Below, piece by piece: positions 1 to 64,000 of a stretch of 64,000 nt of DNA. Each line of letters starts with the position of its first letter. Position 1 is the first letter of the stretch. Where the stretch lies: NCBI GenBank assembly GCA_018268855.1, contig JAFDVR010000008.1, positions 124,001-188,000 of the forward strand, in the 5' to 3' direction. The position numbers were made by a program, and so were the translations under genes. This DNA is from Acidobacteriota bacterium. Lineage in GTDB: Bacteria; Acidobacteriota; Terriglobia; Terriglobales; Acidobacteriaceae. The notes under the pieces are model-generated. The model saw only the letters and a program-made list of their open reading frames with translations, did not search any database and was not told where the DNA came from.

Positions 1-165
1 CTCGCCGCGAGGTGGCGGCAGCGCTTCTGGATGCCGACCTGCAGAATGCTGCGCACTTGCACCAGGCGCTTTCTTAGATTGGGCCGCAACCGGCACACAC
101 GTCAGCACGAGCAGCATGATTGCTGTTCCAGTGGCTTTCCAATCGGGATGGAGACGGGTGTACAT
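1..165 (-). CDS. exported protein of unknown function, N-terminal part only
   Basis: On the minus strand an ATG at 165 opens a frame that stays open for 55 codons to the window edge. It begins MYTRLHPDWK, followed by a hydrophobic stretch (IMLLVLTCVPVAA, residues 16-28) and AQS, which resembles a signal-peptidase I site. The mature part seen so far is rich in Lys, Ala, His and Pro. The start lies 4 nt after the stop of the Omp85 gene, so the two are almost certainly co-transcribed and probably translationally coupled. Genes beside bamA often encode periplasmic chaperones or proline isomerases, but too little is visible here to name it. Confidence 0.6.
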   Translation of the reverse strand, partial: MYTRLHPDWKATGTAIMLLVLTCVPVAAQSKKAPGASAQHSAGRHPEALPPPRGE

Positions 166-169
166 GCGT

Positions 170-3100
170 TTAGAAGCTCTGTCCAATGGAGAAGAAAAAC
201 TGGAATTTACTCGCATGACCGACCTGATGGTTCGGTTGCGGCTTGGTGTAATCGTCAATGATGGGATACACCGGCGGATTCAGGTTGTAAGCAAAGTCAA
301 GACGGATTGGACCTACCGGCGTACCATAACGAGCGCCGAGACCAACGGCATGCGAGAAGTATGCAAAGTCACACGTGCCCGTCTGCTGAAACCCGTAGAC
401 GTTGTAGCAGGTCGATTTGTTCGGTTGGCTAAACCGCCCGAACGACGGCCACAAGTCCTTGATATTCAGAAAGACATTCCCCATATCATGGAAGAGAACA
501 AAAGACACACTTGAACCCACCAGCGGCAGTGTCGGAGGAGGCAGACGAAGTTCCAGCGTATTGATGAAGACGGCGCTTCCACCCACCGGGAATCCTGTCG
601 TCAGATCGCGCGGACCGGCAGAATTGAGAGAAAAGCCGCGATGCGAAGTTCCACCACCGGCATACAGTCGCTCTGGCAGCGGTACTGGCTGGCAGCTTGC
701 ATTCGTTGTCAGAAGGATGCCGAGACAGCTTGGCGTGCCGACGTTCGGATTTGTTCCTGAAGCATTCTCAAAACCGAAACGTGTGTTGCGCGCAAAGGTG
801 TATTTCCGCTTGGTTCCCCAGGTGTAATACGTCGCGTAGGCAATATCGGTACGCGTGAAATTTGTCTGCGATCCGAAGGCGCTGTTGGACAAAAACTCCT
901 GCACAGAAAGATAGCGTCCACGCTGCGCATCCAGTGGTGAGGGCGAGCGTGTGTCGTGGAACCATGTAACACCGGGGCCACCTACGCGCACCGGCTGCGA
1001 TAGCAAGGGAATCAGGTTCGCCGTTACCTGAAGACTGTTTTGATCGACGCTCACGCGACGGTAGGTAAAGTCATAAATAAAGGTGTCCGCACGCGGGACC
1101 TTTTGCGTGATACGGAAGAGCCCTTGCAGGGTGGATGCCTTGAACGTGGAGATGTTCTGCACGTTGGAATATCCGCCACTCACCAGTCCTGTCAGATTGT
1201 CGTTGTTAAATAAACGCGGAAGGTTATACGACAACGTCGCCACCCGCTCCAGCAAGCCATAGGTCGTATGCAGCGTAAGCGACCGGTCCGATCCACGCAG
1301 ATTGATGCGCGTCACATCCAGCGAAACGCGGAAAGATGCACCTGCCTTTCCACCCGGCGTACAGGACGTAGCTCCAATGGAAGCCTGCGCACGACAGTTA
1401 GTCTGCGGCTGGCCTGTCTGCGCCTCAAAACCAGCACCATACGTAACATCCCACCGCTTTGCTTCGGTCAATTGCACCAATACATTTTTGCGATCGGCGA
1501 GCCCTTCGGGATTTTGCACCGCAACATTTGCCTGATTGAAAATTGCCAGATCGTACAACTTGCGCTGTGTTTCGACGAGCGCGCTCTGGTCCAGCGGGTC
1601 ACCGGGCTTAAGTTGAAGCTGACGGTTAATCAGCGCAGGTTTCGTTCTCTCTGCGCCGGAGACCAACACTTTATGGACGAACACCTGCTCGCCTTCCACG
1701 ACCTGAAAGGCAATATCGGTGAGGCTCGGATCGGCGTCCTCCACCTTTTGCCGCACCTCAACCTTGGCCTGATCGAAGCCGTTGGAAAGGTAGTACTGCA
1801 GAATGGCATCGCGATCGGCGGAGACGGTATTCAGGGAGAACGGCTGGCCTCCAATCACGTTCATCATGCCGCGCACTTCTGATTCGCGCTGCGCATCGAC
1901 ACCGGCAATGGTTACTTTGCCGAACTTCTGCTGTTCGCCTTCGATGATGTTCACCTTTACGCGAATCTGTGCCAGCTTACCTTTGTCCTCTGCCCGTTCG
2001 ATTTTGGTTTCTACTTTGACATGTGTGAATCCGTTCGCGTGATACAGCGACGTAATGGAATCCACATCGTTCTGCAACAGCGCCTGCGAGTAGCGCCCGT
2101 TACGCACAAAGGGGTCGGCTTTTACCACCTGCATGCGCTCGCGCATCGTGTCCAGATCGAAGTATTTATTGCCGGTCACATCCACGCTCACCACGCGGTA
2201 CTTTTGCCCCGGCGTGCACTGGAACACGACTGTCTGCTGCGGCGTTCCCACCCCTTCAATATGCGGGTCGACCTGCGCATCGAAGTATCCCTGCCTCTGC
2301 AGGAACTCACGAATATTATGTGCACCTTCATTCAGCAGATCGTTATCGACAGTGCTTTCTTCATAGATCGGCAGCAGTTTCTTCTGGCGCGACTTCGATA
2401 CCTTGGCACCCTGGATCACCACCTTTACCACCGGGCCCTGCTCAGCGTTGAAGCGGTAGTCAAGCTGCTTGCGCGGTGGGGCATACTCCTGCTTCTCCAG
2501 TGCGACCTTCGCCTCCAGACGATCTTTCTTTTGATAATGCTGGCGCAGACGCGTAAGCGCGTTGCTGGTAGTATCGCGCGTTACTTTCTTGCCTTGTTTC
2601 AGCTTGCCCGTCTTGCGAAACTCCTCCACCGTCATTCCCGGATCTTTGCCATCCAGTGCTACGTTTCCGATACGGGCCTGAACGCCCTGCACTACGGTGT
2701 ACGTGATATTGACCAGCTTGTTCTCTTCATCGCGAGTGATTGCCGACGTTACAGTCGAATCGTAATAACCGTTCTGCGCAAGCGCCTGCTTGATATTCGT
2801 GGCGCCGGTCTCCACCTGTGACGGGGTGTACCGTGTGCCCGGCTGAAGCTGCGTGGAATACTCCACGATGGATAGCAATCGAGTCGGCCTTACACCTTCT
2901 ACCAGCACCCGTCCAATGAAATAGCGCGGTGTGCCACGGAAGATGATCGTTACTGCGCGCTGATTGCCCATGCCACTCGCCACGCCGCGCACATCAATAT
3001 CGCGATACAACCCGGTGGCGTAAAGACGGCGCACCGTGGCCCGCAATCCAGCAGGATCAAGAAGCTGCCCACTCTGCACCTGGAACTCCTTGCGAATGGC

Positions 3101-3475
3101 ATCTTCCTGATCGAAATCCACGCCTTCAAACTCCACCTTGTCGATGCGTACGCCGCGGTACTTCCATAGGGTGCTTGGCACGGCCACTGCGGCCGCTTTT
3201 TCGGCGTCGGCCTGAGAGGTATCTCCAGAAACAGCTGCACCGGTCGGCCCACCATCTGGATGAGGTGAGGCCGTGGTCTGTCCAGGAATAGCGCTCTTCC
3301 CCGCCTGATTGCCTGAAGGTGCAGCGGAAGCGGCAGCCCCCGTGGATGCTGCCTGCGCGCACAAATAAGGGCCTGCCGCAAGGACGGCCAGCAGCGCCAC
3401 CACAGGCATCCAAAGCCCGTTCGCGCGGTCACTTATCCATTTGAAGGCCCGCAAGCTGCCCATTCCTTTCAACAT
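170..3475 (-). CDS. bamA: Omp85-family outer membrane assembly factor (BamA-like) with seven POTRA-like repeats
   Basis: About 1100 residues, against roughly 800 for E. coli BamA. From the N-terminus: a signal sequence ending near LCAQA, an Ala/Pro/Gly-rich linker, seven successive POTRA-like units, and a C-terminal 16-strand Omp85 barrel that ends in the aromatic residue Phe (SIGQSF). The POTRA-like units begin near RIDKVEFEG, FIGRVLVEG, RIGNVALDG, VVKVVIQGA, VVSVDVTGN, FGKVTIAGV and VHKVLVSGA. The protein should fold and insert beta-barrel proteins into the outer membrane. The frame is open to a TTG at 3538, but the ATG at 3475 gives a normal signal peptide and is preferred. TamA-like or other Omp85 roles cannot be excluded, though the repeat number and core position favour BamA. 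Confidence 0.88.
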   Translation of the reverse strand: MLKGMGSLRAFKWISDRANGLWMPVVALLAVLAAGPYLCAQAASTGAAASAAPSGNQAGKSAIPGQTTASPHPDGGPTGAAVSGDTSQADAEKAAAVAVPSTLWKYRGVRIDKVEFEGVDFDQEDAIRKEFQVQSGQLLDPAGLRATVRRLYATGLYRDIDVRGVASGMGNQRAVTIIFRGTPRYFIGRVLVEGVRPTRLLSIVEYSTQLQPGTRYTPSQVETGATNIKQALAQNGYYDSTVTSAITRDEENKLVNITYTVVQGVQARIGNVALDGKDPGMTVEEFRKTGKLKQGKKVTRDTTSNALTRLRQHYQKKDRLEAKVALEKQEYAPPRKQLDYRFNAEQGPVVKVVIQGAKVSKSRQKKLLPIYEESTVDNDLLNEGAHNIREFLQRQGYFDAQVDPHIEGVGTPQQTVVFQCTPGQKYRVVSVDVTGNKYFDLDTMRERMQVVKADPFVRNGRYSQALLQNDVDSITSLYHANGFTHVKVETKIERAEDKGKLAQIRVKVNIIEGEQQKFGKVTIAGVDAQRESEVRGMMNVIGGQPFSLNTVSADRDAILQYYLSNGFDQAKVEVRQKVEDADPSLTDIAFQVVEGEQVFVHKVLVSGAERTKPALINRQLQLKPGDPLDQSALVETQRKLYDLAIFNQANVAVQNPEGLADRKNVLVQLTEAKRWDVTYGAGFEAQTGQPQTNCRAQASIGATSCTPGGKAGASFRVSLDVTRINLRGSDRSLTLHTTYGLLERVATLSYNLPRLFNNDNLTGLVSGGYSNVQNISTFKASTLQGLFRITQKVPRADTFIYDFTYRRVSVDQNSLQVTANLIPLLSQPVRVGGPGVTWFHDTRSPSPLDAQRGRYLSVQEFLSNSAFGSQTNFTRTDIAYATYYTWGTKRKYTFARNTRFGFENASGTNPNVGTPSCLGILLTTNASCQPVPLPERLYAGGGTSHRGFSLNSAGPRDLTTGFPVGGSAVFINTLELRLPPPTLPLVGSSVSFVLFHDMGNVFLNIKDLWPSFGRFSQPNKSTCYNVYGFQQTGTCDFAYFSHAVGLGARYGTPVGPIRLDFAYNLNPPVYPIIDDYTKPQPNHQVGHASKFQFFFSIGQSF

Positions 3476-3618
3476 CTTCACCGTTGCAGGCCTGCATTCG
3501 TGCCGCTTTGACCGCAACCGGAGTTCCTTCCTAAGCAACTGATAGAGCGTCAGATGCTAACTTTCGCCAGAGGGTTCGCCATGAGATATCCGGGCACCCT
3601 CTACGCAAGCACCCTCTC

Positions 3619-3624
3619 TACAAT
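3619..3624 (+). promoter_or_regulatory. possible -10 element TACAAT of the ThiF-like gene
   Basis: TACAAT lies 8 nt before an in-frame ATG at 3633 and directly before the ATG at 3627. No Shine-Dalgarno sequence precedes either ATG. If this is the -10 box, transcription would start at or very near the start codon, giving a leaderless mRNA. No convincing -35 box is seen. Just upstream, GCACCCTCTAC is nearly duplicated in tandem (3593-3620). Confidence 0.35.
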
Positions 3625-3626
3625 AG

Positions 3627-4688
3627 ATGGGAATGTCTTCCACGCCTCAAAGTGCGTTCTCCATCTCCCCCGCCGAGCGATACTCCCGCCAAACCTTATT
3701 TGGTCCCATTGGCAAAGAGGGCCAGCAGAAGCTCGCCACTGCGCACATCGCCATTGTGGGCTGCGGGGCAACCGGCGCAGCGCTCGCTGGCCTGCTTGCA
3801 CGCGCTGGCGTTGGGACGCTTACGATCATCGATCGCGATTATGTAGAACCTTCCAATCTTCAGCGGCAGGTACTCTTCAATGAAGCCGACGCTGCTGCCT
3901 GTCTCCCAAAAGCAGAAGCGGCCAAACAGCACATCGCGCGATTTAACAGCGACATCGCCGTGCACGCGCATATCGCTGACCTTACCCCGGCTAACATCCC
4001 TGAACTGTTGAACGGTCCGCAACTCATTCTCGACGCCACCGACAATTTCGAGACACGCTACCTGCTTAACGACTTCGCAGTCGCGAACCATCTTCCATGG
4101 ATTTACACGGCTGCGATCGGCTCGTACGCAGCGACCATGAATATTCTGCCTTCGGGCGAGCACCGCACTGCGTGTCTTGCCTGTATCTTTCCCGCAGCAC
4201 CCAGCGGGACCGTCGAGACCTGCGACACAGCCGGCATTCTCAATACAGCAGTCAACTTCGCTGCCTCCATCGCTGCCACCGAAGCGATCAAGTTTGCTGC
4301 CGGTGACCTCGCTTCCATGCGACGCACCCTTTTATCAAACGATCTATGGACCGGAGAACGCTCAGAGATTCGTACAGGTAAACCATGGCCTGACTGCATC
4401 ACCTGCGGTCAGCGCAATTTCCCGCACTTGCGTGGCGAAGGGCGTCCACACATTACCCTTTGTGGACGCAACTCTGTTCAAATCCATGAGCATCATCGTC
4501 CGGTAGACTTTAGTGAACTCGAAGCTCGTCTGGTTACGCACGGCACAGTGCGCCGCAATGAAATGCTTCTGCGTTTTGAACGCGCACCTTTCACCATGAC
4601 GGTCTTTGCAGATGGTCGCGCCCTGATTCAAGGGACTACGGATGTCTCCGCTGCACGCACCTTCTATGCGCGTTTTATTGGCTCATAA
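3627..4688 (+). CDS. ThiF/MoeB/HesA-family adenylyltransferase
   Basis: 353 residues of the E1-like family that adenylates the C-terminus of a sulfur-carrier protein (ThiS or MoaD type). Visible are the nucleotide-binding loop GCGATG (45-50), SNLQRQ (76-81), the DATDNFETR motif (136-144), a candidate catalytic Cys199 in CDTAG, and two CxxC pairs (183-186 and 257-260) that should bind zinc. The first CxxC is further from the second than is usual, but the pattern fits. About 90 residues follow the second CxxC and have no rhodanese signature. No carrier-protein gene lies next to it, so thiamine, molybdopterin or another sulfur-transfer role cannot be decided. It is divergent from bamA. The ATG at 3633 is an alternative start. 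Confidence 0.85.
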   Translation: MGMSSTPQSAFSISPAERYSRQTLFGPIGKEGQQKLATAHIAIVGCGATGAALAGLLARAGVGTLTIIDRDYVEPSNLQRQVLFNEADAAACLPKAEAAKQHIARFNSDIAVHAHIADLTPANIPELLNGPQLILDATDNFETRYLLNDFAVANHLPWIYTAAIGSYAATMNILPSGEHRTACLACIFPAAPSGTVETCDTAGILNTAVNFAASIAATEAIKFAAGDLASMRRTLLSNDLWTGERSEIRTGKPWPDCITCGQRNFPHLRGEGRPHITLCGRNSVQIHEHHRPVDFSELEARLVTHGTVRRNEMLLRFERAPFTMTVFADGRALIQGTTDVSAARTFYARFIGS

Positions 4689-4890
4689 TTTGCAATTTTG
4701 AGGCAATCTCCTGCGGATTGTGCGCCTTATACAACTGCAATGCTTTTTTCTGCCTCTAAAAACATGGGCGAGATTGTTCGCTCGGGCCACTTCGACAAAC
4801 CCTGATATGGTTAACGCCACGCATGGGGCTTTGCTCGACCAACAGAATCTATTCCCGGTTAAATCTGGGGACACTGGAACTGGAAAGCGC

Positions 4891-5541
4891 ATGCAGGTGC
4901 AAACGTACGGAATGACAACACAAAACGGCACGCCAGGCCTCTTCAAGCGGAATCCGCCGATCGCGGGGGAAGCAGACGCAATCGAACGCGCCAAAAATGG
5001 TGACGCAGACGCTTTCTCCAAGCTTTATGCCTTACATAAACGGCGCGTATATACCCTTTGTCTGCGCATGCTCGGCAACGTCTCCGAAGCCGAGGACATG
5101 ACGCAGGAAGCCTTCCTTCATCTCTACCGCAAGCTCGGCAGCTTCCGCGGCGAAAGCGCTTTTTCCACCTGGCTCCACCGCCTCACGGTGAATCTGGTGC
5201 TCATGCACCTGCGCAAAAAGGGCCTGCAGCTTGTATCGCTTGAGGAGACGATCAACCCTTCTGAGGAAGATGCTCCGAAGCGCGACTTCGGCAGCCGCGA
5301 TCCGCATCTCGCCGGCTCCGTCGATCGTGTTGCTCTGGAACGGGCTGTCGCCACGTTGCCTCCTGGATACCGCCTCGTATTTGTGCTGCACGATGTGGAA
5401 GGTTTCGAACACAATGAAATTGCAGACATGCTGGAGTGCTCCACCGGCAACAGCAAGTCGCAGTTGCACAAGGCCCGTCTTAAGCTGCGCGAAATCCTGC
5501 GCCAGAACGAGGCTGTGGCAAAGATGGAGGCGGCACGATGA
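4891..5541 (+). CDS. RNA polymerase sigma-70 family factor, ECF/RpoE-like
   Basis: 216 residues with the two ECF domains. Region 2 contains [20 protein letters not shown] and a [12 protein letters not shown] block, with the promoter-melting stretch [12 protein letters not shown]. Region 4 contains [21 protein letters not shown] followed by the helix-turn-helix [25 protein letters not shown]. The frame is open further upstream, but the sequence before MQVQTYG does not look like protein and 4891 is preceded by GGAA. An ATG at 4912 is an alternative. The stop overlaps the next start as ATGA, implying coupled translation with a small partner. Both sit in front of a strong hairpin at 5845-5900. 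Confidence 0.85.
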
Positions 5542-5834
5542 CTGAGCAGAATAATCCTGCCTCAACTCAACCGGACGAGTTGACGGTTGACCAATTTCTC
5601 GAGCAGTTGCCGGAACTCTTCGCCAAATCCAGCGGCGAACGCATCTCCGAAAACCCGCAGTATGCGGAGTTGCTGCGGGCCAACCCCACAGCGGCCGAAT
5701 TAGTGCGTGATTTGGAATACATTGCCGAGCAGGCCCGCATGCTCTTACAGCCCGAGAACGAAATCGAACCTTCCGATGCTGTCTGGAGCAAAATTCAAAG
5801 TTCTCTGGGTAACGACGACAAAAAGGCAAACTGA
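5538..5834 (+). CDS. small acidic protein coupled to the sigma factor, possible regulator
   Basis: 98 residues, overlapping the sigma gene by 4 nt. It is acidic and soluble, with a predicted helical middle ([15 protein letters not shown] and [17 protein letters not shown]). There is no zinc-finger HxxxCxxC motif and no membrane segment, so it is not a standard ZAS or membrane-anchored anti-sigma factor. The coupling to the sigma gene suggests it binds or controls that factor, but this is an inference from position only. I do not recognise the family. Confidence 0.7.
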
Positions 5835-5844
5835 CCAGAATCTT

Positions 5845-5910
5845 AAGTCCCGGTTTCCGGTCTTAGCAGGAAAATCAGCCAGGACCAAAAACCGGGACTT
5901 TTGTTGTTTT
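5845..5910 (+). terminator. intrinsic terminator-like hairpin after the sigma operon
   Basis: The arms AAGTCCCGGTTT (5845-5856) and AAACCGGGACTT (5889-5900) are perfect 12-nt complements. The intervening 32 nt can extend the stem with GGTC and AGGACC. A T-rich run (TTGTTGTTTTG) follows at once. It separates the sigma operon from the aroK leader transcript. Confidence 0.75.
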
Positions 5911-5911
5911 G

Positions 5912-5940
5912 TTGCAACTTTTCTGCCCAAACGGTACTCT
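5912..5940 (+). promoter_or_regulatory. candidate weak promoter for the aroK leader transcript
   Basis: TTGCAA (5912-5917) and TACTCT (5935-5940) are separated by 17 nt and partly match the -35 and -10 consensus. A start about 7-10 nt downstream would fall at or next to the ATG at 5950, which has no Shine-Dalgarno sequence. The leader peptide may therefore be translated from a leaderless transcript. Both the promoter and the leaderless start are inferred, and the -10 match is weak. Confidence 0.35.
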
Positions 5941-5949
5941 TTACCCATC

Positions 5950-6045
5950 ATGAACGTGCGCAGATTTCAGGCCGCCTGCTTTACCTACCGCTACTGGTTT
6001 CCAGTAGCGGCTCTGGCACCTTGCGCACGAAAGGACTTCGGCTAA
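5950..6045 (+). CDS. aromatic-rich leader peptide upstream of shikimate kinase
   Basis: A 31-codon ORF from ATG to TAA. Seven of 31 residues are aromatic, and five of these fall in or just before the first hairpin as Phe11-Thr-Tyr-Arg-Tyr-Trp-Phe17 (codons 5980-6000). The Tyr, Trp and second Phe codons lie in the 5' arm and loop of a perfect 10-bp hairpin (5988-6010). Peptides of this size and bias, followed by mutually exclusive hairpins and a terminator, are the hallmark of amino-acid operon attenuators such as trpL and pheL. The next gene makes shikimate 3-phosphate, a precursor of Phe, Tyr and Trp, so the codon bias matches the pathway. There is no clear ribosome-binding site. Confidence 0.7.
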   Translation: MNVRRFQAACFTYRYWFPVAALAPCARKDFG

Positions 6046-6108
6046 CACCAGAATCCTTTCCAAATTCAGCAAGTTCCCGAGCCGCGATTCCACGAATCGC
6101 GGCTTTTT
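5988..6108 (+). promoter_or_regulatory. transcription attenuator of aroK with alternative hairpins
   Basis: Four segments can be seen. Segment 1 (5988-5997, CCGCTACTGG) pairs perfectly with segment 2 (6001-6010). Segment 3 (6080-6089, AGCCGCGATT) pairs perfectly with segment 4 (6095-6104) to form the terminator. Segment 2 extended (GCGGCTC, 6007-6013) pairs perfectly with GAGCCGC (6079-6085), and the pairing extends on both sides past single mismatches (6003-6005 with 6087-6089, and 6015-6016 with 6076-6077). The 2:3 pairing excludes both the 1:2 and 3:4 hairpins. A ribosome stalled on the Tyr/Trp/Phe codons in segment 1 would free segment 2 and prevent termination. Confidence 0.7.
6080..6108 (+). 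terminator. intrinsic terminator in the aroK leader
   Basis: A 10-bp perfect stem (6080-6089 with 6095-6104), loop CCACG, followed by five T residues (6104-6108) and then CATTTTC. It lies between the leader peptide stop (6045) and the aroK Shine-Dalgarno site (6120-6126), where the terminator of an attenuator is expected. No upstream gene needs it, since the sigma operon already has its own hairpin 200 nt earlier. Confidence 0.8.
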
Positions 6109-6134
6109 CATTTTCAGCCCAAAGGAGAATCCAG

Positions 6135-6731
6135 ATGCTTATCGCAGCTATAACCGAAGCCGCTCTACCATCGAAAGCAGTCATGCCTGTACCCGCACAC
6201 ATCCGGCGCATCATCCTCACCGGCTTTATGGGCGCGGGCAAAAGCACTGTCGGCCGCCGTCTTGCAGCGGAACTCGGCTGGAAATTCCTCGACGTAGACG
6301 CTGCCCTCGAAGAAACCTACAACTGCACCATCGCCAGTCTCTTCGAGCAGCATGGCGAAGAAGGCTTCCGCCGTTTTGAATCCTCTGCCATTGTGCGTGC
6401 TCTCGGCAGTGACCATGTTGTAGTTGCCCTCGGCGGAGGCGCTCCCGAAATTCTGACCAATCGCCTTCTGCTGGAGCAGACGCCCGGCTCGTTCGTCGTT
6501 TTTCTTGATGCTCCTTTTGGCGAACTCTTCGATCGCTGCATGCTGCAACCGGATGCAGCCATTCGTCCCGTACTTGCTAATCCTGAAGCAGCCGCAAAAC
6601 GCTTCGAGCAGCGTCTGCCCTTTTATAAGCGAGTAGCCCGTCTCACGCTCGAAACTTCAGGCCGCACACCGGAACAGACCGTGGAACAATTGCTTTCGGA
6701 GATGCGCGCTTTGCACGCTATAAAACCGTAA
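6135..6731 (+). CDS. aroK: shikimate kinase
   Basis: 198 residues. It phosphorylates shikimate at the 3-hydroxyl with ATP, the fifth step of the shikimate pathway. The Walker A loop GFMGAGKST is at 30-38. The shikimate-binding Asp is in FLDVDAALEE (51-60), Arg80 is in RRFES, the Gly-rich loop LGGGA is at 99-103, and the lid-region Arg144 is in AAIRPVL. The start at 6135 follows the strong site AAAGGAG with a good spacing. The frame is open upstream to 5901, but that part covers the attenuator and is not coding. It heads a run of same-strand genes reaching to 10796. Gluconate kinase is excluded by the LGGGA and lid motifs. Confidence 0.93.
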   Translation: MLIAAITEAALPSKAVMPVPAHIRRIILTGFMGAGKSTVGRRLAAELGWKFLDVDAALEETYNCTIASLFEQHGEEGFRRFESSAIVRALGSDHVVVALGGGAPEILTNRLLLEQTPGSFVVFLDAPFGELFDRCMLQPDAAIRPVLANPEAAAKRFEQRLPFYKRVARLTLETSGRTPEQTVEQLLSEMRALHAIKP

Positions 6732-6782
6732 CCTGCTGTCGCAAACCGGCATCCCACAGCAGAGCACAGGAGGACTATCCCA

Positions 6783-7853
6783 CTGGCACTCCCCGAACGA
6801 ACCTCGGCGCGCATCCGTGAAGTCCGCGGCTATATGGTGTTTGCAGCCGTCCTCGTATTGATGATGTACGTGGGGTGGCACCTGCTGCATGTGCTGGAGA
6901 TTGTCTATGTCTCCGCCCTCTTTGCCGTGGTTTTGTCTCCAGTAGTCGATCACATTCAGCGTCTGCGTATTCGAAACTGGTCGCCTTCCCAGCCGGTTGC
7001 GGTGATTCTGCTGCTGGCCGGCATCTTCGGCGGACTTTTTCTCTTTTTCTACCTCGGTCTACCGCCGGTCATCCGCGATTTCCGCGCATTTGCAGAAGAC
7101 CTGCCGCAAAAGCTTCCTGCCATGGTCGCCCACATCAAACACCTTCCCATGGCCGACAAGCTTGGCCTGGAGAACATGTCAGCACGCGTGCAATCCGGCC
7201 TGGCTGCAACTGCTGGTTACATTGTGAGCAAGTTGCCCCATTGGGCCATGTTCGTTCTGGACATACTGACTGCCATCGTTCTCACTGTTTACTTCATCTT
7301 TGAAGGTGGAGACCTCTACCGCTACTTTCTTTCCATGCTGCGCTCGCCGTTTCGCGAACGGATGGATCGCACATTGCAAGTCGCCGAAGGCCGCGTCTCC
7401 CACTGGCTGATCGGGCAGCTCTCGCTGATGGCGATCCAGGGTGTATACAGCGTTATCACCTTTGGCTTTCTCCATGTGCGGTACTTTGTTCTGCTGGGCA
7501 TTTTGATGGGTCTGACCAACATCATTCCGGTCGCCGGCAATCTCGTCACCATCGTGCTGGTCTTCTGCGTGGCAGCGGCCGACTCATGGACCAAGGCCTT
7601 CCTGGTGCTGGCTGTGTATGGCATCTACACGCAGGTGGAGAATGCCTATCTCACACCGCGCATCATGAAACAGAGTGTGGATCTCATGGGCATTGCCGTT
7701 CTGATTGCCCTGATGGCGGGCAGCGCTCTGGCTGGCATTGTGGGAGCTCTGGTGGCCGTGCCTTCTGCGGCCCTGATTTCTGTGCTGGCTGATGAGTTTC
7801 TGGTGCAGCCAGATCGGCCGGAAGAAAAACGTCCTAAACCGCCTGATTCGTAA
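6783..7853 (+). CDS. AI-2E family transporter (PerM/YdiK type), probable CTG start
   Basis: About 356 residues with some eight hydrophobic segments: two pairs near the N-terminus, a soluble middle (DFRAFAEDLPQKLPAMVAHI), then segments ending in the conserved ALIALMAGSALAGIVGALVAVPSAA block. The family exports small molecules or ions; transport of autoinducer-2 is shown for only a few members. The first ATG in frame is 6834, inside the first membrane segment's approach. A CTG at 6783 lies 8 nt after a perfect AGGAGGA (6768-6774) and adds LALPERTSARIREVRGY, a charged lead that suits the family. It follows aroK by 51 nt. Confidence 0.85.
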   Translation: MALPERTSARIREVRGYMVFAAVLVLMMYVGWHLLHVLEIVYVSALFAVVLSPVVDHIQRLRIRNWSPSQPVAVILLLAGIFGGLFLFFYLGLPPVIRDFRAFAEDLPQKLPAMVAHIKHLPMADKLGLENMSARVQSGLAATAGYIVSKLPHWAMFVLDILTAIVLTVYFIFEGGDLYRYFLSMLRSPFRERMDRTLQVAEGRVSHWLIGQLSLMAIQGVYSVITFGFLHVRYFVLLGILMGLTNIIPVAGNLVTIVLVFCVAAADSWTKAFLVLAVYGIYTQVENAYLTPRIMKQSVDLMGIAVLIALMAGSALAGIVGALVAVPSAALISVLADEFLVQPDRPEEKRPKPPDS

Positions 7854-7966
7854 CAAACGGTAGCCAAATGGCACATTCCACGAGCGATCTGCGCCATTCC
7901 CACGGCATCTTCCCAGTCCGCTCGCTGCTCGCTACCCTTCAACGCGGTATCCTTGAAGAGATGGCC

Positions 7967-8917
7967 ATGTCGACCACTGCTTCCCTCGCCAGCCACAGCA
8001 CCGCAGTCGCGCAGCGGCACTCCCTCGTGGCCGACTACAGCGAACTGTTCAAGCTGCGTGTGACCCTCATGGTCGTCATCACCGCAGCCGCCGGATACTA
8101 TCTGGCCTGCCTGAAAAGCGGCATCAGCCCCTTACACATGCAGTTTGTAAACGCGATGGTCGGCATTGCCGCCGTGACCTGCGGATCGGCGGCGCTGAAC
8201 CAGGCCCTTGAACGCCGCACCGACGCGATGATGCACCGCACCCGCATGCGCCCCATGGCGGCGCAGCGCATCGGTCTGGCCCACGGACTCGTCCTCGGAC
8301 TGGGAACCATCATCGGCGGCTCCATCTATCTGGCCTTTACGACGAATCTTCCCACCGGCTATCTGACTCTGCTCACCGCCGTGGGATATGTCGCCTTCTA
8401 TACGCCGCTCAAGCGCATGACGATGGCCGCGACCTTTCTCGGCGCATTTCCCGGCGCCGTGCCTCCGCTCATTGGATGGACTGCTGTGCGTCCCAACTTC
8501 GAATGGGAAGCCATCGCGCTGTTTGCCATCCTCTTTGTCTGGCAGTTCCCTCACTTTGAAGCCATCGGCTGGCTCTACCGCGAGGATTACGCCAAGGCCG
8601 GCATCAAGGTAACGGCGGTTGCTTCACCGCGCGGACGCGCTACTGCCGCACAGGCGCTCTTCTACGCTATTGTGATGATTCCTGCATCGCTCTGGCCCGT
8701 CTGGCTGCACATGACCGGCGTTCTCTATGGGGTGGTTGCGACCGTTCTCGGCCTCGGATATCTCTGGTACACGCTGCGCTTCACGAAGATCGTCAAGCCT
8801 ATCGCCGCATCCGAGTCGCGCGCCTACGCGCGCGACCTTCTCCGCGCCAGCGTGATCTATCTGCCGCTGCTGCTCGCCGCCATGATGCTGGACGCTAACG
8901 GCCACATCCACTACTAA
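7967..8917 (+). CDS. ctaB: protohaem IX farnesyltransferase (haem O synthase)
   Basis: About 316 residues of the UbiA prenyltransferase superfamily with about nine membrane segments. It transfers a farnesyl group from farnesyl diphosphate to haem B, making haem O for terminal oxidases. The first Asp-rich motif is in NQALERRTDAMMHRTRMRP, and the second loop has FYTPLKRMT, followed by GAFPGAVPPLIGW. The frame is open to an ATG at 7868, but GAAGAG lies 6 nt before the ATG at 7967 and the family homology begins soon after. The next gene is a DUF420 (CtaM-like) protein, which fits a cytochrome-oxidase assembly cluster. Confidence 0.92.
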   Translation: MSTTASLASHSTAVAQRHSLVADYSELFKLRVTLMVVITAAAGYYLACLKSGISPLHMQFVNAMVGIAAVTCGSAALNQALERRTDAMMHRTRMRPMAAQRIGLAHGLVLGLGTIIGGSIYLAFTTNLPTGYLTLLTAVGYVAFYTPLKRMTMAATFLGAFPGAVPPLIGWTAVRPNFEWEAIALFAILFVWQFPHFEAIGWLYREDYAKAGIKVTAVASPRGRATAAQALFYAIVMIPASLWPVWLHMTGVLYGVVATVLGLGYLWYTLRFTKIVKPIAASESRAYARDLLRASVIYLPLLLAAMMLDANGHIHY

Positions 8918-8929
8918 GCCAACGCACGT

Positions 8930-9490
8930 ATGACGACAGAACGCACGACCTCCATCTACACCGCACCTTCCACCATCATTGCGATGCTCATTCTGGTTTC
9001 CGCGCTGGGGTGCGCCTTTATCTTTTGGCTGATCTACTGGCACCCCCCGATTGATGCGACCGCAGGCAGCTTCAAGTTTCTGCCCGGACTGAATGCCATC
9101 TTCAACGGCCTCTCGTCCATTGCGCTCATCACCGGCTTCGTCTTCATCATGAAGCGCAACGTGCGCGCGCACCGCGCGTCGATGTTTACTGCGTTCGTCT
9201 TCTCGTCGCTGTTTCTGGTTTCATATCTCGGCAACTACTATCTGCACGGCGAATATCATCTGCCTATCGCGCACACCGGCAGCCTTTGGACGACATATCT
9301 GCTGCTGCTCATCTCGCACATCATTCTTTCTGTGATTGCCCTGCCGATGATTCTTGTGACCTTTTTCTTTTCATTGAGCGAGCGTTTTCCGCAGCATAAA
9401 AAGATCGCGCGGTATACGTTGCCCATCTGGCTTTACGTCTCGCTTACGGGCGTAGCGGTCTATCTTATACAAGCGGCGGTGCGGGGATGA
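8930..9490 (+). CDS. DUF420 membrane protein (CtaM-like)
   Basis: 186 residues with five hydrophobic segments. It shows the DUF420 pattern: LPGLNAIFNGLSSIALITGF, HRASMFTAFVFSSLFLVSY, a His in LISHIILSVIALPMIL, and the C-terminal KKIARYTLPIWLYVSLTGV block. DUF420/CtaM proteins are needed for maturation of aa3-type cytochrome c oxidase in Bacillus and Staphylococcus. The 12-nt distance from ctaB supports a role in oxidase or haem O/A assembly. The stop overlaps the next start by 4 nt. Confidence 0.87.
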   Translation: MTTERTTSIYTAPSTIIAMLILVSALGCAFIFWLIYWHPPIDATAGSFKFLPGLNAIFNGLSSIALITGFVFIMKRNVRAHRASMFTAFVFSSLFLVSYLGNYYLHGEYHLPIAHTGSLWTTYLLLLISHIILSVIALPMILVTFFFSLSERFPQHKKIARYTLPIWLYVSLTGVAVYLIQAAVRG

Positions 9491-9717
9491 GCAAAGCAAG
9501 AGAAGATACACGCAAGCTGCTTCGTGCCGGTGGACTGTTGTTTGCGGCAGGCGTCTTCGGAGCGCTCTGCGTCCTCTTTGGCGGAGGCATGGGCCATCAC
9601 GGGCCCCGCTCCGGCTGGGGATGGTTTGGCCTGATGCTGGCCTGCGCAAGCCTGCCTCTCTCGTTCCTCGCCCTGCTGCTCGGGTTCGGAAAATTGCGCG
9701 AAGACCATCGCCGTTAA
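9487..9717 (+). CDS. small two-helix membrane protein
   Basis: 76 residues, starting within the DUF420 gene's stop codon (ATGA overlap). There are two hydrophobic helices (LLFAAGVFGALCVLFGGG and FGLMLACASLPLSFLALLLGF), joined by the short Gly/His-rich turn GHHGPRSGWG and ending in a charged tail. I do not recognise the family. Position suggests an accessory part of the haem O / DUF420 group, which is inferred only from gene order. Confidence 0.7.
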   Translation: MSKAREDTRKLLRAGGLLFAAGVFGALCVLFGGGMGHHGPRSGWGWFGLMLACASLPLSFLALLLGFGKLREDHRR

Positions 9718-9728
9718 GGAATTTTTTT

Positions 9729-10796
9729 GTGAAGCGCACGACTATCTCCAAACAAACGGCAGCAGAATTGGAAAGCCCTGAGGCCATTGGCCGCGTAGAC
9801 GACCTGCTCGCCTCCGTCGGCCTCATCCACGGCACGCGCGCCAGTCGCCGCAACACATGGCAGAGCGGGGAACGCAAGCCCGTTGGTCGCAACAAGAACC
9901 TCGCCGAACAGGCAAAGCGTGTCCCACCTGCAAAACTGGAACTGGAACACGCGCACCTGCTCGCAAAGTTCGAGAAGGAGATCGTCCATGCCTTTTCCAC
10001 CCGTGCCGGCGGAGTCTCACGTGTCTATCGTCCGTACCTGCCTGCGAGCAAAGGCGATCTCAATCTCGGCTATACGAAGCATGACGAACGCACAAACGTA
10101 GAAGAGAACCGCAAGCGCCTGCTGCAGTCTGTTGCGGACAAAGACAAGTTGTGGAAGCTGGTCACGCTGCACCAGAAGCACACGCCCATCGTGCGTATGC
10201 TGGATGATGAATCCGTTACGCAAATGCGCGGCGATGCGATCCTTACGCAACTCCATCATCGCCTCATCGCGGTGATGACGGCCGACTGCGTGCCTGTCCT
10301 GCTCTACGATCCGAAGCACAAGGCCATTGGCGCGTTCCATGCAGGATGGCGCGGAACGCTGGCGCGCATTGTGGAGCGCGGCGTTGGCACCATGCGCCTT
10401 GCCTTCGGCAGCAAACCCTCTGACCTTGTCGCCGCCATTGGCCCTTCGATTGGGCCTTGCTGCTACTCAGTTGGCGAAGAGGTTCGTCACGAGTTTCTCT
10501 CGCAGTTCGAGTACGCTCCGTCGCTCTTTACCGACGTGTACGAGTCCGATCCCATCCGCGATAAGTATCCGCTGCTCTTTCTTACGGCGCGCGCACCGGG
10601 CCACTCGCCTATCGGACCGCAGCTTCATCTCAATCTGTGGGAAGCGAACCGCCGCCAATTGCTGGACGCTGGATTAGCAAAGAAGAACATCTCCGTGGCG
10701 GAAGCCTGCACAGCGTGCGGTACCTCGCGCTACTTCTCGCATCGCAGCGAACAGGGTTTCACCGGACGAATGATGAGCGTTATTGGCCTGCGCTAG
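9729..10796 (+). CDS. pgeF: laccase-domain protein of the PgeF/YfiH family
   Basis: About 355 residues. The family's zinc site is visible: His in TLHQKHTPIV, Cys in TADCVPVLLYD and His in AFHAGWRG. Also visible are GPSIGPCCY and the C-terminal CTACGTSRYFSHRSEQG. Members act on purine nucleosides or, in E. coli, remove wrongly incorporated residues from peptidoglycan precursors, so the exact substrate is open. A GTG at 9729 sits 8 nt after AAGGA and is preferred over an earlier in-frame start inside the previous gene. About 95 extra residues precede the conserved domain and are basic and Arg/Lys-rich. It converges on the next gene, sharing the bases CTAG. Confidence 0.88.
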   Translation: MKRTTISKQTAAELESPEAIGRVDDLLASVGLIHGTRASRRNTWQSGERKPVGRNKNLAEQAKRVPPAKLELEHAHLLAKFEKEIVHAFSTRAGGVSRVYRPYLPASKGDLNLGYTKHDERTNVEENRKRLLQSVADKDKLWKLVTLHQKHTPIVRMLDDESVTQMRGDAILTQLHHRLIAVMTADCVPVLLYDPKHKAIGAFHAGWRGTLARIVERGVGTMRLAFGSKPSDLVAAIGPSIGPCCYSVGEEVRHEFLSQFEYAPSLFTDVYESDPIRDKYPLLFLTARAPGHSPIGPQLHLNLWEANRRQLLDAGLAKKNISVAEACTACGTSRYFSHRSEQGFTGRMMSVIGLR

Positions 10797-11584
10797 CTGT
10801 TACGCTGCATCTCCCACGCCTTCGCATATTTCCAACTGGAATACGCTGCGTGATAAAGGTGCAGCAACAGGCCCTCGCGACCATCGCGAAAGCCGAACCG
10901 GACGATGTAGTTCCAGAAGAACGTGGCCGCAGGTGCAATCGCTATGCGGAATAAAAACTGCGGCAGCGAAGAAAGGCTCTTGCCACGCTTCCGCACCACG
11001 TCTGCGCCCAGCGAGCTATAGCGGTTCATGTGTTCGATGTAGCCGGTCAGCGTGGGGTAGGCATGATGGACCAGGTCGCAGCGCAACCTGCCTGTGATGC
11101 CGCCGTACTTGATCGTCTCGTGGACGGGCCGCGCCTCAAACTGCGCCGCACCGCGCAGAAACAGCCGCAGCTTGGCATCGGGATAGAAGCCGCCGTATTT
11201 GATCCACCGGCCTAAAAACATATTGCGGCGGGGAACGTAGTATGCCTCGGGTTCCGTCGAGCGGTGCTGCTCGCAGGTGAGCGAGGTTATCTCTTCGCAG
11301 AGCGCACGGGTCATCTCCTCGTCTGCATCGAGGGACAATACCCAGTCGCCGGTACACTGCGCGATGGCGTAGTTCTTTTGCGCGGCAAAGCCCATCCAGC
11401 GCTCTTCAAAAATGCGCGCTCCATGCTGCCGCGCGATATCGAGCGTGGTGTCGGTCGAGCCGCTGTCCACAATGACCACCTCGGCATGACGTGGAAGCGA
11501 CCGCAGCGTGCGCGGCAGGTTCGCCTCTTCGTTATGCGTAATGATGGCAATGGAGAGCGTGGGCATGCGTTCCGAGCGTAGCAT
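10793..11584 (-). CDS. family 2 glycosyltransferase (LPS core type)
   Basis: About 263 residues (257 if the ATG at 11566 is used). The GT2 fold is plain: LSIAIITHNEEANLPRTL, VVIVDSGSTDTT, a KNYAIAQC segment and the metal-binding LSLDADEE. The middle has the RRNMFLGRWIKYGGFYPD and HETIKYGG blocks typical of the WaaE/KdtX branch, which adds sugars to lipopolysaccharide inner core. The C-terminus, with FFWNYIVRFGFRDGREGLLLH, probably lies against the membrane. It follows the frataxin-like gene by 5 nt on the same strand. Confidence 0.87.
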   Translation of the reverse strand: MLRSERMPTLSIAIITHNEEANLPRTLRSLPRHAEVVIVDSGSTDTTLDIARQHGARIFEERWMGFAAQKNYAIAQCTGDWVLSLDADEEMTRALCEEITSLTCEQHRSTEPEAYYVPRRNMFLGRWIKYGGFYPDAKLRLFLRGAAQFEARPVHETIKYGGITGRLRCDLVHHAYPTLTGYIEHMNRYSSLGADVVRKRGKSLSSLPQFLFRIAIAPAATFFWNYIVRFGFRDGREGLLLHLYHAAYSSWKYAKAWEMQRNS

Positions 11585-11589
11585 GCAGC

Positions 11590-11922
11590 CTACCGCAGTG
11601 AGATAGAAGAATTTCCCGTGTGTTCGCGCAGCAAACGCTCGGTGAGCGTCATGAGGTCTTCGCCCGACTTGGGCAGCACAAAGGCGGAACGCGCCTCGTC
11701 CCACTCCAGCTTGAAGCTGGTGGAGAGCGCCGAGATCCAGATCTGCCGCACCGGTGTGTTAGGCGTGAAAACAAACTTGCCGCCCCCCTCTTCAAACAAC
11801 ACGTTCTGGACGCCGTTCTGTTCCTCGGCCTCGAACTCGCCATCTTCCTCCGCCGCAATGAGCGCCTGCTTGAGCGTGTGCAGCGCCTTGTCGCTCTCGT
11901 TGCGGAATCGCTGTTCATCCAT
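11590..11922 (-). CDS. cyaY: frataxin-like iron-binding protein (CyaY family)
   Basis: About 110 residues. The pattern fits frataxin/CyaY: an acidic first helix (DKALHTLKQALIAAEEDGEFEAEEQ), a strand with NVLFEEGGGKFVFTPN, the conserved PVRQIWISAL, then a final strand and helix with GEDLMTLTERLLREH. These proteins bind iron and regulate iron-sulfur cluster assembly on IscU/IscS. The frame runs further upstream, but that part comes from a palindromic repeat element, so MDEQRF at 11922 (or the preceding ATG) is the likely start. No isc or suf genes are nearby. Confidence 0.78.
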   Translation of the reverse strand: MDEQRFRNESDKALHTLKQALIAAEEDGEFEAEEQNGVQNVLFEEGGGKFVFTPNTPVRQIWISALSTSFKLEWDEARSAFVLPKSGEDLMTLTERLLREHTGNSSISLR

Positions 11923-11960
11923 CATGGCTTCAGTGTAAATCGCGAACGCTGGATTTCTAT

Positions 11961-12070
11961 CGTCATCCTGAGGAGTGAAACGACGAAGGATCTCTGTATT
12001 TTGTCTGCGGAGCGTAGAGTTGCGGCTCGCGTAAAAAATACAGAGATCCTTCACTGCGTTCAGGATGACG
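11961..12070. repeat. 110-bp palindromic REP-like element
   Basis: The outer arms CGTCATCCTGA (11961-11971) and TCAGGATGACG (12060-12070) are exact complements. The inner arms GAAGGATCTCTGTATTTT (11985-12002) and its complement (12035-12052) are 18 nt and also exact. It sits between ssb and cyaY. Related half-copies occur at 14650-14690 and 29845-29877. Such GTCATCCTGA/GAAGGATCT units are the style of repeated extragenic palindromes. Confidence 0.8.
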
Positions 12071-12124
12071 GTTCAGGGAAATGATTGTCGAGATAGGACA
12101 TCCCTAATCCCTAATCCTAAAAAA

Positions 12125-12598
12125 CTAGAACGGAATATCGTCATCCGTGATTCCGGCATCCGCGAAGTCATCCTGCGGGGCGCTTTGCTGCGGACGATCG
12201 AACGAGGCGGTGTTGCGCGAGTAGCCGCCGCTGGATGCGCCGCCGCCGCTGCCGCCCTCGCCGCGTCCGCCGAGCAGGGAAAGCTCGTTGACGAGGATTT
12301 CGGTCTTGTACTTCTTCTGGCCGCTCTCCTTGTCGTCCCAGGAGCGCGTCTGGATCTTGCCTTCGATAAAGAGCTGTGTGCCCTTCTTTACATAGTCGCG
12401 GACGATCTCCGCGGTGCGGCCGAAGGTGACCAGGTTGTGCCACTCGGTCTTGTCGACCCAGTTGCCGGTCTGGTCTTTGACGCGGTCTGCGGTGGCCAGG
12501 CTGAAGCTGGCAATCACCATTCCGCTGTTCGACGCACGCACTTCGGGGTCTTTCCCCACATTTCCCAGCAACAATACTTTGTTGACGCCCTTTGCCAT
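12125..12598 (-). CDS. ssb: single-stranded DNA-binding protein
   Basis: 157 residues. The N-terminal OB fold (VNKVLLLGNVGKDPEVR, WVDKTEWHNLVTFGRTAEIV, KKGTQLFIEGKIQTRSWDD) occupies about 105 residues. It is followed by a Gly/Ser-rich linker and the acidic tip DDDIPF, which recruits repair and replication partners. Length and tip are standard for bacterial SSB. It coats single-stranded DNA in replication, recombination and repair. It stands alone rather than between rpsF and rpsR. It is divergent from aroDE. Confidence 0.96.
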   Translation of the reverse strand: MAKGVNKVLLLGNVGKDPEVRASNSGMVIASFSLATADRVKDQTGNWVDKTEWHNLVTFGRTAEIVRDYVKKGTQLFIEGKIQTRSWDDKESGQKKYKTEILVNELSLLGGRGEGGSGGGASSGGYSRNTASFDRPQQSAPQDDFADAGITDDDIPF

Positions 12599-12708
12599 CG
12601 TTCTGCTCGATTCTGTTTAGAGTTTCGCCCTTGAAGATAGCAGATTGCGGGTTGCAAAAGCTGATGCGAGTTAAATCTTTGCCTGTTAAGGGATTGCCTC
12701 TTCAACCA

Positions 12709-12720
12709 CTTACATGTAAG
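12709..12720. promoter_or_regulatory. 12-nt palindrome before aroDE
   Basis: CTTACATGTAAG is a perfect palindrome ending 11 nt before the GTG start of aroDE, in the ssb/aroDE divergent interval. It could be an operator. No Shine-Dalgarno sequence is seen before the start. A single site this short could also be chance. Confidence 0.3.
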
Positions 12721-12731
12721 ATTCCACGATT

Positions 12732-14627
12732 GTGAGCACTCAGGCAGCTCCCTCGTTGACGACATATCATTTGCGGTCGCGGATGGGCCGCGTCTGCGTT
12801 TCGCTTTCCGCGCGCAATGCCGCCGAAATGCTGGCCAAAGCCGCTGATTTTGGGCGCGAAACGCCGTTTTTGGAGTTCCGGCTGGACTCGCTGGAAAAGC
12901 CCCAACTGGTGAGCGGACGCCTGAAAAACTTCCTCACCGACCACCCGCTCATCACGGCGATTGCCACCTGCCGGCGTAAGGCCAACGGCGGCGAGTTTAG
13001 CGGATCTGCGGCGGAGGAGCTTGAGCACCTGATCCAGGCGGCGAAATCGGGCTGCCACATCGTCGATCTCTCCATTGAGACGGCGGAATCGCTGAAAAAA
13101 GACGCTCTGGATAAGCTGCGCGAGGCCGGTGCGGCCGTTCTGCTGTCGTTCCATGACTTCAAAGGGACGCCCGATCTTGAGGCTGTTTACGCGCGCATGG
13201 CGAAGTTTGCGCCGGATTTCTATAAGGTCGTCCCCACGGCCAAGACGCTGCCCGACAACCTAAAGGTGATTGGGCTGCTGGAGAAGCATGCGGAAGAGGC
13301 CAATGTGGTGGGCATCGCCATGGGCAACTGCGGGCTGCTCTCGCGTGTGCTGGGGCCGCGCTTTGGATCACTGTTCACCTTTGCGTCCGCGACTGCGGGT
13401 GAGGAGACGGCACCCGGTCAGGTTTCGGCGCGGATGCTCAATGAGCTTTACCGGATTGATTCGATCGAGGCTGCGACGCGCATCTACGGCGTTGCCGGGT
13501 CGCCGATCGTGCACTCACTTTCGCCTCTGATGCTCAACACCGCCTTCCGGCGCGAGACGGTGAACGCCGTCTACGTGGCGCTGGAGAGCGGCAATGTGAA
13601 GGACCTGCTGAAGGTGGTTGACCGGCTGCCGATCCACGGTGTGAGCGTGACCATGCCGCTCAAGGAGCAGGTGCTTCCGTTTTTGGAGAAGACGGATCCG
13701 CTTTCGGCCAAGATCGGGGCGTGCAACACGCTCGTCCGTGGCGAAGATGGCAAGCTGTACGGCTTCAATACGGATGTGGGCGGCATTGTGGGGCCGCTGG
13801 AGCGGCGCGTGCCTCTGCGTGGGGCCAAGGTGCTCGTCCTCGGAGCAGGTGGGGCAGCGCGTGCTGCTGTCTTTGGGCTAAAAGAGCGCGGCTGCGATGT
13901 CGCCGTCCTGAACCGCACGAGCAACAAGGCGCAGAAGCTGGCGCGGCAGGCCAATGCGCGCGTGATGCGGCGCGATCAGTTGAGCAAAACGCGCTTTGAT
14001 GTGGTGATCAATGCCACTTCATACGGCATGCACGGCACAAAGGGTACACCTTCGCCGCTGACGGCTGAGGAGTTGAACTGCGGGCTGTTCTTTGAGCTGG
14101 TCTACAACCCGATTGAGACGCCGCTGGTGCGCCTGGCCCGGGCGAAGGGGATTCCAGTCATCCTCGGTATCGAGATGTTTGTGCAGCAGGGCGCGCGCCA
14201 GTTCGAAATTTGGACCGGCAAGCCTGCGCCGCAGGACGAGATGCTGCGCGTGGTGCTGCATGCGTTGCGCCAGCAGGCGGAGAATGCTCTTCCGCCCGAG
14301 CCGGTGAAGCCGATTGAGCAGAACGCCCCGGTGGCAAAGTCAGTGGTTGAGGCTAAGCCTGTGCATGAAGCGAAGGCTGCTGCTCCGGTGAAGGCGACTC
14401 CCCAGCCTGCAAAGAAGTCTGCGACTCCGGCAGTGAAAGCTGCTCCAGCGAAGACATCTGCGCCTGCGGCTAAAAAGGCTGCTCCGGTGAAGAAAGCGAT
14501 TGCGAAGAAAGTGATTGCAAAACCTGTCGCCAAGAAAATAGCCAAACCGGTTGCGAAGAAGTCTGCGACGAAGGTGTCTACACGTAAGACTGCTCCTGCA
14601 AAAAAGCCAGCCAAGAAGAAGCGCTAG
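12732..14627 (+). CDS. aroDE: fused 3-dehydroquinate dehydratase / shikimate dehydrogenase with a histone-like tail
   Basis: 631 residues in three parts. Residues 18-245 are type I dehydroquinase (substrate-binding EFRLD at 48-52, catalytic-type His141 in SFHDF, Schiff-base Lys165 in FYKVVPTA). Residues 250-515 are NADP-dependent shikimate dehydrogenase (AGSPIVHSLSP 255-265, Lys311 in MPLKEQ, FNTDVGG 345-351, nucleotide loop GAGGAA 371-376, Gln486). It therefore does steps 3 and 4 of the shikimate pathway, feeding AroK, encoded 6 kb away. The last ~110 residues are a Lys/Ala/Pro-rich tail with repeated AKK and PAKK units like histone H1, with no enzymatic role expected. The start is GTG with no clear ribosome site. 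Confidence 0.93.
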   Translation: MSTQAAPSLTTYHLRSRMGRVCVSLSARNAAEMLAKAADFGRETPFLEFRLDSLEKPQLVSGRLKNFLTDHPLITAIATCRRKANGGEFSGSAAEELEHLIQAAKSGCHIVDLSIETAESLKKDALDKLREAGAAVLLSFHDFKGTPDLEAVYARMAKFAPDFYKVVPTAKTLPDNLKVIGLLEKHAEEANVVGIAMGNCGLLSRVLGPRFGSLFTFASATAGEETAPGQVSARMLNELYRIDSIEAATRIYGVAGSPIVHSLSPLMLNTAFRRETVNAVYVALESGNVKDLLKVVDRLPIHGVSVTMPLKEQVLPFLEKTDPLSAKIGACNTLVRGEDGKLYGFNTDVGGIVGPLERRVPLRGAKVLVLGAGGAARAAVFGLKERGCDVAVLNRTSNKAQKLARQANARVMRRDQLSKTRFDVVINATSYGMHGTKGTPSPLTAEELNCGLFFELVYNPIETPLVRLARAKGIPVILGIEMFVQQGARQFEIWTGKPAPQDEMLRVVLHALRQQAENALPPEPVKPIEQNAPVAKSVVEAKPVHEAKAAAPVKATPQPAKKSATPAVKAAPAKTSAPAAKKAAPVKKAIAKKVIAKPVAKKIAKPVAKKSATKVSTRKTAPAKKPAKKKR

Positions 14628-14649
14628 TCTTATGCTTCGCTGAGGAATA

Positions 14650-14690
14650 GAGACATCCTTCACTTCGATTCGATCGAGGGTCAAGATGAC
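14650..14690. repeat. half-copy of the REP-like element
   Basis: AGACATCCTTCACTTCG and, further on, TCAAGATGAC parallel the right arm of the 11961-12070 element (AGAGATCCTTCACTGCG and TCAGGATGAC), with an insertion of about 10 nt between the two blocks. It lies between aroDE and the next gene, consistent with intergenic spread of such elements. Confidence 0.5.
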
Positions 14691-14712
14691 GATGGTTATG
14701 GCATACTGAGTC

Positions 14713-14734
14713 TTATTTAGGTAAGCCTAATAAA
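14713..14734 (+). promoter_or_regulatory. DtxR/MntR-like operator
   Basis: TTAGG-TAAG-CCTAA (14717-14730) is an inverted repeat that closely resembles the half-sites of DtxR/IdeR/SirR boxes (TTAGGTTAGSCTAA type), and flanking TT and AA extend it. It ends 4 nt before the ATG at 14735. Repressor bound here would cover the start region. No DtxR-family gene is in this window, so the regulator is inferred. Confidence 0.5.
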
Positions 14735-15547
14735 ATGCCCCTCCGCCTCCTCATCTTCGCCGCCCTTTTCATTTTCGTTTCCTCTGCCATCGCGCAGGAC
14801 CAGTTCGAGGACGGCAAGCCTGTCGCGTTTCCTGGCCGCCCAACAATCTCTAATCCGGCTTACATTCCTGCGCCGGGATATTTGCAGTTCGAGCAGGGCG
14901 TGCAGATTACAGCCGGAGCGCCAGGGGTAGATACGCAGATTGGGATTAATCAATCTACGAAGATTGCGTTGAACCATCGCCTGCTGGTCGTTTCGCAGTG
15001 GCAGCCGATTACGCGCACGGTTACGACGGGAGCCTCTGAAACCGATCAGGGCGATTTTGCTCTGGGAGCGCAGCTTCTTATCACGAAGAACCATCCGGAA
15101 GGCAGCTATAAGCCGACGTTGGCGGTGGGTTATCAACGTACCGTCCACGCTGGAACAGCACCCGATTTTGATGCTGCGGGCAATCGCAACAGCGTTGTTC
15201 TGTTTGCCAGCGGAAAGCTGGGGCCGCTGGATTATGACGCGAACTTTCTTTTCAATGAGCAGGTGAATGGGCCGGACGTGCGCCGGTTGCAGACTGGGCA
15301 GGCCATCGCCTTCTCGAAGGACATCACCAGGAAACTGTCTGGGTCGGGTGAAATATGGCACTTTACCCAGCCTTTTGACCACGATCATGCTGTCGGCACG
15401 CTTTGGGCGTTGAACTACACCGCCAAGCCGAACCTTGTGTTTGACGCGGGCATCAGCCGCGGGCTGACGCACAATTCGGCGCATTGGTATGGCTTCTTTG
15501 GCTGCACGTACCTGCTGCCGCATGCGCTGTGGCACCGCAGGCAGTAA
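14735..15547 (+). CDS. exported outer-membrane beta-barrel-like protein
   Basis: 270 residues. It has a signal peptide (LLIFAALFIFVSSAIAQ). The mature part alternates polar and hydrophobic residues in many short strands (YLQFEQGVQITAG, LLVVSQWQPITR, FALGAQLLITKN, PTLAVGYQRTVH, DYDANFLFNEQ, NLVFDAGISRGL), as in transporter-like barrels related to the phenol-degradation MetA family. It lies directly behind a DtxR-like operator, so metal-dependent repression and a role in metal or nutrient uptake are possible, but this is an inference. The ATG has no Shine-Dalgarno site. Confidence 0.75.
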   Translation: MPLRLLIFAALFIFVSSAIAQDQFEDGKPVAFPGRPTISNPAYIPAPGYLQFEQGVQITAGAPGVDTQIGINQSTKIALNHRLLVVSQWQPITRTVTTGASETDQGDFALGAQLLITKNHPEGSYKPTLAVGYQRTVHAGTAPDFDAAGNRNSVVLFASGKLGPLDYDANFLFNEQVNGPDVRRLQTGQAIAFSKDITRKLSGSGEIWHFTQPFDHDHAVGTLWALNYTAKPNLVFDAGISRGLTHNSAHWYGFFGCTYLLPHALWHRRQ

Positions 15548-15559
15548 ACTCATCGCACC

Positions 15560-16054
15560 ATGAAGATTCTCCGTATCCTGATCGCTCTGGTTGCCCTGGG
15601 TGGCGCGGTGGACTCGTATCTCGCGCTCAAAGTGCACTGGCAAGACCCCAACGCGGCGCCGCCCTGCGCCGTGACTGAGAAGTGGGACTGCGGCGCGGTG
15701 AACCACTCGCGCTTTGCCGTCTTTCCGCCGCGCGGATTCGACGAAGACCCGAACTCAAAGGGACATTTTCCGGTGGCGACCATCGGCATCATCGGTTATG
15801 TCGTGATTGCGATTCTTGCGCTGGCGAAGCTGGATTTTCTGGCCTTTGAAGCGGCGCAGATTGGATGTTTCTGCGCGCTTGTTCTGACGTTTTTAGAGAA
15901 GTTCGTCCTCGAAAAGTGGTGCATCTACTGCGTCTGGTCGCAGGGCATCGTCGCCGTACTCGTTCTGTTGACGGCGGTGAACTGGTGGCTTGGCCGAGGC
16001 GGAGCAAAGAAGGGCCTGCACATCCGTGCAGCAGGAGAGACTCATGTGGCCTAA
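15560..16054 (+). CDS. vitamin K epoxide reductase (VKOR) family protein
   Basis: 164 residues with four to five membrane segments. Both cysteine pairs are present: Cys36/Cys44 in the periplasmic loop (CAVTEKWDC, followed by Ser50) and Cys121/Cys124 in the CIYC active site. Bacterial VKORs reoxidise DsbA-like proteins and pass electrons to quinones, replacing DsbB. There is no fused thioredoxin domain, so the partner must be encoded elsewhere. The start follows the preceding stop by 12 nt. The 3' end overlaps the next gene by 11 nt. Confidence 0.9.
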   Translation: MKILRILIALVALGGAVDSYLALKVHWQDPNAAPPCAVTEKWDCGAVNHSRFAVFPPRGFDEDPNSKGHFPVATIGIIGYVVIAILALAKLDFLAFEAAQIGCFCALVLTFLEKFVLEKWCIYCVWSQGIVAVLVLLTAVNWWLGRGGAKKGLHIRAAGETHVA

Positions 16055-16412
16055 GGTTATCGCGCAGCTCTGGGAGTTGCTGCCACATGCAACGCGGCTT
16101 GTTCCCGTGGCGCAGAAGTATTTTGAACAACGCGCGGGAGGCGAGGCCGAAGTGCTTGCTCCTTTGCAGAGCGCAGTCAGCAGCATCTCCGGATCAAATG
16201 AGGCAATCGTGCGACAACTGCAGGAACAGGCGCAGCTTCTTACCAATCTCACGGCTGAGGTGCGCGATTTGGGTTCAGCGAATGCGGCACTCAGCAGTCA
16301 ACTGGATGCGGTGCGAAACGCTGCAAGCTCAGCTTCGCTCTGGGCAAAGTTCGCAACTGGCCTGTCTCTTGTAGCCGTAGTTCTCACAGTCATTCTCTTG
16401 TTGAAACACTGA
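16044..16412 (+). CDS. tail-anchored coiled-coil protein
   Basis: 122 residues from the ATG at 16044, preceded by GGAGA. The middle is a predicted coiled coil (NEAIVRQLQEQAQLLTNLTAEVRDLGSAN), and the C-terminus is one membrane helix (FATGLSLVAVVLTVILLL), so it should be anchored with the bulk in the cytoplasm. I do not recognise the family. It overlaps VKOR upstream and shares a base with the DUF3565 gene downstream (TGATG), so the three are translated together. Confidence 0.7.
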   Translation: MWPKVIAQLWELLPHATRLVPVAQKYFEQRAGGEAEVLAPLQSAVSSISGSNEAIVRQLQEQAQLLTNLTAEVRDLGSANAALSSQLDAVRNAASSASLWAKFATGLSLVAVVLTVILLLKH

Positions 16413-16624
16413 TGCAACAGCCGATCGTAGGATTCCATCAAGACGAAGAAAACCACTGGGTGGCCAACCTGGCCTGCGGGCACACGCAGCATGTGCGGCA
16501 CGATCCGCCATGGCAGGTGCGCGAGTGGGTGACGACCGAGGCCGGGCGCATGCAGTACATCGGTAGGAACCTGAACTGTAAGCGGTGCGACGAGGAAGCA
16601 CCCGCCCACAGCCCTATCGCGTAA
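16412..16624 (+). CDS. DUF3565 small zinc-ribbon-like protein
   Basis: 70 residues matching the DUF3565 pattern: VGFHQDEENHWVANLACGH, HVRHDPPWQVREWV, and LNCKRCDE near the end. Cys22, His24, Cys56 and Cys59 could bind one zinc ion. Function is unknown; relatives are sometimes described as pressure- or stress-regulated. It starts inside the stop codon of the preceding gene. Confidence 0.82.
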   Translation: MQQPIVGFHQDEENHWVANLACGHTQHVRHDPPWQVREWVTTEAGRMQYIGRNLNCKRCDEEAPAHSPIA

Positions 16625-16682
16625 AATTGGCGGGAGTTCTAAAGCCTTTCCGCGGAGTCCGGCCCTGCTTACTTCCATCCCG

Positions 16683-18338
16683 ATGTTTGCCATGAACATG
16701 ATGCTGCTGGCGCAGCAGCACGGCCTGCGTCATTACTGGAAGAGCCACTACGGCGACCGCACTTTCCAGCACATGTACCGCTGGAATGCGTTTGATACGT
16801 CGCTGCTGATTCCCTACTTCATTGTGATGGTGATCCTGGCCTTCTACGGCATTCATCGCTATCAGCTTGTTTATCTGTATTACAAGTATCGCCGGAACGC
16901 CGCCTCGTGGAAGAACCCGCCTGCGACGTACTCGGAAGAGGAGCTGCCGTTCGTTACGATCCAGCTTCCTACGTTTAACGAACAGTATGTGATCGACCGT
17001 CTTGTCGATGCGTGCTGCCGCATCGACTATCCTCGCGACCGGTTTGAAATACAGGTGCTGGACGACTCCACCGATGAGACGAAGGAAGTGGCCGCGCAGG
17101 TGGTGAAGCGTTATGCCGAAGGCTACGGCGACCTGGGGCCGCAGCCGATCACCTACATCCATCGCACCAACCGTTACGGCTACAAAGCGGGCGCGCTGGA
17201 CAATGGCCTGAAGACCGCCAAGGGTGAGATGGTCGCCATCTTCGACGCGGACTTTGTTCCGCCGAGCGACTGGCTGCGCAAGGTCATCCACCACTTCAAA
17301 GAGACGCCAACGCACCAGAAGATCGGCATGGTGCAGACGCGGTGGACGCACCTGAACCGCAACTACAGCTTCCTCACGCAGGTGGAGGCCATTCTGCTGG
17401 ACGGCCACTTTGTGCTGGAGCACGGCGGGCGTTCACGCGCGGGTGTCTTCTTCAACTTCAACGGCACGGCTGGCATGTGGCGCAGGGCAGCGATTGAAGA
17501 AGCAGGCGGATGGCAGCACGACACGCTGACTGAAGACACCGACCTCAGCTATCGCGCGCAGTTGAAGGGATGGAACTTTCACTATCTGCAGGATGTGGAG
17601 TGCCCCGCCGAGTTGCCGATTGAGATGACGGCCTTCAAGACGCAGCAGGCGCGCTGGGCGAAGGGCCTTATCCAGACCAGCCTGAAGATTATGCCGCGCG
17701 TGTTGAAGAGCGATGCGCCGTGGCACACCAAACTGGAGGCGTGGTATCACCTGACGGCGAACATCAGCTATCCGCTGATGATCATTCTCTCCACGCTGCT
17801 GATGCCGGCGATGCTCATCCGTTCGTGGCAGGGCTGGCTGCAGATGATGCTGATCGACTTTCCGCTGTTTATGGCGAGCACGTTTTCCATCTCCAGCTTT
17901 TATCTGGTCTCGCAGAAAGAGTTGTTTCCGAAGAGTTGGGGCAAGACGTTTCTCTATCTGCCGTTCCTGATGGCGCTCGGCATCGGGCTTACCATTACGA
18001 ATGCGAAGGCCGTGTTGGAAGCGCTCTTTGGAGTGAAGAGCGCGTTCGCGCGCACGCCGAAATATCGCGTGCAGAAGAAGGGCGAAAAGAATGTCGCGCA
18101 GAAGTATCGTAAGCGGCTTGGAATTGTGCCGTGGATCGAGTTACTGATCGGCTGTTATTTTGCGTGGACGGTGTATTACGCCGTGATCAGCGAGAACTAT
18201 TTCACCGTGCCATTCCTGTTGCTGTTTGTGTTGGGCTACTGGACGACGGGCGTGATGAGCCTGTTGCAAGGGCGGTTTGAGCGCCTCAGCAATGTGGGGC
18301 AAGAGTTGCACGAAAAGCCGTATCCAATGGGGATTTGA
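16683..18338 (+). CDS. processive family 2 glycosyltransferase, cellulose-synthase-like
   Basis: 551 residues. Membrane segment (LLIPYFIVMVILAFYGI), cytosolic GT2 domain, then four or five C-terminal membrane segments. Catalytic signs: VTIQLPTFNEQYVIDRL, DDS (127-129), DAD (188-190), TEDTD, and QQARWAKG, the QxxRW motif of processive synthases that extrude a polysaccharide. The nearest functional types are beta-glucan and glucomannan synthases; the sugar cannot be told from sequence. No BcsB, PilZ or cellulase gene is adjacent, so it is not a standard bcs operon. The start is taken at 16683, with ATGs at 16692 and 16698 also possible. Confidence 0.9.
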   Translation: MFAMNMMLLAQQHGLRHYWKSHYGDRTFQHMYRWNAFDTSLLIPYFIVMVILAFYGIHRYQLVYLYYKYRRNAASWKNPPATYSEEELPFVTIQLPTFNEQYVIDRLVDACCRIDYPRDRFEIQVLDDSTDETKEVAAQVVKRYAEGYGDLGPQPITYIHRTNRYGYKAGALDNGLKTAKGEMVAIFDADFVPPSDWLRKVIHHFKETPTHQKIGMVQTRWTHLNRNYSFLTQVEAILLDGHFVLEHGGRSRAGVFFNFNGTAGMWRRAAIEEAGGWQHDTLTEDTDLSYRAQLKGWNFHYLQDVECPAELPIEMTAFKTQQARWAKGLIQTSLKIMPRVLKSDAPWHTKLEAWYHLTANISYPLMIILSTLLMPAMLIRSWQGWLQMMLIDFPLFMASTFSISSFYLVSQKELFPKSWGKTFLYLPFLMALGIGLTITNAKAVLEALFGVKSAFARTPKYRVQKKGEKNVAQKYRKRLGIVPWIELLIGCYFAWTVYYAVISENYFTVPFLLLFVLGYWTTGVMSLLQGRFERLSNVGQELHEKPYPMGI

Positions 18339-18398
18339 CGTATTCCGTTAAGCCAGAAGTAGGCGGCCATTTACGATGAATCCAACGAGGATTCTGCC

Positions 18399-19763
18399 GT
18401 GCGCCTGAAACTCTCTGCTCTCTGCCTTCTCGCGGTTTTTACCATAGCCGCTCACGCACTCGATTCCGTCCCGAAGGCTGAGTATCGCCAGCGCCGCGTT
18501 GCGCTTGCGGAAAAGCTGCATGGTGGAGCGGCGGTCCTTTTTGGCAACTCGGAGCCTGCGCTTGAGGTGATGTTCTACCGCCAGGACAATGACTTCTACT
18601 ATCTGAGCGGACGCACTGAGCCCGGCGCTGCGATGCTGATCATCGGCGCGGGACCGGCGACCACTGCACCGCGCCTCGGCACGATTGTGCCTGAACATGC
18701 GTATCGCGAAATCCTGTTTCTGCCTGAACGCAATCTGGTGCTGGAGAAGTACACCGGAGAGAAGCTCGATGCCGCATCGCCAAACGTAAAGGCGGAGACG
18801 GGTTTTGATGAAGTAATGCCGCTCTCCGCATTGCCTGCCGTGCTGGCGAAGTTTGTAGCCGAAGACCGCAGGCGCGGGCAAAACTTCTGGTGGCAGCAGG
18901 ACATGAAACCTGCCACAGCGGCTATGCGTTTCGCCGCTACAGCGTTAGGCGTGGACAATGACTTCCCCGCCAACGACGTTCGCTCACTCACGATGCAGTT
19001 GCGCAGCGTCAAAAGTCCTGCCGAGATCGACCTGATCCGCAAAGCGACCGAAGCCTCCGCCGCAGGGCAGCTTGCTGGGATGAAAGCTATCAAGCCCGGA
19101 GTGACGGAGAACAGCGTATCCGGCGCGGAGATGGCTGCGTTTATGAAGCGCGGGTGCGAACGCGCGAGCTATCCGCCGATTGTGGGCGCCGGCGTTCACT
19201 CCACCACGCTGCATTATTCAGAGAACTCCGCCACCATCCAGAAAGGTGACGTGGTAGTGATCGACGAGGCGTGCGAGTACTCGATGTATGCCAGCGATCT
19301 GACGCGCACCATGCCGGCGACTGACCGCTTTACCGCTCGCCAGAAAGAGCTCTACGAGATCGTTCTCGGCGCGCAGAAGGCCGCGGAACAGGCTTTTGTT
19401 GCAGGCAAGATGAAGCTCGGGAACGTAAACCAGCGCGGCGATAGTGTCCACGACACACTCGATAAAGTCGCGTACGACTACATCAACACGCATGGTAAAG
19501 ATCTGCATGGAGGGCCGCTAGGCAAATACTTCCTTCACGGTCTGGGCCACTCCGTTGGATTGGATGTGCATGATCCTTTTGACTACTCCCAACCGCTGGA
19601 CAAAGGAAACGTGTTTACCATCGAACCGGGCGTCTATATTCCAGAGGAAAAAATTGGCATTCGCATTGAGAACACGTATTACGTAGACGAAACAGGCAGG
19701 TTGATAAACTTAAGCGAAAATCTTCCACGCGAGCCCGCCGATGTAGAAGCGGCCATGCGTTAG
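18399..19763 (+). CDS. exported Xaa-Pro aminopeptidase (M24B)
   Basis: 454 residues from a GTG. Signal peptide (LSALCLLAVFTIAAHA), then an aminopeptidase-P N-terminal domain (YRQRRVALAEKL, FYYLSGRTEPGA), then the creatinase-fold catalytic domain. The five metal ligands can be placed: the two Asp in VVIDEACEYSMYASDLTRTMP, His in HGLGHSVGLDVHD, Glu in FTIEPGVYIP and Glu in GIRIENTYYV. It removes N-terminal residues before proline from peptides. The signal peptide puts it in the periplasm, where it probably helps peptide scavenging. Confidence 0.92.
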   Translation: MRLKLSALCLLAVFTIAAHALDSVPKAEYRQRRVALAEKLHGGAAVLFGNSEPALEVMFYRQDNDFYYLSGRTEPGAAMLIIGAGPATTAPRLGTIVPEHAYREILFLPERNLVLEKYTGEKLDAASPNVKAETGFDEVMPLSALPAVLAKFVAEDRRRGQNFWWQQDMKPATAAMRFAATALGVDNDFPANDVRSLTMQLRSVKSPAEIDLIRKATEASAAGQLAGMKAIKPGVTENSVSGAEMAAFMKRGCERASYPPIVGAGVHSTTLHYSENSATIQKGDVVVIDEACEYSMYASDLTRTMPATDRFTARQKELYEIVLGAQKAAEQAFVAGKMKLGNVNQRGDSVHDTLDKVAYDYINTHGKDLHGGPLGKYFLHGLGHSVGLDVHDPFDYSQPLDKGNVFTIEPGVYIPEEKIGIRIENTYYVDETGRLINLSENLPREPADVEAAMR

Positions 19764-19776
19764 AGACGAGCGAAGC

Positions 19777-20145
19777 ATGGGTGGCATCATTGCGATCTCA
19801 CTTCCGCTGCTGATTGGTTATGCGATTGCCTTCGCTGTTTACATGGGCACAAGCTTCGCCTTCGCTGCTCTCTTCCGTAGCGCGCTGGCTTCTGAAGGAC
19901 GCCCTCTGCCTGGCTTCTATGCAGCGTCCGCCTTCGCGTGGTTTCTCGCCACATTCTGTGCCTGTTATTTCGTGGTCACGCAGGCGCCCTATGCATGGGA
20001 GATTGTTCTTATCACCCTCGTAATTCTGGTCGTGCTCTTTCGCAGCGCATACGATTTCCATCCGCAGCAGCCTAAGCGTCTGGTCATTTTATGCGCCATC
20101 ACCATAATGATCAGCGCAGTAATCGTTTGGAAACTGGTCAGCTAG
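19777..20145 (+). CDS. small four-helix membrane protein
   Basis: 122 residues, nearly all hydrophobic, with four predicted helices and short loops. No motif is recognised. It lies 13 nt after the M24 peptidase gene and its 3' end overlaps the convergent transporter gene by 8 nt. Confidence 0.65.
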   Translation: MGGIIAISLPLLIGYAIAFAVYMGTSFAFAALFRSALASEGRPLPGFYAASAFAWFLATFCACYFVVTQAPYAWEIVLITLVILVVLFRSAYDFHPQQPKRLVILCAITIMISAVIVWKLVS

Positions 20146-21424
20146 CCTTCTGCCGCATGCCCCAGATGCCGAAGAACAGAATGTACGCATAGCACGCCAG
20201 CGGAATCACCAGCGCGCGGTGAATGCCGATCAGGTCTGCAACATGGCCTTGCGCTGCCGGGATCAAGGCTCCGCCTACAATCGCCATGATCATCACTGAA
20301 GATGCATCGCTCGTGCGCTTTCCCATGCCTTCCACACCAATCGCGAAAATCGATGGGAACATGATGGAGTTGAACAAGCCGACGGCAAGGATGGTAGCCG
20401 CAGCCAGCATGCCGTGGGTTGTAGTGGAGACGAGCACCAGCGCACCGGCAACCGCCGCACAGATCGCCAGCAATTTTTCAGGACTCAGCTTCTGCAAGAC
20501 TCCCGCGCCGATAAAGCGGCCTACCATCGCGCAGGTCCAGTAGATCGAAACCAGCCCTCCAGCCACCTTCTCACTTACATTCAGAATCTCTGGCAGGTTC
20601 AAATACTTCACCAGGAAGCTGCCGATAGCCACTTCTCCACCTACATAAACAAAGATGCCAATCGTAGCCAGCAGCACACGCTTATTTTTCAGGATGCTGA
20701 ATCCATGCTTTGTGTCGGAACTGCGGATCTGTTCGGTGTCCATGTGGCGCGGTGCGGGAAGTCCAAACCGGATCAACGCGGCCAGAAGAAGCAGGATCAC
20801 AGCAAGGATGGTGTAAGGCAGGCGCACGGAAGATGCCTGCTGCAACTGCGCCGCGCGGAGTGCGTCTCCATGGAGCGATGCCAGCGGAACAGTAGCTGCG
20901 GCAGTAAAGATCATCACGGCACCGATCTTTGGCGCGACTGCGGTTCCCAGCGAATTGAAAGCTTGCGCAAGATTCAGGCGGCTCGATGCTGTACGGGCGC
21001 TGCCGAGCGCCGTGACGTATGGATTGGCCGCTACCTGCAATGCGGTTATACCGCAGGCGAGCACCACCAGCGCGGCCAAAAAGAAGCCATAGGAGAGCAC
21101 TATCGCCGCAGGAATAAACATCAGGCAGCCAATGGCTGAAACTACAAGGCCCGAAACCATCGTGTTGCGGTAGCCGATACGGTCCACCGCCTTGCCCCAT
21201 GGCACCGCGAAGACGAAGTACGACGTAAAGAACGCAAACTGCACCAGCATCGCCTGAAAGTTGTTCAGCGAAAAAACATTCTGCAGATGCGGAATAAGGA
21301 TGTCGTTGAGAACGGTCGCGAATCCCCAGATGAAGAACAACGTGGAGACAACGCTCATCGCAGCGGTGGGGCGCGCGACTTCCAGTTCGGGAAGAACTCC
21401 CTCGGCGGGAATCTCATTTTGCAT
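20138..21424 (-). CDS. sugar MFS transporter, FucP/GluP family
   Basis: 428 residues with twelve membrane segments. The family signs are FFIWGFATVLNDILIPHLQ in the first helix, QFAFFTSYFVFAVPWGKAVDRIGYR, and the ALQVAANPYVTALG and SRLNLAQAFNSLGTAVAPKIG blocks. FucP-type proteins import fucose, glucose or galactose with protons; the substrate here is not determined. It stands alone on its strand. Confidence 0.9.
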   Translation of the reverse strand: MQNEIPAEGVLPELEVARPTAAMSVVSTLFFIWGFATVLNDILIPHLQNVFSLNNFQAMLVQFAFFTSYFVFAVPWGKAVDRIGYRNTMVSGLVVSAIGCLMFIPAAIVLSYGFFLAALVVLACGITALQVAANPYVTALGSARTASSRLNLAQAFNSLGTAVAPKIGAVMIFTAAATVPLASLHGDALRAAQLQQASSVRLPYTILAVILLLLAALIRFGLPAPRHMDTEQIRSSDTKHGFSILKNKRVLLATIGIFVYVGGEVAIGSFLVKYLNLPEILNVSEKVAGGLVSIYWTCAMVGRFIGAGVLQKLSPEKLLAICAAVAGALVLVSTTTHGMLAAATILAVGLFNSIMFPSIFAIGVEGMGKRTSDASSVMIMAIVGGALIPAAQGHVADLIGIHRALVIPLACYAYILFFGIWGMRQKAS

Positions 21425-21565
21425 GGGCTGGGGTCCTCGGAATCAGTTCAGATAAATAGTGTACCGGGCGGCACGATATCGAGGACCTGAAATACCGAAT
21501 AAGGGACAGGATGAGAGACACAACGAAGTTCAATACGCCGTAATCTTTCCTGCCCCTTATTCCTC

Positions 21566-22453
21566 CTATTTCTTCTTCAGTGCGGCCGCCACCTCAATCG
21601 GATGATCGGACTCGATGATGTCTGCGCCGTCCTTGATGATCTGGCGGTAAGCTTCGGCGCGCTCTGCCTCTGTGGGCAGTTTGTCGTAGCTTGGGGCTGC
21701 GGCCACCATCACCTTCATGCCACGCTTATGCAGTTCGTCATAGAGAGCTTTGTTCTCCGGCTTGTTCTTCGATCCCACGTATGCAATCGCGATGTTCGAC
21801 CACGGGATGCCTGCAGCTTCATAGCTCTTCATCTGCTCTTCAGTAAAAATCACCGCCGCAAACAGCGCTCGTTTGTCAAAGTCATACAGCATCTTCGCCT
21901 GTTCGGCCTTGTGGACGGTGAAGAGCGTCCACGCAAACGCATCCAGCTTCTTGACTACTTCGGCCTTCTGGATCTGCGGAACATCCTTGATATCGAGGTT
22001 CAGGATGGTCTTGCCCTTCGCCCATTTGATGGCTTCTTCGAGAGACGGCGGATGCACGTTCGGCACCGGATTACCCTGGAAATCCTTCATGCCAAGCGCC
22101 TGCACTTCAGCCAGTGTGTAGTCCTTCACCTTACCGTGGCCCAGAGTAGTACGGTCGAGCGTGGGATCATGCATGATCACAATTTTGTTGTCCTTGGTCA
22201 GGTGCGGATCGGTCTCGAACATCATGGGCGCGGCCTGCAGCGCATGCTCAAAGGCAGAGATGGAGTTCTCCGGAAATCCGGCAACATCGCCGCCACGATG
22301 CCCACTCACGATCGGGGCACTCTTCAGGTCGTAGTGAAAGAACTTCTTCGTATCGTCTACCGTTTTGAACTTCGGCAACGTGTGTATCTTCTGCGCCGAT
22401 GCAAACACCGTCGCGCTTATTGCGATTCCGGCTACCCAGTTTTGCAGCTTCAT
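21566..22453 (-). CDS. exported glycerophosphodiester phosphodiesterase
   Basis: 295 residues with a signal peptide (GIAISATVFASAQ). The catalytic set is present: SGHRGG with PENSISAF, ETDPHLTKDN, and MHDPTLDRTT, followed by LNLDIKD and the late GADIIESDHP. It hydrolyses glycerophosphodiesters released from phospholipids to glycerol 3-phosphate and an alcohol. The periplasmic location suggests phosphate or carbon scavenging. Because the LDIKD motif is less canonical than in GlpQ, a related phosphodiesterase role is possible. Confidence 0.85.
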   Translation of the reverse strand: MKLQNWVAGIAISATVFASAQKIHTLPKFKTVDDTKKFFHYDLKSAPIVSGHRGGDVAGFPENSISAFEHALQAAPMMFETDPHLTKDNKIVIMHDPTLDRTTLGHGKVKDYTLAEVQALGMKDFQGNPVPNVHPPSLEEAIKWAKGKTILNLDIKDVPQIQKAEVVKKLDAFAWTLFTVHKAEQAKMLYDFDKRALFAAVIFTEEQMKSYEAAGIPWSNIAIAYVGSKNKPENKALYDELHKRGMKVMVAAAPSYDKLPTEAERAEAYRQIIKDGADIIESDHPIEVAAALKKK

Positions 22454-22480
22454 TCCTTTTTCTCCTCGATCACGCGCGCA

Positions 22481-22517
22481 AAAGAAAAACCGGCACCTGC
22501 GCTATGCAGATGCCGGC
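22481..22517 (-). terminator. intrinsic terminator of the beta-barrel gene
   Basis: Read on the minus strand, CCGGCATCTGC (22516-22506) and GCAGGTGCCGG (22500-22490) form a stem with one G-T pair and a 5-nt loop. TTTTTCTTTTG follows. It lies between the beta-barrel gene and the phosphodiesterase gene, so the latter needs its own promoter or read-through. Confidence 0.8.
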
Positions 22518-22546
22518 TTTGTCTCTCGGCGTCTTCGCCGTCCATC

Positions 22547-23515
22547 TTACCAGCGAATACCGGCTATGATGGGGAAATATCCACTACGTTCCGCATTGTG
22601 CGCGTAGAAGAGGTTGGCATTGCGGTCAGTGTTCATCCACGCATATCGGGCTTCCACAAACAGACGCTGCGACGAGAAGCTCGACAGTTTATAGGTCAAA
22701 CCCAGGCCGCCGGAGATGGTGATACCGCCGCTCTTATACGTATCGAACGCCTGATTGGACGTGTAATCGTAGCAATAGCCATAGTAGTAATCGCAATAGG
22801 TGCCTGAGGTCGGCAGCGTAAAGTTAGTCACTTTCCGTGCATAACCGATGCCACCTACTACGTACGCTCCGCCTCTGCCGCTTCCCTGAAAGCTAATGGT
22901 AGGATTCAGCGTGAACGACCAGATGTGCCCATTCGCGTCCAGACCATCAAACGTGCCGGGAGCGTAGCCAAGGGTGTTGTACTGGTTGTACATGTTGGCG
23001 ATGTTGCCACCGGTCAGACCGAAGTTGTCATAGTCAAACTGCACCAGCACACCGAATGCCTTATTCATATTCAAACCGCCACCGACGGAGAACTTGTAGC
23101 TCGGCGTGTAGTAGCGGGCCATCGGTCCGGCTGGGACTGCCATACCGGCACCCACTTCAAATGCAATCTTTGAAGACCCGTCGCTGTTATGCCACTTGTC
23201 CGAATAACGCGGACGGCCATAGGTGCGGCGCCGCGGTGGCGGCTGGTTTGGATTGAAGCCCTCGCCAAGGCTGGCGCGTTCATCCAGGGTCGCATCCACA
23301 GACGAGGAGGACGAGCTCACACCATAGTTCATCTCTCCGTAGGTGAGATTGCTCGTCGGCGAAGTCACCGCGCTGCTGGCAAAAATCGATTTCGGCGCAG
23401 GTGCGCTGGTGGATTCAACACCCGCGGCATGCGCCACGGGCACCATGGATATCACTGCTGCCGCCGCTACAAACCAGCGGCACGAGGTACGAAGGCCTTC
23501 CTGAACATTCTTCAT
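22547..23515 (-). CDS. outer-membrane beta-barrel protein
   Basis: 322 residues. Signal peptide ending at VAHAAG, a Ser/Pro-rich segment, then an eight-strand-like barrel with alternating residues (KIAFEVGAGMAVPAG, YKFSVGGGLNMNKAFGVLVQFDYDNFGL, ISGGLGLTYKLSS, RLFVEARYAW). The protein ends GYFPIIAGIRW, with the C-terminal aromatic residue recognised by BamA. The Tyr/Cys-rich loop TYCDYYYGYCYDY is probably surface-exposed. The ATG at 23515 follows AGGAG; the longer frame to 23563 is unlikely. Function is unknown; an OmpW/OmpA-like porin or adhesin role is possible. Confidence 0.8.
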   Translation of the reverse strand: MKNVQEGLRTSCRWFVAAAAVISMVPVAHAAGVESTSAPAPKSIFASSAVTSPTSNLTYGEMNYGVSSSSSSVDATLDERASLGEGFNPNQPPPRRRTYGRPRYSDKWHNSDGSSKIAFEVGAGMAVPAGPMARYYTPSYKFSVGGGLNMNKAFGVLVQFDYDNFGLTGGNIANMYNQYNTLGYAPGTFDGLDANGHIWSFTLNPTISFQGSGRGGAYVVGGIGYARKVTNFTLPTSGTYCDYYYGYCYDYTSNQAFDTYKSGGITISGGLGLTYKLSSFSSQRLFVEARYAWMNTDRNANLFYAHNAERSGYFPIIAGIRW

Positions 23516-23653
23516 AGGTAACTTGCTCCTGACGTGCGAGGCTTCAACTCCGCTCCTTCCCAACCCCAGATGGGAGCAGATGTTGTGCCTGTTCTCTGAT
23601 AGGACGCAAAAAACTGCCCTTTGGATGACGTTGGCAGAACTTTACGAGAAAGA

Positions 23654-23692
23654 AAGGCCAATCCGCATCTGGATTGGCCTTCTTCTTTCTTA
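23654..23692. terminator. bidirectional terminator hairpin after RNase E/G
   Basis: AAGGCCAATCC (23654-23664) and GGATTGGCCTT (23671-23681) are an exact 11-bp stem with a 6-nt loop. T-rich runs flank both sides (TCTTCTTTCTT to the right; TTTCTTTCTC on the minus strand to the left). It terminates the RNase gene on the minus strand. Confidence 0.82.
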
Positions 23693-23693
23693 A

Positions 23694-26600
23694 TTAGTGG
23701 ATATCAAACTGTTCCGGACTGAGTGCAGGATCGCTCTTCACCAGGATTGTCTTGCGCGTCATCTCTTCCATGTCGTGTAGCCACCGTGAGCCGTCGGCCT
23801 TCAACTGCTTCACTACATCTGGATGGACACGTAGCATCATGTCGTCCTTCTCAATATGGCGATACATCTTCCGCATCTCCACATAGATTTCATTAGCCAC
23901 CGTCAGGGGCGACTTCACCATGCCGGTGCCGCTGCACACCGCGCACGGCGTAGACAGCGTCCGCTCCAGCGACTGCCTCACACGCTTGCGCGTAATCGCC
24001 ACCAATCCAAAGTCGTTGAACTGCAGAACCTTTGAAGGCGCGCGATCTGTCTTCAACTCTTCTTCCAGCGCGGCCAGCACCTTGTGCCGGTTCTTGCGGT
24101 CGTCCATGTCGATAAAGTCGATCACAATGATGCCGCCCAGATCACGCAGACGAATCTGCCGCACGATCTCCGGAATAGCATCGAGGTTCGTCTTCACGAT
24201 GGTGTCTTCCAACCGGGCCGTCTTGCCGACGTATTTGCCGGTGTTGATGTCGATAGCCACCAGCGCCTCGGTCTGGTTAATTACGATCGATCCACCCGAT
24301 TTGAGCCACACCTTGCTCTTCAGCGCCTTGTCGATCTCCTGCGAGATGCCGAACTGTTCAAACAGCGGCGTCTCCTTGGTGTAGAGCTTCACGCGCCGCA
24401 CCAGCGAAGGCTGGAAGCGTTGCAGGAAGCGCAGCACCCGCTCGTACTCCGCTTCAGTGTCGACCCAGATAGCGGAGAAATTGTCCGTCACCTGATCGCG
24501 CAGAATGCGCTCGACAAGGTTGAGATCGTGGTAAATAAGCGCAGGCGATTTTGAGCTTTCGCTGCGCGATTTGATGTCGTTCCACAGGTTGATGAGGAAG
24601 CGCAGATCGCTGCGCAGTTCTTCTTCACTGGCACCCTCAGCAGCCGTGCGTACGATGAATCCGCCCGTCGCATCGCCTTTTTCAGAGAGAAGAATGCTCT
24701 TCAAACGGCGGCGCTCATCATCGCTGGAAATCTTGCGCGAAACACCCGTGTGGTTCACCGTCGGCATAAACACCAGGAAGCGGCCCGGCAGAGCGATATG
24801 CGATGTAATGCGCGCGCCCTTCTTGGCAATCGGCTCCTTGGCAATCTGCACCAGGATCTCCTGCCCCGGCTTCAACAGTTCGTTGATGGCCGGAAGGTCC
24901 TGCGTCTGCATGCTCTGGCGGCTGCGCCCGCGGCCACCACTGCGGCGATCACGTCCGCCACCACGACGATCATCGCGGCGTCCGCCACGGCGGCGCGGCT
25001 CGCGTGTGGAAGTTGCGCGCTCACCTTCTTCGCCTTCAGCCTCTTCCCGCGCCGCTTCGGCTTCATCCAGATCGTCATCGTCTTCGTCTATGTGGTCGAT
25101 ATCGTGCGCGAACACCCCAAGGTGCGAGTCTCCCTCGAGCGTCTCTTCCTCCGTCTCAAAATCGTCGTCATCCTGTGCATGCGCATGCACATGGTCGAGA
25201 TGAAACTCATCACCTTCGATCTCTTCTTCTTCGATGGTGCCTTCGCCAAAGTGGAATGGCGTAGTCTGCGCCTCAGCCAGAGGAACGCTCTGCACTGCGC
25301 CTTCATGTGCGATAGGAGCAGCAGGCGACGGCAGATCATGCTGCGGCAACTCGCTTCCTTCACGGGAAATCATCTCGCCCGTCGGCTGCATGGTAGTGAA
25401 GTCATGCTCACGAGTAGCTTGTTCTTCTGCTGCCTTGCGTGCCGCGGCTTCCTTCTCAGCCTTCGCAGCGGCGCGACGCTCACGCCACCGTAGAAATCCC
25501 GAACGCGGCGCGTCCTTACGCGCACTCGCACTTTCACCTTCCTGCGGCTCGTATTCCTGCGGAGCCTGTGCGGATTCAGTCTGCGGCGCAGTTTCCGCAG
25601 CAGCATCGATCTCGTTCTCAGCAACCTGCGGCTCGGCAGCAATTTCCGCTTCACGCTCCGCACCGGCAAACCCAGCAGCCGACTCCGGCTCCGGGCTCTC
25701 GATCACCTCTTCAAACTCTTCTTCAAAGACAGGGGCTTCCGTCTCGGCGACAAAGTGCTGTACGTTCTCGTTCACGCCATGCGAAGCTTGCGCCTCGTCG
25801 GCGGGAGCGGCAAACGTCTCCACCTGTTCTTCTTCGATGGTAGGTGCGGCAACCAACTCAGCGTGCGAGGTTGCCCCACGTTCCTCGCGGCGGCCACGAC
25901 CACGACCGTCACGGCGTCCACGGCCACGATCACGTCCTCCACGCTCCCGGCGTCCACGCTCTTCACGATGTCCGGAGCGCTCTTCAGTATGGGATTCGCC
26001 TGCATCGTCGGCACGCGGGCCGCGCGGACGGATCGTCTCACCCGGCAACACCAGACCGCCGTCCCAGCCAACAGCAACAAACTCTTCAACCGGCTTCTGC
26101 TCTGCCGGTGCAGCCGACTCCTGAAATTCCTCAATGGGAAACGCCTCAGGGTTGTACTTGCGCAGCTTCTCGCCGGGCAGAACGATCGGCTCGCCCGCAG
26201 GCGCATCGCTCACATCGTCTGAGTCGGCAATGTATCCATAGCCTTCGGAACGAGGCGCGCGATCTCCGCGATCACGACGCCCGCGGCCCCCACCCCGATC
26301 ATCGCGCCGTCCACCACGGCGGCGCTCGCCACGCTCACGACGCGGGCGCTCCTCAGGGGGTGCTTCTTCGCCCAGTGGCGCTTCTACATAACCTTCGTCG
26401 GCAGCACCCATAAGCTCCGGCGCAACCTGGTCGTCGCTCTCGACAAACTCCGGCTCAGCCGAAACCTGTGCTTCGCCCTCGCGCGGTTCGCGGCTGCCAC
26501 GGCGGCGGCCACGGCGCCCGCGCCAGCGGCGCGCGCCACCTTCGCCAGTTCCCTCTTCTTCGACCGAAGCTGCAGTCTCTTCACCAGGCGGCAGTTCGCC

Positions 26601-26975
26601 ATACGGGGAGTCCACCGAAACCGCCGGCAACTCATCTCCCGGCCCACGGCGCTCGCGGCGGTCACGGCCGCGTCCACGTTCTCGTCCGCCGTGCTCGCTC
26701 TTCTGCGGAGCGGCATCAGCCGAGTCGAATTCCTCCGAGTCGCCCTGCTCCTCCATAAAGTCGGTCACATAGAGGAACGCATCGCGCTCGAGACCGATGT
26801 CCACAAACGCCGACTGCATGCCCGGAAGCACGCGCGTTACTTTTCCGTTGTAAATCGAGCCCGCGAGTGTGTACTCATTCTCGCGCTCGTAATAGATCTC
26901 CCGCAGATCGTCATTTTCGACAATCGCCAGCCGCGTCTCATGCGGCGTGGAGGAGATATAGATTTCTTTCGACAT
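23694..26975 (-). CDS. rng: ribonuclease E/G with a ~610-residue insertion in the S1 domain
   Basis: 1093 residues. The N-terminal 75 residues (KEIYISSTPHETRLAIVEN, GSIYNGKVTRVLPGMQSAFVDIGLERDAFLYV) are the first half of the RNase E/G S1 domain. The sequence then leaves the family for about 610 residues rich in Arg, Gly, Asp and Glu, with many RGGRR/RGRRD runs and acidic stretches. From about residue 690 (INELLKPGQEILVQI) it returns to S1 and the catalytic domain: AIDINTGKYVG, VIDFIDMDDRKN with metal-binding Asp residues, and the zinc-link CAVCSGTG. It should process rRNA, tRNA and mRNA 5' ends. The insertion probably binds RNA or partner proteins. Confidence 0.9.
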   Translation of the reverse strand: MSKEIYISSTPHETRLAIVENDDLREIYYERENEYTLAGSIYNGKVTRVLPGMQSAFVDIGLERDAFLYVTDFMEEQGDSEEFDSADAAPQKSEHGGRERGRGRDRRERRGPGDELPAVSVDSPYGELPPGEETAASVEEEGTGEGGARRWRGRRGRRRGSREPREGEAQVSAEPEFVESDDQVAPELMGAADEGYVEAPLGEEAPPEERPRRERGERRRGGRRDDRGGGRGRRDRGDRAPRSEGYGYIADSDDVSDAPAGEPIVLPGEKLRKYNPEAFPIEEFQESAAPAEQKPVEEFVAVGWDGGLVLPGETIRPRGPRADDAGESHTEERSGHREERGRRERGGRDRGRGRRDGRGRGRREERGATSHAELVAAPTIEEEQVETFAAPADEAQASHGVNENVQHFVAETEAPVFEEEFEEVIESPEPESAAGFAGAEREAEIAAEPQVAENEIDAAAETAPQTESAQAPQEYEPQEGESASARKDAPRSGFLRWRERRAAAKAEKEAAARKAAEEQATREHDFTTMQPTGEMISREGSELPQHDLPSPAAPIAHEGAVQSVPLAEAQTTPFHFGEGTIEEEEIEGDEFHLDHVHAHAQDDDDFETEEETLEGDSHLGVFAHDIDHIDEDDDDLDEAEAAREEAEGEEGERATSTREPRRRGGRRDDRRGGGRDRRSGGRGRSRQSMQTQDLPAINELLKPGQEILVQIAKEPIAKKGARITSHIALPGRFLVFMPTVNHTGVSRKISSDDERRRLKSILLSEKGDATGGFIVRTAAEGASEEELRSDLRFLINLWNDIKSRSESSKSPALIYHDLNLVERILRDQVTDNFSAIWVDTEAEYERVLRFLQRFQPSLVRRVKLYTKETPLFEQFGISQEIDKALKSKVWLKSGGSIVINQTEALVAIDINTGKYVGKTARLEDTIVKTNLDAIPEIVRQIRLRDLGGIIVIDFIDMDDRKNRHKVLAALEEELKTDRAPSKVLQFNDFGLVAITRKRVRQSLERTLSTPCAVCSGTGMVKSPLTVANEIYVEMRKMYRHIEKDDMMLRVHPDVVKQLKADGSRWLHDMEEMTRKTILVKSDPALSPEQFDIH

Positions 26976-27749
26976 GCCTTGCTCGTTTCTGTCGCAAGCA
27001 GAAGGCGTGAGTTCTCAAGGGAATGGAGAGAAAGGAATTAGGAACGAGGCGAAAACAGACCGCAGCCGTGCGGCGATCCCGGCCCTGCGGCCCAGACCCC
27101 ATTCGACTTGCTGTTTACCGCTGCTTGATTCTGCAAAGCTCTCGTACCAAGGCGACTGCGCGGAGTTGGTGGCCCACTCAACCTTCCACAATGAGGCGGG
27201 GCCGTTTGCCGTCCGGCGGCGTCCGTTTCCAAATCTGTCCAGTTCCCGGAGAGCGCCTGGCTCCTGCCCGTCGACTGTAAATAATCAAAATTCTGTTGGC
27301 CGCTGCCGGCGACCGTGTCGCACCCTGGCCAGCGGGTTCTTTCTGGCATCTGGGATGTAACTTCAGATGCTGTAGTCATTGTGCACTATCGCGAAGCCTT
27401 CTGGCGAATCCACAGGGGTGCCGGAACTGGCTCCTCCATAGGCACTTGTCCACCTGCGCAGGACGGTGCGTCATGCACCCGCCAATTTCAAATTTCATCC
27501 CGTCCATGTGCCGGATTTATAGGTCGAACTCGATATACTTAAATTAAGGCCTGATTTAGTTGTTTTTGCCCAATTGGGCGTAAAAGACAGCTAAGTGCAA
27601 CAGGATGAAGATTTTGCCAGTAACTTCTGCAAAATGAAGTATTTGGAGATACCTCATTTTGTAAGTTGTTGTTTTTTCAGGGTATTACAAATTGATCTAG
27701 GGGGGGAGGGGGTACTCCACCCTCTCCCCACCCTGAGAGAAAGAGCCAC
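26976..27749. other. 774-bp non-coding interval between RNase E/G and serA
   Basis: No convincing protein gene lies here. The left part (27050-27320) is GC-rich with many short complementary blocks and could be a long 5' untranslated region of the RNase gene on the minus strand, as known for rne autoregulation. The right part (27480-27680) is AT-rich and contains the palindrome GCCCAATTGGGC (27568-27579), a possible -10 TATACT (27534-27539), a 10-codon ORF and a hairpin upstream of serA. I compared it by eye with RNase P, tmRNA, SRP and 6S RNA signatures and saw no match. Confidence 0.5.
27605..27678 (+). promoter_or_regulatory. serA leader: 10-codon ORF overlapping a terminator-like hairpin
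   Basis: ATG at 27605 opens a 10-codon ORF (MKILPVTSAK) preceded by CAACAGG. Its stop falls in a hairpin formed by CAAAATGA (27630-27637) and TCATTTTG (27654-27661), extended by GTAT/ATAC with loop TTGGAG. The T-rich run TTGTTGTTTTTTC (27666-27678) follows. No plus-strand gene precedes it, so it may act within a serA leader transcript. Ser and Thr codons are not enriched, so attenuation by serine is not indicated by the peptide. Confidence 0.35.
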
Positions 27750-29357
27750 ATGAAGATCGTTCTCGCCGAAAAAGTTTCGCCCGCCACACTCGCCGTTCTC
27801 AAGCAGGAGTCCGACTGGAACGTTGTGACGCACGACCAGATCAAGGATGGCCTCGCCAACGAATTGGCTGACGCCGACGCCCTCGTCGTCCGCTCCGCTG
27901 TGCAAGTAGATGCCAAGCTGCTGGAGTCCGCCCCCAAGCTCCGCGTCATTGGGCGCGCCGGCGTAGGCGTGGATAACATCGACGCTCCCGCCGCCACGCA
28001 TCGCGGCATCGTGGTGATGAACACCCCCGGCGCCAACGCCGTTGCCGTCGCCGAGTTGACCCTTGGCCTGATGGTCACCATGGCCCGCTCCATCCCGCGC
28101 GCCAACTCCACTATGCACGCCGGCAAGTGGGAGAAGAAGACCCTGCAGGGCACCGAACTGCGCGGCAAGACGCTCGGCATCGTGGGCCTCGGACGCATCG
28201 GTCTTGAAGTTGCCCGCCGCGCTCGCGCCTTTGGCATGGAACTTATCGGTTACGATCCGTTTGTTGCTCCCGTGATCGCGCGCGAAAACGGCGTCACGCT
28301 CGTCGCCATTGACGACCTCTTCCGCAACTCCGACTACATCTCGCTGCACGTCGGCCTCACGCCGCAGACCGAAGGCCTCATCAACGCGCACTCCATCGCC
28401 ATCATGAAGAAGGGCGTGCGCATCCTCAACTGCGCGCGCGGCGAACTGATCGTGGACGAAGCACTGGTCGAAGGTCTTAAGTCTGGCCAGGTCGGCGGCG
28501 CAGCGCTCGACGTCTTTACCAAGGAGCCGCTGAAGGATTCCGCATACTTTGAGTTGGATAACGTGTATCTCTCTCCACACATCGCCGGATCGACCGACGA
28601 AGCGCAGGAGGCCATCGGAATCCAGCTTGCCAACCAGGTTCGCGACTATCTGAAGCTCGGCGTGGTGCAGAACGCCGTCAACGTGCCTTCCCTCTCGCGC
28701 GAAGAGTATGTCGATGTCGCTCCGTTCGTCGATCTGGCATCGCGTCTTGGCGGCTTCCTCTCGCATGCCACGCCCGGCAATCTGGAGAGCATCCAGATCA
28801 CCTACGGTGGACGCCTCGCGCAGATGAAGACCGACCTGCTGCGCAACGCTGTGCTCGCAGGCATCCTCGGCGACAGCGATCAGGTGAACCAGATCAACGC
28901 CGCTGCTGTCGCGCAGGAGCGCGGCCTCCGCGTGCAGGAAGACAAGAAGGAGTTCACGCAGGGTGGTGCCGGAACGGTGCTCAAGCTCGCGCTGCACTCC
29001 GCGGAAGGCGATGTGACCGCCTCGGCCACGGTGCTGCACGGCAACTCGCCGCGCCTGCTCGCGTTCGACGGCATCGACATTGAAGCTCCGCTCACTGGCA
29101 CACTCATCTTCATCCGCAATCACGATGTGCCCGGCGTCATCGGCCGCATCGGCACCATCCTCGGTGAGCACCAGATCAACGTAGCCAACTTCGCGCTCGG
29201 CCGCAACGTCCGCTCGCAAAAGGTGCCACAGGGACAGGCCATCGCCGTAGTCCAGGTGGACGTGCCGAGCGTCGCCAAGCTGCAGCCGGCCATCGAAGCA
29301 CTCAAGAAGGTGGAAGCGATCGTCAATGTGCGCGTGGTCGATCTGCCCAGGCTGTAA
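27750..29357 (+). CDS. serA: D-3-phosphoglycerate dehydrogenase
   Basis: 535 residues. It oxidises 3-phosphoglycerate with NAD+, the first step of serine synthesis. Substrate and NAD domains: VVRSAVQVDAKLL, RAGVGVDNID, the Rossmann loop GLGRIG, NCARGELIVDE with catalytic Arg, and SPHIAGSTDEAQEA with the His of the Glu-His pair. An intervening (ASB) domain follows at about 320-450. A C-terminal ACT domain (LIFIRNHDVPGVIGRIGTILGEHQINVANFALGR) probably binds serine for feedback inhibition. This is the long type 1 form. The start is preceded by AGAGAAAGAG. Confidence 0.96.
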   Translation: MKIVLAEKVSPATLAVLKQESDWNVVTHDQIKDGLANELADADALVVRSAVQVDAKLLESAPKLRVIGRAGVGVDNIDAPAATHRGIVVMNTPGANAVAVAELTLGLMVTMARSIPRANSTMHAGKWEKKTLQGTELRGKTLGIVGLGRIGLEVARRARAFGMELIGYDPFVAPVIARENGVTLVAIDDLFRNSDYISLHVGLTPQTEGLINAHSIAIMKKGVRILNCARGELIVDEALVEGLKSGQVGGAALDVFTKEPLKDSAYFELDNVYLSPHIAGSTDEAQEAIGIQLANQVRDYLKLGVVQNAVNVPSLSREEYVDVAPFVDLASRLGGFLSHATPGNLESIQITYGGRLAQMKTDLLRNAVLAGILGDSDQVNQINAAAVAQERGLRVQEDKKEFTQGGAGTVLKLALHSAEGDVTASATVLHGNSPRLLAFDGIDIEAPLTGTLIFIRNHDVPGVIGRIGTILGEHQINVANFALGRNVRSQKVPQGQAIAVVQVDVPSVAKLQPAIEALKKVEAIVNVRVVDLPRL

Positions 29358-29363
29358 GAAATA

Positions 29364-29404
29364 TTTGTTTTACCTGCCGTACACGATGCGGCAGGTAAAA
29401 CAAA
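29364..29404 (+). terminator. long perfect hairpin after serA
   Basis: TTTGTTTTACCTGCCG (29364-29379) and its exact complement (29389-29404) form a 16-bp stem with a 9-nt loop. T-rich sequence is on the 5' arm, and the complementary A-run makes it symmetric, so it could act in both directions. Two further small hairpins (AGCGGC/GCCGCT at 29421-29438 and GGGCTTTAGCCC at 29459-29470) follow before fmdB. Confidence 0.7.
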
Positions 29405-29499
29405 CTTAAAACAGATTAAAAGCGGCTTTTAGGCCGCTGTTTAGAAGTTCGCAAAATAGGGCTTTAGCCCTGGCACTACAAACGAAGGAACAACACACG

Positions 29500-29841
29500 A
29501 TGCCCCTCTACGAATACGAATGTAAGAGCTGCCATCGCCGCGTGGAGAAGCGGCAGAAGTTCTCCGATCCGCCGCTGACGGAATGCCCGCACTGCGGCGG
29601 CGCAATGGAGAAGTGCCTCACCGCACCCGCCGTGCAGTTCAAAGGCGGCGGCTGGTACGCCGACGGCTACGGCAACAAAAAGAGTGGAAGCTCCACCGAG
29701 AGCAAATCCTCCACCTCTTCTGATAAGCCCTCAAGTGAAAGCGCCTCGTCCTCATCCAGCGACAGCGCAAAAACAACAACGCCGGCAGCCTCATCGGCAA
29801 CACCGGCGTCCACAGCTTCAAGCTCATCCGACAAGAAATAA
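29500..29841 (+). CDS. FmdB-family zinc-ribbon protein with a Ser-rich tail
   Basis: 113 residues. The N-terminal 45 residues are the FmdB/CxxC_CXXC_SSSS zinc ribbon: MPLYEYECKSCHRRVE with Cys8 and Cys11, TECPHCGG with Cys29 and Cys32, then a hydrophobic LTAPAVQFKGGGWY. The rest is a low-complexity Ser/Thr/Lys/Ala tail. FmdB relatives are linked to formamidase or amidase regulation, but most have no known role. A good Shine-Dalgarno (GAAGGA) precedes the ATG. Confidence 0.87.
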   Translation: MPLYEYECKSCHRRVEKRQKFSDPPLTECPHCGGAMEKCLTAPAVQFKGGGWYADGYGNKKSGSSTESKSSTSSDKPSSESASSSSSDSAKTTTPAASSATPASTASSSSDKK

Positions 29842-29844
29842 CTT

Positions 29845-29877
29845 GTCATTCTGAGCGAAGCGAAGAATCTACTTTTC
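29845..29877. repeat. GTCATTCTGAGCGAAGCGAAGAATCT repeat fragment
   Basis: GTCATTCTGAGCGAAG at 29845, followed by CGAAGAATCT, is the same class as the outer and inner arms of the 11961-12070 element (GTCATCCTGA and GAAGGATCT). Only one arm is present. It leads straight into a terminator hairpin. Confidence 0.5.
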
Positions 29878-29904
29878 AAAGGGAGCGCGAAGCGCTCCCT
29901 TTTT
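29878..29904. terminator. terminator between fmdB and the DUF6496 gene
   Basis: GGGAGCGC (29881-29888) and GCGCTCCC (29892-29899) form an 8-bp GC-rich stem with loop GAA. TTTTT follows on the plus strand, and AAAG precedes it, so the complementary strand also ends in CTTT. It serves the convergent fmdB and DUF6496 genes. Confidence 0.85.
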
Positions 29905-29906
29905 CA

Positions 29907-30281
29907 TTACGACTTCTTCGGCGGGACCTTCTTGCCTTCCTTGCGGGCCTTCGAAAGTCCGATCGCAATCGCCTGCTTGCGGCTCTTCACCTTGCCGCCT
30001 TTGCCGCCAGGACCGCTCTTCGCTTCGCCGCGTTTGTACTCATGCATCTCCTTCTTCACGTCCTTGCTGGCGGAAGGAGAGTACTTACGGCCAGACGACT
30101 TCTTCGAAGAACTCTTCTTATGTGAAGAAGATCCTTTCTTGCTGGATGCTTTTTTCGTAGAAGACTTCTTGCTCGACGCCTTCTTCGTGGAAGATTTCTT
30201 CGAAGAAGACTTTTTGCTGCTTGCCTTCTTCGTCGAACCCTTTTTGCTGCTCGACTTCTTGCTTGCCTTTTTCGTTGCCAT
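29907..30281 (-). CDS. Lys/Ser-rich histone H1-like DUF6496 protein
   Basis: 124 residues from the ATG at 30281, which is 6 nt after GGAGGTG. The N-terminal 65 residues are repeats of KKASSKK, KKSS and STKK, very basic and without hydrophobic residues, like histone H1 tails. The C-terminal 55 residues (KYSPSASKDVKKEMHEYKRGE, KVKSRKQAIAIGLSKARKEG) match DUF6496. It probably binds DNA or RNA and may help compact the nucleoid. This is inferred from composition. Confidence 0.82.
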   Translation of the reverse strand: MATKKASKKSSSKKGSTKKASSKKSSSKKSSTKKASSKKSSTKKASSKKGSSSHKKSSSKKSSGRKYSPSASKDVKKEMHEYKRGEAKSGPGGKGGKVKSRKQAIAIGLSKARKEGKKVPPKKS

Positions 30282-30349
30282 CGTTGGCACCTCCCTGATG
30301 ATGGAGCCATTTCACTCCACCCGATGAGATGCGTGCAAGACGAAACACG

Positions 30350-31807
30350 TCAACGACGAAACCAAAGCGTCAACACTGTAATGCTCGCGATCAACACTCC
30401 AATCGCAACACACACTCTCCATCGCCACCAGTTTGCACGATGCAATGCACCTCGCTGCCAAGCTGCATACGAACGTTGCACATCGTCGCGCAATCCGGGA
30501 ATCGTAATGCGCGCAAAGTCATCCGTCGGCAGTGAACCGAAGACGCGCTCTGCATCCGGCGCGCGTCCATCGTCCTTCGGTACAGCTTCCATCAGCTTCG
30601 TGATCTCCTCATCTGGCTGATCGTGGAAAAACTCCGTGCGCGCTGTGTTGGGAAACAACGTTGTCTTCCCTGTCATCTTCATCTCAATCGCGCCGATGGA
30701 GTCCTGACACACACCGAGAGCGTAATACCCACCGAACGGCAGATCGGGATGTTTTGCATGCAGCATGCTGTATGCACGAACAAACTTGCCAGCGAGTCTC
30801 GTCACCTCAATCGCCTGCGCGCCACGGTACTCATGCGCATGCCGTCCCATCACCCAAGGCTGATTGAGCCAATCATTGGTGCGGAACTCAGCCTTGCCAT
30901 CAATGCCGAAGTAGAACGTCACATCCGCATTCACCTTCGGTCCAGTGATGATCCACTCATACTCCGCATGCGCAACAGGAACGAGCAATGGTCGCGGCCG
31001 CTGCCACCAATGCTCTGCAGGCACCAGCCATCCACTATTGATCCAGAACGGCATCTCAACATCCTGTCCTCTGTAGTGGAAATGACCAAAGTTCGCGAAG
31101 TAGCGCACATCCGCAACCGTTATCTGATGTCCGGACTGCATGAGTACTTCCATCAACTCTTCAGGAGTTGTGGCCGGTTTGCCACCGAGCCTTGCAGTGA
31201 ATGCCGCGACACTTACGCCATTCATGGCAAGGCGATTCATCACATCAGCCAGGCGTTGGCTCTCCGGCCGCATTGGAGCCAGCCGTGGATCAGGCCCATC
31301 ACCGCGCACAACGTCTGCGCCAAGAGAAACTGCATCTTCCTTAAATGGCGGCAGCTTTGAGGGCCGGTCGAAATCCTCCTCGCCTCCCTTGTCCAGCGCG
31401 TACGTTCCGAGGTCGAGATACTTCCATCCATCTGCACTCGTGCTGCTGTTTGTGAGGACGTGTTCTGCAATATGAACGGAACGCGTGATGCTTTTCGTCG
31501 TCCAACCGGGGAAGCGGTCGAGTCCGCCCCAATCCTTGCCAAGAATGAGCTTACGGAAGGTATCAAAGAGTTCTGGCGTGAGATAGGCTCCTGCTTTCTC
31601 ACCTTTATTGAGTTGCGCGAGCAGTCTTTCCGTAAAGCCGGGTTGCGCATCCAGGTCGCGCATCATTTCCGAAAGCATGATCGTATTCGGAGGCATGGCA
31701 GCGCGGTCTGCAGCAATGGCCGCTGACGGTGCTGGCGCAGTTAAATGGCATCCGCTCGCGAATACGAGCGGCGCCAGAACAGCGATATGTCGAAGTGTGC
31801 GGCGCAT
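30350..31807 (-). CDS. membrane-anchored lipoprotein of unknown function
   Basis: 485 residues. The start has a lipobox (LVFASGC), so the protein should be lipidated at the Cys and exported. A large soluble region with many Trp, His and charged residues follows (HFHYRGQDVEMPFWINSGWLVPAEHWWQ). A C-terminal membrane helix (WWRWRVCVAIGVLIASITVLTLWF) is flanked by Arg, an unusual pairing with an N-terminal lipid anchor. No catalytic motif is recognised. It lies 24 nt after gatB and may be co-transcribed with it. Confidence 0.7.
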   Translation of the reverse strand: MRRTLRHIAVLAPLVFASGCHLTAPAPSAAIAADRAAMPPNTIMLSEMMRDLDAQPGFTERLLAQLNKGEKAGAYLTPELFDTFRKLILGKDWGGLDRFPGWTTKSITRSVHIAEHVLTNSSTSADGWKYLDLGTYALDKGGEEDFDRPSKLPPFKEDAVSLGADVVRGDGPDPRLAPMRPESQRLADVMNRLAMNGVSVAAFTARLGGKPATTPEELMEVLMQSGHQITVADVRYFANFGHFHYRGQDVEMPFWINSGWLVPAEHWWQRPRPLLVPVAHAEYEWIITGPKVNADVTFYFGIDGKAEFRTNDWLNQPWVMGRHAHEYRGAQAIEVTRLAGKFVRAYSMLHAKHPDLPFGGYYALGVCQDSIGAIEMKMTGKTTLFPNTARTEFFHDQPDEEITKLMEAVPKDDGRAPDAERVFGSLPTDDFARITIPGLRDDVQRSYAAWQRGALHRANWWRWRVCVAIGVLIASITVLTLWFRR

Positions 31808-31831
31808 ATCAGCCTATAGCTGAGATGCAGG

Positions 31832-33316
31832 TTACGCTTCGTCGAGCTTCTTCGTCACCAACTCGTTCAGCATCGCAGGATTCGCCTGTCCCTTCGATGC
31901 GCGCATCACCTGACCGACGAAGAATGCAGCAACAGTTTTCTTACCGCCCTTGTACTGCTCCAACTGCTTCGGATTCGCGGCGATTGCTTCAGCGATCATC
32001 GCTTCGATTGCGCCTGTATCAGTAATCTGCTGCGGCTTCTCGCGCTCATACACTGCGGGGAAGTCTTCGTTCTTCGCAAAGCAGATATCGAGCAGGTCCT
32101 TGAGCTGACGTGAAGAGAGCTTGCCGTCTTCAGCCAGGTCAGCAGCAAGCACCAGTCCTGCCATCGAAACAGGCGACTGCTCCAGCTCAAGGTTCGCAGC
32201 CTTCAAACGTCCGAGCACATCGCCAAGCAGAAGATTGGCAACACGCTTCGGACTCTTCGCCTTCTTCGCCGCTTCCTCAAACTGGTCGGCAAAGCTGCGC
32301 GACGAAGCGATCGTCGCCGCATCCTGTGCTGAGATTTCGTACTCCGCAATCAAACGCGCGCGCTTAGCTTCCGGCAGTTCAGGAACGGTCTTGCGGACAG
32401 CTTCCTGCCACTCCTCATCCACGATGAGGTGCGGAAGATCGGGCTCCGGAAAGTAACGATAGTCATGCGCCTCTTCCTTGCTGCGCATAGAGTAAGTTCG
32501 GCCTTCAGCGGAGTTGTACAAACGCGACTCCTGCTTCACCGCGCCGCCGCTTTCGATGATCTCAACCTGACGCTCGATCTCGAACTCAATCGCATCGCGA
32601 ATGAAGCGGAAGGAGTTGACGTTCTTGATCTCAGCCTTGGTGCCGTATTCCTTCGCGTCCTTCAGCATTACGGACACGTTCGCATCGCAACGCAGCGAGC
32701 CCTCTTCCATGTTGCAATCGCTCACGCCCGTGTAGAGAAGGATCTCCTTCAGCTTCGTCAGGTACTCAAAAGCCTCGTCCGCGCTACGAATGTCCGGCTC
32801 CGAGACAATCTCGATGAGCGGCGTTCCGCAGCGATTGAGGTCGATATACGTACGCGTGGCGGAGTCGGCAAATCCGTCGTGAATGCTCTTGCCCGCGTCC
32901 TCTTCCATGTGGATGCGCGTGATGCCGATCTTCTTGATGCCGCCCTTCAGCGAGTCCGCCACCTCAATGTAACCAAACTCGCAGAGCGGCTTGTCGAACT
33001 GAGAGATCTGATAGCCCTTGGGCGAATCGGGATAGAAGTAGTTCTTCCGCGCAAAGACCGAGTGCTTATTGATGGTGCAATGCAGCGCCATACCGGCGAG
33101 CACCGCGTACTCCACCGCCTGCTTGTTGAGCACCGGCAAAGCGCCAGGAAGACCGAGGCAAACTGGGCAAACATGCGTGTTCGGCTCGCCGCCATACAGG
33201 TTCACGCATCCGCAAAACGCTTTGGTCTGCGTGAGCAGTTGGACGTGCACTTCCAGACCGATAACGGGCTGATACTTGGCGAGGACTTCGGGCGAAACTC
33301 CAGCGACTGCGGGCAT
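31832..33316 (-). CDS. gatB: aspartyl/glutamyl-tRNA amidotransferase subunit B
   Basis: 494 residues. It is the kinase/amide-transfer subunit of GatCAB, which converts Glu-tRNA(Gln) or Asp-tRNA(Asn) to the amidated form. The N-terminal signature is present: PVIGLEVHVQLLTQTKAFCGC, NTHVCPVCLGLPGALPVLN, ARKNYFYPDSPKGYQISQFD, and the RCGTPLIEIVSEPD block. The two Cys pairs fit the zinc site. The C-terminal YqeY-like tail (NPKQLEQYKGGKKTVAAFFVGQVMRASKGQANPAMLNEL) binds tRNA. gatA and gatC are not in the window. Confidence 0.96.
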   Translation of the reverse strand: MPAVAGVSPEVLAKYQPVIGLEVHVQLLTQTKAFCGCVNLYGGEPNTHVCPVCLGLPGALPVLNKQAVEYAVLAGMALHCTINKHSVFARKNYFYPDSPKGYQISQFDKPLCEFGYIEVADSLKGGIKKIGITRIHMEEDAGKSIHDGFADSATRTYIDLNRCGTPLIEIVSEPDIRSADEAFEYLTKLKEILLYTGVSDCNMEEGSLRCDANVSVMLKDAKEYGTKAEIKNVNSFRFIRDAIEFEIERQVEIIESGGAVKQESRLYNSAEGRTYSMRSKEEAHDYRYFPEPDLPHLIVDEEWQEAVRKTVPELPEAKRARLIAEYEISAQDAATIASSRSFADQFEEAAKKAKSPKRVANLLLGDVLGRLKAANLELEQSPVSMAGLVLAADLAEDGKLSSRQLKDLLDICFAKNEDFPAVYEREKPQQITDTGAIEAMIAEAIAANPKQLEQYKGGKKTVAAFFVGQVMRASKGQANPAMLNELVTKKLDEA

Positions 33317-33331
33317 AGAAACAGTCTATCA

Positions 33332-33853
33332 ATGGTAAGTTTTCCAATTGTGCTGTCCGTGCCATTGATGTTTTATGGAAGCATGCCGCTCTTCGATCAC
33401 AAGCTCGCCGAGATGTACCTCGCAATGCTGTGCTGTATCACGCTCGGCATTGCTATATTTGGATGGGTTGGCAGGTTTGGTGTCGCGATACGCTGGCCCG
33501 CACGGTTCCTATCAGTCATGTTGGCTTCAGTAAGTTCGTGCCTGCTTCTGCTTTGCGTTAGTTGCGATGCAATTGAAGTAAAACAACGCGCGATACTCTA
33601 CTCGCCAGACGGAAAGCACGCACTGGTCATCCGGGATGTCGACGATGGTGCCTTGGGTGGATCGACCGCAGTTTCACTGTATTCCGACCACGGGCTAAGC
33701 GAAGATATCCTCTTTCGCGGCGACTGGCGCACAACAGATTCGAACCGCATTCGCTGGTTTAGCAATTCCACAGTACATATCCAAGCGGGACACGGCGTCC
33801 ACTTGAGCGAATGTCTACCCACGAAGAAGATCGTTCTGGTTTGTCAGTTTTGA
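33332..33853 (+). CDS. small membrane protein of unknown function
   Basis: 173 residues from the ATG at 33332, divergent from gatB by 15 bp. Three predicted membrane helices in the first 90 residues (YLAMLCCITLGIAIFGWVG and FLSVMLASVSSCLLLLCVSC among them), then a soluble domain with beta-strands (ILYSPDGKHALVIRDVDDG, STVHIQAGHGVHL). No family is recognised. The frame is open far upstream on the antisense of gatB, but that part is a shadow. The ATG at 33368 is an alternative start. Confidence 0.55.
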   Translation: MVSFPIVLSVPLMFYGSMPLFDHKLAEMYLAMLCCITLGIAIFGWVGRFGVAIRWPARFLSVMLASVSSCLLLLCVSCDAIEVKQRAILYSPDGKHALVIRDVDDGALGGSTAVSLYSDHGLSEDILFRGDWRTTDSNRIRWFSNSTVHIQAGHGVHLSECLPTKKIVLVCQF

Positions 33854-33985
33854 TACTCAGCGCTCCTAACGCGGAGATTTATAGCTGGATCTGAGAATTG
33901 CGGCTTCGGAAGAATTTTGCAGGTTGCGTGGACAGGTTTAAAGAAATCCGCATCAGAATCACAAGACCGCCACAAAGGGCCACAC

Positions 33986-34876
33986 ATGCCAGTCGAAGAA
34001 CAGGACCGATCCGCACAACAAAACCCCGAATCATCTTCCGAATCCCAGAAAGATCTTGGCCGCCCCAGTGCGCAGGACATCTACAAACAGGTGGCCGAAA
34101 ACGCACGCGAGGAGCTGAAACGCACGACCATGTCCCTGGCTATTTCAGGATTTGCGGGCGGTATCTTCATGGGCTTGTCGGCGCTCGGTATTGCGATCGT
34201 CCTGGCCCAACTCGGCACCTCGCCTGCTACATCGTTCATCGGATTTATGTTCTATCCGCTCGGTTTTATTGTGGTGATTCTGGGCCGCGCGCAGCTGTTT
34301 ACGGAGAACACACTTTATCCCGTCGCCCTCGTCTTCGCACAAAAGAAACACATCTGGCACACGCTTCGCCTGTGGGCCACGGTCCTCCCTGCCAACGTTC
34401 TGGGTGCGCTCACCTTTGCGGCACTAGCTACGCGCACGCAGGCGCTCAAGCCGGAGTTCGCGACTGCACTCGCGCAACTTGGGCTGGAGTCGAGCGAACA
34501 AGGCGCAGCGCGCATCTTCTGGAGTGCGGTGATGGCCGGATGGATCATCGCCACAGTCGCATGGCTCGTCTCCGCTTCGCACTCCATTACCGGCTCCATC
34601 ATGGTCATCTGGACGCTCACGTTCGTTGTCGGTCTGGGCCACTTCTCACACTGCATAGCCGGTAGCGGCGAAGTGCTGGCCGCCGTCCTGCTTGGCAAGG
34701 CCCCGGCACTTGCTTATCTGCGATGGCTCGCACTTGCGGCTGCGGGAAACGTCTGCGGCGGCATCGGCATGGTGACCCTGCTGGAATACGGCCAAGTGAT
34801 TGCCGACGACGAGACTGCGAAAGCAATTACGGATTTTGTTGAAAAGAAGGATGAGGAACAGCCGATTGACGCGTAA
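33986..34876 (+). CDS. formate/nitrite transporter (FocA/NirC) family protein
   Basis: About 296 residues. A charged N-terminal stretch precedes six membrane segments with FNT-like signs: SGFAGGIFMGLSALGIAIV, FYPLGFIVVILGRAQLFTENT, and SHSITGSIMVIWTLTFVVGLGHFSHCIAGSGEVL. The family forms pentameric channels for formate, nitrite, hydrosulfide and similar anions. The channel here is of the YfdC-like branch, so its anion is unclear. The ATG at 33986 follows AAAGGG and is preferred over the longer frame from 33917. Confidence 0.85.
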   Translation: MPVEEQDRSAQQNPESSSESQKDLGRPSAQDIYKQVAENAREELKRTTMSLAISGFAGGIFMGLSALGIAIVLAQLGTSPATSFIGFMFYPLGFIVVILGRAQLFTENTLYPVALVFAQKKHIWHTLRLWATVLPANVLGALTFAALATRTQALKPEFATALAQLGLESSEQGAARIFWSAVMAGWIIATVAWLVSASHSITGSIMVIWTLTFVVGLGHFSHCIAGSGEVLAAVLLGKAPALAYLRWLALAAAGNVCGGIGMVTLLEYGQVIADDETAKAITDFVEKKDEEQPIDA

Positions 34877-34923
34877 TTGCCCGCAGCGTACGCAGCACAG
34901 CATGCATTGATAAACTGAAGACG

Positions 34924-37900
34924 ATGATCCTCCCCTTTGTCCGCGAGATGATCGCGGAACTGGAGCACTCCGACACATTTGAGCGTGTGCGCCGCCACCT
35001 GAGCGGCGGCTCGGGGCGCCGGCGTGTGTCCGGATTGACCGCAACGGCACGTGCGCTCTATCTGCCGTATTTCATACGGGCCTCGCAGCATCCCGCGCTG
35101 GTGATTGTGAGTGACAACAAGGCCGCCGAGGCGTTGCACCAGCAGTTGATTGCTACGTGCGAGTTGACCGGCGCGTTGGAATGCGAAGAAGTACTGCGGC
35201 TTCCATCGCATGATGTGCTGCCCTTTGAAAATCTGTCTCCGCATGCCGAAATTCAGGAGACACGCGCCGCTGCGCTATGGAAGATTGCGACAGGTCAGGC
35301 GCGACTCGTGATCGCACCGCTTGAGTCCGCATGCATGCGACTGTTCTCACGCGACTTTTATGCTGGACTCGCGCTGGAGTTGAAACGCGGTGAAGAGTAC
35401 GACACGGAGATGCTGCTCGCGCACCTGCTCGAAGTCGGTTACACGCGCGTGGATGTAGTCGAAATGCCCGGGCAGGTAACGCTGCGCGGCGGCATTATGG
35501 ACGTCTACTCGCCAGAGATGGACAGGCCGGTGCGCATCGATTTTTTTGGCGATGAGATTGAGACCATCCGCAAGTTCGATCCGGAGTCGCAGCGCTCGTC
35601 CACACCGATCGATGCGGCCACGCTGCTTCCGCTGACCGAAACGCCCATCACAGAAAAGCTGCTGAACGCCGTACACCTGCGGCTGGTGCGTGGCGGCAAG
35701 GCTGGCGCCGATCTGGAAGGCGGTGAAGAGCCTGCGGAGTTGCAGACGCATGTAGGCGAGGCGACTGTATTCCCTGGCTGGGAATTTTTTGCACCTGTGG
35801 CTGGCGGCAAATCGACACTCTTCGACCTGATGGGGCCGCAGACGCGCGTCTACGTGGAAGAGCCCGCGATGGTGAGGAACCAGGGGGAGCGCTGGTGGAA
35901 CAAAGTTGAGCAGCGGCACGACCGCAGCGCCATCGGCAATCTCGTCACACCTGGCGATATTTATCTGTCGCCGTGGGACGTGGAAGACATCGTCAGCAAA
36001 TCGCCGGGCGTGGAGCTCGACCAGCTTGGCGCGGTGGATGTGCTGGATGTGAATAATTCGGAGTTGAGCGAGATTGAGTTTGCCTCGCGCCCAACGCCGC
36101 GCTTTCGCGGACAGATTCCCGCAATGATGGAACAGTTGCGCACGCTGATGAAAGAAGACGCGCGCATCCTTATTGCCGCGCCGAATCAGGGTGAGGTCGA
36201 ACGCCTCGCAACGTTGTTGCAGGAGTATCAGCTTCCTTATCGCATCGGCTCGCGAGTGCAGACATCAAGCGGTTCAGCAACGGTATATGACGAATCGAGC
36301 TATCTCGCCGGCGATCTGCGCGTGCCGGTGGTTGTGCGCGCTGCAATTGCGAATGGCGTTCAGGTGCTCGATCTCGATCCCAAGACGGCGAAGATGCTCG
36401 TGCTCTTCGGCGCGCAGGACCTGAACGATGATGCGGACATCACCGCGCGTCCTGTGCAGCGTAAGTCGAAGACATCCGCGTTTATTTCGGACTTCCGCGA
36501 TCTGAAAGTTGGAGATTACGTCGTTCACGTTGAGCACGGCATTGCGCGCTACATGGGCCTCCGCACCATCGAGCAGGAAGGCATGCCATTGGAGTTGATG
36601 ATCCTGGAGTTTGCCGAAGAGGCGAAGCTCTACGTTCCACTCACGCGGCTCGACCTGATTCAGAAATACCGCTCCACGGAGAGCGGCCCTGCGCCCGAGT
36701 TGAACAAGATGGGCGGCGCGGCGTGGGCCAAGACGAAAGCCCGCGTCAAGAAGGCCATGCAGGACATGACCGCCGAGCTGCTGAAGCTATACGCTCAGCG
36801 GCAGGCGGCGCAGGGCTTCGCCTTCACACCCGACAGCAACCTGATGCGCGAGTTTGAAGATGCTTTCGACTTCAACGAGACGGACGATCAGCTCGCCGCC
36901 ATTGCCGACATCAAGCGCGACATGGAAAACACGCAGCCGATGGACCGCTTGCTCTGCGGCGATGTGGGCTACGGCAAGACAGAAGTTGCCATGCGCGCGG
37001 CGTTCAAGGCTGTGCAGGATTCCAAACAGGTTGCGGTGCTTACACCGACGACGGTGCTCAGCTTCCAGCACTTTCAGTCGTTCAAAAAGCGATTCGCGCG
37101 CTTCCCTGTAAACATCGAGATGATCTCGCGCTTCCGCACGGCGAAGGAGCAGAAGAAGATCCTCGAAGACGTCGCAGCCGGCAAAGTCGATATCCTCATC
37201 GGCACGCACCGCCTGCTCTCGAAGGACATCGCTTTTCAGGACCTTGGTTTGCTCATCGTGGATGAAGAGCAGCGCTTCGGCGTGAAGCATAAGGAACGCC
37301 TGAAGCAGATGCGGGCGTCCATCGACGTACTCAGCATGTCGGCTACGCCTATCCCGCGCACGCTGCACATGAGCCTGCTTGGCCTGCGCGATATGAGCGT
37401 AATCGAGACGCCGCCAAAGGACCGCATGGCCATCCAGACGATCGTCGCGAAGTTCGACGAGAAGCTATTGCGCACCGCCATCGAGATGGAACTCGAGCGC
37501 AATGGACAGGTCTACTTCGTCCACAATCGTGTGGAGACGATCTACGAACTCGCTGCAAAAATTCGCGAACTCGTTCCACAGGCGCGCGTCATCACAGCGC
37601 ACGGGCAGATGGGGGAAGGCGAACTGGAAAAAGCCATGCTCGGCTTCGTCGAGGGCGAGTTCGACATCCTCTGCGCGACCAGCATCATCGAGAATGGTCT
37701 CGATATTCCGCGCGCGAACACCATCATCATTAATCGCGCAGACCGTCACGGCCTGAGCGAGCTTTACCAGTTGCGTGGACGCGTGGGCCGCTCGAACCGT
37801 CGCGCATACGCCTATCTCCTCATCCCACCGGAGAACGAACTTACCGAGATTGCGCGCCGCCGTCTTGCAGCGTTGAAAGAGTTCTCCGATCTCGGTGCTG

Positions 37901-38544
37901 GATTCAAAATCGCCGCGCTTGATCTTGAACTGCGCGGTGCAGGCAACATGCTCGGCGGCCAACAGAGCGGACACATCGAAGCCATCGGCTTTGAGATGTA
38001 CACCAGCATGTTGCAGGAAGCCGTTGCCAAGATGAAGGGCGAGGGTGCGGAAGAGAAGGTCTCCGTGCAGATGAACCTCGGCATCTCGCTGCGCATCGAC
38101 GCGAACTACATCGCCGAAGAGAACCAGCGCCTGCGCATGTACAAACGCATCGCCGGTGCGCCGGATGCAAGCGTGCTTCTCGATGTGCGCAACGAGATGA
38201 TCGATCGCTATGGGCCGTTGCCGGAATCGGTCAGCAACCTACTCGCCGCAGGCGAACTGCGCATCGAGTGCGAACGCCTCTGCGTTGCAAAGCTCGACCG
38301 CAAGCGGATTCAGCTTGAACTCAACAAGCAGAAGGTCATGCAGGAGGTTCTTATGGTCCACTTCGATCAGAAATCGCCTATCGATCCCGGCGCGATGATG
38401 AAGCTCATCTCCAGCTCAGCCCGGAAAGGCGCGCAGTTCACTCCACAGGGAGTGCTGCGCTGGCCGCTGTCGTCCTCGAAGGCTGAGGACGTCATCAACG
38501 AAGCGAAGGCCCTGCTCGAGCAAATATCTGTCCGTCAGGAATAA
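34924..38544 (+). CDS. mfd: transcription-repair coupling factor
   Basis: 1206 residues, a normal length. The UvrB-homology N-terminal part (VISDNKAAEALHQ, LPSHDVLPFENLSPH) is followed by the RNA polymerase interaction domain (DLKVGDYVVHVEHGIARYMG, about 523-542). The motor has Walker A LLCGDVGYGKTEVAMR (near 677), the DEEQ box VDEEQRFGVKH (near 778), SATPIPRTLHMSLLGLRD, and QLRGRVGRSNRRAYAYLL. A C-terminal UvrA-gating domain follows. Mfd pushes stalled RNA polymerase off damaged DNA and recruits UvrA. Confidence 0.97.
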   Translation: MILPFVREMIAELEHSDTFERVRRHLSGGSGRRRVSGLTATARALYLPYFIRASQHPALVIVSDNKAAEALHQQLIATCELTGALECEEVLRLPSHDVLPFENLSPHAEIQETRAAALWKIATGQARLVIAPLESACMRLFSRDFYAGLALELKRGEEYDTEMLLAHLLEVGYTRVDVVEMPGQVTLRGGIMDVYSPEMDRPVRIDFFGDEIETIRKFDPESQRSSTPIDAATLLPLTETPITEKLLNAVHLRLVRGGKAGADLEGGEEPAELQTHVGEATVFPGWEFFAPVAGGKSTLFDLMGPQTRVYVEEPAMVRNQGERWWNKVEQRHDRSAIGNLVTPGDIYLSPWDVEDIVSKSPGVELDQLGAVDVLDVNNSELSEIEFASRPTPRFRGQIPAMMEQLRTLMKEDARILIAAPNQGEVERLATLLQEYQLPYRIGSRVQTSSGSATVYDESSYLAGDLRVPVVVRAAIANGVQVLDLDPKTAKMLVLFGAQDLNDDADITARPVQRKSKTSAFISDFRDLKVGDYVVHVEHGIARYMGLRTIEQEGMPLELMILEFAEEAKLYVPLTRLDLIQKYRSTESGPAPELNKMGGAAWAKTKARVKKAMQDMTAELLKLYAQRQAAQGFAFTPDSNLMREFEDAFDFNETDDQLAAIADIKRDMENTQPMDRLLCGDVGYGKTEVAMRAAFKAVQDSKQVAVLTPTTVLSFQHFQSFKKRFARFPVNIEMISRFRTAKEQKKILEDVAAGKVDILIGTHRLLSKDIAFQDLGLLIVDEEQRFGVKHKERLKQMRASIDVLSMSATPIPRTLHMSLLGLRDMSVIETPPKDRMAIQTIVAKFDEKLLRTAIEMELERNGQVYFVHNRVETIYELAAKIRELVPQARVITAHGQMGEGELEKAMLGFVEGEFDILCATSIIENGLDIPRANTIIINRADRHGLSELYQLRGRVGRSNRRAYAYLLIPPENELTEIARRRLAALKEFSDLGAGFKIAALDLELRGAGNMLGGQQSGHIEAIGFEMYTSMLQEAVAKMKGEGAEEKVSVQMNLGISLRIDANYIAEENQRLRMYKRIAGAPDASVLLDVRNEMIDRYGPLPESVSNLLAAGELRIECERLCVAKLDRKRIQLELNKQKVMQEVLMVHFDQKSPIDPGAMMKLISSSARKGAQFTPQGVLRWPLSSSKAEDVINEAKALLEQISVRQE

Positions 38545-38563
38545 GTGGCGTTACACTGCTCCC

Positions 38564-38905
38564 ATGAAAATTCTTGCCACCGCGCTCTTCGCTATTCCAC
38601 TTCTCGTCGCTGCCCAATCCGCACCGTCGAATAACACAGCAGGACCGACGGTACTCAAGCAGAAGGACCCTGATTTTGGTCAATGCAGTCTCGGTAAGCC
38701 CGGACATGCGGCTGCTCTCGTAGCGCTCGACGTAGATGCAAAAGGCATGCCCCACAACGTGGTCATCGACAAGACCTCGGGCAACACCTGCTTCGATAAC
38801 GCTTCCGTGACCGCAGTGGAGCATTATACGTTTCGTCCAGCGGCGCGCAGCGGTACGCCTATCGCATCCCATATACGAATAGCAGTCGACGCAACTCGCT
38901 ACTAA
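38564..38905 (+). CDS. exported TonB-C-like protein
   Basis: 113 residues with a signal peptide (LATALFAIPLLVAAQ). The mature part resembles a TonB C-terminal domain: ALVALDVDAKGMPHNVVIDKTSGNTCFDNASVTAVEHYTFRPA, then ASHIRIAVDA. It lacks a membrane anchor and a Pro-rich linker, so it cannot be a standard TonB. Two Cys in the domain may form a disulfide. It lies between mfd and a DUF885 gene, with gaps of about 20 nt. Confidence 0.72.
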   Translation: MKILATALFAIPLLVAAQSAPSNNTAGPTVLKQKDPDFGQCSLGKPGHAAALVALDVDAKGMPHNVVIDKTSGNTCFDNASVTAVEHYTFRPAARSGTPIASHIRIAVDATRY

Positions 38906-38920
38906 GCGATAGAGAAGGCC

Positions 38921-40681
38921 ATGAACCGTTTTGTCCTCTGCACAGTAATAGCAGCCTCTATGTCCATAACTACCTCAGCTACAGCACAGCGCATCAGCGC
39001 CGACGGCGCCATGCAAACCTTCGGCGTCTACAGTAACCAGTACTTCGATGAGGCGTACACCTACTCGCCGACATGGGCGACGCAACTCGGCCTGCATGAG
39101 CATGACGAGGAGTTGGAAGACTACTCCGCCGCGGGGGTGCAGAAGCAGGTTGCGTGGCTGCATGGCTGGGAGAAGAAGATTCAGGAGATTCCGGCCAACG
39201 GTTTGGATCGCGACGTTGCCGCAGACCAGCAGATTCTTCTCAACAGCATCCGCTCGCAGCTTCTCTCGCTGGAGACGATACGCATGTGGGAGAAGAACCC
39301 GGACGTCTATTCAAGCGGCATTACTGGTTCCGTCTTCGTCATCATGAGCCGCAACTATGCGCCGGTGAATGTGCGCCTGCGCTCCGTTGTAGAACGCGAG
39401 AAGAAGATGCCGCAGGTTTTTGAGGATGCGCGCAAGAACCTGAAGAACCCGCCGAAAATTTATACCGAGATCGCGCTGGAGCAGATCGATGGCATCGTTT
39501 CGTTCTTCCAGAACGATGTTCCGCTCGCCTTTAAAGACGCGACCGACGCGCAGCTCAAGGCCGAGTTCGCAAAGACGAACGCCGCCGTGATCGATGCGCT
39601 GAAGAGCTACGGCGCATGGATGAAGTCTGACCTGCTACCACGCTCCAACGGCAACTTCGCCTTCGGCACAGACACCTATCGCAAAAAGCTGCTCTACGAC
39701 GAGATGGTGGATACACCGCTCGACAAACTGCTTGCCCTCGATATGGCCGATATGCGCAAGAATCAGACTGAATTTGCTCGTATCGCCAAAGAACTTGATC
39801 CCAAGAAGACACCGACGGAAGTGCTCGCGGAATTACAGAGCATCCATCCCGCACCGGACCATCTGTTGGATGCCTTCCGCGATACGTTCAACTCGCTGAC
39901 CAGCTTTATCCAGTCGCACCACATCATCACGCTGCCCAGCGACGTGCGTCCTACGCTGGAAGAGACGCCGCCATTCATGCGCGCGACCACGCAGGCCAGC
40001 ATGGATTCTCCGGGTCCATTTGAGAAGCACTCCACCACGGCCTACTTCAACGTCACGCTGCCGGAGAAGGATTGGAGCAAGGAGCGCATTGCCGAACACA
40101 TGGCCGCGTTCAATGTGGGTACTATCGTCTCCACCAGCGTGCATGAAGCGTATCCCGGCCACTATGTGCAGTTCCTGTGGCAACACCAGTTTCCATCGAA
40201 GATACGCAAGATCATCTATCCATACACCAACGTAGAAGGCTGGGCGCATTACACCGAACAGATGATGCTCGACGAAGGTTACGGCCAGCCCGGCGCGGGT
40301 GCGAACGATGAGCGCGAAGCAAAGCTCATCCGCCTCGGCCAGTTGCAGGACGCGCTGTTGCGCAATGCGCGTTTCGTCGTCGGCATCAAGATGCACACCG
40401 AAGGCATGACGATGGAGCAGGCCGAGCAGTTCTTTGTGAAAGAGGGATATCAGTCCCCTGCAATCGCAAAGATGGAAACCAAGCGCGGCACCGCCGATGG
40501 GACCTATCTCTACTACACGCTGGGCAAGCTGATGATTTTGAAACTACGCGCAGACGTACAAAAGAAGGAAGGCACGAAGTTCAACCTTCAGCAATTCCAC
40601 GACAACTTTATGCGGCAGGGGTTCGCCCCGATCAAGGTAATCCGCAAGGCGATGTTGCATGATGATTCGCCGGTGTTGTGA
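38921..40681 (+). CDS. exported DUF885 family protein, probable metallopeptidase
   Basis: 586 residues with a signal peptide (VIAASMSITTSATAQ). DUF885 signs are the HEAYPGHYVQF motif near residue 407, followed by EGWAHYTEQMMLDEGYG. The two His and following Glu resemble a gluzincin zinc site with the order HExxxGH. Members are described as carboxypeptidase-like or uncharacterised. The signal peptide puts it in the periplasm. The stop overlaps the next start. Confidence 0.85.
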   Translation: MNRFVLCTVIAASMSITTSATAQRISADGAMQTFGVYSNQYFDEAYTYSPTWATQLGLHEHDEELEDYSAAGVQKQVAWLHGWEKKIQEIPANGLDRDVAADQQILLNSIRSQLLSLETIRMWEKNPDVYSSGITGSVFVIMSRNYAPVNVRLRSVVEREKKMPQVFEDARKNLKNPPKIYTEIALEQIDGIVSFFQNDVPLAFKDATDAQLKAEFAKTNAAVIDALKSYGAWMKSDLLPRSNGNFAFGTDTYRKKLLYDEMVDTPLDKLLALDMADMRKNQTEFARIAKELDPKKTPTEVLAELQSIHPAPDHLLDAFRDTFNSLTSFIQSHHIITLPSDVRPTLEETPPFMRATTQASMDSPGPFEKHSTTAYFNVTLPEKDWSKERIAEHMAAFNVGTIVSTSVHEAYPGHYVQFLWQHQFPSKIRKIIYPYTNVEGWAHYTEQMMLDEGYGQPGAGANDEREAKLIRLGQLQDALLRNARFVVGIKMHTEGMTMEQAEQFFVKEGYQSPAIAKMETKRGTADGTYLYYTLGKLMILKLRADVQKKEGTKFNLQQFHDNFMRQGFAPIKVIRKAMLHDDSPVL

Positions 40682-41226
40682 TAAAAATTGCAGCGGACGG
40701 CAGTTCACGTAATCGACTCCGATTCATTGCGTTTGTTCTTTCTTTTCGCAAGCTGAATTGGAATCTCGAAGATTATCCTCGCATTTATGTGGATCAAATT
40801 GGCTATGAACCAGGTGAGGAAGACAGACGTCAACGATGGCGTGTGGACATCGTTGGATGGTTGATGCATGGTTTAGGCAATACACCTGAGGAAGCCGCGC
40901 GTGATCTCGAGATCAATTTCTCAAAGCAATTGTCTGAAGGGAAGAAGCCTCTTCGTCCGGGCCGAAATAATATTCACATCATATTCGCAAGTACTGCGAG
41001 GATCTCGCAGTACCGCGACCTTGAACTTGATTTTGTATCTGAAATACTGGGGCTGCCATGGGCACTAATGACTGACGAATCAAGCCTCTGGGATTTTCAC
41101 GGCGAAACAAACAATGACGAATTCATTGAAAAAATACGCCAACGATACGGGGTTGATGTCTCGGATATCGCAGGTGCACGTATCGCTGACATTTTCGAGC
41201 GTATTTCTGCATCACAAAAGTTGTAG
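40678..41226 (+). CDS. protein of unknown function overlapping the DUF885 gene
   Basis: 182 residues from a GTG inside the DUF885 stop region. The base use is more AT-rich than the flanking genes. The middle WRVDIVGWLMHGLGNTPEEAARDLEINFSKQLSEGKKPLRPG resembles HicB-like or phage-encoded partner folds only loosely. No clear family. It is rich in Glu and Asp, with no signal or membrane segment, so it is probably cytoplasmic. It could be of foreign origin, but no mobile-element marks are seen beside it. Confidence 0.5.
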   Translation: MIKIAADGSSRNRLRFIAFVLSFRKLNWNLEDYPRIYVDQIGYEPGEEDRRQRWRVDIVGWLMHGLGNTPEEAARDLEINFSKQLSEGKKPLRPGRNNIHIIFASTARISQYRDLELDFVSEILGLPWALMTDESSLWDFHGETNNDEFIEKIRQRYGVDVSDIAGARIADIFERISASQKL

Positions 41227-41294
41227 GAGACTGACACGTAGCGATTTGCTAGGATGACCTTCTACCCAAAACAACAAAAGGACTCTACTTGCAC

Positions 41295-42173
41295 ATGAGC
41301 CACATGAAGGTACGCAAAGCTGTTTTTCCCGCCGCTGGAATGGGCACTCGATTTTTGCCCGCGACTAAGGCCACTCCTAAGGAGATGCTGCCGCTGGTGG
41401 ATAAGCCACTGATTCAGTACGGCGTGGAAGAAGCTGTGGCTGCAGGCTGCACGGAGATTCTGATCGTCACAGGTCGCGGCAAGGCGACCATGGAGGACCA
41501 CTTCGATAAATCGCCTGAGTTGGAAGCATCCCTGGAAGCACGCGGCAAAGAGGCTCTCCTGGAGGTTGTGCAATCAGTATCGAAACTGGCGCAGATTACG
41601 TATGTGCGTCAGCCTGAAGCGCTCGGGTTGGGCCACGCCGTACTGATGGCGAAAGCATTTGTCGGCAATGAGCCCTTTGCCGTGATTCTTCCAGACGACA
41701 TTGTGGATGCGAAGACCTCCTGCATTAAGCAGATGGTAGAGGCCTACGAACAGACCGGATCGTCCATTCTTGGATCAGAAGTGGTGGATGGCGATGCAAT
41801 CTCCGCATACGGCTGCCTTGACTGCACACCAGATGCAAACAATCCCAAGCTGCTTGCTGTAAAAGACATGGTGGAGAAGCCGGCTCCCGGCACCCAGCCA
41901 AGCCAGAACGCCATCATCGGACGTTATGTGCTTACGCCACGCATCTTTGAGATGCTGGAAAATATCAAGCCCGGCGCTGGCGGCGAACTCCAACTCACGG
42001 ACGGAATCAAAGCGCTGCTCCAGCACGAAAAAGTTTTTGGATTCACCTACGAAGGCAAGCGTCACGATGCGGGCGACAAGCTCGGTTTTTTGAAGGCCAC
42101 AGTCGAGTTTGCGCTCAAACGCGAAGACCTTGGACCGAAGTTCCGTGAGTGGCTGAAGAGCTTTCCGCTGTAA
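41295..42173 (+). CDS. galU: UTP-glucose-1-phosphate uridylyltransferase
   Basis: About 292 residues. It makes UDP-glucose from UTP and glucose 1-phosphate for envelope polysaccharides. Signs: KAVFPAAGMGTRFLPATKATPKEMLPLVDKPLIQYGVEEA, the nucleotide loop and Lys; VTGRGKATMEDHFD; VRQPEALGLGHAVL; LPDDIVD; and GGELQLTDGI. A TTG at 41289 lies 6 nt after AAAAGGA and gives a longer start; the ATG at 41295 has a 12-nt spacing. Either is possible. Confidence 0.95.
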   Translation: MSHMKVRKAVFPAAGMGTRFLPATKATPKEMLPLVDKPLIQYGVEEAVAAGCTEILIVTGRGKATMEDHFDKSPELEASLEARGKEALLEVVQSVSKLAQITYVRQPEALGLGHAVLMAKAFVGNEPFAVILPDDIVDAKTSCIKQMVEAYEQTGSSILGSEVVDGDAISAYGCLDCTPDANNPKLLAVKDMVEKPAPGTQPSQNAIIGRYVLTPRIFEMLENIKPGAGGELQLTDGIKALLQHEKVFGFTYEGKRHDAGDKLGFLKATVEFALKREDLGPKFREWLKSFPL

Positions 42174-42240
42174 TCACATTGTCTTTCCAGGAAGCGCTCC
42201 ACAAAGACATTAGCGATATAGCAATGGAATTAAATGCGCA

Positions 42241-43776
42241 CTACTGTGTAGTACCTGTCAGAAATATCTGAGTAGCCTTTCCGCCGTAGATGCGGTAAAG
42301 AGCGAACTGTCGCGCATTCTGCTTCCGCAACTCAAACAGGAGGGATGCGCGATTGCTTGCGTCAGCATCGACTGCGTCGACGAGGCGCAAGCGTGGTGTA
42401 CGGTTCAAATGGTCGGCATCAGTAAGCGAGCGCAGCAGCGGCTGCAACGTGCCGAAGGTGTCCGGCGCAGCCACCACTGTGACATAGCGGAGCTGCTCGC
42501 CCGTGCCTTCGGTATGTGCGGTGAGCACATACGTCGGCGTGGAGTTATAGGCCAGATCGTATGCGTAAAACTGCACGTCTTCCAGCACATATGAAGTCGC
42601 GCCTGGTGTGCCACTCTTTCTGCCTGCGGCATGTGTTGGTGCTGTCTTTGCTCTCCGGCGCGAAGAAGTTACAGAGCGGCTTGTGGAAGTACCAGCAGAA
42701 TGAGATGCATTGTCAGCAGTGCTGGCTACACTCCGTTCCAGCCTTGCAATCGCATTGTTCGGCGTAGCCGTAGGATTCGCTGTCTGCGCTGCCAATGCAG
42801 GATTGGCAAGGATGGAACGCGCCATTGTCTCCATCTGCGCTTTTATCTTGTCTCGCTCGGTATCTGCCAGAAACGGATGCGTGAAGTCGTGCTCCGGACG
42901 ATCCACTGCATCGGACACGGCTACCATCTGGTGCATGTTGTCTGGAATGCCCTTGAGACCACCAATATCTTCGCCAGTCATGCTGCCTGCTGGGCGTCCA
43001 CGATGGAGCGTAGGGCGGTTGGGATCATCGAGTAAGGCCGAGCGCTTCTCTGTAACACCCGGTGCATCGTTCAATGGAGGCGCCGAAGTATCGCGGCGGC
43101 GAAATACCGGACGATTATCATCTTTCGTAGGATCGGGCGGCACTTCGCTCACACCCGAAACATCGCGCTTCTTTTGCTGTTTTTCCTGGTCTTTGCGTGG
43201 ATTGCCGGTCGTAATCTCCTCACGCTTGAACGTGGGCCGCTCCGGGTCAGGTTGATCAGAGTCCACCTTTGCCTCAGCCTCGTCATCCTTGCCATTGCTC
43301 TTCGTGTCTGGCTTTGAAGTGAACTTCGGCCCGCCCTCCTGCACCACATGCGCATCGCCTTGGCGGACGTTCGCTGTCTCTTCCACAATCTTCGGCTTCT
43401 TTGGGGCGAGATACTTGCCATATCCAAACCAGCCATCGTCATAATGAGCGGCAAGAACAGCTCCTGGTGCATGCAGATTTCGCGCAAACGATAAATCGAT
43501 GAACCCTTTAGGTGCTCCCGCAACCTGCAATTGATAACGTGTGTCCGATGCAAGCGCGAGCGGGACCGGCTGTGCAAGATAAATCGCTGCATCCTCAAAG
43601 TGCCCATAGATAAACAGCGAAACAGGAACTAGTCGCGAGCCCTCCGGCTTATTGATGTCTCCCGTCCACTCATACACACCGATGGCACGGGTAACGGCTT
43701 GCGGATCACGAACGTGGTGCATTTGCGCGGTGGCAAAGCTGGCAGTGAAAAGCAAAATTGCGGCAAGGAGGCGCAT
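42241..43776 (-). CDS. exported protein of unknown function
   Basis: 511 residues from the ATG at 43776, which starts a signal peptide (LLAAILLFTASFATAQ). An N-terminal domain of about 120 residues (AIGVYEWTGDINKPEGSRLVPVSLF, ASDTRYQLQVAGAPKGFIDLSF) is followed by 220 residues of charged low-complexity linker with many Lys, Glu, Pro and Arg. A Ser/Thr-rich stretch and a C-terminal domain (YVLTAHTEGTGEQLRYVTVVAAPD) complete it. No motif is recognised. The frame is open to 43890, but that upstream part runs into the SIMPL gene's promoter region. It is divergent from that gene. Confidence 0.65.
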   Translation of the reverse strand: MRLLAAILLFTASFATAQMHHVRDPQAVTRAIGVYEWTGDINKPEGSRLVPVSLFIYGHFEDAAIYLAQPVPLALASDTRYQLQVAGAPKGFIDLSFARNLHAPGAVLAAHYDDGWFGYGKYLAPKKPKIVEETANVRQGDAHVVQEGGPKFTSKPDTKSNGKDDEAEAKVDSDQPDPERPTFKREEITTGNPRKDQEKQQKKRDVSGVSEVPPDPTKDDNRPVFRRRDTSAPPLNDAPGVTEKRSALLDDPNRPTLHRGRPAGSMTGEDIGGLKGIPDNMHQMVAVSDAVDRPEHDFTHPFLADTERDKIKAQMETMARSILANPALAAQTANPTATPNNAIARLERSVASTADNASHSAGTSTSRSVTSSRRRAKTAPTHAAGRKSGTPGATSYVLEDVQFYAYDLAYNSTPTYVLTAHTEGTGEQLRYVTVVAAPDTFGTLQPLLRSLTDADHLNRTPRLRLVDAVDADASNRASLLFELRKQNARQFALYRIYGGKATQIFLTGTTQ

Positions 43777-43879
43777 ATCTATCAGTATTGGACGTAACAG
43801 CCATCTATTCCGTTGACGGACAAGGTACGTGAAGATTATCCACAGAACAGAAGCGCACACTGGTTGCGCTGGAGGCGAT

Positions 43880-44617
43880 ATGGAACACACGAAAGAAGCC
43901 GCCGTTTTGGGTGGAACGCTTTTTCTTGGGCTGGTTCTCGGCGGATGGATGCTTGGCAGTCAGATCAAAGCCATCAAACTGGCTGACCGGTATGTTGCCG
44001 TGCGCGGACTGGCAGAGCGCAATGTGAAGAGCGATCTTGCCATCTGGACGCTGACCGTAAGCGCCAGTGGAGACGATTACGCCTCCGTGCTGCATCAGGC
44101 GGCAGATGGCAAAGACAAGACGGTGGCATTTCTCACGAGCGCAGGCATCCAGCAGAACGAGATCGCCGTGGCGTCGCCTGACGTGACCGACAAGCAGGCG
44201 CGCGAATACGGCAACAACGACAAAGGACCGCGCTATCTCGTATCGCAGCAGGTGGTGGTCACGTCGCCACGGGTGGACGCAGTGAGCGCCGCGAATGCCA
44301 AAACGGCGTCCCTGCTGGATCAGGGTGTAATGCTGGGACGCAATCAGGTGCAGTACAAATTCAGTTCGCTGAATTCCATCAAGCCCGACATGATCAGCGA
44401 AGCCACGAAGAATGCTCGTGAGGCCGCGGAGCGCTTCGCCGCCGACTCAGGGTCGAAGGTGGGCGCAATCCGTTCTGCATCTCAGGGGCAGTTTTCGATC
44501 TCCGCACCGAACGAGGGCGGTGCGGAACCGAACCCATACGGCGGCGACAATGGTGACTCCAGCATGATGAAGAAGGTCCGCGTCGTTACTTCAACCGACT
44601 ATTATCTGGAGAAGTGA
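43880..44617 (+). CDS. SIMPL (DUF541) domain protein
   Basis: 245 residues from the ATG at 43880, which is 5 nt after GGAGG. One N-terminal membrane helix (AVLGGTLFLGLVLGGWMLGS) is followed by the SIMPL domain: VRGLAERNVKSDLAIWTLTVSASGDD, GIQQNEIAVASPDVTD, SQQVVVTSPRVDAV, and ATKNAREAAERFAADSGSKVGAIRSASQG. Members are thought to be envelope-linked proteins involved in oxidative stress. It is followed 9 nt later by Bcp peroxiredoxin, which supports a link to oxidative defence. Confidence 0.87.
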   Translation: MEHTKEAAVLGGTLFLGLVLGGWMLGSQIKAIKLADRYVAVRGLAERNVKSDLAIWTLTVSASGDDYASVLHQAADGKDKTVAFLTSAGIQQNEIAVASPDVTDKQAREYGNNDKGPRYLVSQQVVVTSPRVDAVSAANAKTASLLDQGVMLGRNQVQYKFSSLNSIKPDMISEATKNAREAAERFAADSGSKVGAIRSASQGQFSISAPNEGGAEPNPYGGDNGDSSMMKKVRVVTSTDYYLEK

Positions 44618-44626
44618 GGTCATGCA

Positions 44627-45079
44627 ATGAAGATTGACGATGTAGTGGATTTTGATGCTCTGGATGAGAACGGTGAACCGGTAAAGCTCTCCGATTTCCG
44701 CGGTAAGCCCGTGGTGCTGTTCTTTTACCCCAAGGCAGATACGCCGGGATGCACCATTGAAGCCTGCGAGTTCCGCGACTCATTCGGCGACCTAAAGAAG
44801 GCCGGCGTGACCGTGCTCGGCATCTCGCGCGACAAGCCCGGCGCGCAGAAGAAGTTCAAGGAGAAATTCGATCTGCCTTACACCCTTCTTGCCGATCCCG
44901 AACAGGTCGTCTGCAAACAGTTCGATGTGATCAAGAACAAGACCATGTACGGCAAGCCGGTCACCGGCATCGAGCGCTCGACATTTCTCTTCGACAAGGA
45001 CGGAAAGCTGGTGGAAGAGATGCGCAAGGTCACGCCCGAAGGACACGCCGCGGAAATACTCAGCAAATTCAAGAAATAA
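44627..45079 (+). CDS. bcp: thioredoxin-dependent peroxiredoxin (Bcp/PrxQ)
   Basis: 150 residues. It reduces hydrogen peroxide and lipid hydroperoxides. Peroxidatic Cys42 and resolving Cys47 are in TPGCTIEACEFRD, the atypical 2-Cys PrxQ spacing. The FFYPKADTPG and TFLFDKDGKL strands are standard. The stop codon abuts the stop of the convergent deacetylase gene. Thioredoxin is the likely reductant. Confidence 0.95.
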   Translation: MKIDDVVDFDALDENGEPVKLSDFRGKPVVLFFYPKADTPGCTIEACEFRDSFGDLKKAGVTVLGISRDKPGAQKKFKEKFDLPYTLLADPEQVVCKQFDVIKNKTMYGKPVTGIERSTFLFDKDGKLVEEMRKVTPEGHAAEILSKFKK

Positions 45080-45793
45080 CTAAAGCGCAATAAACCGCAG
45101 CCCTGGCCGCATCAGCAACTCCGCTGTTGCGGCCAGCGTGTTTGCGCGAGAAGCCAGCTTTTGTGGTGTATCCAGGTGCGAGGCATCATGGAGCAAAATA
45201 TTGCTTCCCCGCCCTTTGCGCTGATTGCGCCCCACATCGCGATCGATATTGGCAATGATCGCCTCCACGCTGAGCGGCTGCCAGTCCTTTGCGGTCACGT
45301 TCCACATCACAGGTTCCAGGTGCATGGCGCGCGCAACACGCAGAGTAGCGGGATTACGTGCGCCGAACGGCGGACGGAAGAGACGGGGCGTGACGCCTGT
45401 AGTGTCCGCAATGAGCCGCTGACAATCTGCAAGTTCGCGATGCGTGGTCGCCGAAGATGACCGGAACAGGTTCGGGTGCGTCATGGTGTGATTGCCGATG
45501 CTGTGCCCTTCCTCGGCAATCCGTCGTGCCAGTTGAGGATAGCGGCGGACGTGCTCTCCTATCAGAAAAAATGTGGCGTGCACATTATGCTGCGCCAGTA
45601 ACTCCAGCAGAGCCGGTGTGTTGTCCGGACTGGGGCCGTCGTCGTATGTAAGGGCCACTTCAGACGGGTCATCGCCGGCAATCCATGTGTGGCCATAGAT
45701 CTGCGAAGTAGGCCACATCCCTGCATACAGAGCGCCTCCAGCAAGGAGTGCTGTAGCCGAAAGTCCCAATGCAGCAGTTGCAAACGGATTCAT
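45080..45793 (-). CDS. polysaccharide deacetylase family protein (NodB domain)
   Basis: 237 residues. An N-terminal hydrophobic anchor or signal (TAALGLSATALLAGGALYAG) precedes the NodB fold: VALTYDDGPSPDNTP with Asp51/Asp52, GHSIGNHTMTHPNL with His102 and His106, LFRPPFGARNPATLR, and LLHDAS. These form the zinc site and catalytic base and acid. It probably deacetylates peptidoglycan or an exported polysaccharide. It is divergent from the CheW gene and convergent on bcp. Confidence 0.9.
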   Translation of the reverse strand: MNPFATAALGLSATALLAGGALYAGMWPTSQIYGHTWIAGDDPSEVALTYDDGPSPDNTPALLELLAQHNVHATFFLIGEHVRRYPQLARRIAEEGHSIGNHTMTHPNLFRSSSATTHRELADCQRLIADTTGVTPRLFRPPFGARNPATLRVARAMHLEPVMWNVTAKDWQPLSVEAIIANIDRDVGRNQRKGRGSNILLHDASHLDTPQKLASRANTLAATAELLMRPGLRFIAL

Positions 45794-45851
45794 GCATCTA
45801 TAAGTCTAGCGGCATTTGCTCGAACGGTATGCGGCGTGGGAAGCTTGAGCG

Positions 45852-46304
45852 GTGAGTGTGCATACCATCTACGCCAATGCCGCCCAGCAACCTTATCTGG
45901 TTGTGACGGCGGGAGAGGTGCATTGTGCCCTGCCGCTTAGCGGAGTTGCGGAGATTTCACGCCCTCCGCAAGGCGATCTGCCCACCTCTATCGTTCTACG
46001 CGGACGCGAGATGCGCCTGTTCGATCTGCCCACCATACTTGGCGTAGATATAGCAGCCAGAACACGCATCATCCGGCTGTGTCTTCAACATGATCGTGAG
46101 GCAGCCCTCGCTGTCAGCACTGTGCCGGGAGCACGCCTCTTCGACCCTGAAACATTCACACCCATACGCATTGCGCCAGGATCTGGACAAACGCCATATC
46201 CAGACGCAATACAGACTTACGGCGACATCCTGGCACTCCTTCGTGCAGGTGGATGTGTAGGGGAGTTCGCCCCAGCCTCGTCTGAAAATAAAGGCAATAA
46301 CTGA
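45852..46304 (+). CDS. CheW-like protein, first of a Wsp-like trio
   Basis: 150 residues from a GTG. A CheW-type fold: YLVVTAGEVHCALPLSGVAEIS, a GREMRLFDLPTILG segment typical of the RGxxxPVxDL strand, then IIRLCLQHDREAALAVSTV. CheW links receptors to a histidine kinase. The pattern is diverged, especially in the RG(x)PVxDL block. It overlaps the CheR gene by 1 nt. The order CheW-CheR/TPR-CheW matches wspB-wspC-wspD. Confidence 0.82.
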   Translation: MSVHTIYANAAQQPYLVVTAGEVHCALPLSGVAEISRPPQGDLPTSIVLRGREMRLFDLPTILGVDIAARTRIIRLCLQHDREAALAVSTVPGARLFDPETFTPIRIAPGSGQTPYPDAIQTYGDILALLRAGGCVGEFAPASSENKGNN

Positions 46305-47830
46305 TGCAGAAGTTCGGGCCACAGGAGTTTCGGGATATTGATGCTGTTCTGGATCGCTGCTTCGGCGGCAGTCCAGAAGAAAACCGCCGGCCGCATCTGG
46401 AGATTGCCTTCCATAGCCGCATGCGTTCTACTCGCCGGGGCGATCTTGCCGTCTATCTCACTTTTTTGCAGGAAGATGAACACGAACAGGGGGCACTGGC
46501 TTCTCTTCTGACCGTCGGTGAAACCTACTTCTTTCGTACAGAGCAGCACTTTGACGCGCTGCGCGATATTGCCATTCCTGAACTGCTGCGGATGGGCCGT
46601 AAGCGTATACGCATGCTTTCCGCTGCGTGTGCCAGTGGTGAAGAAGCATACTCCATGGCGATGGTGGCCACCATGGCACACCTGGCTCCGGCTGTAGAGA
46701 TCGAAGGCATCGACGTAAATCCCGTAGCGCTGGAAAAGGCGCGCGCAGGCATGTACACAGACTGGTCATTACGCTCCACCACACCTGCCGTTCGTGATCG
46801 CTTCTTCAAAAAAACGGGCAGGCAATGGCAGATCGATGACGCTATCCGCAGCGCGGTACACTTCCAGGCCGGCAACCTGATGGCGCTCGCTCCAGAGCAG
46901 TTCACCCCAGGCAAAAACGGTGAACGTAACTTCGATGTGATCTTCTGCCGCAATGCGCTCATCTATTTCAAGCACCACGCCATTGTGGAAGCCGTGCACC
47001 GGCTCTGTGCCCTCCTGCGTCCGGGTGGATATCTCTTCCTAGGTCCCACCGAAACCTTGCGCGGCATCTCACGCTCCTTCACGCTCTGTCATACGCATGG
47101 CACGTTCTACTATCGGCTGCATCATTGCGGAGACGACCGGCGCGAATTTTCCAAAGCGGAGCCGGACGAGTTCGCCGCGCTTACTTTTCCCGCGCCGCAC
47201 CTCCAGCCAGTAGACACGTCCATCGATACAGCCTGGTTTGACGAAATCCAGCGCTCCGCTGAGCGTGTGGAGGCGATGGCCCCGTCCCACGTAAAAAAGA
47301 AATCGGCAGGTAAGAGCAAGCTCACGCGCGAAAAGACACTGCTGGACGTACTAACGCTGATAGAGGCCGATGACATGACCAGCGCCTTGAAGAGCTTCGA
47401 GCAACTTCCAGAGGCAGAGCAGACCGCAATGCAGTCACGCATGGTTCGCGCAGCTCTGCTGATGCAGACCGGTAAACGTGAAGAGGCAGTGGAACTAGCC
47501 CGCGAAGCCATCCGCGAAGACGATCTGAACGCCGAAGCCCATTATTTGCTGTCCCTGGGTCTGGAAGAGACGGCCCCAGAAGAATCGCGCAAACATGCGG
47601 AAACTGCAGCTTATCTCGCTCCAAATTTTGCCATGGCGCAGGTACGGCTTGGCATGATGCAGGCACAGACCCATGAGACGGAACTGGCGCAGGCGTCTTT
47701 CAAAAGTGCGGTGGAGGCGCTTGGTACAGAAGACCGTCGCCGGCTCGCTCTCTTCGGCGGCGGATTTTCGGCTGCAGGCCTCCGCGCTATGTGCGAATCT
47801 GAGCTACGAGGCATGGAGAGACGCAAATGA
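46304..47830 (+). CDS. CheR-type receptor methyltransferase with a TPR tail (WspC-like)
   Basis: 508 residues. It should methylate glutamates of a chemoreceptor with S-adenosylmethionine. CheR signs: GETYFFRTEQHFDAL (Arg and Phe near the substrate site), LSAACASGEEAYSMAM (SAM loop), IEGIDVNPVALEKARAG, and FDVIFCRNALIYF. From about 335 to 500 are TPR-like helices (EADDMTSALKSFEQLPEAE, AREAIREDDLNAEAHYLLSLGLEE). CheR with TPRs is typical of WspC and FrzF. Starts inside the CheW stop and ends overlapping the next CheW by 4 nt. Confidence 0.92.
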   Translation: MQKFGPQEFRDIDAVLDRCFGGSPEENRRPHLEIAFHSRMRSTRRGDLAVYLTFLQEDEHEQGALASLLTVGETYFFRTEQHFDALRDIAIPELLRMGRKRIRMLSAACASGEEAYSMAMVATMAHLAPAVEIEGIDVNPVALEKARAGMYTDWSLRSTTPAVRDRFFKKTGRQWQIDDAIRSAVHFQAGNLMALAPEQFTPGKNGERNFDVIFCRNALIYFKHHAIVEAVHRLCALLRPGGYLFLGPTETLRGISRSFTLCHTHGTFYYRLHHCGDDRREFSKAEPDEFAALTFPAPHLQPVDTSIDTAWFDEIQRSAERVEAMAPSHVKKKSAGKSKLTREKTLLDVLTLIEADDMTSALKSFEQLPEAEQTAMQSRMVRAALLMQTGKREEAVELAREAIREDDLNAEAHYLLSLGLEETAPEESRKHAETAAYLAPNFAMAQVRLGMMQAQTHETELAQASFKSAVEALGTEDRRRLALFGGGFSAAGLRAMCESELRGMERRK

Positions 47831-48336
47831 GCGCACCGGGCTCCCTCGACAATACGGTAGATACGTTGCGCGCAGCATTTGATCGCGCCTTTACGCTGCC
47901 CGAGCGGCCAGAGCGGCCTCCATCGAGCGCATACGTCTGCATACGGGTGGCGGCGCGGCGATTTGCTTTGCGTGCAGACGAATCCCTGGGTGGACGCGCG
48001 GACGTGCCGGTGACACGGGTACCGTCCTCCAATCCCCTGTTGCTCGGTCTTGCCAACCTGCATGGATCGGTCATGCCGGTTTGCGATCTTCGGCAGATCG
48101 TTGGTGAGCCCGCACTCTCCTCTGCCACGGAGGTGGTTAACGGCATCATCATTGTTCGCCAGGGTAAAACTCTCCTTGCTCTGGCATGCGACGAAGTAAT
48201 GGGATTGGAATGGGTGCCGGACTCGGAGATCTATGGCGAAACCGTGGCCCTGCGCGATGGTGCCATCCCTCTGCTGCATGCGGCAGCCGTAATCGCAAGG
48301 GCAATCCCCGAGATGCAGGAAAAATCGCAGGACTGA
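47827..48336 (+). CDS. CheW-like protein, second of the trio (WspD-like)
   Basis: 169 residues. CheW domain: AYVCIRVAARRFALRADES, a conserved ANLHGSVMPVCDLRQIVG loop, NGIIIVRQGKTLLALACDEVMGLEWV. The N-terminal 45 residues are extra and Pro/Arg-rich. Starts at an ATG overlapping the CheR stop (ATGA). With the preceding two genes it makes a WspBCD-like unit, but the receptor (WspA), kinase (WspE), methylesterase (WspF) and diguanylate cyclase (WspR) are not in the window. Confidence 0.9.
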   Translation: MSAPGSLDNTVDTLRAAFDRAFTLPERPERPPSSAYVCIRVAARRFALRADESLGGRADVPVTRVPSSNPLLLGLANLHGSVMPVCDLRQIVGEPALSSATEVVNGIIIVRQGKTLLALACDEVMGLEWVPDSEIYGETVALRDGAIPLLHAAAVIARAIPEMQEKSQD

Positions 48337-48431
48337 ACGCAAATAAGGCGTTTGATGGCAGAAGCCCGAAATTTCCGTGCGATGCTTACCTTTTCTCCAG
48401 GCGGTGGTCTATCAAAACAGAGATTGATCTC

Positions 48432-48447
48432 CTGACTCCGGAGTCAG
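48432..48447 (+). promoter_or_regulatory. 16-nt palindrome over the ribosome-binding region of the sigma gene
   Basis: CTGACTCCGGAGTCAG is a perfect palindrome ending 8 nt before the ATG at 48456. In RNA it gives a 6-bp stem with a CCGG tetraloop, and it contains the only GGAG available as a Shine-Dalgarno site. It could block translation or be an operator in DNA. Confidence 0.4.
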
Positions 48448-48455
48448 AAAAAAAT

Positions 48456-49175
48456 ATGAGCACTCAGGCATTGCGTTGGAACGCGGGGCAGGCCGGGCTG
48501 GCCACTCCAGCGGTAGAATCTTCGGCAGCGATGAACAAGGCTGCCGTAACTCGTACACGGACACGTCTTACACCGGCACAGGTGGAAGCCAGGGCACAGC
48601 AACGTCTTGAAGATGACGATCTGATCCGCGAAGCCCAGGCCGGCAAGCGTGAGGCCTTCGATCAATTGGTGCGGCGGTATGACTCCAGCGTTCTTCGGCT
48701 CGCCCTGCACATGCTGGGCAACGAGCAGGACGCACAGGATGTGCATCAGGAGGCTTTCCTCAAGGCGTACCGGCACCTGTCGAACTTCCGCTTTGAGTGT
48801 TCGTTTTATACCTGGCTCTATCGCATTGTGACCAACCTTTGCCTTGACCAGATGCGCCGCAGAAAGTCACGGCGCGAAGATTCGGCGGTGGTCAGTGATG
48901 CCGAAGGCGGCGAGATTGACTTGATGGCAAACGTGGAGGACACGCGCAGCGGCGCGAACCCCGTACGCGAGTTGGAACGCAAGGTTTTGAACGAGCGCAT
49001 TCACGCTGCGCTGGACAAGTTAACACCGCGTGAACGCACCGTCTTTGAGCTGAAACACTACCAGGGGCTGAAGCTAAGGACGATCGGCGAGATGTTGCAG
49101 ACGACGGAAGAGACGGCCAAGAACACCCTCTTCCGTGCGACAAGAAAATTGCGGGCGAACCTGGCCGATGTCTAG
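48456..49175 (+). CDS. ECF sigma factor (RpoE-like)
   Basis: 239 residues. Region 2: DDDLIREAQAGKREAFDQLVRRYDSSVLRLAL, DAQDVHQEAFLKAYRHL, FECSFYTWLYRIVTNLCLDQMRRRK. Region 4: ALDKLTPRERTVFELKHYQGLKLRTIGEMLQTTEETAKNTLFRATRKL. It has about 55 extra basic residues before region 2. An in-frame ATG at 48531 would remove half of them. The downstream genes encode a zinc-finger anti-sigma factor and a PDZ protein, so this is a likely envelope-stress sigma system. It lies 119 nt after the CheW trio, possibly in the same transcript. Confidence 0.9.
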   Translation: MSTQALRWNAGQAGLATPAVESSAAMNKAAVTRTRTRLTPAQVEARAQQRLEDDDLIREAQAGKREAFDQLVRRYDSSVLRLALHMLGNEQDAQDVHQEAFLKAYRHLSNFRFECSFYTWLYRIVTNLCLDQMRRRKSRREDSAVVSDAEGGEIDLMANVEDTRSGANPVRELERKVLNERIHAALDKLTPRERTVFELKHYQGLKLRTIGEMLQTTEETAKNTLFRATRKLRANLADV

Positions 49176-49288
49176 GCTCACCGCATAAGAAGTTGCAGAG
49201 ATCTCCGACTGGCCGCCGGATGTAGAGGGACGGCCCGCGGAGGGTAGTTGCGAAGTAGATTTTGAGGCTGTGAATAAGGAATGACGCG

Positions 49289-50263
49289 ATGAAGTGTACT
49301 GCTGCCCAAGAACGGATCGTACTGCTGGCGTACGACGAGGAACTGCTCGAAAACGAAGCTGCAGAACTGGAACTCCACCTGCGCAGCTGCATGGAATGCC
49401 TGAAGGAATTTGAGGCCATGCAAAAGATGCAGACGATCATGATGTCGGAAAGCATCGTGGAGCCTTCCGCAAATCTGCTGGCCGAAAGCCGGTTGAAACT
49501 CGACGCAAAGCTGGATGAGATAGGTGCCGGCGGATGGATTGACCGCATGCGCGCGCATCTGTTTGGAAGCTGGGGATGGGTGAAGGCGGCCCCAGCGTTG
49601 ACCACACTTCTTCTGGGCGTTGGATTTTTAGGCGGTAATTTCCTCAATCGCTATCAGGTAGCGCATCAGCCTGTCCCGCGCGGCGCTGTCACGCTCTCCA
49701 ATCAAACCGAAGGCTTTATTGGCAACGTAAGTGGCATCGAACAGACGCCAAACTCGGATGTGGTGGAAGTGAAGTACAACCGCGTTGTGCCCGAAACGAT
49801 TCAGGGTTCGCTCTCGGATCCGCAGATTCGCCAGCTCCTGGTTGTCGGCGCAAAGAACGGCCTTTCCAGTGGCGTGCGAGAAAACAGTGTGTCCTTACTG
49901 GCTGCCGAATGTAAGACCGGTCACCGCTGCGAGGAAGGTGGCGACGGCAAGGGTGGAAACGGAGTGCGCGATGCTCTGCTGGTAAGTCTCCGTTACGACG
50001 AAAGCCCTTCTGTGCGCCTGAAAGCGCTGGAGGGTTTGCAGCCGTACATCGCTGCCGATCAACGCGTGCGCGATGCCGTGCTGGAGTCACTCATGCGTGA
50101 TCGTTCTGCCGACGTCCGTTCCCGTGCCATCGGCGTCCTGGAGCCGGTGCAGGCCGATTCCAGCGTGCGTCAGGTGATGCATACTGTCTCCACACGAGAC
50201 GAGAACCCATACATTCGTAACGCATCCACGCAGGTGCTGGAAGGTACGGACGGTCTGCAATGA
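49289..50263 (+). CDS. membrane-bound zinc-finger anti-sigma factor with HEAT-like repeats
   Basis: 324 residues. The N-terminal anti-sigma zinc finger (zf-HC2) shows Cys3, His30, Cys34 and Cys37 in the HxxxCxxC pattern. One membrane helix (about 100-119, APALTTLLLGVGFLGGNFL) follows. The outside part has Asp/Arg-rich HEAT-like units (DALLVSLRYDESPSVRLKALEGL, DAVLESLMRDRSADVRSRAIGVL). It should bind and inhibit the sigma factor encoded 113 nt upstream, with the periplasmic repeats acting as a sensor. HEAT repeats on an anti-sigma factor are uncommon. Confidence 0.85.
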   Translation: MKCTAAQERIVLLAYDEELLENEAAELELHLRSCMECLKEFEAMQKMQTIMMSESIVEPSANLLAESRLKLDAKLDEIGAGGWIDRMRAHLFGSWGWVKAAPALTTLLLGVGFLGGNFLNRYQVAHQPVPRGAVTLSNQTEGFIGNVSGIEQTPNSDVVEVKYNRVVPETIQGSLSDPQIRQLLVVGAKNGLSSGVRENSVSLLAAECKTGHRCEEGGDGKGGNGVRDALLVSLRYDESPSVRLKALEGLQPYIAADQRVRDAVLESLMRDRSADVRSRAIGVLEPVQADSSVRQVMHTVSTRDENPYIRNASTQVLEGTDGLQ

Positions 50264-51150
50264 AGAAGCGCGGCACGTTTGCTGCTTCGGCTGTTCTAAC
50301 GATCTGCATGCTGGCAGGCGCGCCTGCGTTTGCGCTGCACACCGGCGGTATGGGCCGCTCCCACAGCGCCTCTCGCAGTTATCTGGGCATTGATATCAGC
50401 GATATCAGTGATGCAGACGTCGCCACGCTGCACGTAAAGGACACACACGGCGCGCAGATCACACGTGTCGACCACGACGGCCCAGCAGGCAAAGCCGGTC
50501 TGCAGGTAAAGGATGTGGTGCTGCGCATCAACAACCAATTCATCGACAATGAAGAGCAGTGCCGTCGCGTGCTGCGCGAAATCCCCGCAGGCCGCAAAAT
50601 CACGATGCAGATCAGCCGTAACGGCCAAATCATCGATGTTTCTGCCACGCTGGCAAACCGGGCCGAGGTAGAGAAACGTGCGTGGGAACAGCATTTCACA
50701 GTGCCCGAGCCCGATCCCTCTCCAGCTTATCCCGCATCGGAATCACACAACCAGCCAGGCCTGGCCCGCAGTTTCATCGGCAACTATCTCACCTTCTCCG
50801 TCCCCTACACCGGCCTCACCGTAGACGCTGTCGGTCCGCAGCTCGCGGAGTTCTTCGGAGTGAAAGACGGCAAGGGCCTCCTCATCCACACTGTGGACGC
50901 CAACAGCCCAGCCGCTCTGGCAGGCATGCGCGCCGGCGATGTGGTGCTGCGCGCAAATGGCCGCATCATGGAATCCTCAGGCGATTGGAACAAAATCCTG
51001 CGGGACACGCGCGGCAAGTCCGTGGTCGTCACCTTTCTGCGCGAGAAACGCGAACAAACTGTCACCATCACTCCCGGCGGCAAGAAACGTAGCGCACTGG
51101 ATCATTCCCAGCCTTTTACCTGCGCTCTGCTGAACGGCTTCTCACTCTGA
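50260..51150 (+). CDS. exported protein with two PDZ domains and no protease domain
   Basis: 296 residues with a signal peptide (VLTICMLAGAPAFAL). PDZ 1 is around 40-130 (YLGIDISDISDADVATL, ITRVDHDGPAGKAGLQVKDVVLRINNQ). PDZ 2 is around 175-265 (YTGLTVDAVGPQLAEFFG, GLLIHTVDANSPAALAGMRAGDVVLRANGR). There is no Ser-His-Asp protease part, so unlike DegS or HtrA it cannot cut. It overlaps the anti-sigma gene by 4 nt and probably senses misfolded barrels or modulates the anti-sigma factor. That role is inferred. Confidence 0.85.
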   Translation: MKKRGTFAASAVLTICMLAGAPAFALHTGGMGRSHSASRSYLGIDISDISDADVATLHVKDTHGAQITRVDHDGPAGKAGLQVKDVVLRINNQFIDNEEQCRRVLREIPAGRKITMQISRNGQIIDVSATLANRAEVEKRAWEQHFTVPEPDPSPAYPASESHNQPGLARSFIGNYLTFSVPYTGLTVDAVGPQLAEFFGVKDGKGLLIHTVDANSPAALAGMRAGDVVLRANGRIMESSGDWNKILRDTRGKSVVVTFLREKREQTVTITPGGKKRSALDHSQPFTCALLNGFSL

Positions 51151-51198
51151 AACAGAAACTTACAGCCTCACATCTGTGCCTTCTATACTGAGCGACAG

Positions 51199-52653
51199 AT
51201 GGAGAAACAGCCTGCGCTTCCTTCGTTGACGAACTACCCGCTCGACAATGCATACGACGAGATGCTCGTGGATGCGGGAGACCTGCGTGCCCACTATCGT
51301 CCGCTCATGGAACACATCTCTGCGCTGCCCGCGCAAGAGCTGCAACGCAAAAAGCAGGCCGCCGATCTCTCCTTTCTCAACCAGGGCATCACCTTTACGG
51401 TTTACGGCCGGCATGAGAATACCGAACGCATTTTTCCCTACGACCTGCTTCCTCGCATCATCACCGCACAAGAATGGGATACCATCGAGCGCGGCCTCAC
51501 ACAACGCATCACCGCGCTCAACCTCTTTTTGAAAGACATCTACAACGACGGCCGCATTCTTGCCGACGATGTCGTACCGCGCGAGCTGGTCTACTCCTCC
51601 AAACAGTTCCGCCGCCACATGATCGGTATGCAGGTCCCGCGCAATGTGTACATCGCTGTTGTCGGTAGCGATCTTATCCGGCTTGAGAACGGCGAGTTTG
51701 TTGTACTGGAAGATAATCTTCGCGTGCCCAGTGGCGTGAGCTATATGTTGACCAACCGCCGCGTGATGAAAAGGATTTTCCCGCACCTCTTCCGCCGCTA
51801 CAATGTACGTCCTATTGAGGGATATACGCAGCAGCTCCTCGGCACATTACGCTCTCTCGCGCCTGAAGGCCGGCCCGAACCGAACCTCGTTCTGCTCTCG
51901 CCCGGCATCTTTAACTCCGCTTATTTTGAGCACGCATTCCTCGCGCGCCAGATGGGCATTGAGCTTGTCGAGGGCCGCGACCTCGTTGTACACGACAACA
52001 TTGTGTACATGCGTACAACAAGCGGTCTGCGGCGCGTGGATGTGATCTATCGGCGTGTAGACGACGATTTCATCGATCCTCTTATTTTTCGTCCTGATTC
52101 CATGCTCGGCGTCGCTGGCCTCTTCAATGCCTACCGCGCCGGCAACGTCACACTCGCCAACGCTTTCGGTACCGGCGTTGCCGATGACAAGGCGCTCTAT
52201 GCTTTTGTCCCCGCTATTATCAAGTACTACCTGAGCGAAGATCCCATCCTGAAGAACGTGGAAACCTTTCTCTGCTCGCGCGATAAAGAACGCCAACACG
52301 TCATGGAAAACCTCGACAAAATGGTTGTGAAAGCCGTCGGAGAAAGCGGCGGATACGGCATGTTGATCGGCCCGCAATCCACAACGCAGGAGCGGGAAGC
52401 GTTCAAGCGCAAGATCGAATCCGACCCGCGCAACTACATTGCGCAGCCCACCATCACCTTTTCCCGCGCTCCATGCCTCATCGGCGACAGCCTCGAACCG
52501 CGCCACGTCGATCTGCGGCCCTATGTGCTCTATGGCGATAAGGTCCGCATCGTCCCCGGAGGACTCACCCGCGTCGCACTCAACCGCGGCTCACTCGTTG
52601 TCAACTCGTCGCAAGGCGGCGGCAGCAAGGACACTTGGGTACTAAGCCACTAA
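51199..52653 (+). CDS. circularly permuted ATP-grasp type 2 protein
   Basis: 484 residues. The family pattern (formerly DUF404/DUF407) is clear: [96 protein letters not shown], and a nucleotide-binding region with [21 protein letters not shown]-grasp enzymes form amide or ester bonds with ATP. Genes of this family commonly neighbour alpha-E and transglutaminase-like genes, as here; the product is thought to be a peptide-like modification, not identified. Confidence 0.9.
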
Positions 52654-52656
52654 TTT

Positions 52657-52679
52657 TGTAGTTACACATATGTAGTTAC
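52657..52679. repeat. direct repeat TGTAGTTAC x2, probable brnTA operator
   Basis: TGTAGTTAC occurs at 52657-52665 and 52671-52679, starting 14 nt apart, just before the brnT start. BrnA antitoxins repress their own operon, so this pair of direct repeats is a good operator candidate. The later TATAAT (52687-52692) overlaps the brnT start codon and is unlikely to be its -10 box. Confidence 0.5.
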
Positions 52680-52690
52680 GGATTGCTATA

Positions 52691-52996
52691 ATGAGAATTA
52701 AATTTGAATGGGACGAGCATAAAAACAAGAAGAACATCGTACAGCACGGCGTTCCATTTGAAATTGCTGAACTTGCATTCGACGATCCCTATTACGTACA
52801 AACTTTCGACCGCACAATGGAGTATGGCGAAGAACGCCTTCATTTGATTGGCAAAGTCGAAGAGATTGCCTTATTGCTAGTCGTACATACGTGGAAGGAG
52901 GAACAAAATGGCCAAATCTATGTTCGGATCATCTCAGCACGAGCTGCTGACAGGAAAGAAAAAACCATCTACAAAGCGCACCTCATACGTCGCTAA
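52691..52996 (+). CDS. brnT: BrnT-family toxin
   Basis: 101 residues. The BrnT pattern is present: FEWDEHKNKKNIVQHGVPFEIAELAFDDP, EERLHLIGKVEEIALLLVVHTWKE, YVRIISARAADRKEKTIYK. BrnT is a RelE-like ribonuclease that blocks translation when free of BrnA. The 3' end overlaps brnA by 89 nt. It is more AT-rich than its neighbours, which suggests recent arrival. Confidence 0.9.
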   Translation: MRIKFEWDEHKNKKNIVQHGVPFEIAELAFDDPYYVQTFDRTMEYGEERLHLIGKVEEIALLLVVHTWKEEQNGQIYVRIISARAADRKEKTIYKAHLIRR

Positions 52997-53297
52997 CAGT
53001 CGATTGACTGAGAAAGGCCGGAAACAATTGCTGGCCTTGAAAAATCGGAAAATCAACTATGAAGGAGCTCCCTCACTACCGGAAGCGATGTGGAAGGATG
53101 CTATTGGTAACCCTTTTGCGCGTCCGGTAAAAGAACAACTTACGGTACGTATAGATGCCACAGTTTTGCAATGGCTGAAAAAAGATGGATCGGGATATCA
53201 AACGAGACTCAATAAGGTGTTGACCGATGCGATGATGCGCGACTTGCGCAAATCCTCCAGGCAAACCCATCAGGAAAGTCGCCGAAAAGTATCTTAG
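52908..53297 (+). CDS. brnA: BrnA-family antitoxin
   Basis: 129 residues from the ATG at 52908, which follows GGAGG by 7 nt. The N-terminal half is basic and variable. The C-terminal part (PVKEQLTVRIDATVLQWLKKDGSGYQTRLNKVLTDAMMRDLRK) is a ribbon-helix-helix domain that binds DNA and the toxin. The strong ribosome site inside brnT supports the long overlap as real. An 8-nt gap separates it from the alpha-E gene. Confidence 0.88.
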   Translation: MAKSMFGSSQHELLTGKKKPSTKRTSYVANSRLTEKGRKQLLALKNRKINYEGAPSLPEAMWKDAIGNPFARPVKEQLTVRIDATVLQWLKKDGSGYQTRLNKVLTDAMMRDLRKSSRQTHQESRRKVS

Positions 53298-53304
53298 GAG
53301 GCGC

Positions 53305-54276
53305 ATGCTTTCACGCGTAGCTGACAGTCTCTATTGGATGAGCCGCTATCTGGAGCGCGCCGAGCACACCACACGTCTGCTCGACGTGAACCTGAACCTC
53401 ATGCTTGATGAGTCCTCCGTTTCATCAGACCGGCGCTGGCAACGCGTGTTGCAGGCGCTCGGTAACCCGCCAGACGTCCAGTGGAACGGCGATCCTATCC
53501 AACTCGCGCATACGCTTACGTTCAATAACAGCATTGCAAGCGTTCTATCTTCCATCGTCTCCGCGCGTGAAAACGCACACCACGTCCGCGAACAGATCTC
53601 CACGGAAATGTGGCAGCGCGTAAACAGCCTCTATCTCAACGTCACGCGCCCTGAGATGCAGGCGGAAGCACTCCGTTCCACAAGCGAAGCCCCCACGGAG
53701 TTTCTTGCGCAGGTCATGGAAGGCGTCCACCAGTTCCAGGGCGTTACAGATTCCACCATGAGTCACGGCGAAGGCTGGCAGTTCATCCAGGTAGGCCGTT
53801 ACATCGAGCGCGCCACAGCTACAGCCATGCTGCTGGAGGCATATCAGCCAGAACTCTGGCATAAAGAAGAGCGTCTGCCTGAAACCAACGATTACCTTGA
53901 ATGGATGGGCCTTCTACGTAGCGCCACAGCCTTCGAGGCGTACTGCAAGGTCTACACCGCCGACCTCACACCCGAGTGGATCCTCGAGTTCCTCCTGCTC
54001 GATGCCGAGTTCCCTCACTCGCTGCGCTTCTCCATCGATTCCATGCAGCACGCGCTTGATGCCATCCAGGATGTGAGCGGAGGCACCCGCGCCGAAAACC
54101 TCAGCCGCATCAGCGGACGCCTCGGCGCCACGCTCTCCTATGCCAGCGTGACAGAAATCCTTCAGGGCAATGTCATTTCCTATCTGCGCGATATTCAGCG
54201 GCAATGCCGCGACATCCATAACGCCATCTTCGAGCTCTACGTCGATTACTCCATCCAGACGGCGCTTGCAGGCTGA
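53305..54276 (+). CDS. alpha-E domain protein
   Basis: 323 residues, all helical, beginning MLSRVADSLYWMSRYLERAEHTTRLLDVNLNLML, the alpha-E (DUF403) signature. Later blocks GEGWQFIQVGRYIERATATAMLLEAY and FLLLDAEFPHSLRFSI confirm it. The family is found next to ATP-grasp and transglutaminase-like genes and probably works with them; the reaction is not known. Here brnTA lies between it and the ATP-grasp gene. AGGAGG precedes its start. Confidence 0.92.
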   Translation: MLSRVADSLYWMSRYLERAEHTTRLLDVNLNLMLDESSVSSDRRWQRVLQALGNPPDVQWNGDPIQLAHTLTFNNSIASVLSSIVSARENAHHVREQISTEMWQRVNSLYLNVTRPEMQAEALRSTSEAPTEFLAQVMEGVHQFQGVTDSTMSHGEGWQFIQVGRYIERATATAMLLEAYQPELWHKEERLPETNDYLEWMGLLRSATAFEAYCKVYTADLTPEWILEFLLLDAEFPHSLRFSIDSMQHALDAIQDVSGGTRAENLSRISGRLGATLSYASVTEILQGNVISYLRDIQRQCRDIHNAIFELYVDYSIQTALAG

Positions 54277-54288
54277 GGAGACGAACGC

Positions 54289-55281
54289 ATGTACTACACC
54301 GTCCGGCATCTTACAAAATTCGTCTACTCCAATGCCATCAGCGAGAGCATTATGGAAACGCGCATGCATCCGCGCAGCGATGAGATGCAGCGCTGCCTTA
54401 CATTTCATCTCTCCGTCTCACCGCGCTGCCGCGTCTTTTCCTATCGCGATCACCTTGGCAACCAGGTCCACCACTTCGACATTCCCGGAGCGCACGAGCA
54501 GCTCGTCATCATCGCCGAATCGCTCGTGGAGATGCAGGAACACGCACCCGTTCCAAGCTTTCTCGCGCCCGACGCATGGGAAGAGATCGATGCCATGGTA
54601 CATGAAGGGGACTACTGGGAGATGCTCCTCCCCAGCCGCTTCACCGAACCGACAGCAGCATTGGAACAACTCGCAGACAAGCTCGACGTACGCCGCCGCG
54701 ATGATCCCCTGCTCGTGCTGCATCAACTCAACGAGCAGCTCTATCACTACTTCGAATACGTGCCGAATGCCACCGAAGTCGACTCCCCCATCAATGTCGC
54801 TCTGCAAAATAAGGCAGGTGTCTGTCAGGATTTTGCGCATATCATGATTGCGCTTGTGCGTTCACATTTACGAATTCCATGCCGCTATGTCAGCGGTTAT
54901 CTCTATCATGGGCGGCTCGATCACGACCGCTCCACCAGTTCCGCTACGCACGCATGGATAGAGGCATTAGTGCCGCACTTCGGCTGGGTGGGCTTCGACC
55001 CTACCAACTTTCTCATTGCTGGCGATCGCCACATCCGCACCGCCATCGGCCGCGACTACGCTGACGTTCCGCCCACGCACGGCATCTTCCGCGGACGCGC
55101 TGCGACCGATCTTTCCGTAGCCGTGCATGTAGAACCTAGCGAAGGCGCGCCACACCTGGACCGCGAACTTCCCGTGCCCGGCGATTGGTCTACGCTCGTA
55201 GAAAAAGCCACGAAACCACCCGAACCGCCGGTTATCGCTGCCCATGCGCGCCAACTTCAGCAGGAGCAACAACAGCAGTGA
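54289..55281 (+). CDS. transglutaminase-like family protein
   Basis: 330 residues. The N-terminal bacterial transglutaminase-like domain (YYTVRHLTKFVYSNAISESIMETRMHPR) is followed by the papain-like core: Cys near residue 180 in GVCQDFAHIMIALVRSHLRIPCRYVSGYL, His in THAWIEALVPHFGWVGFDPTN, and the Asp in the latter. It may cleave or cross-link amides, probably on the same substrate as the ATP-grasp enzyme. It follows the alpha-E gene by 12 nt. Confidence 0.92.
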   Translation: MYYTVRHLTKFVYSNAISESIMETRMHPRSDEMQRCLTFHLSVSPRCRVFSYRDHLGNQVHHFDIPGAHEQLVIIAESLVEMQEHAPVPSFLAPDAWEEIDAMVHEGDYWEMLLPSRFTEPTAALEQLADKLDVRRRDDPLLVLHQLNEQLYHYFEYVPNATEVDSPINVALQNKAGVCQDFAHIMIALVRSHLRIPCRYVSGYLYHGRLDHDRSTSSATHAWIEALVPHFGWVGFDPTNFLIAGDRHIRTAIGRDYADVPPTHGIFRGRAATDLSVAVHVEPSEGAPHLDRELPVPGDWSTLVEKATKPPEPPVIAAHARQLQQEQQQQ

Positions 55282-55284
55282 GAA

Positions 55285-55908
55285 CTACTTTGCCGAATCC
55301 ACAACGGTGAAATCGTACAACGTATCCGCAAACAGCAGCTTGTCTTTCGGCACAAATGCGATGGCATATTCACGCGGTTCGAGTGGCGACTCCGGCGTGA
55401 TCTTCAACCATCCGCTGTCGCCCACATCTTCCTTTTTTATGGCCACTTCATCGATCACGCGTTTATTGCTTCCGCCGAATATGTTACGAGAAAACTCCGC
55501 CGCTACACGCGTATTCTTCTTTCCATTCCATAGACGTAGAAGCGCCACGCGGCTGCGCATTGTCTCTGCATCCGATCCCGATAGCCGAAGATAAAACACC
55601 GGCATCTTCGTGTGGATAGAGCGTTCCGATGTAGAGTTCGCGATCTCCACCGTAAAGTGCGGACCTGAATAGACCATGCTGCGTGCGAAATTGCTGCCGG
55701 CATGAGTATTGCTCAAAATTTCTGTTGCATGCAGCGCTACAAGAGAGGGCTTATCGTCATTCTTGTCGAGCGCGTACAACAAGCCCCCACTCGGCAGCGA
55801 TACACCGGGTGCGACTTCGGGCGAAGACGGAGCTGTTTGGGCAGGCGAAAAGAAGGTGACCAATGCGAGCGCCGCACAGGCACAGAAGGCAGGAAGAGAA
55901 ATTCGCAT
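55285..55908 (-). CDS. exported protein of unknown function
   Basis: 207 residues with a signal peptide (FCACAALALVTFFSPAQ). The mature region has many strands (FTVEIANSTSERSIHTKMPVFYLRLSG, RVALLRLWNGKKNTRVAAEF, DSGWLKITPESPLEPREYAIAFVP) and ends DFTVVDSAK. No family is recognised. It converges on the transglutaminase-like gene. Confidence 0.7.
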   Translation of the reverse strand: MRISLPAFCACAALALVTFFSPAQTAPSSPEVAPGVSLPSGGLLYALDKNDDKPSLVALHATEILSNTHAGSNFARSMVYSGPHFTVEIANSTSERSIHTKMPVFYLRLSGSDAETMRSRVALLRLWNGKKNTRVAAEFSRNIFGGSNKRVIDEVAIKKEDVGDSGWLKITPESPLEPREYAIAFVPKDKLLFADTLYDFTVVDSAK

Positions 55909-55944
55909 GGCAGAGAGCGTACCACGCCAGACAAATACAAATCT

Positions 55945-56685
55945 CTACGTATTCGTCTTCTTGAAAATGCTCTCCGGCACCGCGCGAACAATGGCCATGA
56001 TGATACGCCACTTACCGGGAACGTAAACCTCATCGCGTCTACTGTCGATTGCACGCGCAATATTCTTTCCCACAGTTGAGACGTCTGCAAACTTCTCGTT
56101 GCCTTCCATTCCTGCCGTCATCGGTGTCTTTACCGGCCCTGGCTTGATCGTTACCACGCTCACACCTTCACGGTCCACGCGATTGCGCAACCCACCCAAA
56201 AATGCCGAGATGCCTGCTTTCGACGATCCATACACGTAATTGGACTTGCGACCACGATCACCCGCAACTGACGACAGCACCGCCAACGTGCCATGCTTCT
56301 GCTTCACGCAGAAGTTCGCCAGCCATGTCAGCAACGACACAGGCGAAACAAAGTTCGTATGCAGAATCGCCTCCGCCGCAATCGCATCACGCTCCGCCTC
56401 AGCCTGATCGCCCAGTACACCATGTGCAAGATAAGCGATATCCAAACCACCGAGCGCAGTTACTGCCTCGGCCAATAACTGCGGATGCAGGTCCAGATCA
56501 TCCAGATCGGCGACCTTCGTTTCTACAAACGATGCGCCGCGCGTCTTTAAATCGGCACCCACGGTCGCCAACTTCTCTGCATTACGAGCAACAAGATACA
56601 GGCTGTCGCCACGCTTGGCCCACACACGCGCCGTGTGTTCCGCAATGCTTGACGTTGCTCCCAATACAAGAATCTTCTTTGCCAT
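55945..56685 (-). CDS. short-chain dehydrogenase, DprE2-like
   Basis: 246 residues. SDR signs: KILVLGATSSIAEHTARVWAKRGDSLYLVARN with the NAD loop, AYLAHGVLG, the active-site Ser in LAVLSSVAGDRGRKSNYVYGSSKAG with Tyr and Lys, and IKPGPVKTPMT. The C-terminal membrane-associated stretch (VYVPGKWRIIMAIVRAVPESIF) is as in DprE2. Together with the upstream FAD enzyme it would turn a polyprenyl-phosphate ribose into arabinose via a 2-keto form, by analogy with mycobacteria. The substrate here is unproven. Confidence 0.82.
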   Translation of the reverse strand: MAKKILVLGATSSIAEHTARVWAKRGDSLYLVARNAEKLATVGADLKTRGASFVETKVADLDDLDLHPQLLAEAVTALGGLDIAYLAHGVLGDQAEAERDAIAAEAILHTNFVSPVSLLTWLANFCVKQKHGTLAVLSSVAGDRGRKSNYVYGSSKAGISAFLGGLRNRVDREGVSVVTIKPGPVKTPMTAGMEGNEKFADVSTVGKNIARAIDSRRDEVYVPGKWRIIMAIVRAVPESIFKKTNT

Positions 56686-56711
56686 GCGCAGTTATGCCTC
56701 TTTCGAAAAAA

Positions 56712-58097
56712 TCAAATCGTCACGCGTTCCCAAAAACCCGATGTCAAAAGCGGATCTTTGTACTTCGCAAACTCCTGCCATTGCGGATAACTCGTCTGAA
56801 ATTGCCCGGAAGTCATGCGAGCATCCTTCGCCGGATACAGTTTGCCGCCAAATTCAAGCGTCATGTCGGCCAACCGATCAAACAACGGAAAGCTCTTTCC
56901 CGGCTTGATCGGAAAATCCAGCGCCAGTGTCACGCCAGGTTGGGGAAAACTCATCATGCCGGGCGAAGGCACATCTCCAAACACCTTCAGCACTGCAAGA
57001 AAACTTGCTAACCCGGACTTCGCCACCGCTTCCATAATTGCAATTGTGCCCTCACGCGCATGCGCCCACGGAATCGCATATTGAAACTGCAACAACCCGC
57101 GTTTGCCATACATGCGGTTCCACTTCAACACCGCATCCAGCGGATAGAAGAACGGCTCATAGTCCTGCAACGCACGCACCCGTCGCTTGATCTGTTTGTG
57201 AAAGAAAACTGTATTGAACGCCTTCACCGAATACTGGTTCAGTGCAAATCCCGGCAGATTGAACGGAAACACCAGCTTCGGCTCCGGCGATTCGTGCAAC
57301 TCATCCGGCATGACCGAGTGTTCGCCCAACATAAACACGCCGCGCGCAAAGTTCTTCCCCGTTGATGCGCAGTCCACCCATGAAACGGTGTACTCCACGT
57401 TCTTGTACTGCTCCGTCAGCGCAAGAAACTCATCCACTCCGTGAAACTGAATGCCCTGATAATCAATCAGCCGTGAGACGATCTTTTTCAGCCGCAACTG
57501 CGCCCACGTAATCACGCCCGTCAAGCCCATGCCGCCGATCGTCGCTGCATACCAATCCGCATTCTGCGTTGGCGAACACAGCATCCGCGTTCCATCCGAT
57601 CGCACCAGCTCAAACATCGGCACATGATTACCAAACGTTCCAGCCACATGATGATTTTTTCCGTGGATATCGTTCGCAATCGCGCCCGCAATTGTCACAT
57701 ACTTCGTGCCCGGAGTCACCGGCAGAAACCATCCGCGCGGCACGGCAAAATCGAGAATCTGAGCCAGCGTCACGCCGGCCTCGCAGGTCAACACGCCCGT
57801 CTGCTCATCAAAATGCAACAGACGGTCCAGCCCCGTCATCACCAGCAGGTGCCCGTCACGCAGCAGGCCTACATCGCCATACGACCGCCCCATGCCCACT
57901 GGCAACGCGCCCGTCGGCATGTTGTCATGCTCTTCCACCACACGCGGAAAATCCGATTGCCATGCCAGCGGCACCAGCTTCGCAGGAAAACGCGGATACC
58001 GCCCCCACGATTCAAAAGGAACAGGGCCATCATGGTTGTCGTTTTCTGTAGTGCGCTGGAATAACAGCGGAGTTTCGACCGTCTCAGGCATCTCCAT
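56712..58097 (-). CDS. FAD-linked oxidoreductase, DprE1-like
   Basis: About 461 residues from the ATG at 58097 (or the ATG at 58091); the frame is open to a TTG at 58136. FAD-binding domain: FESWGRYPRFP, LPVGMGRSYGDVGLL, LTCEAGVTLAQILDFAVPRGWFLPVTPGTKYVTIAGAIANDIHGKNHH. The His in NDIHGKNHH may carry the covalent or close FAD link. C-terminal: FQYAIPWAHA, LDFPIKPGK and the DARM segment. It precedes the DprE2-like gene by 26 nt on the same strand. Start codons lie within a 45-nt palindrome. Confidence 0.85.
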   Translation of the reverse strand: MEMPETVETPLLFQRTTENDNHDGPVPFESWGRYPRFPAKLVPLAWQSDFPRVVEEHDNMPTGALPVGMGRSYGDVGLLRDGHLLVMTGLDRLLHFDEQTGVLTCEAGVTLAQILDFAVPRGWFLPVTPGTKYVTIAGAIANDIHGKNHHVAGTFGNHVPMFELVRSDGTRMLCSPTQNADWYAATIGGMGLTGVITWAQLRLKKIVSRLIDYQGIQFHGVDEFLALTEQYKNVEYTVSWVDCASTGKNFARGVFMLGEHSVMPDELHESPEPKLVFPFNLPGFALNQYSVKAFNTVFFHKQIKRRVRALQDYEPFFYPLDAVLKWNRMYGKRGLLQFQYAIPWAHAREGTIAIMEAVAKSGLASFLAVLKVFGDVPSPGMMSFPQPGVTLALDFPIKPGKSFPLFDRLADMTLEFGGKLYPAKDARMTSGQFQTSYPQWQEFAKYKDPLLTSGFWERVTI

Positions 58098-58125
58098 CAG
58101 GATATCTGATGCAGATGCCTGAGAC
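58081..58125. promoter_or_regulatory. 45-nt near-perfect palindrome over the DprE1-like start codons
   Basis: Outer arms GTCTCAGGCATCT (58081-58093) and its exact complement (58113-58125); then a C-C mismatch; then CATCAG (58095-58100) and CTGATG (58106-58111); loop of 5 nt. This gives 19 Watson-Crick pairs with one mismatch. Both candidate ATGs (58097 and 58091, minus strand) are in the 3' arm of the mRNA hairpin. No T-run follows on either strand, so it is not a simple terminator. Confidence 0.75.
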
Positions 58126-58157
58126 CTGTTCTGCAAGCCAGTCAGCGTGGTTGTTTC

Positions 58158-58505
58158 TCAGCGAATCTCTAGCGCCTGCAGCGCCGCAGCCCACGCGCTA
58201 CGGCGCTCCTTCAACGTGTCCTCCAGCGAAAGCTCAGGGATATCTTCAGGCAGCGTCTCCACCACTTCATACAAGAACGCCTGTTCTCCATGCTGCTTCC
58301 ACGCCGATTGCAGCGACGCAATCCGGAAGTTGCCGTGGTTCAACTGGAACCAGATGCTGTTCTTCTGTGCGCCAAGGTTCTTTGACGAGCCCACCCACTT
58401 TTCTCCGGTAACCGAGCAGATCACCGAAAAGATGCCGCGCGGCACCGCCGCCTCCTTGAACGCTCGCGCTGCATTTTTTCTGTCTATCTTCGACGAATTC
58501 GACAT
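58158..58505 (-). CDS. GIY-YIG family protein
   Basis: 115 residues. It matches the GIY-YIG nuclease fold loosely: GIFSVICSVTGEKWVGSSKN in place of GIYxIxNxxxxKxYIGSS, and a later AWKQHGEQAFLYEVVETL. The middle (FQLNHGNFRIASLQSAWKQHG) resembles the family's conserved helices. The key Tyr residues are replaced by Phe and Val, so nuclease activity is doubtful. It lies 24 nt before the DprE1-like gene's open frame. Confidence 0.68.
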   Translation of the reverse strand: MSNSSKIDRKNAARAFKEAAVPRGIFSVICSVTGEKWVGSSKNLGAQKNSIWFQLNHGNFRIASLQSAWKQHGEQAFLYEVVETLPEDIPELSLEDTLKERRSAWAAALQALEIR

Positions 58506-58552
58506 GATTCTCCGTATTTGTTGCGAAATTCCTATGTATTTTGAAGGGCAAA

Positions 58553-58584
58553 AACAAGGGCGCGGCCGAAGCCGCGCCCTTGTT
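58553..58584 (-). terminator. intrinsic terminator after rplT
   Basis: AACAAGGGCGCGGC and its exact complement form a 14-bp stem (58571-58584 with 58553-58566 read on the minus strand) closed by a UUCG tetraloop in RNA. TTTTTGCCC follows on the minus strand. It lies 15 nt after the rplT stop. Confidence 0.9.
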
Positions 58585-58598
58585 GAAACGTCGCTGTC

Positions 58599-58982
58599 TT
58601 ATGCAGCAGCGCGCGCGCTCTTCGCCTTGTCGTTGGCACCCTTGGCCGCAACGGCCAGGGCAGCAAAACCCGCAGCATCATTCACGGCAATGTCAGCCAG
58701 AACCTTGCGGTCCAGTTCCACGCCAGCCTTCTTCAGACCGGAAATAAAGGTGGAGTACGACATGCCGTTCAGACGGCATGCAGCGTTGATGCGCACGATC
58801 CAGAGCGAACGGAACTGGCGCTTCTTCTGCTTACGGCCGATATAGGCGAACTTCAGTCCGCGCTCAACCGCTTCCTGCGCTGCCTGGTACAGCTTGGATT
58901 TTGTGAGGAAATATCCGCTTGCGCGCTTCAGGATCTTTTTGCGGCGATCCGACCGTTTTGTTCCACGTTTTACGCGTGGCAT
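58599..58982 (-). CDS. rplT: 50S ribosomal protein L20
   Basis: 127 residues. Unmistakable L20: [77 protein letters not shown]. It binds 23S rRNA early in 50S assembly. The last 20 residues are an Ala/Lys tail. AAAAGGAG precedes the ATG. It follows rpmI after a longer than usual gap. Confidence 0.97.
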
Positions 58983-59204
58983 AGGGTTCTCCTTTTACAA
59001 GTGCGTACATCGTTTGAGCGGCTGGAGGTAAGGATGGTGAAGGTATTTCTTCACCGGGCCTCTTCACACGCTTGCTACCTCAGATCTACGTCGACTTCCA
59101 TTCGGAATTCGAGGGCCCGGTACGCTTCGCTTGGACCTTTGCAGCTTCTATCTTGCGATGGGTGCTGCGGCTCGATCTGAAAACCTTGCGATTCTTTACC
59201 CGAA
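58983..59204 (-). other. 222-nt rpmI-rplT interval with a long-range stem
   Basis: rpmI and rplT are normally only tens of bases apart. Here 222 nt separate them. ACCGGGCC (59121-59114 on the minus strand) can pair with GGCCCGGT (59060-59053), closing a 53-nt region. It may be an L20-binding autoregulatory site, but no described L20 leader motif was matched by eye. Confidence 0.35.
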
Positions 59205-59402
59205 TCAGGCGTAAGGAATCATGCGGGAGACCTTTGCGTGGTCTCCGTCGGAAACGTAGGCCGTACCACCGAGGTGGCGCTTGACCTTCGAGTCCTTGCT
59301 GGTGAGGATGTGCCGCGTCTTCGTCTGGCCGCGCTTGATCTTGCCGGTGCCAGTCTTCTTGAAGCGCTTGGCCGCACCAGTGTGCGTCTTAAGCTTAGGC
59401 AT
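59205..59402 (-). CDS. rpmI: 50S ribosomal protein L35
   Basis: 65 residues from the ATG at 59402 ([20 protein letters not shown]). It has [25 protein letters not shown] at the end, typical of L35. The longer frame from 59459 adds an unlikely lead. infC, which usually precedes rpmI, is not here; a membrane-protein gene lies upstream instead. Confidence 0.95.
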
Positions 59403-59479
59403 TGTGCTTTCCTGTCTTGGTATTGCCCGTGGACGGACAACCCTCTGAGTATACCTCAATTTGACGGGTAAGCTGACAT

Positions 59480-61348
59480 CTATCGTCCTGCAGGACAGGA
59501 TATCCCCTTTACATTGCTCGGCCGTGGCAACTTTCTATCAGCCTCGTTCGCTGGAACCGTATGAATCAGTTGCCACTCCGAGCCATCGAAGCATGGTTGC
59601 CGCTCCAGCGTCCATGCGCCGCTCTCCAGGTGCGATTCAATCAGTGCATCCAATTGGCGGTGCGGTATCGGATTGCCATGATTGAAGGCCACCTCATGGC
59701 TTCGCAGCGTAGCTATTTCCCGCTGATAGACGATCCACTCCGGCGGCGCAGTAGACAGTTCCTTGTCCAGCTTCTCGATCGTTTCGCGGCTGGTCGTGTC
59801 ATACCAGGTCTGAACGTATCCATGCCACGGCGGGATATTACAGAAATAGTTCGGGTACGGATATGGAACGGAAAGCAGACCTTGTGCATTCCCCTGCTGA
59901 GCAATCCGCGCGCAGAACGGCTGAATAACATTCAATTGCGCTTTTTCAATGTACATTGGTCCAAATTCGGGATGGTGATACCACACGCGATCTTTGAACA
60001 TCCAGACATCACGGTAGGAATGCCACGAATAAGGCGATGCAATTTTGTAGTATGTACCTGAAAGAGCTAGTACACCAGCAAGAATGGCGCATGCCCGGCG
60101 TCTCCAATCCGCTCTCATCAAAGTAGGAAAGCTGATTGGAAACAGGAGCAGAAAGAGCGCCGCGGGCGGGTAGCACTCCAGCACAGAATGGCCCGAGGTC
60201 ATGCCCCCGGAAAATAGAAGCGCGGCCGGCATAAGTATCAACACCTGATGACCACTGGGTGCTTCTACGCCGGGCCGCAGCCATCCTAAAAGCACCCAGG
60301 CAGCTACCACGAGCGCCAAAAGAGCCATCAGCAAACCCAGTGCCGCACCTGGGACCCCTACTCGGGCAAGCCGTATCATCCAGACTCCAAATACAGCAAA
60401 GACCAGCCCTGAACCGAATCTGACTGATACAGAGCTTTTGCGTCCATCCACTAAACCAAAAGGGACGCAGGCCAAAACCATCATCGCTACCGCAATCACA
60501 ACTACGGGGGTCCGCCAATGCTTGAAAAACTCCCATAAGGCAAAAACTGGAAACAGCAAAGTTGAAGTGATGATGTTCCCTGTTCCGCCCTTGATGCCCG
60601 CCACATGCAGGATGGAGTAGTACGCCCAGTTGTGCAGAGATGGATCGCTCAGGCGAACAATGCCCAACAGGGTGGCCACTGTCGCTGCTCCAAACACCAG
60701 CAATGCAGAGATGCGGCGCGTGCGCATCATCACCAGCATGGCAAGCGTGCTCGCCGCAAAAATAGCTGCACCATCATTCAGGCGATCGCTCAGGGCCATG
60801 CCCGAAAGCAAGCCCAGCAACGCAGAAAGCACCAGGTTTCGCGCCGCCTCCCTGCCGTCGTTGATGCGTAACAGCAGGTACACGCTCCAAACCGCCAGGC
60901 ACTGTACTGTAATGTGATAGTCATCGAAACGATAGTAGGCACACGTCGTGGTGAGCATAAAGACACCGGCAATCAGCCAGGCCTTCAGCGAATCCTTCCA
61001 CGGAATAAAACCAGCTACCAACCAGATGCCAGAGAGATACGCCACTGCCTGCAGCAACGCCAGGACTTTGGAGGCAAGCCAGGATGTGCCCAGAAGCGTC
61101 TGGTTCCACGCTGTGGCTACCACAAACAGCGGCTGTAGCGTGAAATGGATGTCCGTATAAAGTCCCTTACCGGTACGCACCAGCGCCGCATTCCAGAACC
61201 ACAAACCATCTCCGATCGGATGGATGTTGAGAATATAGGCGATAGAGAAAGCGAAGCAGAGGACAACCGACACGAGTTGCCAACGGCGGCTGTGATCCTG
61301 GGAATCGACCGACAAATGAGATCTCCCCTTTTCAGGATGCGCAAGCAC
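59480..61348 (-). CDS. large multi-spanning membrane protein, possible GT-C glycosyltransferase
   Basis: 622 residues with about ten to twelve membrane segments in the first 430, followed by a soluble C-terminal domain (residues 440-622) with many Tyr and Trp. The first loop ([31 protein letters not shown]) recalls the first extracytoplasmic loop of GT-C/ArnT-type mannosyltransferases, where an acidic residue is catalytic. There is no DxD, but GDG may serve. It probably moves a lipid-linked sugar. Its position upstream of rpmI is unusual. Overall identity is uncertain. Confidence 0.72.

Positions 61349-64000
<2,652 letters not shown>

Follow-up and report, generated by a model that had tools for sequence, protein, structure and literature searches.

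An attenuator-like leader upstream of aroK

What controls the shikimate kinase gene aroK in Acidobacteriota, and could a short open reading frame ahead of it sense the end products of its pathway? We addressed this question in a 64,000-nt window, the whole stretch of DNA analysed here (positions 124,001 to 188,000 of contig JAFDVR010000008.1, assembly GCA_018268855.1), using window coordinates throughout; all features of the leader lie on the forward strand. An initial annotation of the window had read the region as an attenuator of the trp, phe and his type, and the comparison of genomes described below supports this reading.

The leader open reading frame, MNVRRFQAACFTYRYWFPVAALAPCARKDFG, has 31 codons, from the ATG at 5950 to the TAA at 6043-6045 (5950-6045), lacks a Shine-Dalgarno sequence and is probably leaderless. 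Its sensor codons, TTT ACC TAC CGC TAC TGG TTT (Phe-Thr-Tyr-Arg-Tyr-Trp-Phe; 5980-6000), run into a perfect 10-bp hairpin (1:2) between segment 1, CCGCTACTGG (5988-5997), and CCAGTAGCGG (6001-6010), the first part of segment 2 (6001-6017). Further along segment 2, GCGGCTC at 6007-6013 is complementary to GAGCCGC at 6079-6085 in segment 3 (6079-6090), which is also the 5' arm of an intrinsic terminator whose 3' arm and T tract (6104-6108) make up segment 4 (6094-6109). Re-reading the sequence placed the reading frame, hairpin, complementary segments and terminator where the annotation had put them, and terminator prediction lengthened the 10-bp stem with five Ts that it had described to 12 bp (6079-6090 / 6094-6105), with a loop of 3 and a T-rich sequence after it. 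The annotation's account of the structure was nonetheless incomplete: it missed an outer 8-bp helix that encloses hairpin 1:2, with its 5' arm, CGTGCGCA (5955-5962), five nucleotides past the leader start and its 3' arm, TGCGCACG, at 6022-6029, as well as the longer 2:3 pairing of other members of the family. The leader RNA (5947-6112) folds at -65.8 kcal/mol compared with -40.8 ± 4.0 for dinucleotide shuffles (z = -6.25), with none of 200 shuffles equally stable. The controlled gene (6135-6731), behind a GGAG Shine-Dalgarno sequence at 6124-6127, had been called aroK, in agreement with its best NCBIfam matches, which are shikimate kinase models (E 5e-31, below the strict cut-offs).

Upstream of the leader, positions 5845-5900 hold a 12-bp inverted repeat, AAGTCCCGGTTT / AAACCGGGACTT, whose arms flank a 32-nt loop and which is followed by a T-rich stretch. 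It stops just short of the predicted -35 box and might serve as a terminator for the genes before it, one sigma-factor-like (to 5541) and one of 98 residues (5538-5834). Weak Rfam matches on the minus strand at 5839-5920 were dismissed as chance, arising from an inverted repeat other than those of the leader.

A family of leaders in front of aromatic pathway genes

Searching the DNA of 150 genomes from the window's family turned up the 40-nt core of the leader at loci other than aroK, with identity of up to 98%; the genes downstream of the hits read as aroK, DAHP synthase and trpB. We then built a covariance model from a 38-nt core alone (codons F-T-Y-R-Y-W within the hairpin), so that the promoter, the start of the reading frame, the outer helix, the terminator and the downstream gene remained independent evidence. 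The model matched in 86 of 300 genomes of the family, in 24 of its 79 genera and, within the window's own genus, in each of the 19 genomes listed. A class-level sample added two further families, and a phylum-wide sample of 297 genomes gave no extra core matches beyond the class. An exact core pattern run over 84,980 species matched 34 stretches; the titles of their records name Terriglobus, Edaphobacter, Granulicella, Silvibacterium and Acidobacteria, plus one titled Verrucomicrobia bacterium (CAJCIP010000070.1), a leader-bearing record whose title looks wrong.

We collected 120 core matches, one of which was a false match within a secretin-like gene, leaving 119 leaders, from which 82 representatives were chosen. 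Genes of the aromatic pathway lay downstream of 117 of the 120, the other three being two at contig ends and the false match. The genes fell into four classes: trpB (59), aroK (22), DAHP synthase (18) and chorismate mutase operons (18), the last comprising 13 usually with DAHP synthase next and 5 with the order chorismate mutase-pheA-DAHP synthase. The annotation's attribution of the leader to aroK thus held, but its scope was too narrow, as further copies stand before trpB(A), DAHP synthase and chorismate mutase/pheA operons. The window's own genome carries a second copy, with the peptide MKLFRSFSFFTYRFWWFQERQRRSALSLSAA, at the head of an operon-like row on one strand (about 1000-6350 of G000:C13:226500-236500): trpB, trpA, chorismate mutase, DAHP synthase, a dienelactone-hydrolase-like gene and tyrA (prephenate dehydrogenase). 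In two genomes of one genus (L093 and L107) the leader is followed by a chorismate mutase gene on its own; an lpxC-like gene lies beyond it, and the stretch fetched showed no DAHP synthase.

Judged by its sequence, the leader is far beyond chance occurrence, since its core recurs at other loci and 117 of 120 matches lie ahead of aromatic amino acid genes. The leader abounds in codons for Phe, Tyr and Trp and has close relatives before other aromatic genes in one family of soil bacteria, which suggests that aromatic amino acids are most likely made in these bacteria only when ribosomes stall from their shortage.

Apparent translation and probable leaderless start of the leader

An ATG stood in frame 24, 27, 30 or 33 nt ahead of the core in 117 of the 119 leaders, and the aromatic run behind it, whose conservation in related genomes the annotation had proposed to check, was conserved in frame; the other two had no ATG in the range searched. 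Among the 82 representatives, ATGs at -21 to -36 were distributed over the three frames as 85/5/2 and stop codons as 2/46/36, a bias from which the leader reading frame looks translated. The position of the stop codon beyond segment 2, pointed out in the annotation as unusual, is conserved across the whole leader set. The 5' arm of the hairpin stays in the leader's frame, and for the 3' arm the frame is 0 in 59 leaders, 1 in 17 and 2 in 6. Because segment 2 thus occurs in all three frames, the pattern points to codons as what is kept in the first half and to RNA as what is kept in the second, and conservation through a peptide function downstream of segment 1 was rejected.

Alignment of 80 representative leaders revealed TTGNNN and TGTANNNT-like (TANNNT) boxes upstream of the ATG, most often with 10 nt between the -10 box and the ATG. 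In the window these correspond to a predicted promoter at 5912-5940 (TTGCAA at 5912-5917, a 17-nt spacer and TACTCT at 5935-5940), which a plain sigma-70 scan of the window did not call, although the aligned leaders do show one. With the -10 box about 10 nt before the ATG, transcription is expected to start near 5946-5948, within a few nucleotides of the ATG at 5950. A Shine-Dalgarno-like tetramer (GGAG, GAGG or AGGA) was present in only 3 of the 80 leaders, so the lack of one in the window, noted in the annotation, is a trait of the whole set. Together with the spacing from the conserved -10 box, it makes leaderless initiation likely, as the annotation had surmised.

Sensor codons follow the operon

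The fraction of aromatic residues at core codons 1 to 7 was 1.00, 0.03, 0.92, 0.01, 0.97, 0.83 and 0.64, falling to about 0 from codon 9. The mix of codons differed between gene classes: Trp occurred in codons 3-7 in 57 of 59 trpB, 19 of 22 aroK and 12 of 18 DAHP synthase leaders but in none of the 18 leaders of chorismate mutase/pheA operons (trpB versus chorismate mutase operons, Fisher 1e-15). With near-duplicates removed, Trp was found in 33/35 trpB versus 0/14 chorismate mutase leaders (1.8e-10), the effect of kinship on such codon swaps being lowered, not removed, by the choice of representatives. Codon 3 is nearly fixed as Tyr in the other classes and varies freely among trpB leaders (Y, F, L, D, P). 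As far as sequences can tell, the sensor codons fit the product of each operon in a way that would be hard to explain without amino acid sensing.

The first Phe codon of the core (5980-5982 and its equivalents) is TTT in 81 of 82 representatives, compared with 66 TTT and 63 TTC elsewhere in the same leaders. This codon lies outside the hairpin, so pairing is not the reason for the preference.

Predicted mutually exclusive pairings in the leader RNA

Covariation in all three stems had been proposed as a check in the annotation, and the stems differ in what they display. Hairpin 1:2 does covary: 94.2% of cells are paired, 44 cells carry double changes compared with 10.4 after shuffling, and the covariation score is 0.263, against 0.138 when shuffled and at most 0.078 with the partner slid. 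Its outer four pairs, CCGC/GCGG, barely vary, as expected if GCGG must pair with segment 3 as well. Between segments 2 and 3, GCGG:CCGC is present in 82/82 representatives; this core never varies and is therefore evidence for conservation, not for covariation. Pairing specific to each leader extends it, with duplexes of -19.9 for own partners versus -17.8 ± 0.24 for swapped partners (about nine standard deviations) and versus -18.4 ± 0.24 for partners swapped within a gene class (about six standard deviations); a longest-run measure gave the same direction. For 3:4 we have presence, a terminator scan having detected terminators with a T tract in 115 of 119 leaders and none in the other 4. The 5' arm contained GCCGC in 76 of 78 detected leader terminators compared with 1 of 22 other terminators, which rules out 2:3 pairing as a by-product of GCCGC-rich terminators generally. 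The outer helix, too, was stronger with own (-16.8 kcal/mol) than with swapped (-14.4 ± 0.33 kcal/mol) partners across leaders.

In a stall model, in which an assumed ribosome footprint was masked codon by codon and the RNA was cut at the end of segment 3, the modelled probability of 2:3 pairing was 0.98-0.93 for stalls at codons 1-5, 0.63 at codon 6 and near 0 from codon 8. This profile runs parallel to that of the aromatic codons along the core, the two being not fully independent because codons and hairpin share sequence. In the unmasked RNA at equilibrium, the model gave 0.60 for 1:2 and 0.35 for 2:3; as these are close, the off state would require that 1:2 pairs ahead of 2:3. For the leader in the window, a stall at its Trp codon yielded a 2:3 probability of only 0.08 under the assumed footprint, so Trp sensing there hinges on the true footprint, and Phe and Tyr may dominate sensing in this leader.

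The leader thus combines the features of an attenuator: an apparently translated reading frame with codons for the operon's amino acids, a hairpin 1:2 that overlaps these regulatory codons, an antiterminator 2:3 that, by partner swaps and the stall model, excludes both 1:2 and 3:4, and an intrinsic terminator 3:4 between the reading frame and the first gene. The Shine-Dalgarno sequence before the reading frame, a usual but not obligatory feature, is absent.

Proposed mechanism and alternatives

Our combined findings suggest, with a probability of roughly 0.9, that the leader is a ribosome-mediated transcription attenuator that senses charged Phe, Tyr and Trp tRNAs and controls aroK. The basis is sequence comparison, through the parts themselves, reading frame, conservation, covariation, gene association and codon matching, and from it we infer leaderless initiation, stalling, termination and its relief. 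Transcription would begin within a few nucleotides of the leader AUG, where a ribosome would start the leader peptide without a Shine-Dalgarno sequence. When charged tRNAs are ample, it would reach the stop codon past segment 2, where it would cover segment 2 (in short leaders) or let 1:2 re-form (in long leaders); with segment 2 covered or re-paired with segment 1, terminator 3:4 would halt transcription ahead of aroK. A stall at the Phe, Tyr or Trp codons would instead cover segment 1 and leave segment 2 (GCGGC and beyond) to pair with segment 3, so that no terminator would form and aroK would be transcribed. Copies of the module, with a codon mix fitted to each operon, stand ahead of trpB(A), DAHP synthase and chorismate mutase/pheA operons. 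A more far-reaching version is tentative, and we would sooner bet against it than for it: a leaderless cassette may have spread by copying to most of the pathway, heading the genes for the entry step, shikimate kinase, chorismate mutase/pheA and trpBA, as well as tyrA in one genome. Swaps of single sensor codons would have retuned it to each operon, and the outer helix would close off the leader start once the first ribosome has passed, limiting each transcript to a single reading.

Other mechanisms could underlie parts of this pattern. The terminator lies near the aroK Shine-Dalgarno sequence (6124-6127), and in a few leaders a clear terminator is missing, as would suit a leader acting on translation or via Rho, with the reading frame gating the aroK ribosome binding site or Rho and the hairpin a by-product. 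We consider this improbable, given the T-tract hairpins of nearly all leaders, the terminator 5' arm that mimics the partner of segment 2 in a way rarely found in other terminators, and a terminator-to-gene distance that is very variable across leaders, which fits control of transcription and not of the ribosome binding site. Less probable still is that the leader mainly yields a small functional protein or a trans-acting small RNA, cis control of aroK being secondary. A terminated RNA of about 160 nt is predicted at the aroK locus, and the RNA and peptide of a leaderless trp attenuator in Sinorhizobium meliloti do act in trans (PMC7298713); here, however, conservation of the peptide ends with the core and all three frames occur in segment 2, so there it is the RNA that is kept. 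A role in trans could exist alongside cis control.

The strong conservation of the core and the outer helix would also be expected of a metabolite-binding riboswitch or a tRNA-binding T-box with an incidental short reading frame. This is the least probable of the alternatives, since conservation tracks the frame of a reading frame with an ATG, the codons differ by operon, and loop and linker have no conserved pocket-like sequence. Rfam returned nothing relevant for the window's leader region at E values up to 5, and 13 leader loci had no match at gathering scores to Trp_leader, Phe_leader, T-box or other models. Control in cis by aromatic amino acids thus appears very likely.

Relation to known systems

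We found no published description of this leader in the literature searched, which was covered in part, and a 2010 survey of premature terminators left the attenuators of Acidobacteria almost all unassigned. By sequence, the family appears real and functional-looking, with a known mechanism, in a lineage without an earlier assignment as far as we found. This gives a function to one family of more than 100 members and names its regulon, and provides a way, from sequence, into the control of aromatic amino acids in a soil phylum that is among the most abundant and least tractable. Related leaders that differ by single sensor codons per operon offer natural experiments, and many leaderless sensor reading frames with fixed geometry should be useful for studying leaderless initiation and coupling to RNA polymerase.

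Like the leader described here, the familiar trp, phe and his attenuators of Proteobacteria have codons for the end product, mutually exclusive 1:2, 2:3 and 3:4 pairings and a terminator before the first gene. The present leader differs in a reading frame without a Shine-Dalgarno sequence and with its stop beyond segment 2, in having all three aromatic amino acids in a single run, in its outer helix at the start codon, and in a single core that serves four or more kinds of operon, aroK among them. The trp attenuators of Corynebacterium and Streptomyces (PMC1262725) share the leader peptide, a GC-rich terminator and a short invariant complementary core in antiterminator and terminator, but they have Trp codons only and serve trp genes or trpS; members at aroK, DAHP synthase or chorismate mutase are not reported there. 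In trpL of S. meliloti (PMC7298713), also a soil bacterium with transcription attenuation, the transcript begins at the leader ATG, as predicted here, but it serves trpE(G) only, with a 14-residue peptide of other sequence in another phylum. The polycysteine short reading frames of mycobacteria (PMC4633059; also Canestrari et al. 2020, as cited in PMC13236596) are likewise leaderless sensors before biosynthetic genes of the sensed amino acid, but they sense cysteine and are described as acting by translational attenuation, with no terminator switch. The Bacteroid-trp motif (RF01692; PMC2864571) is another candidate trp-associated leader RNA outside Proteobacteria, but belongs to Bacteroidetes and does not match the present leader. 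Set beside these systems, the mechanism appears classical, while the regulon, the outer helix and the operon-specific retuning of sensor codons appear to be new.
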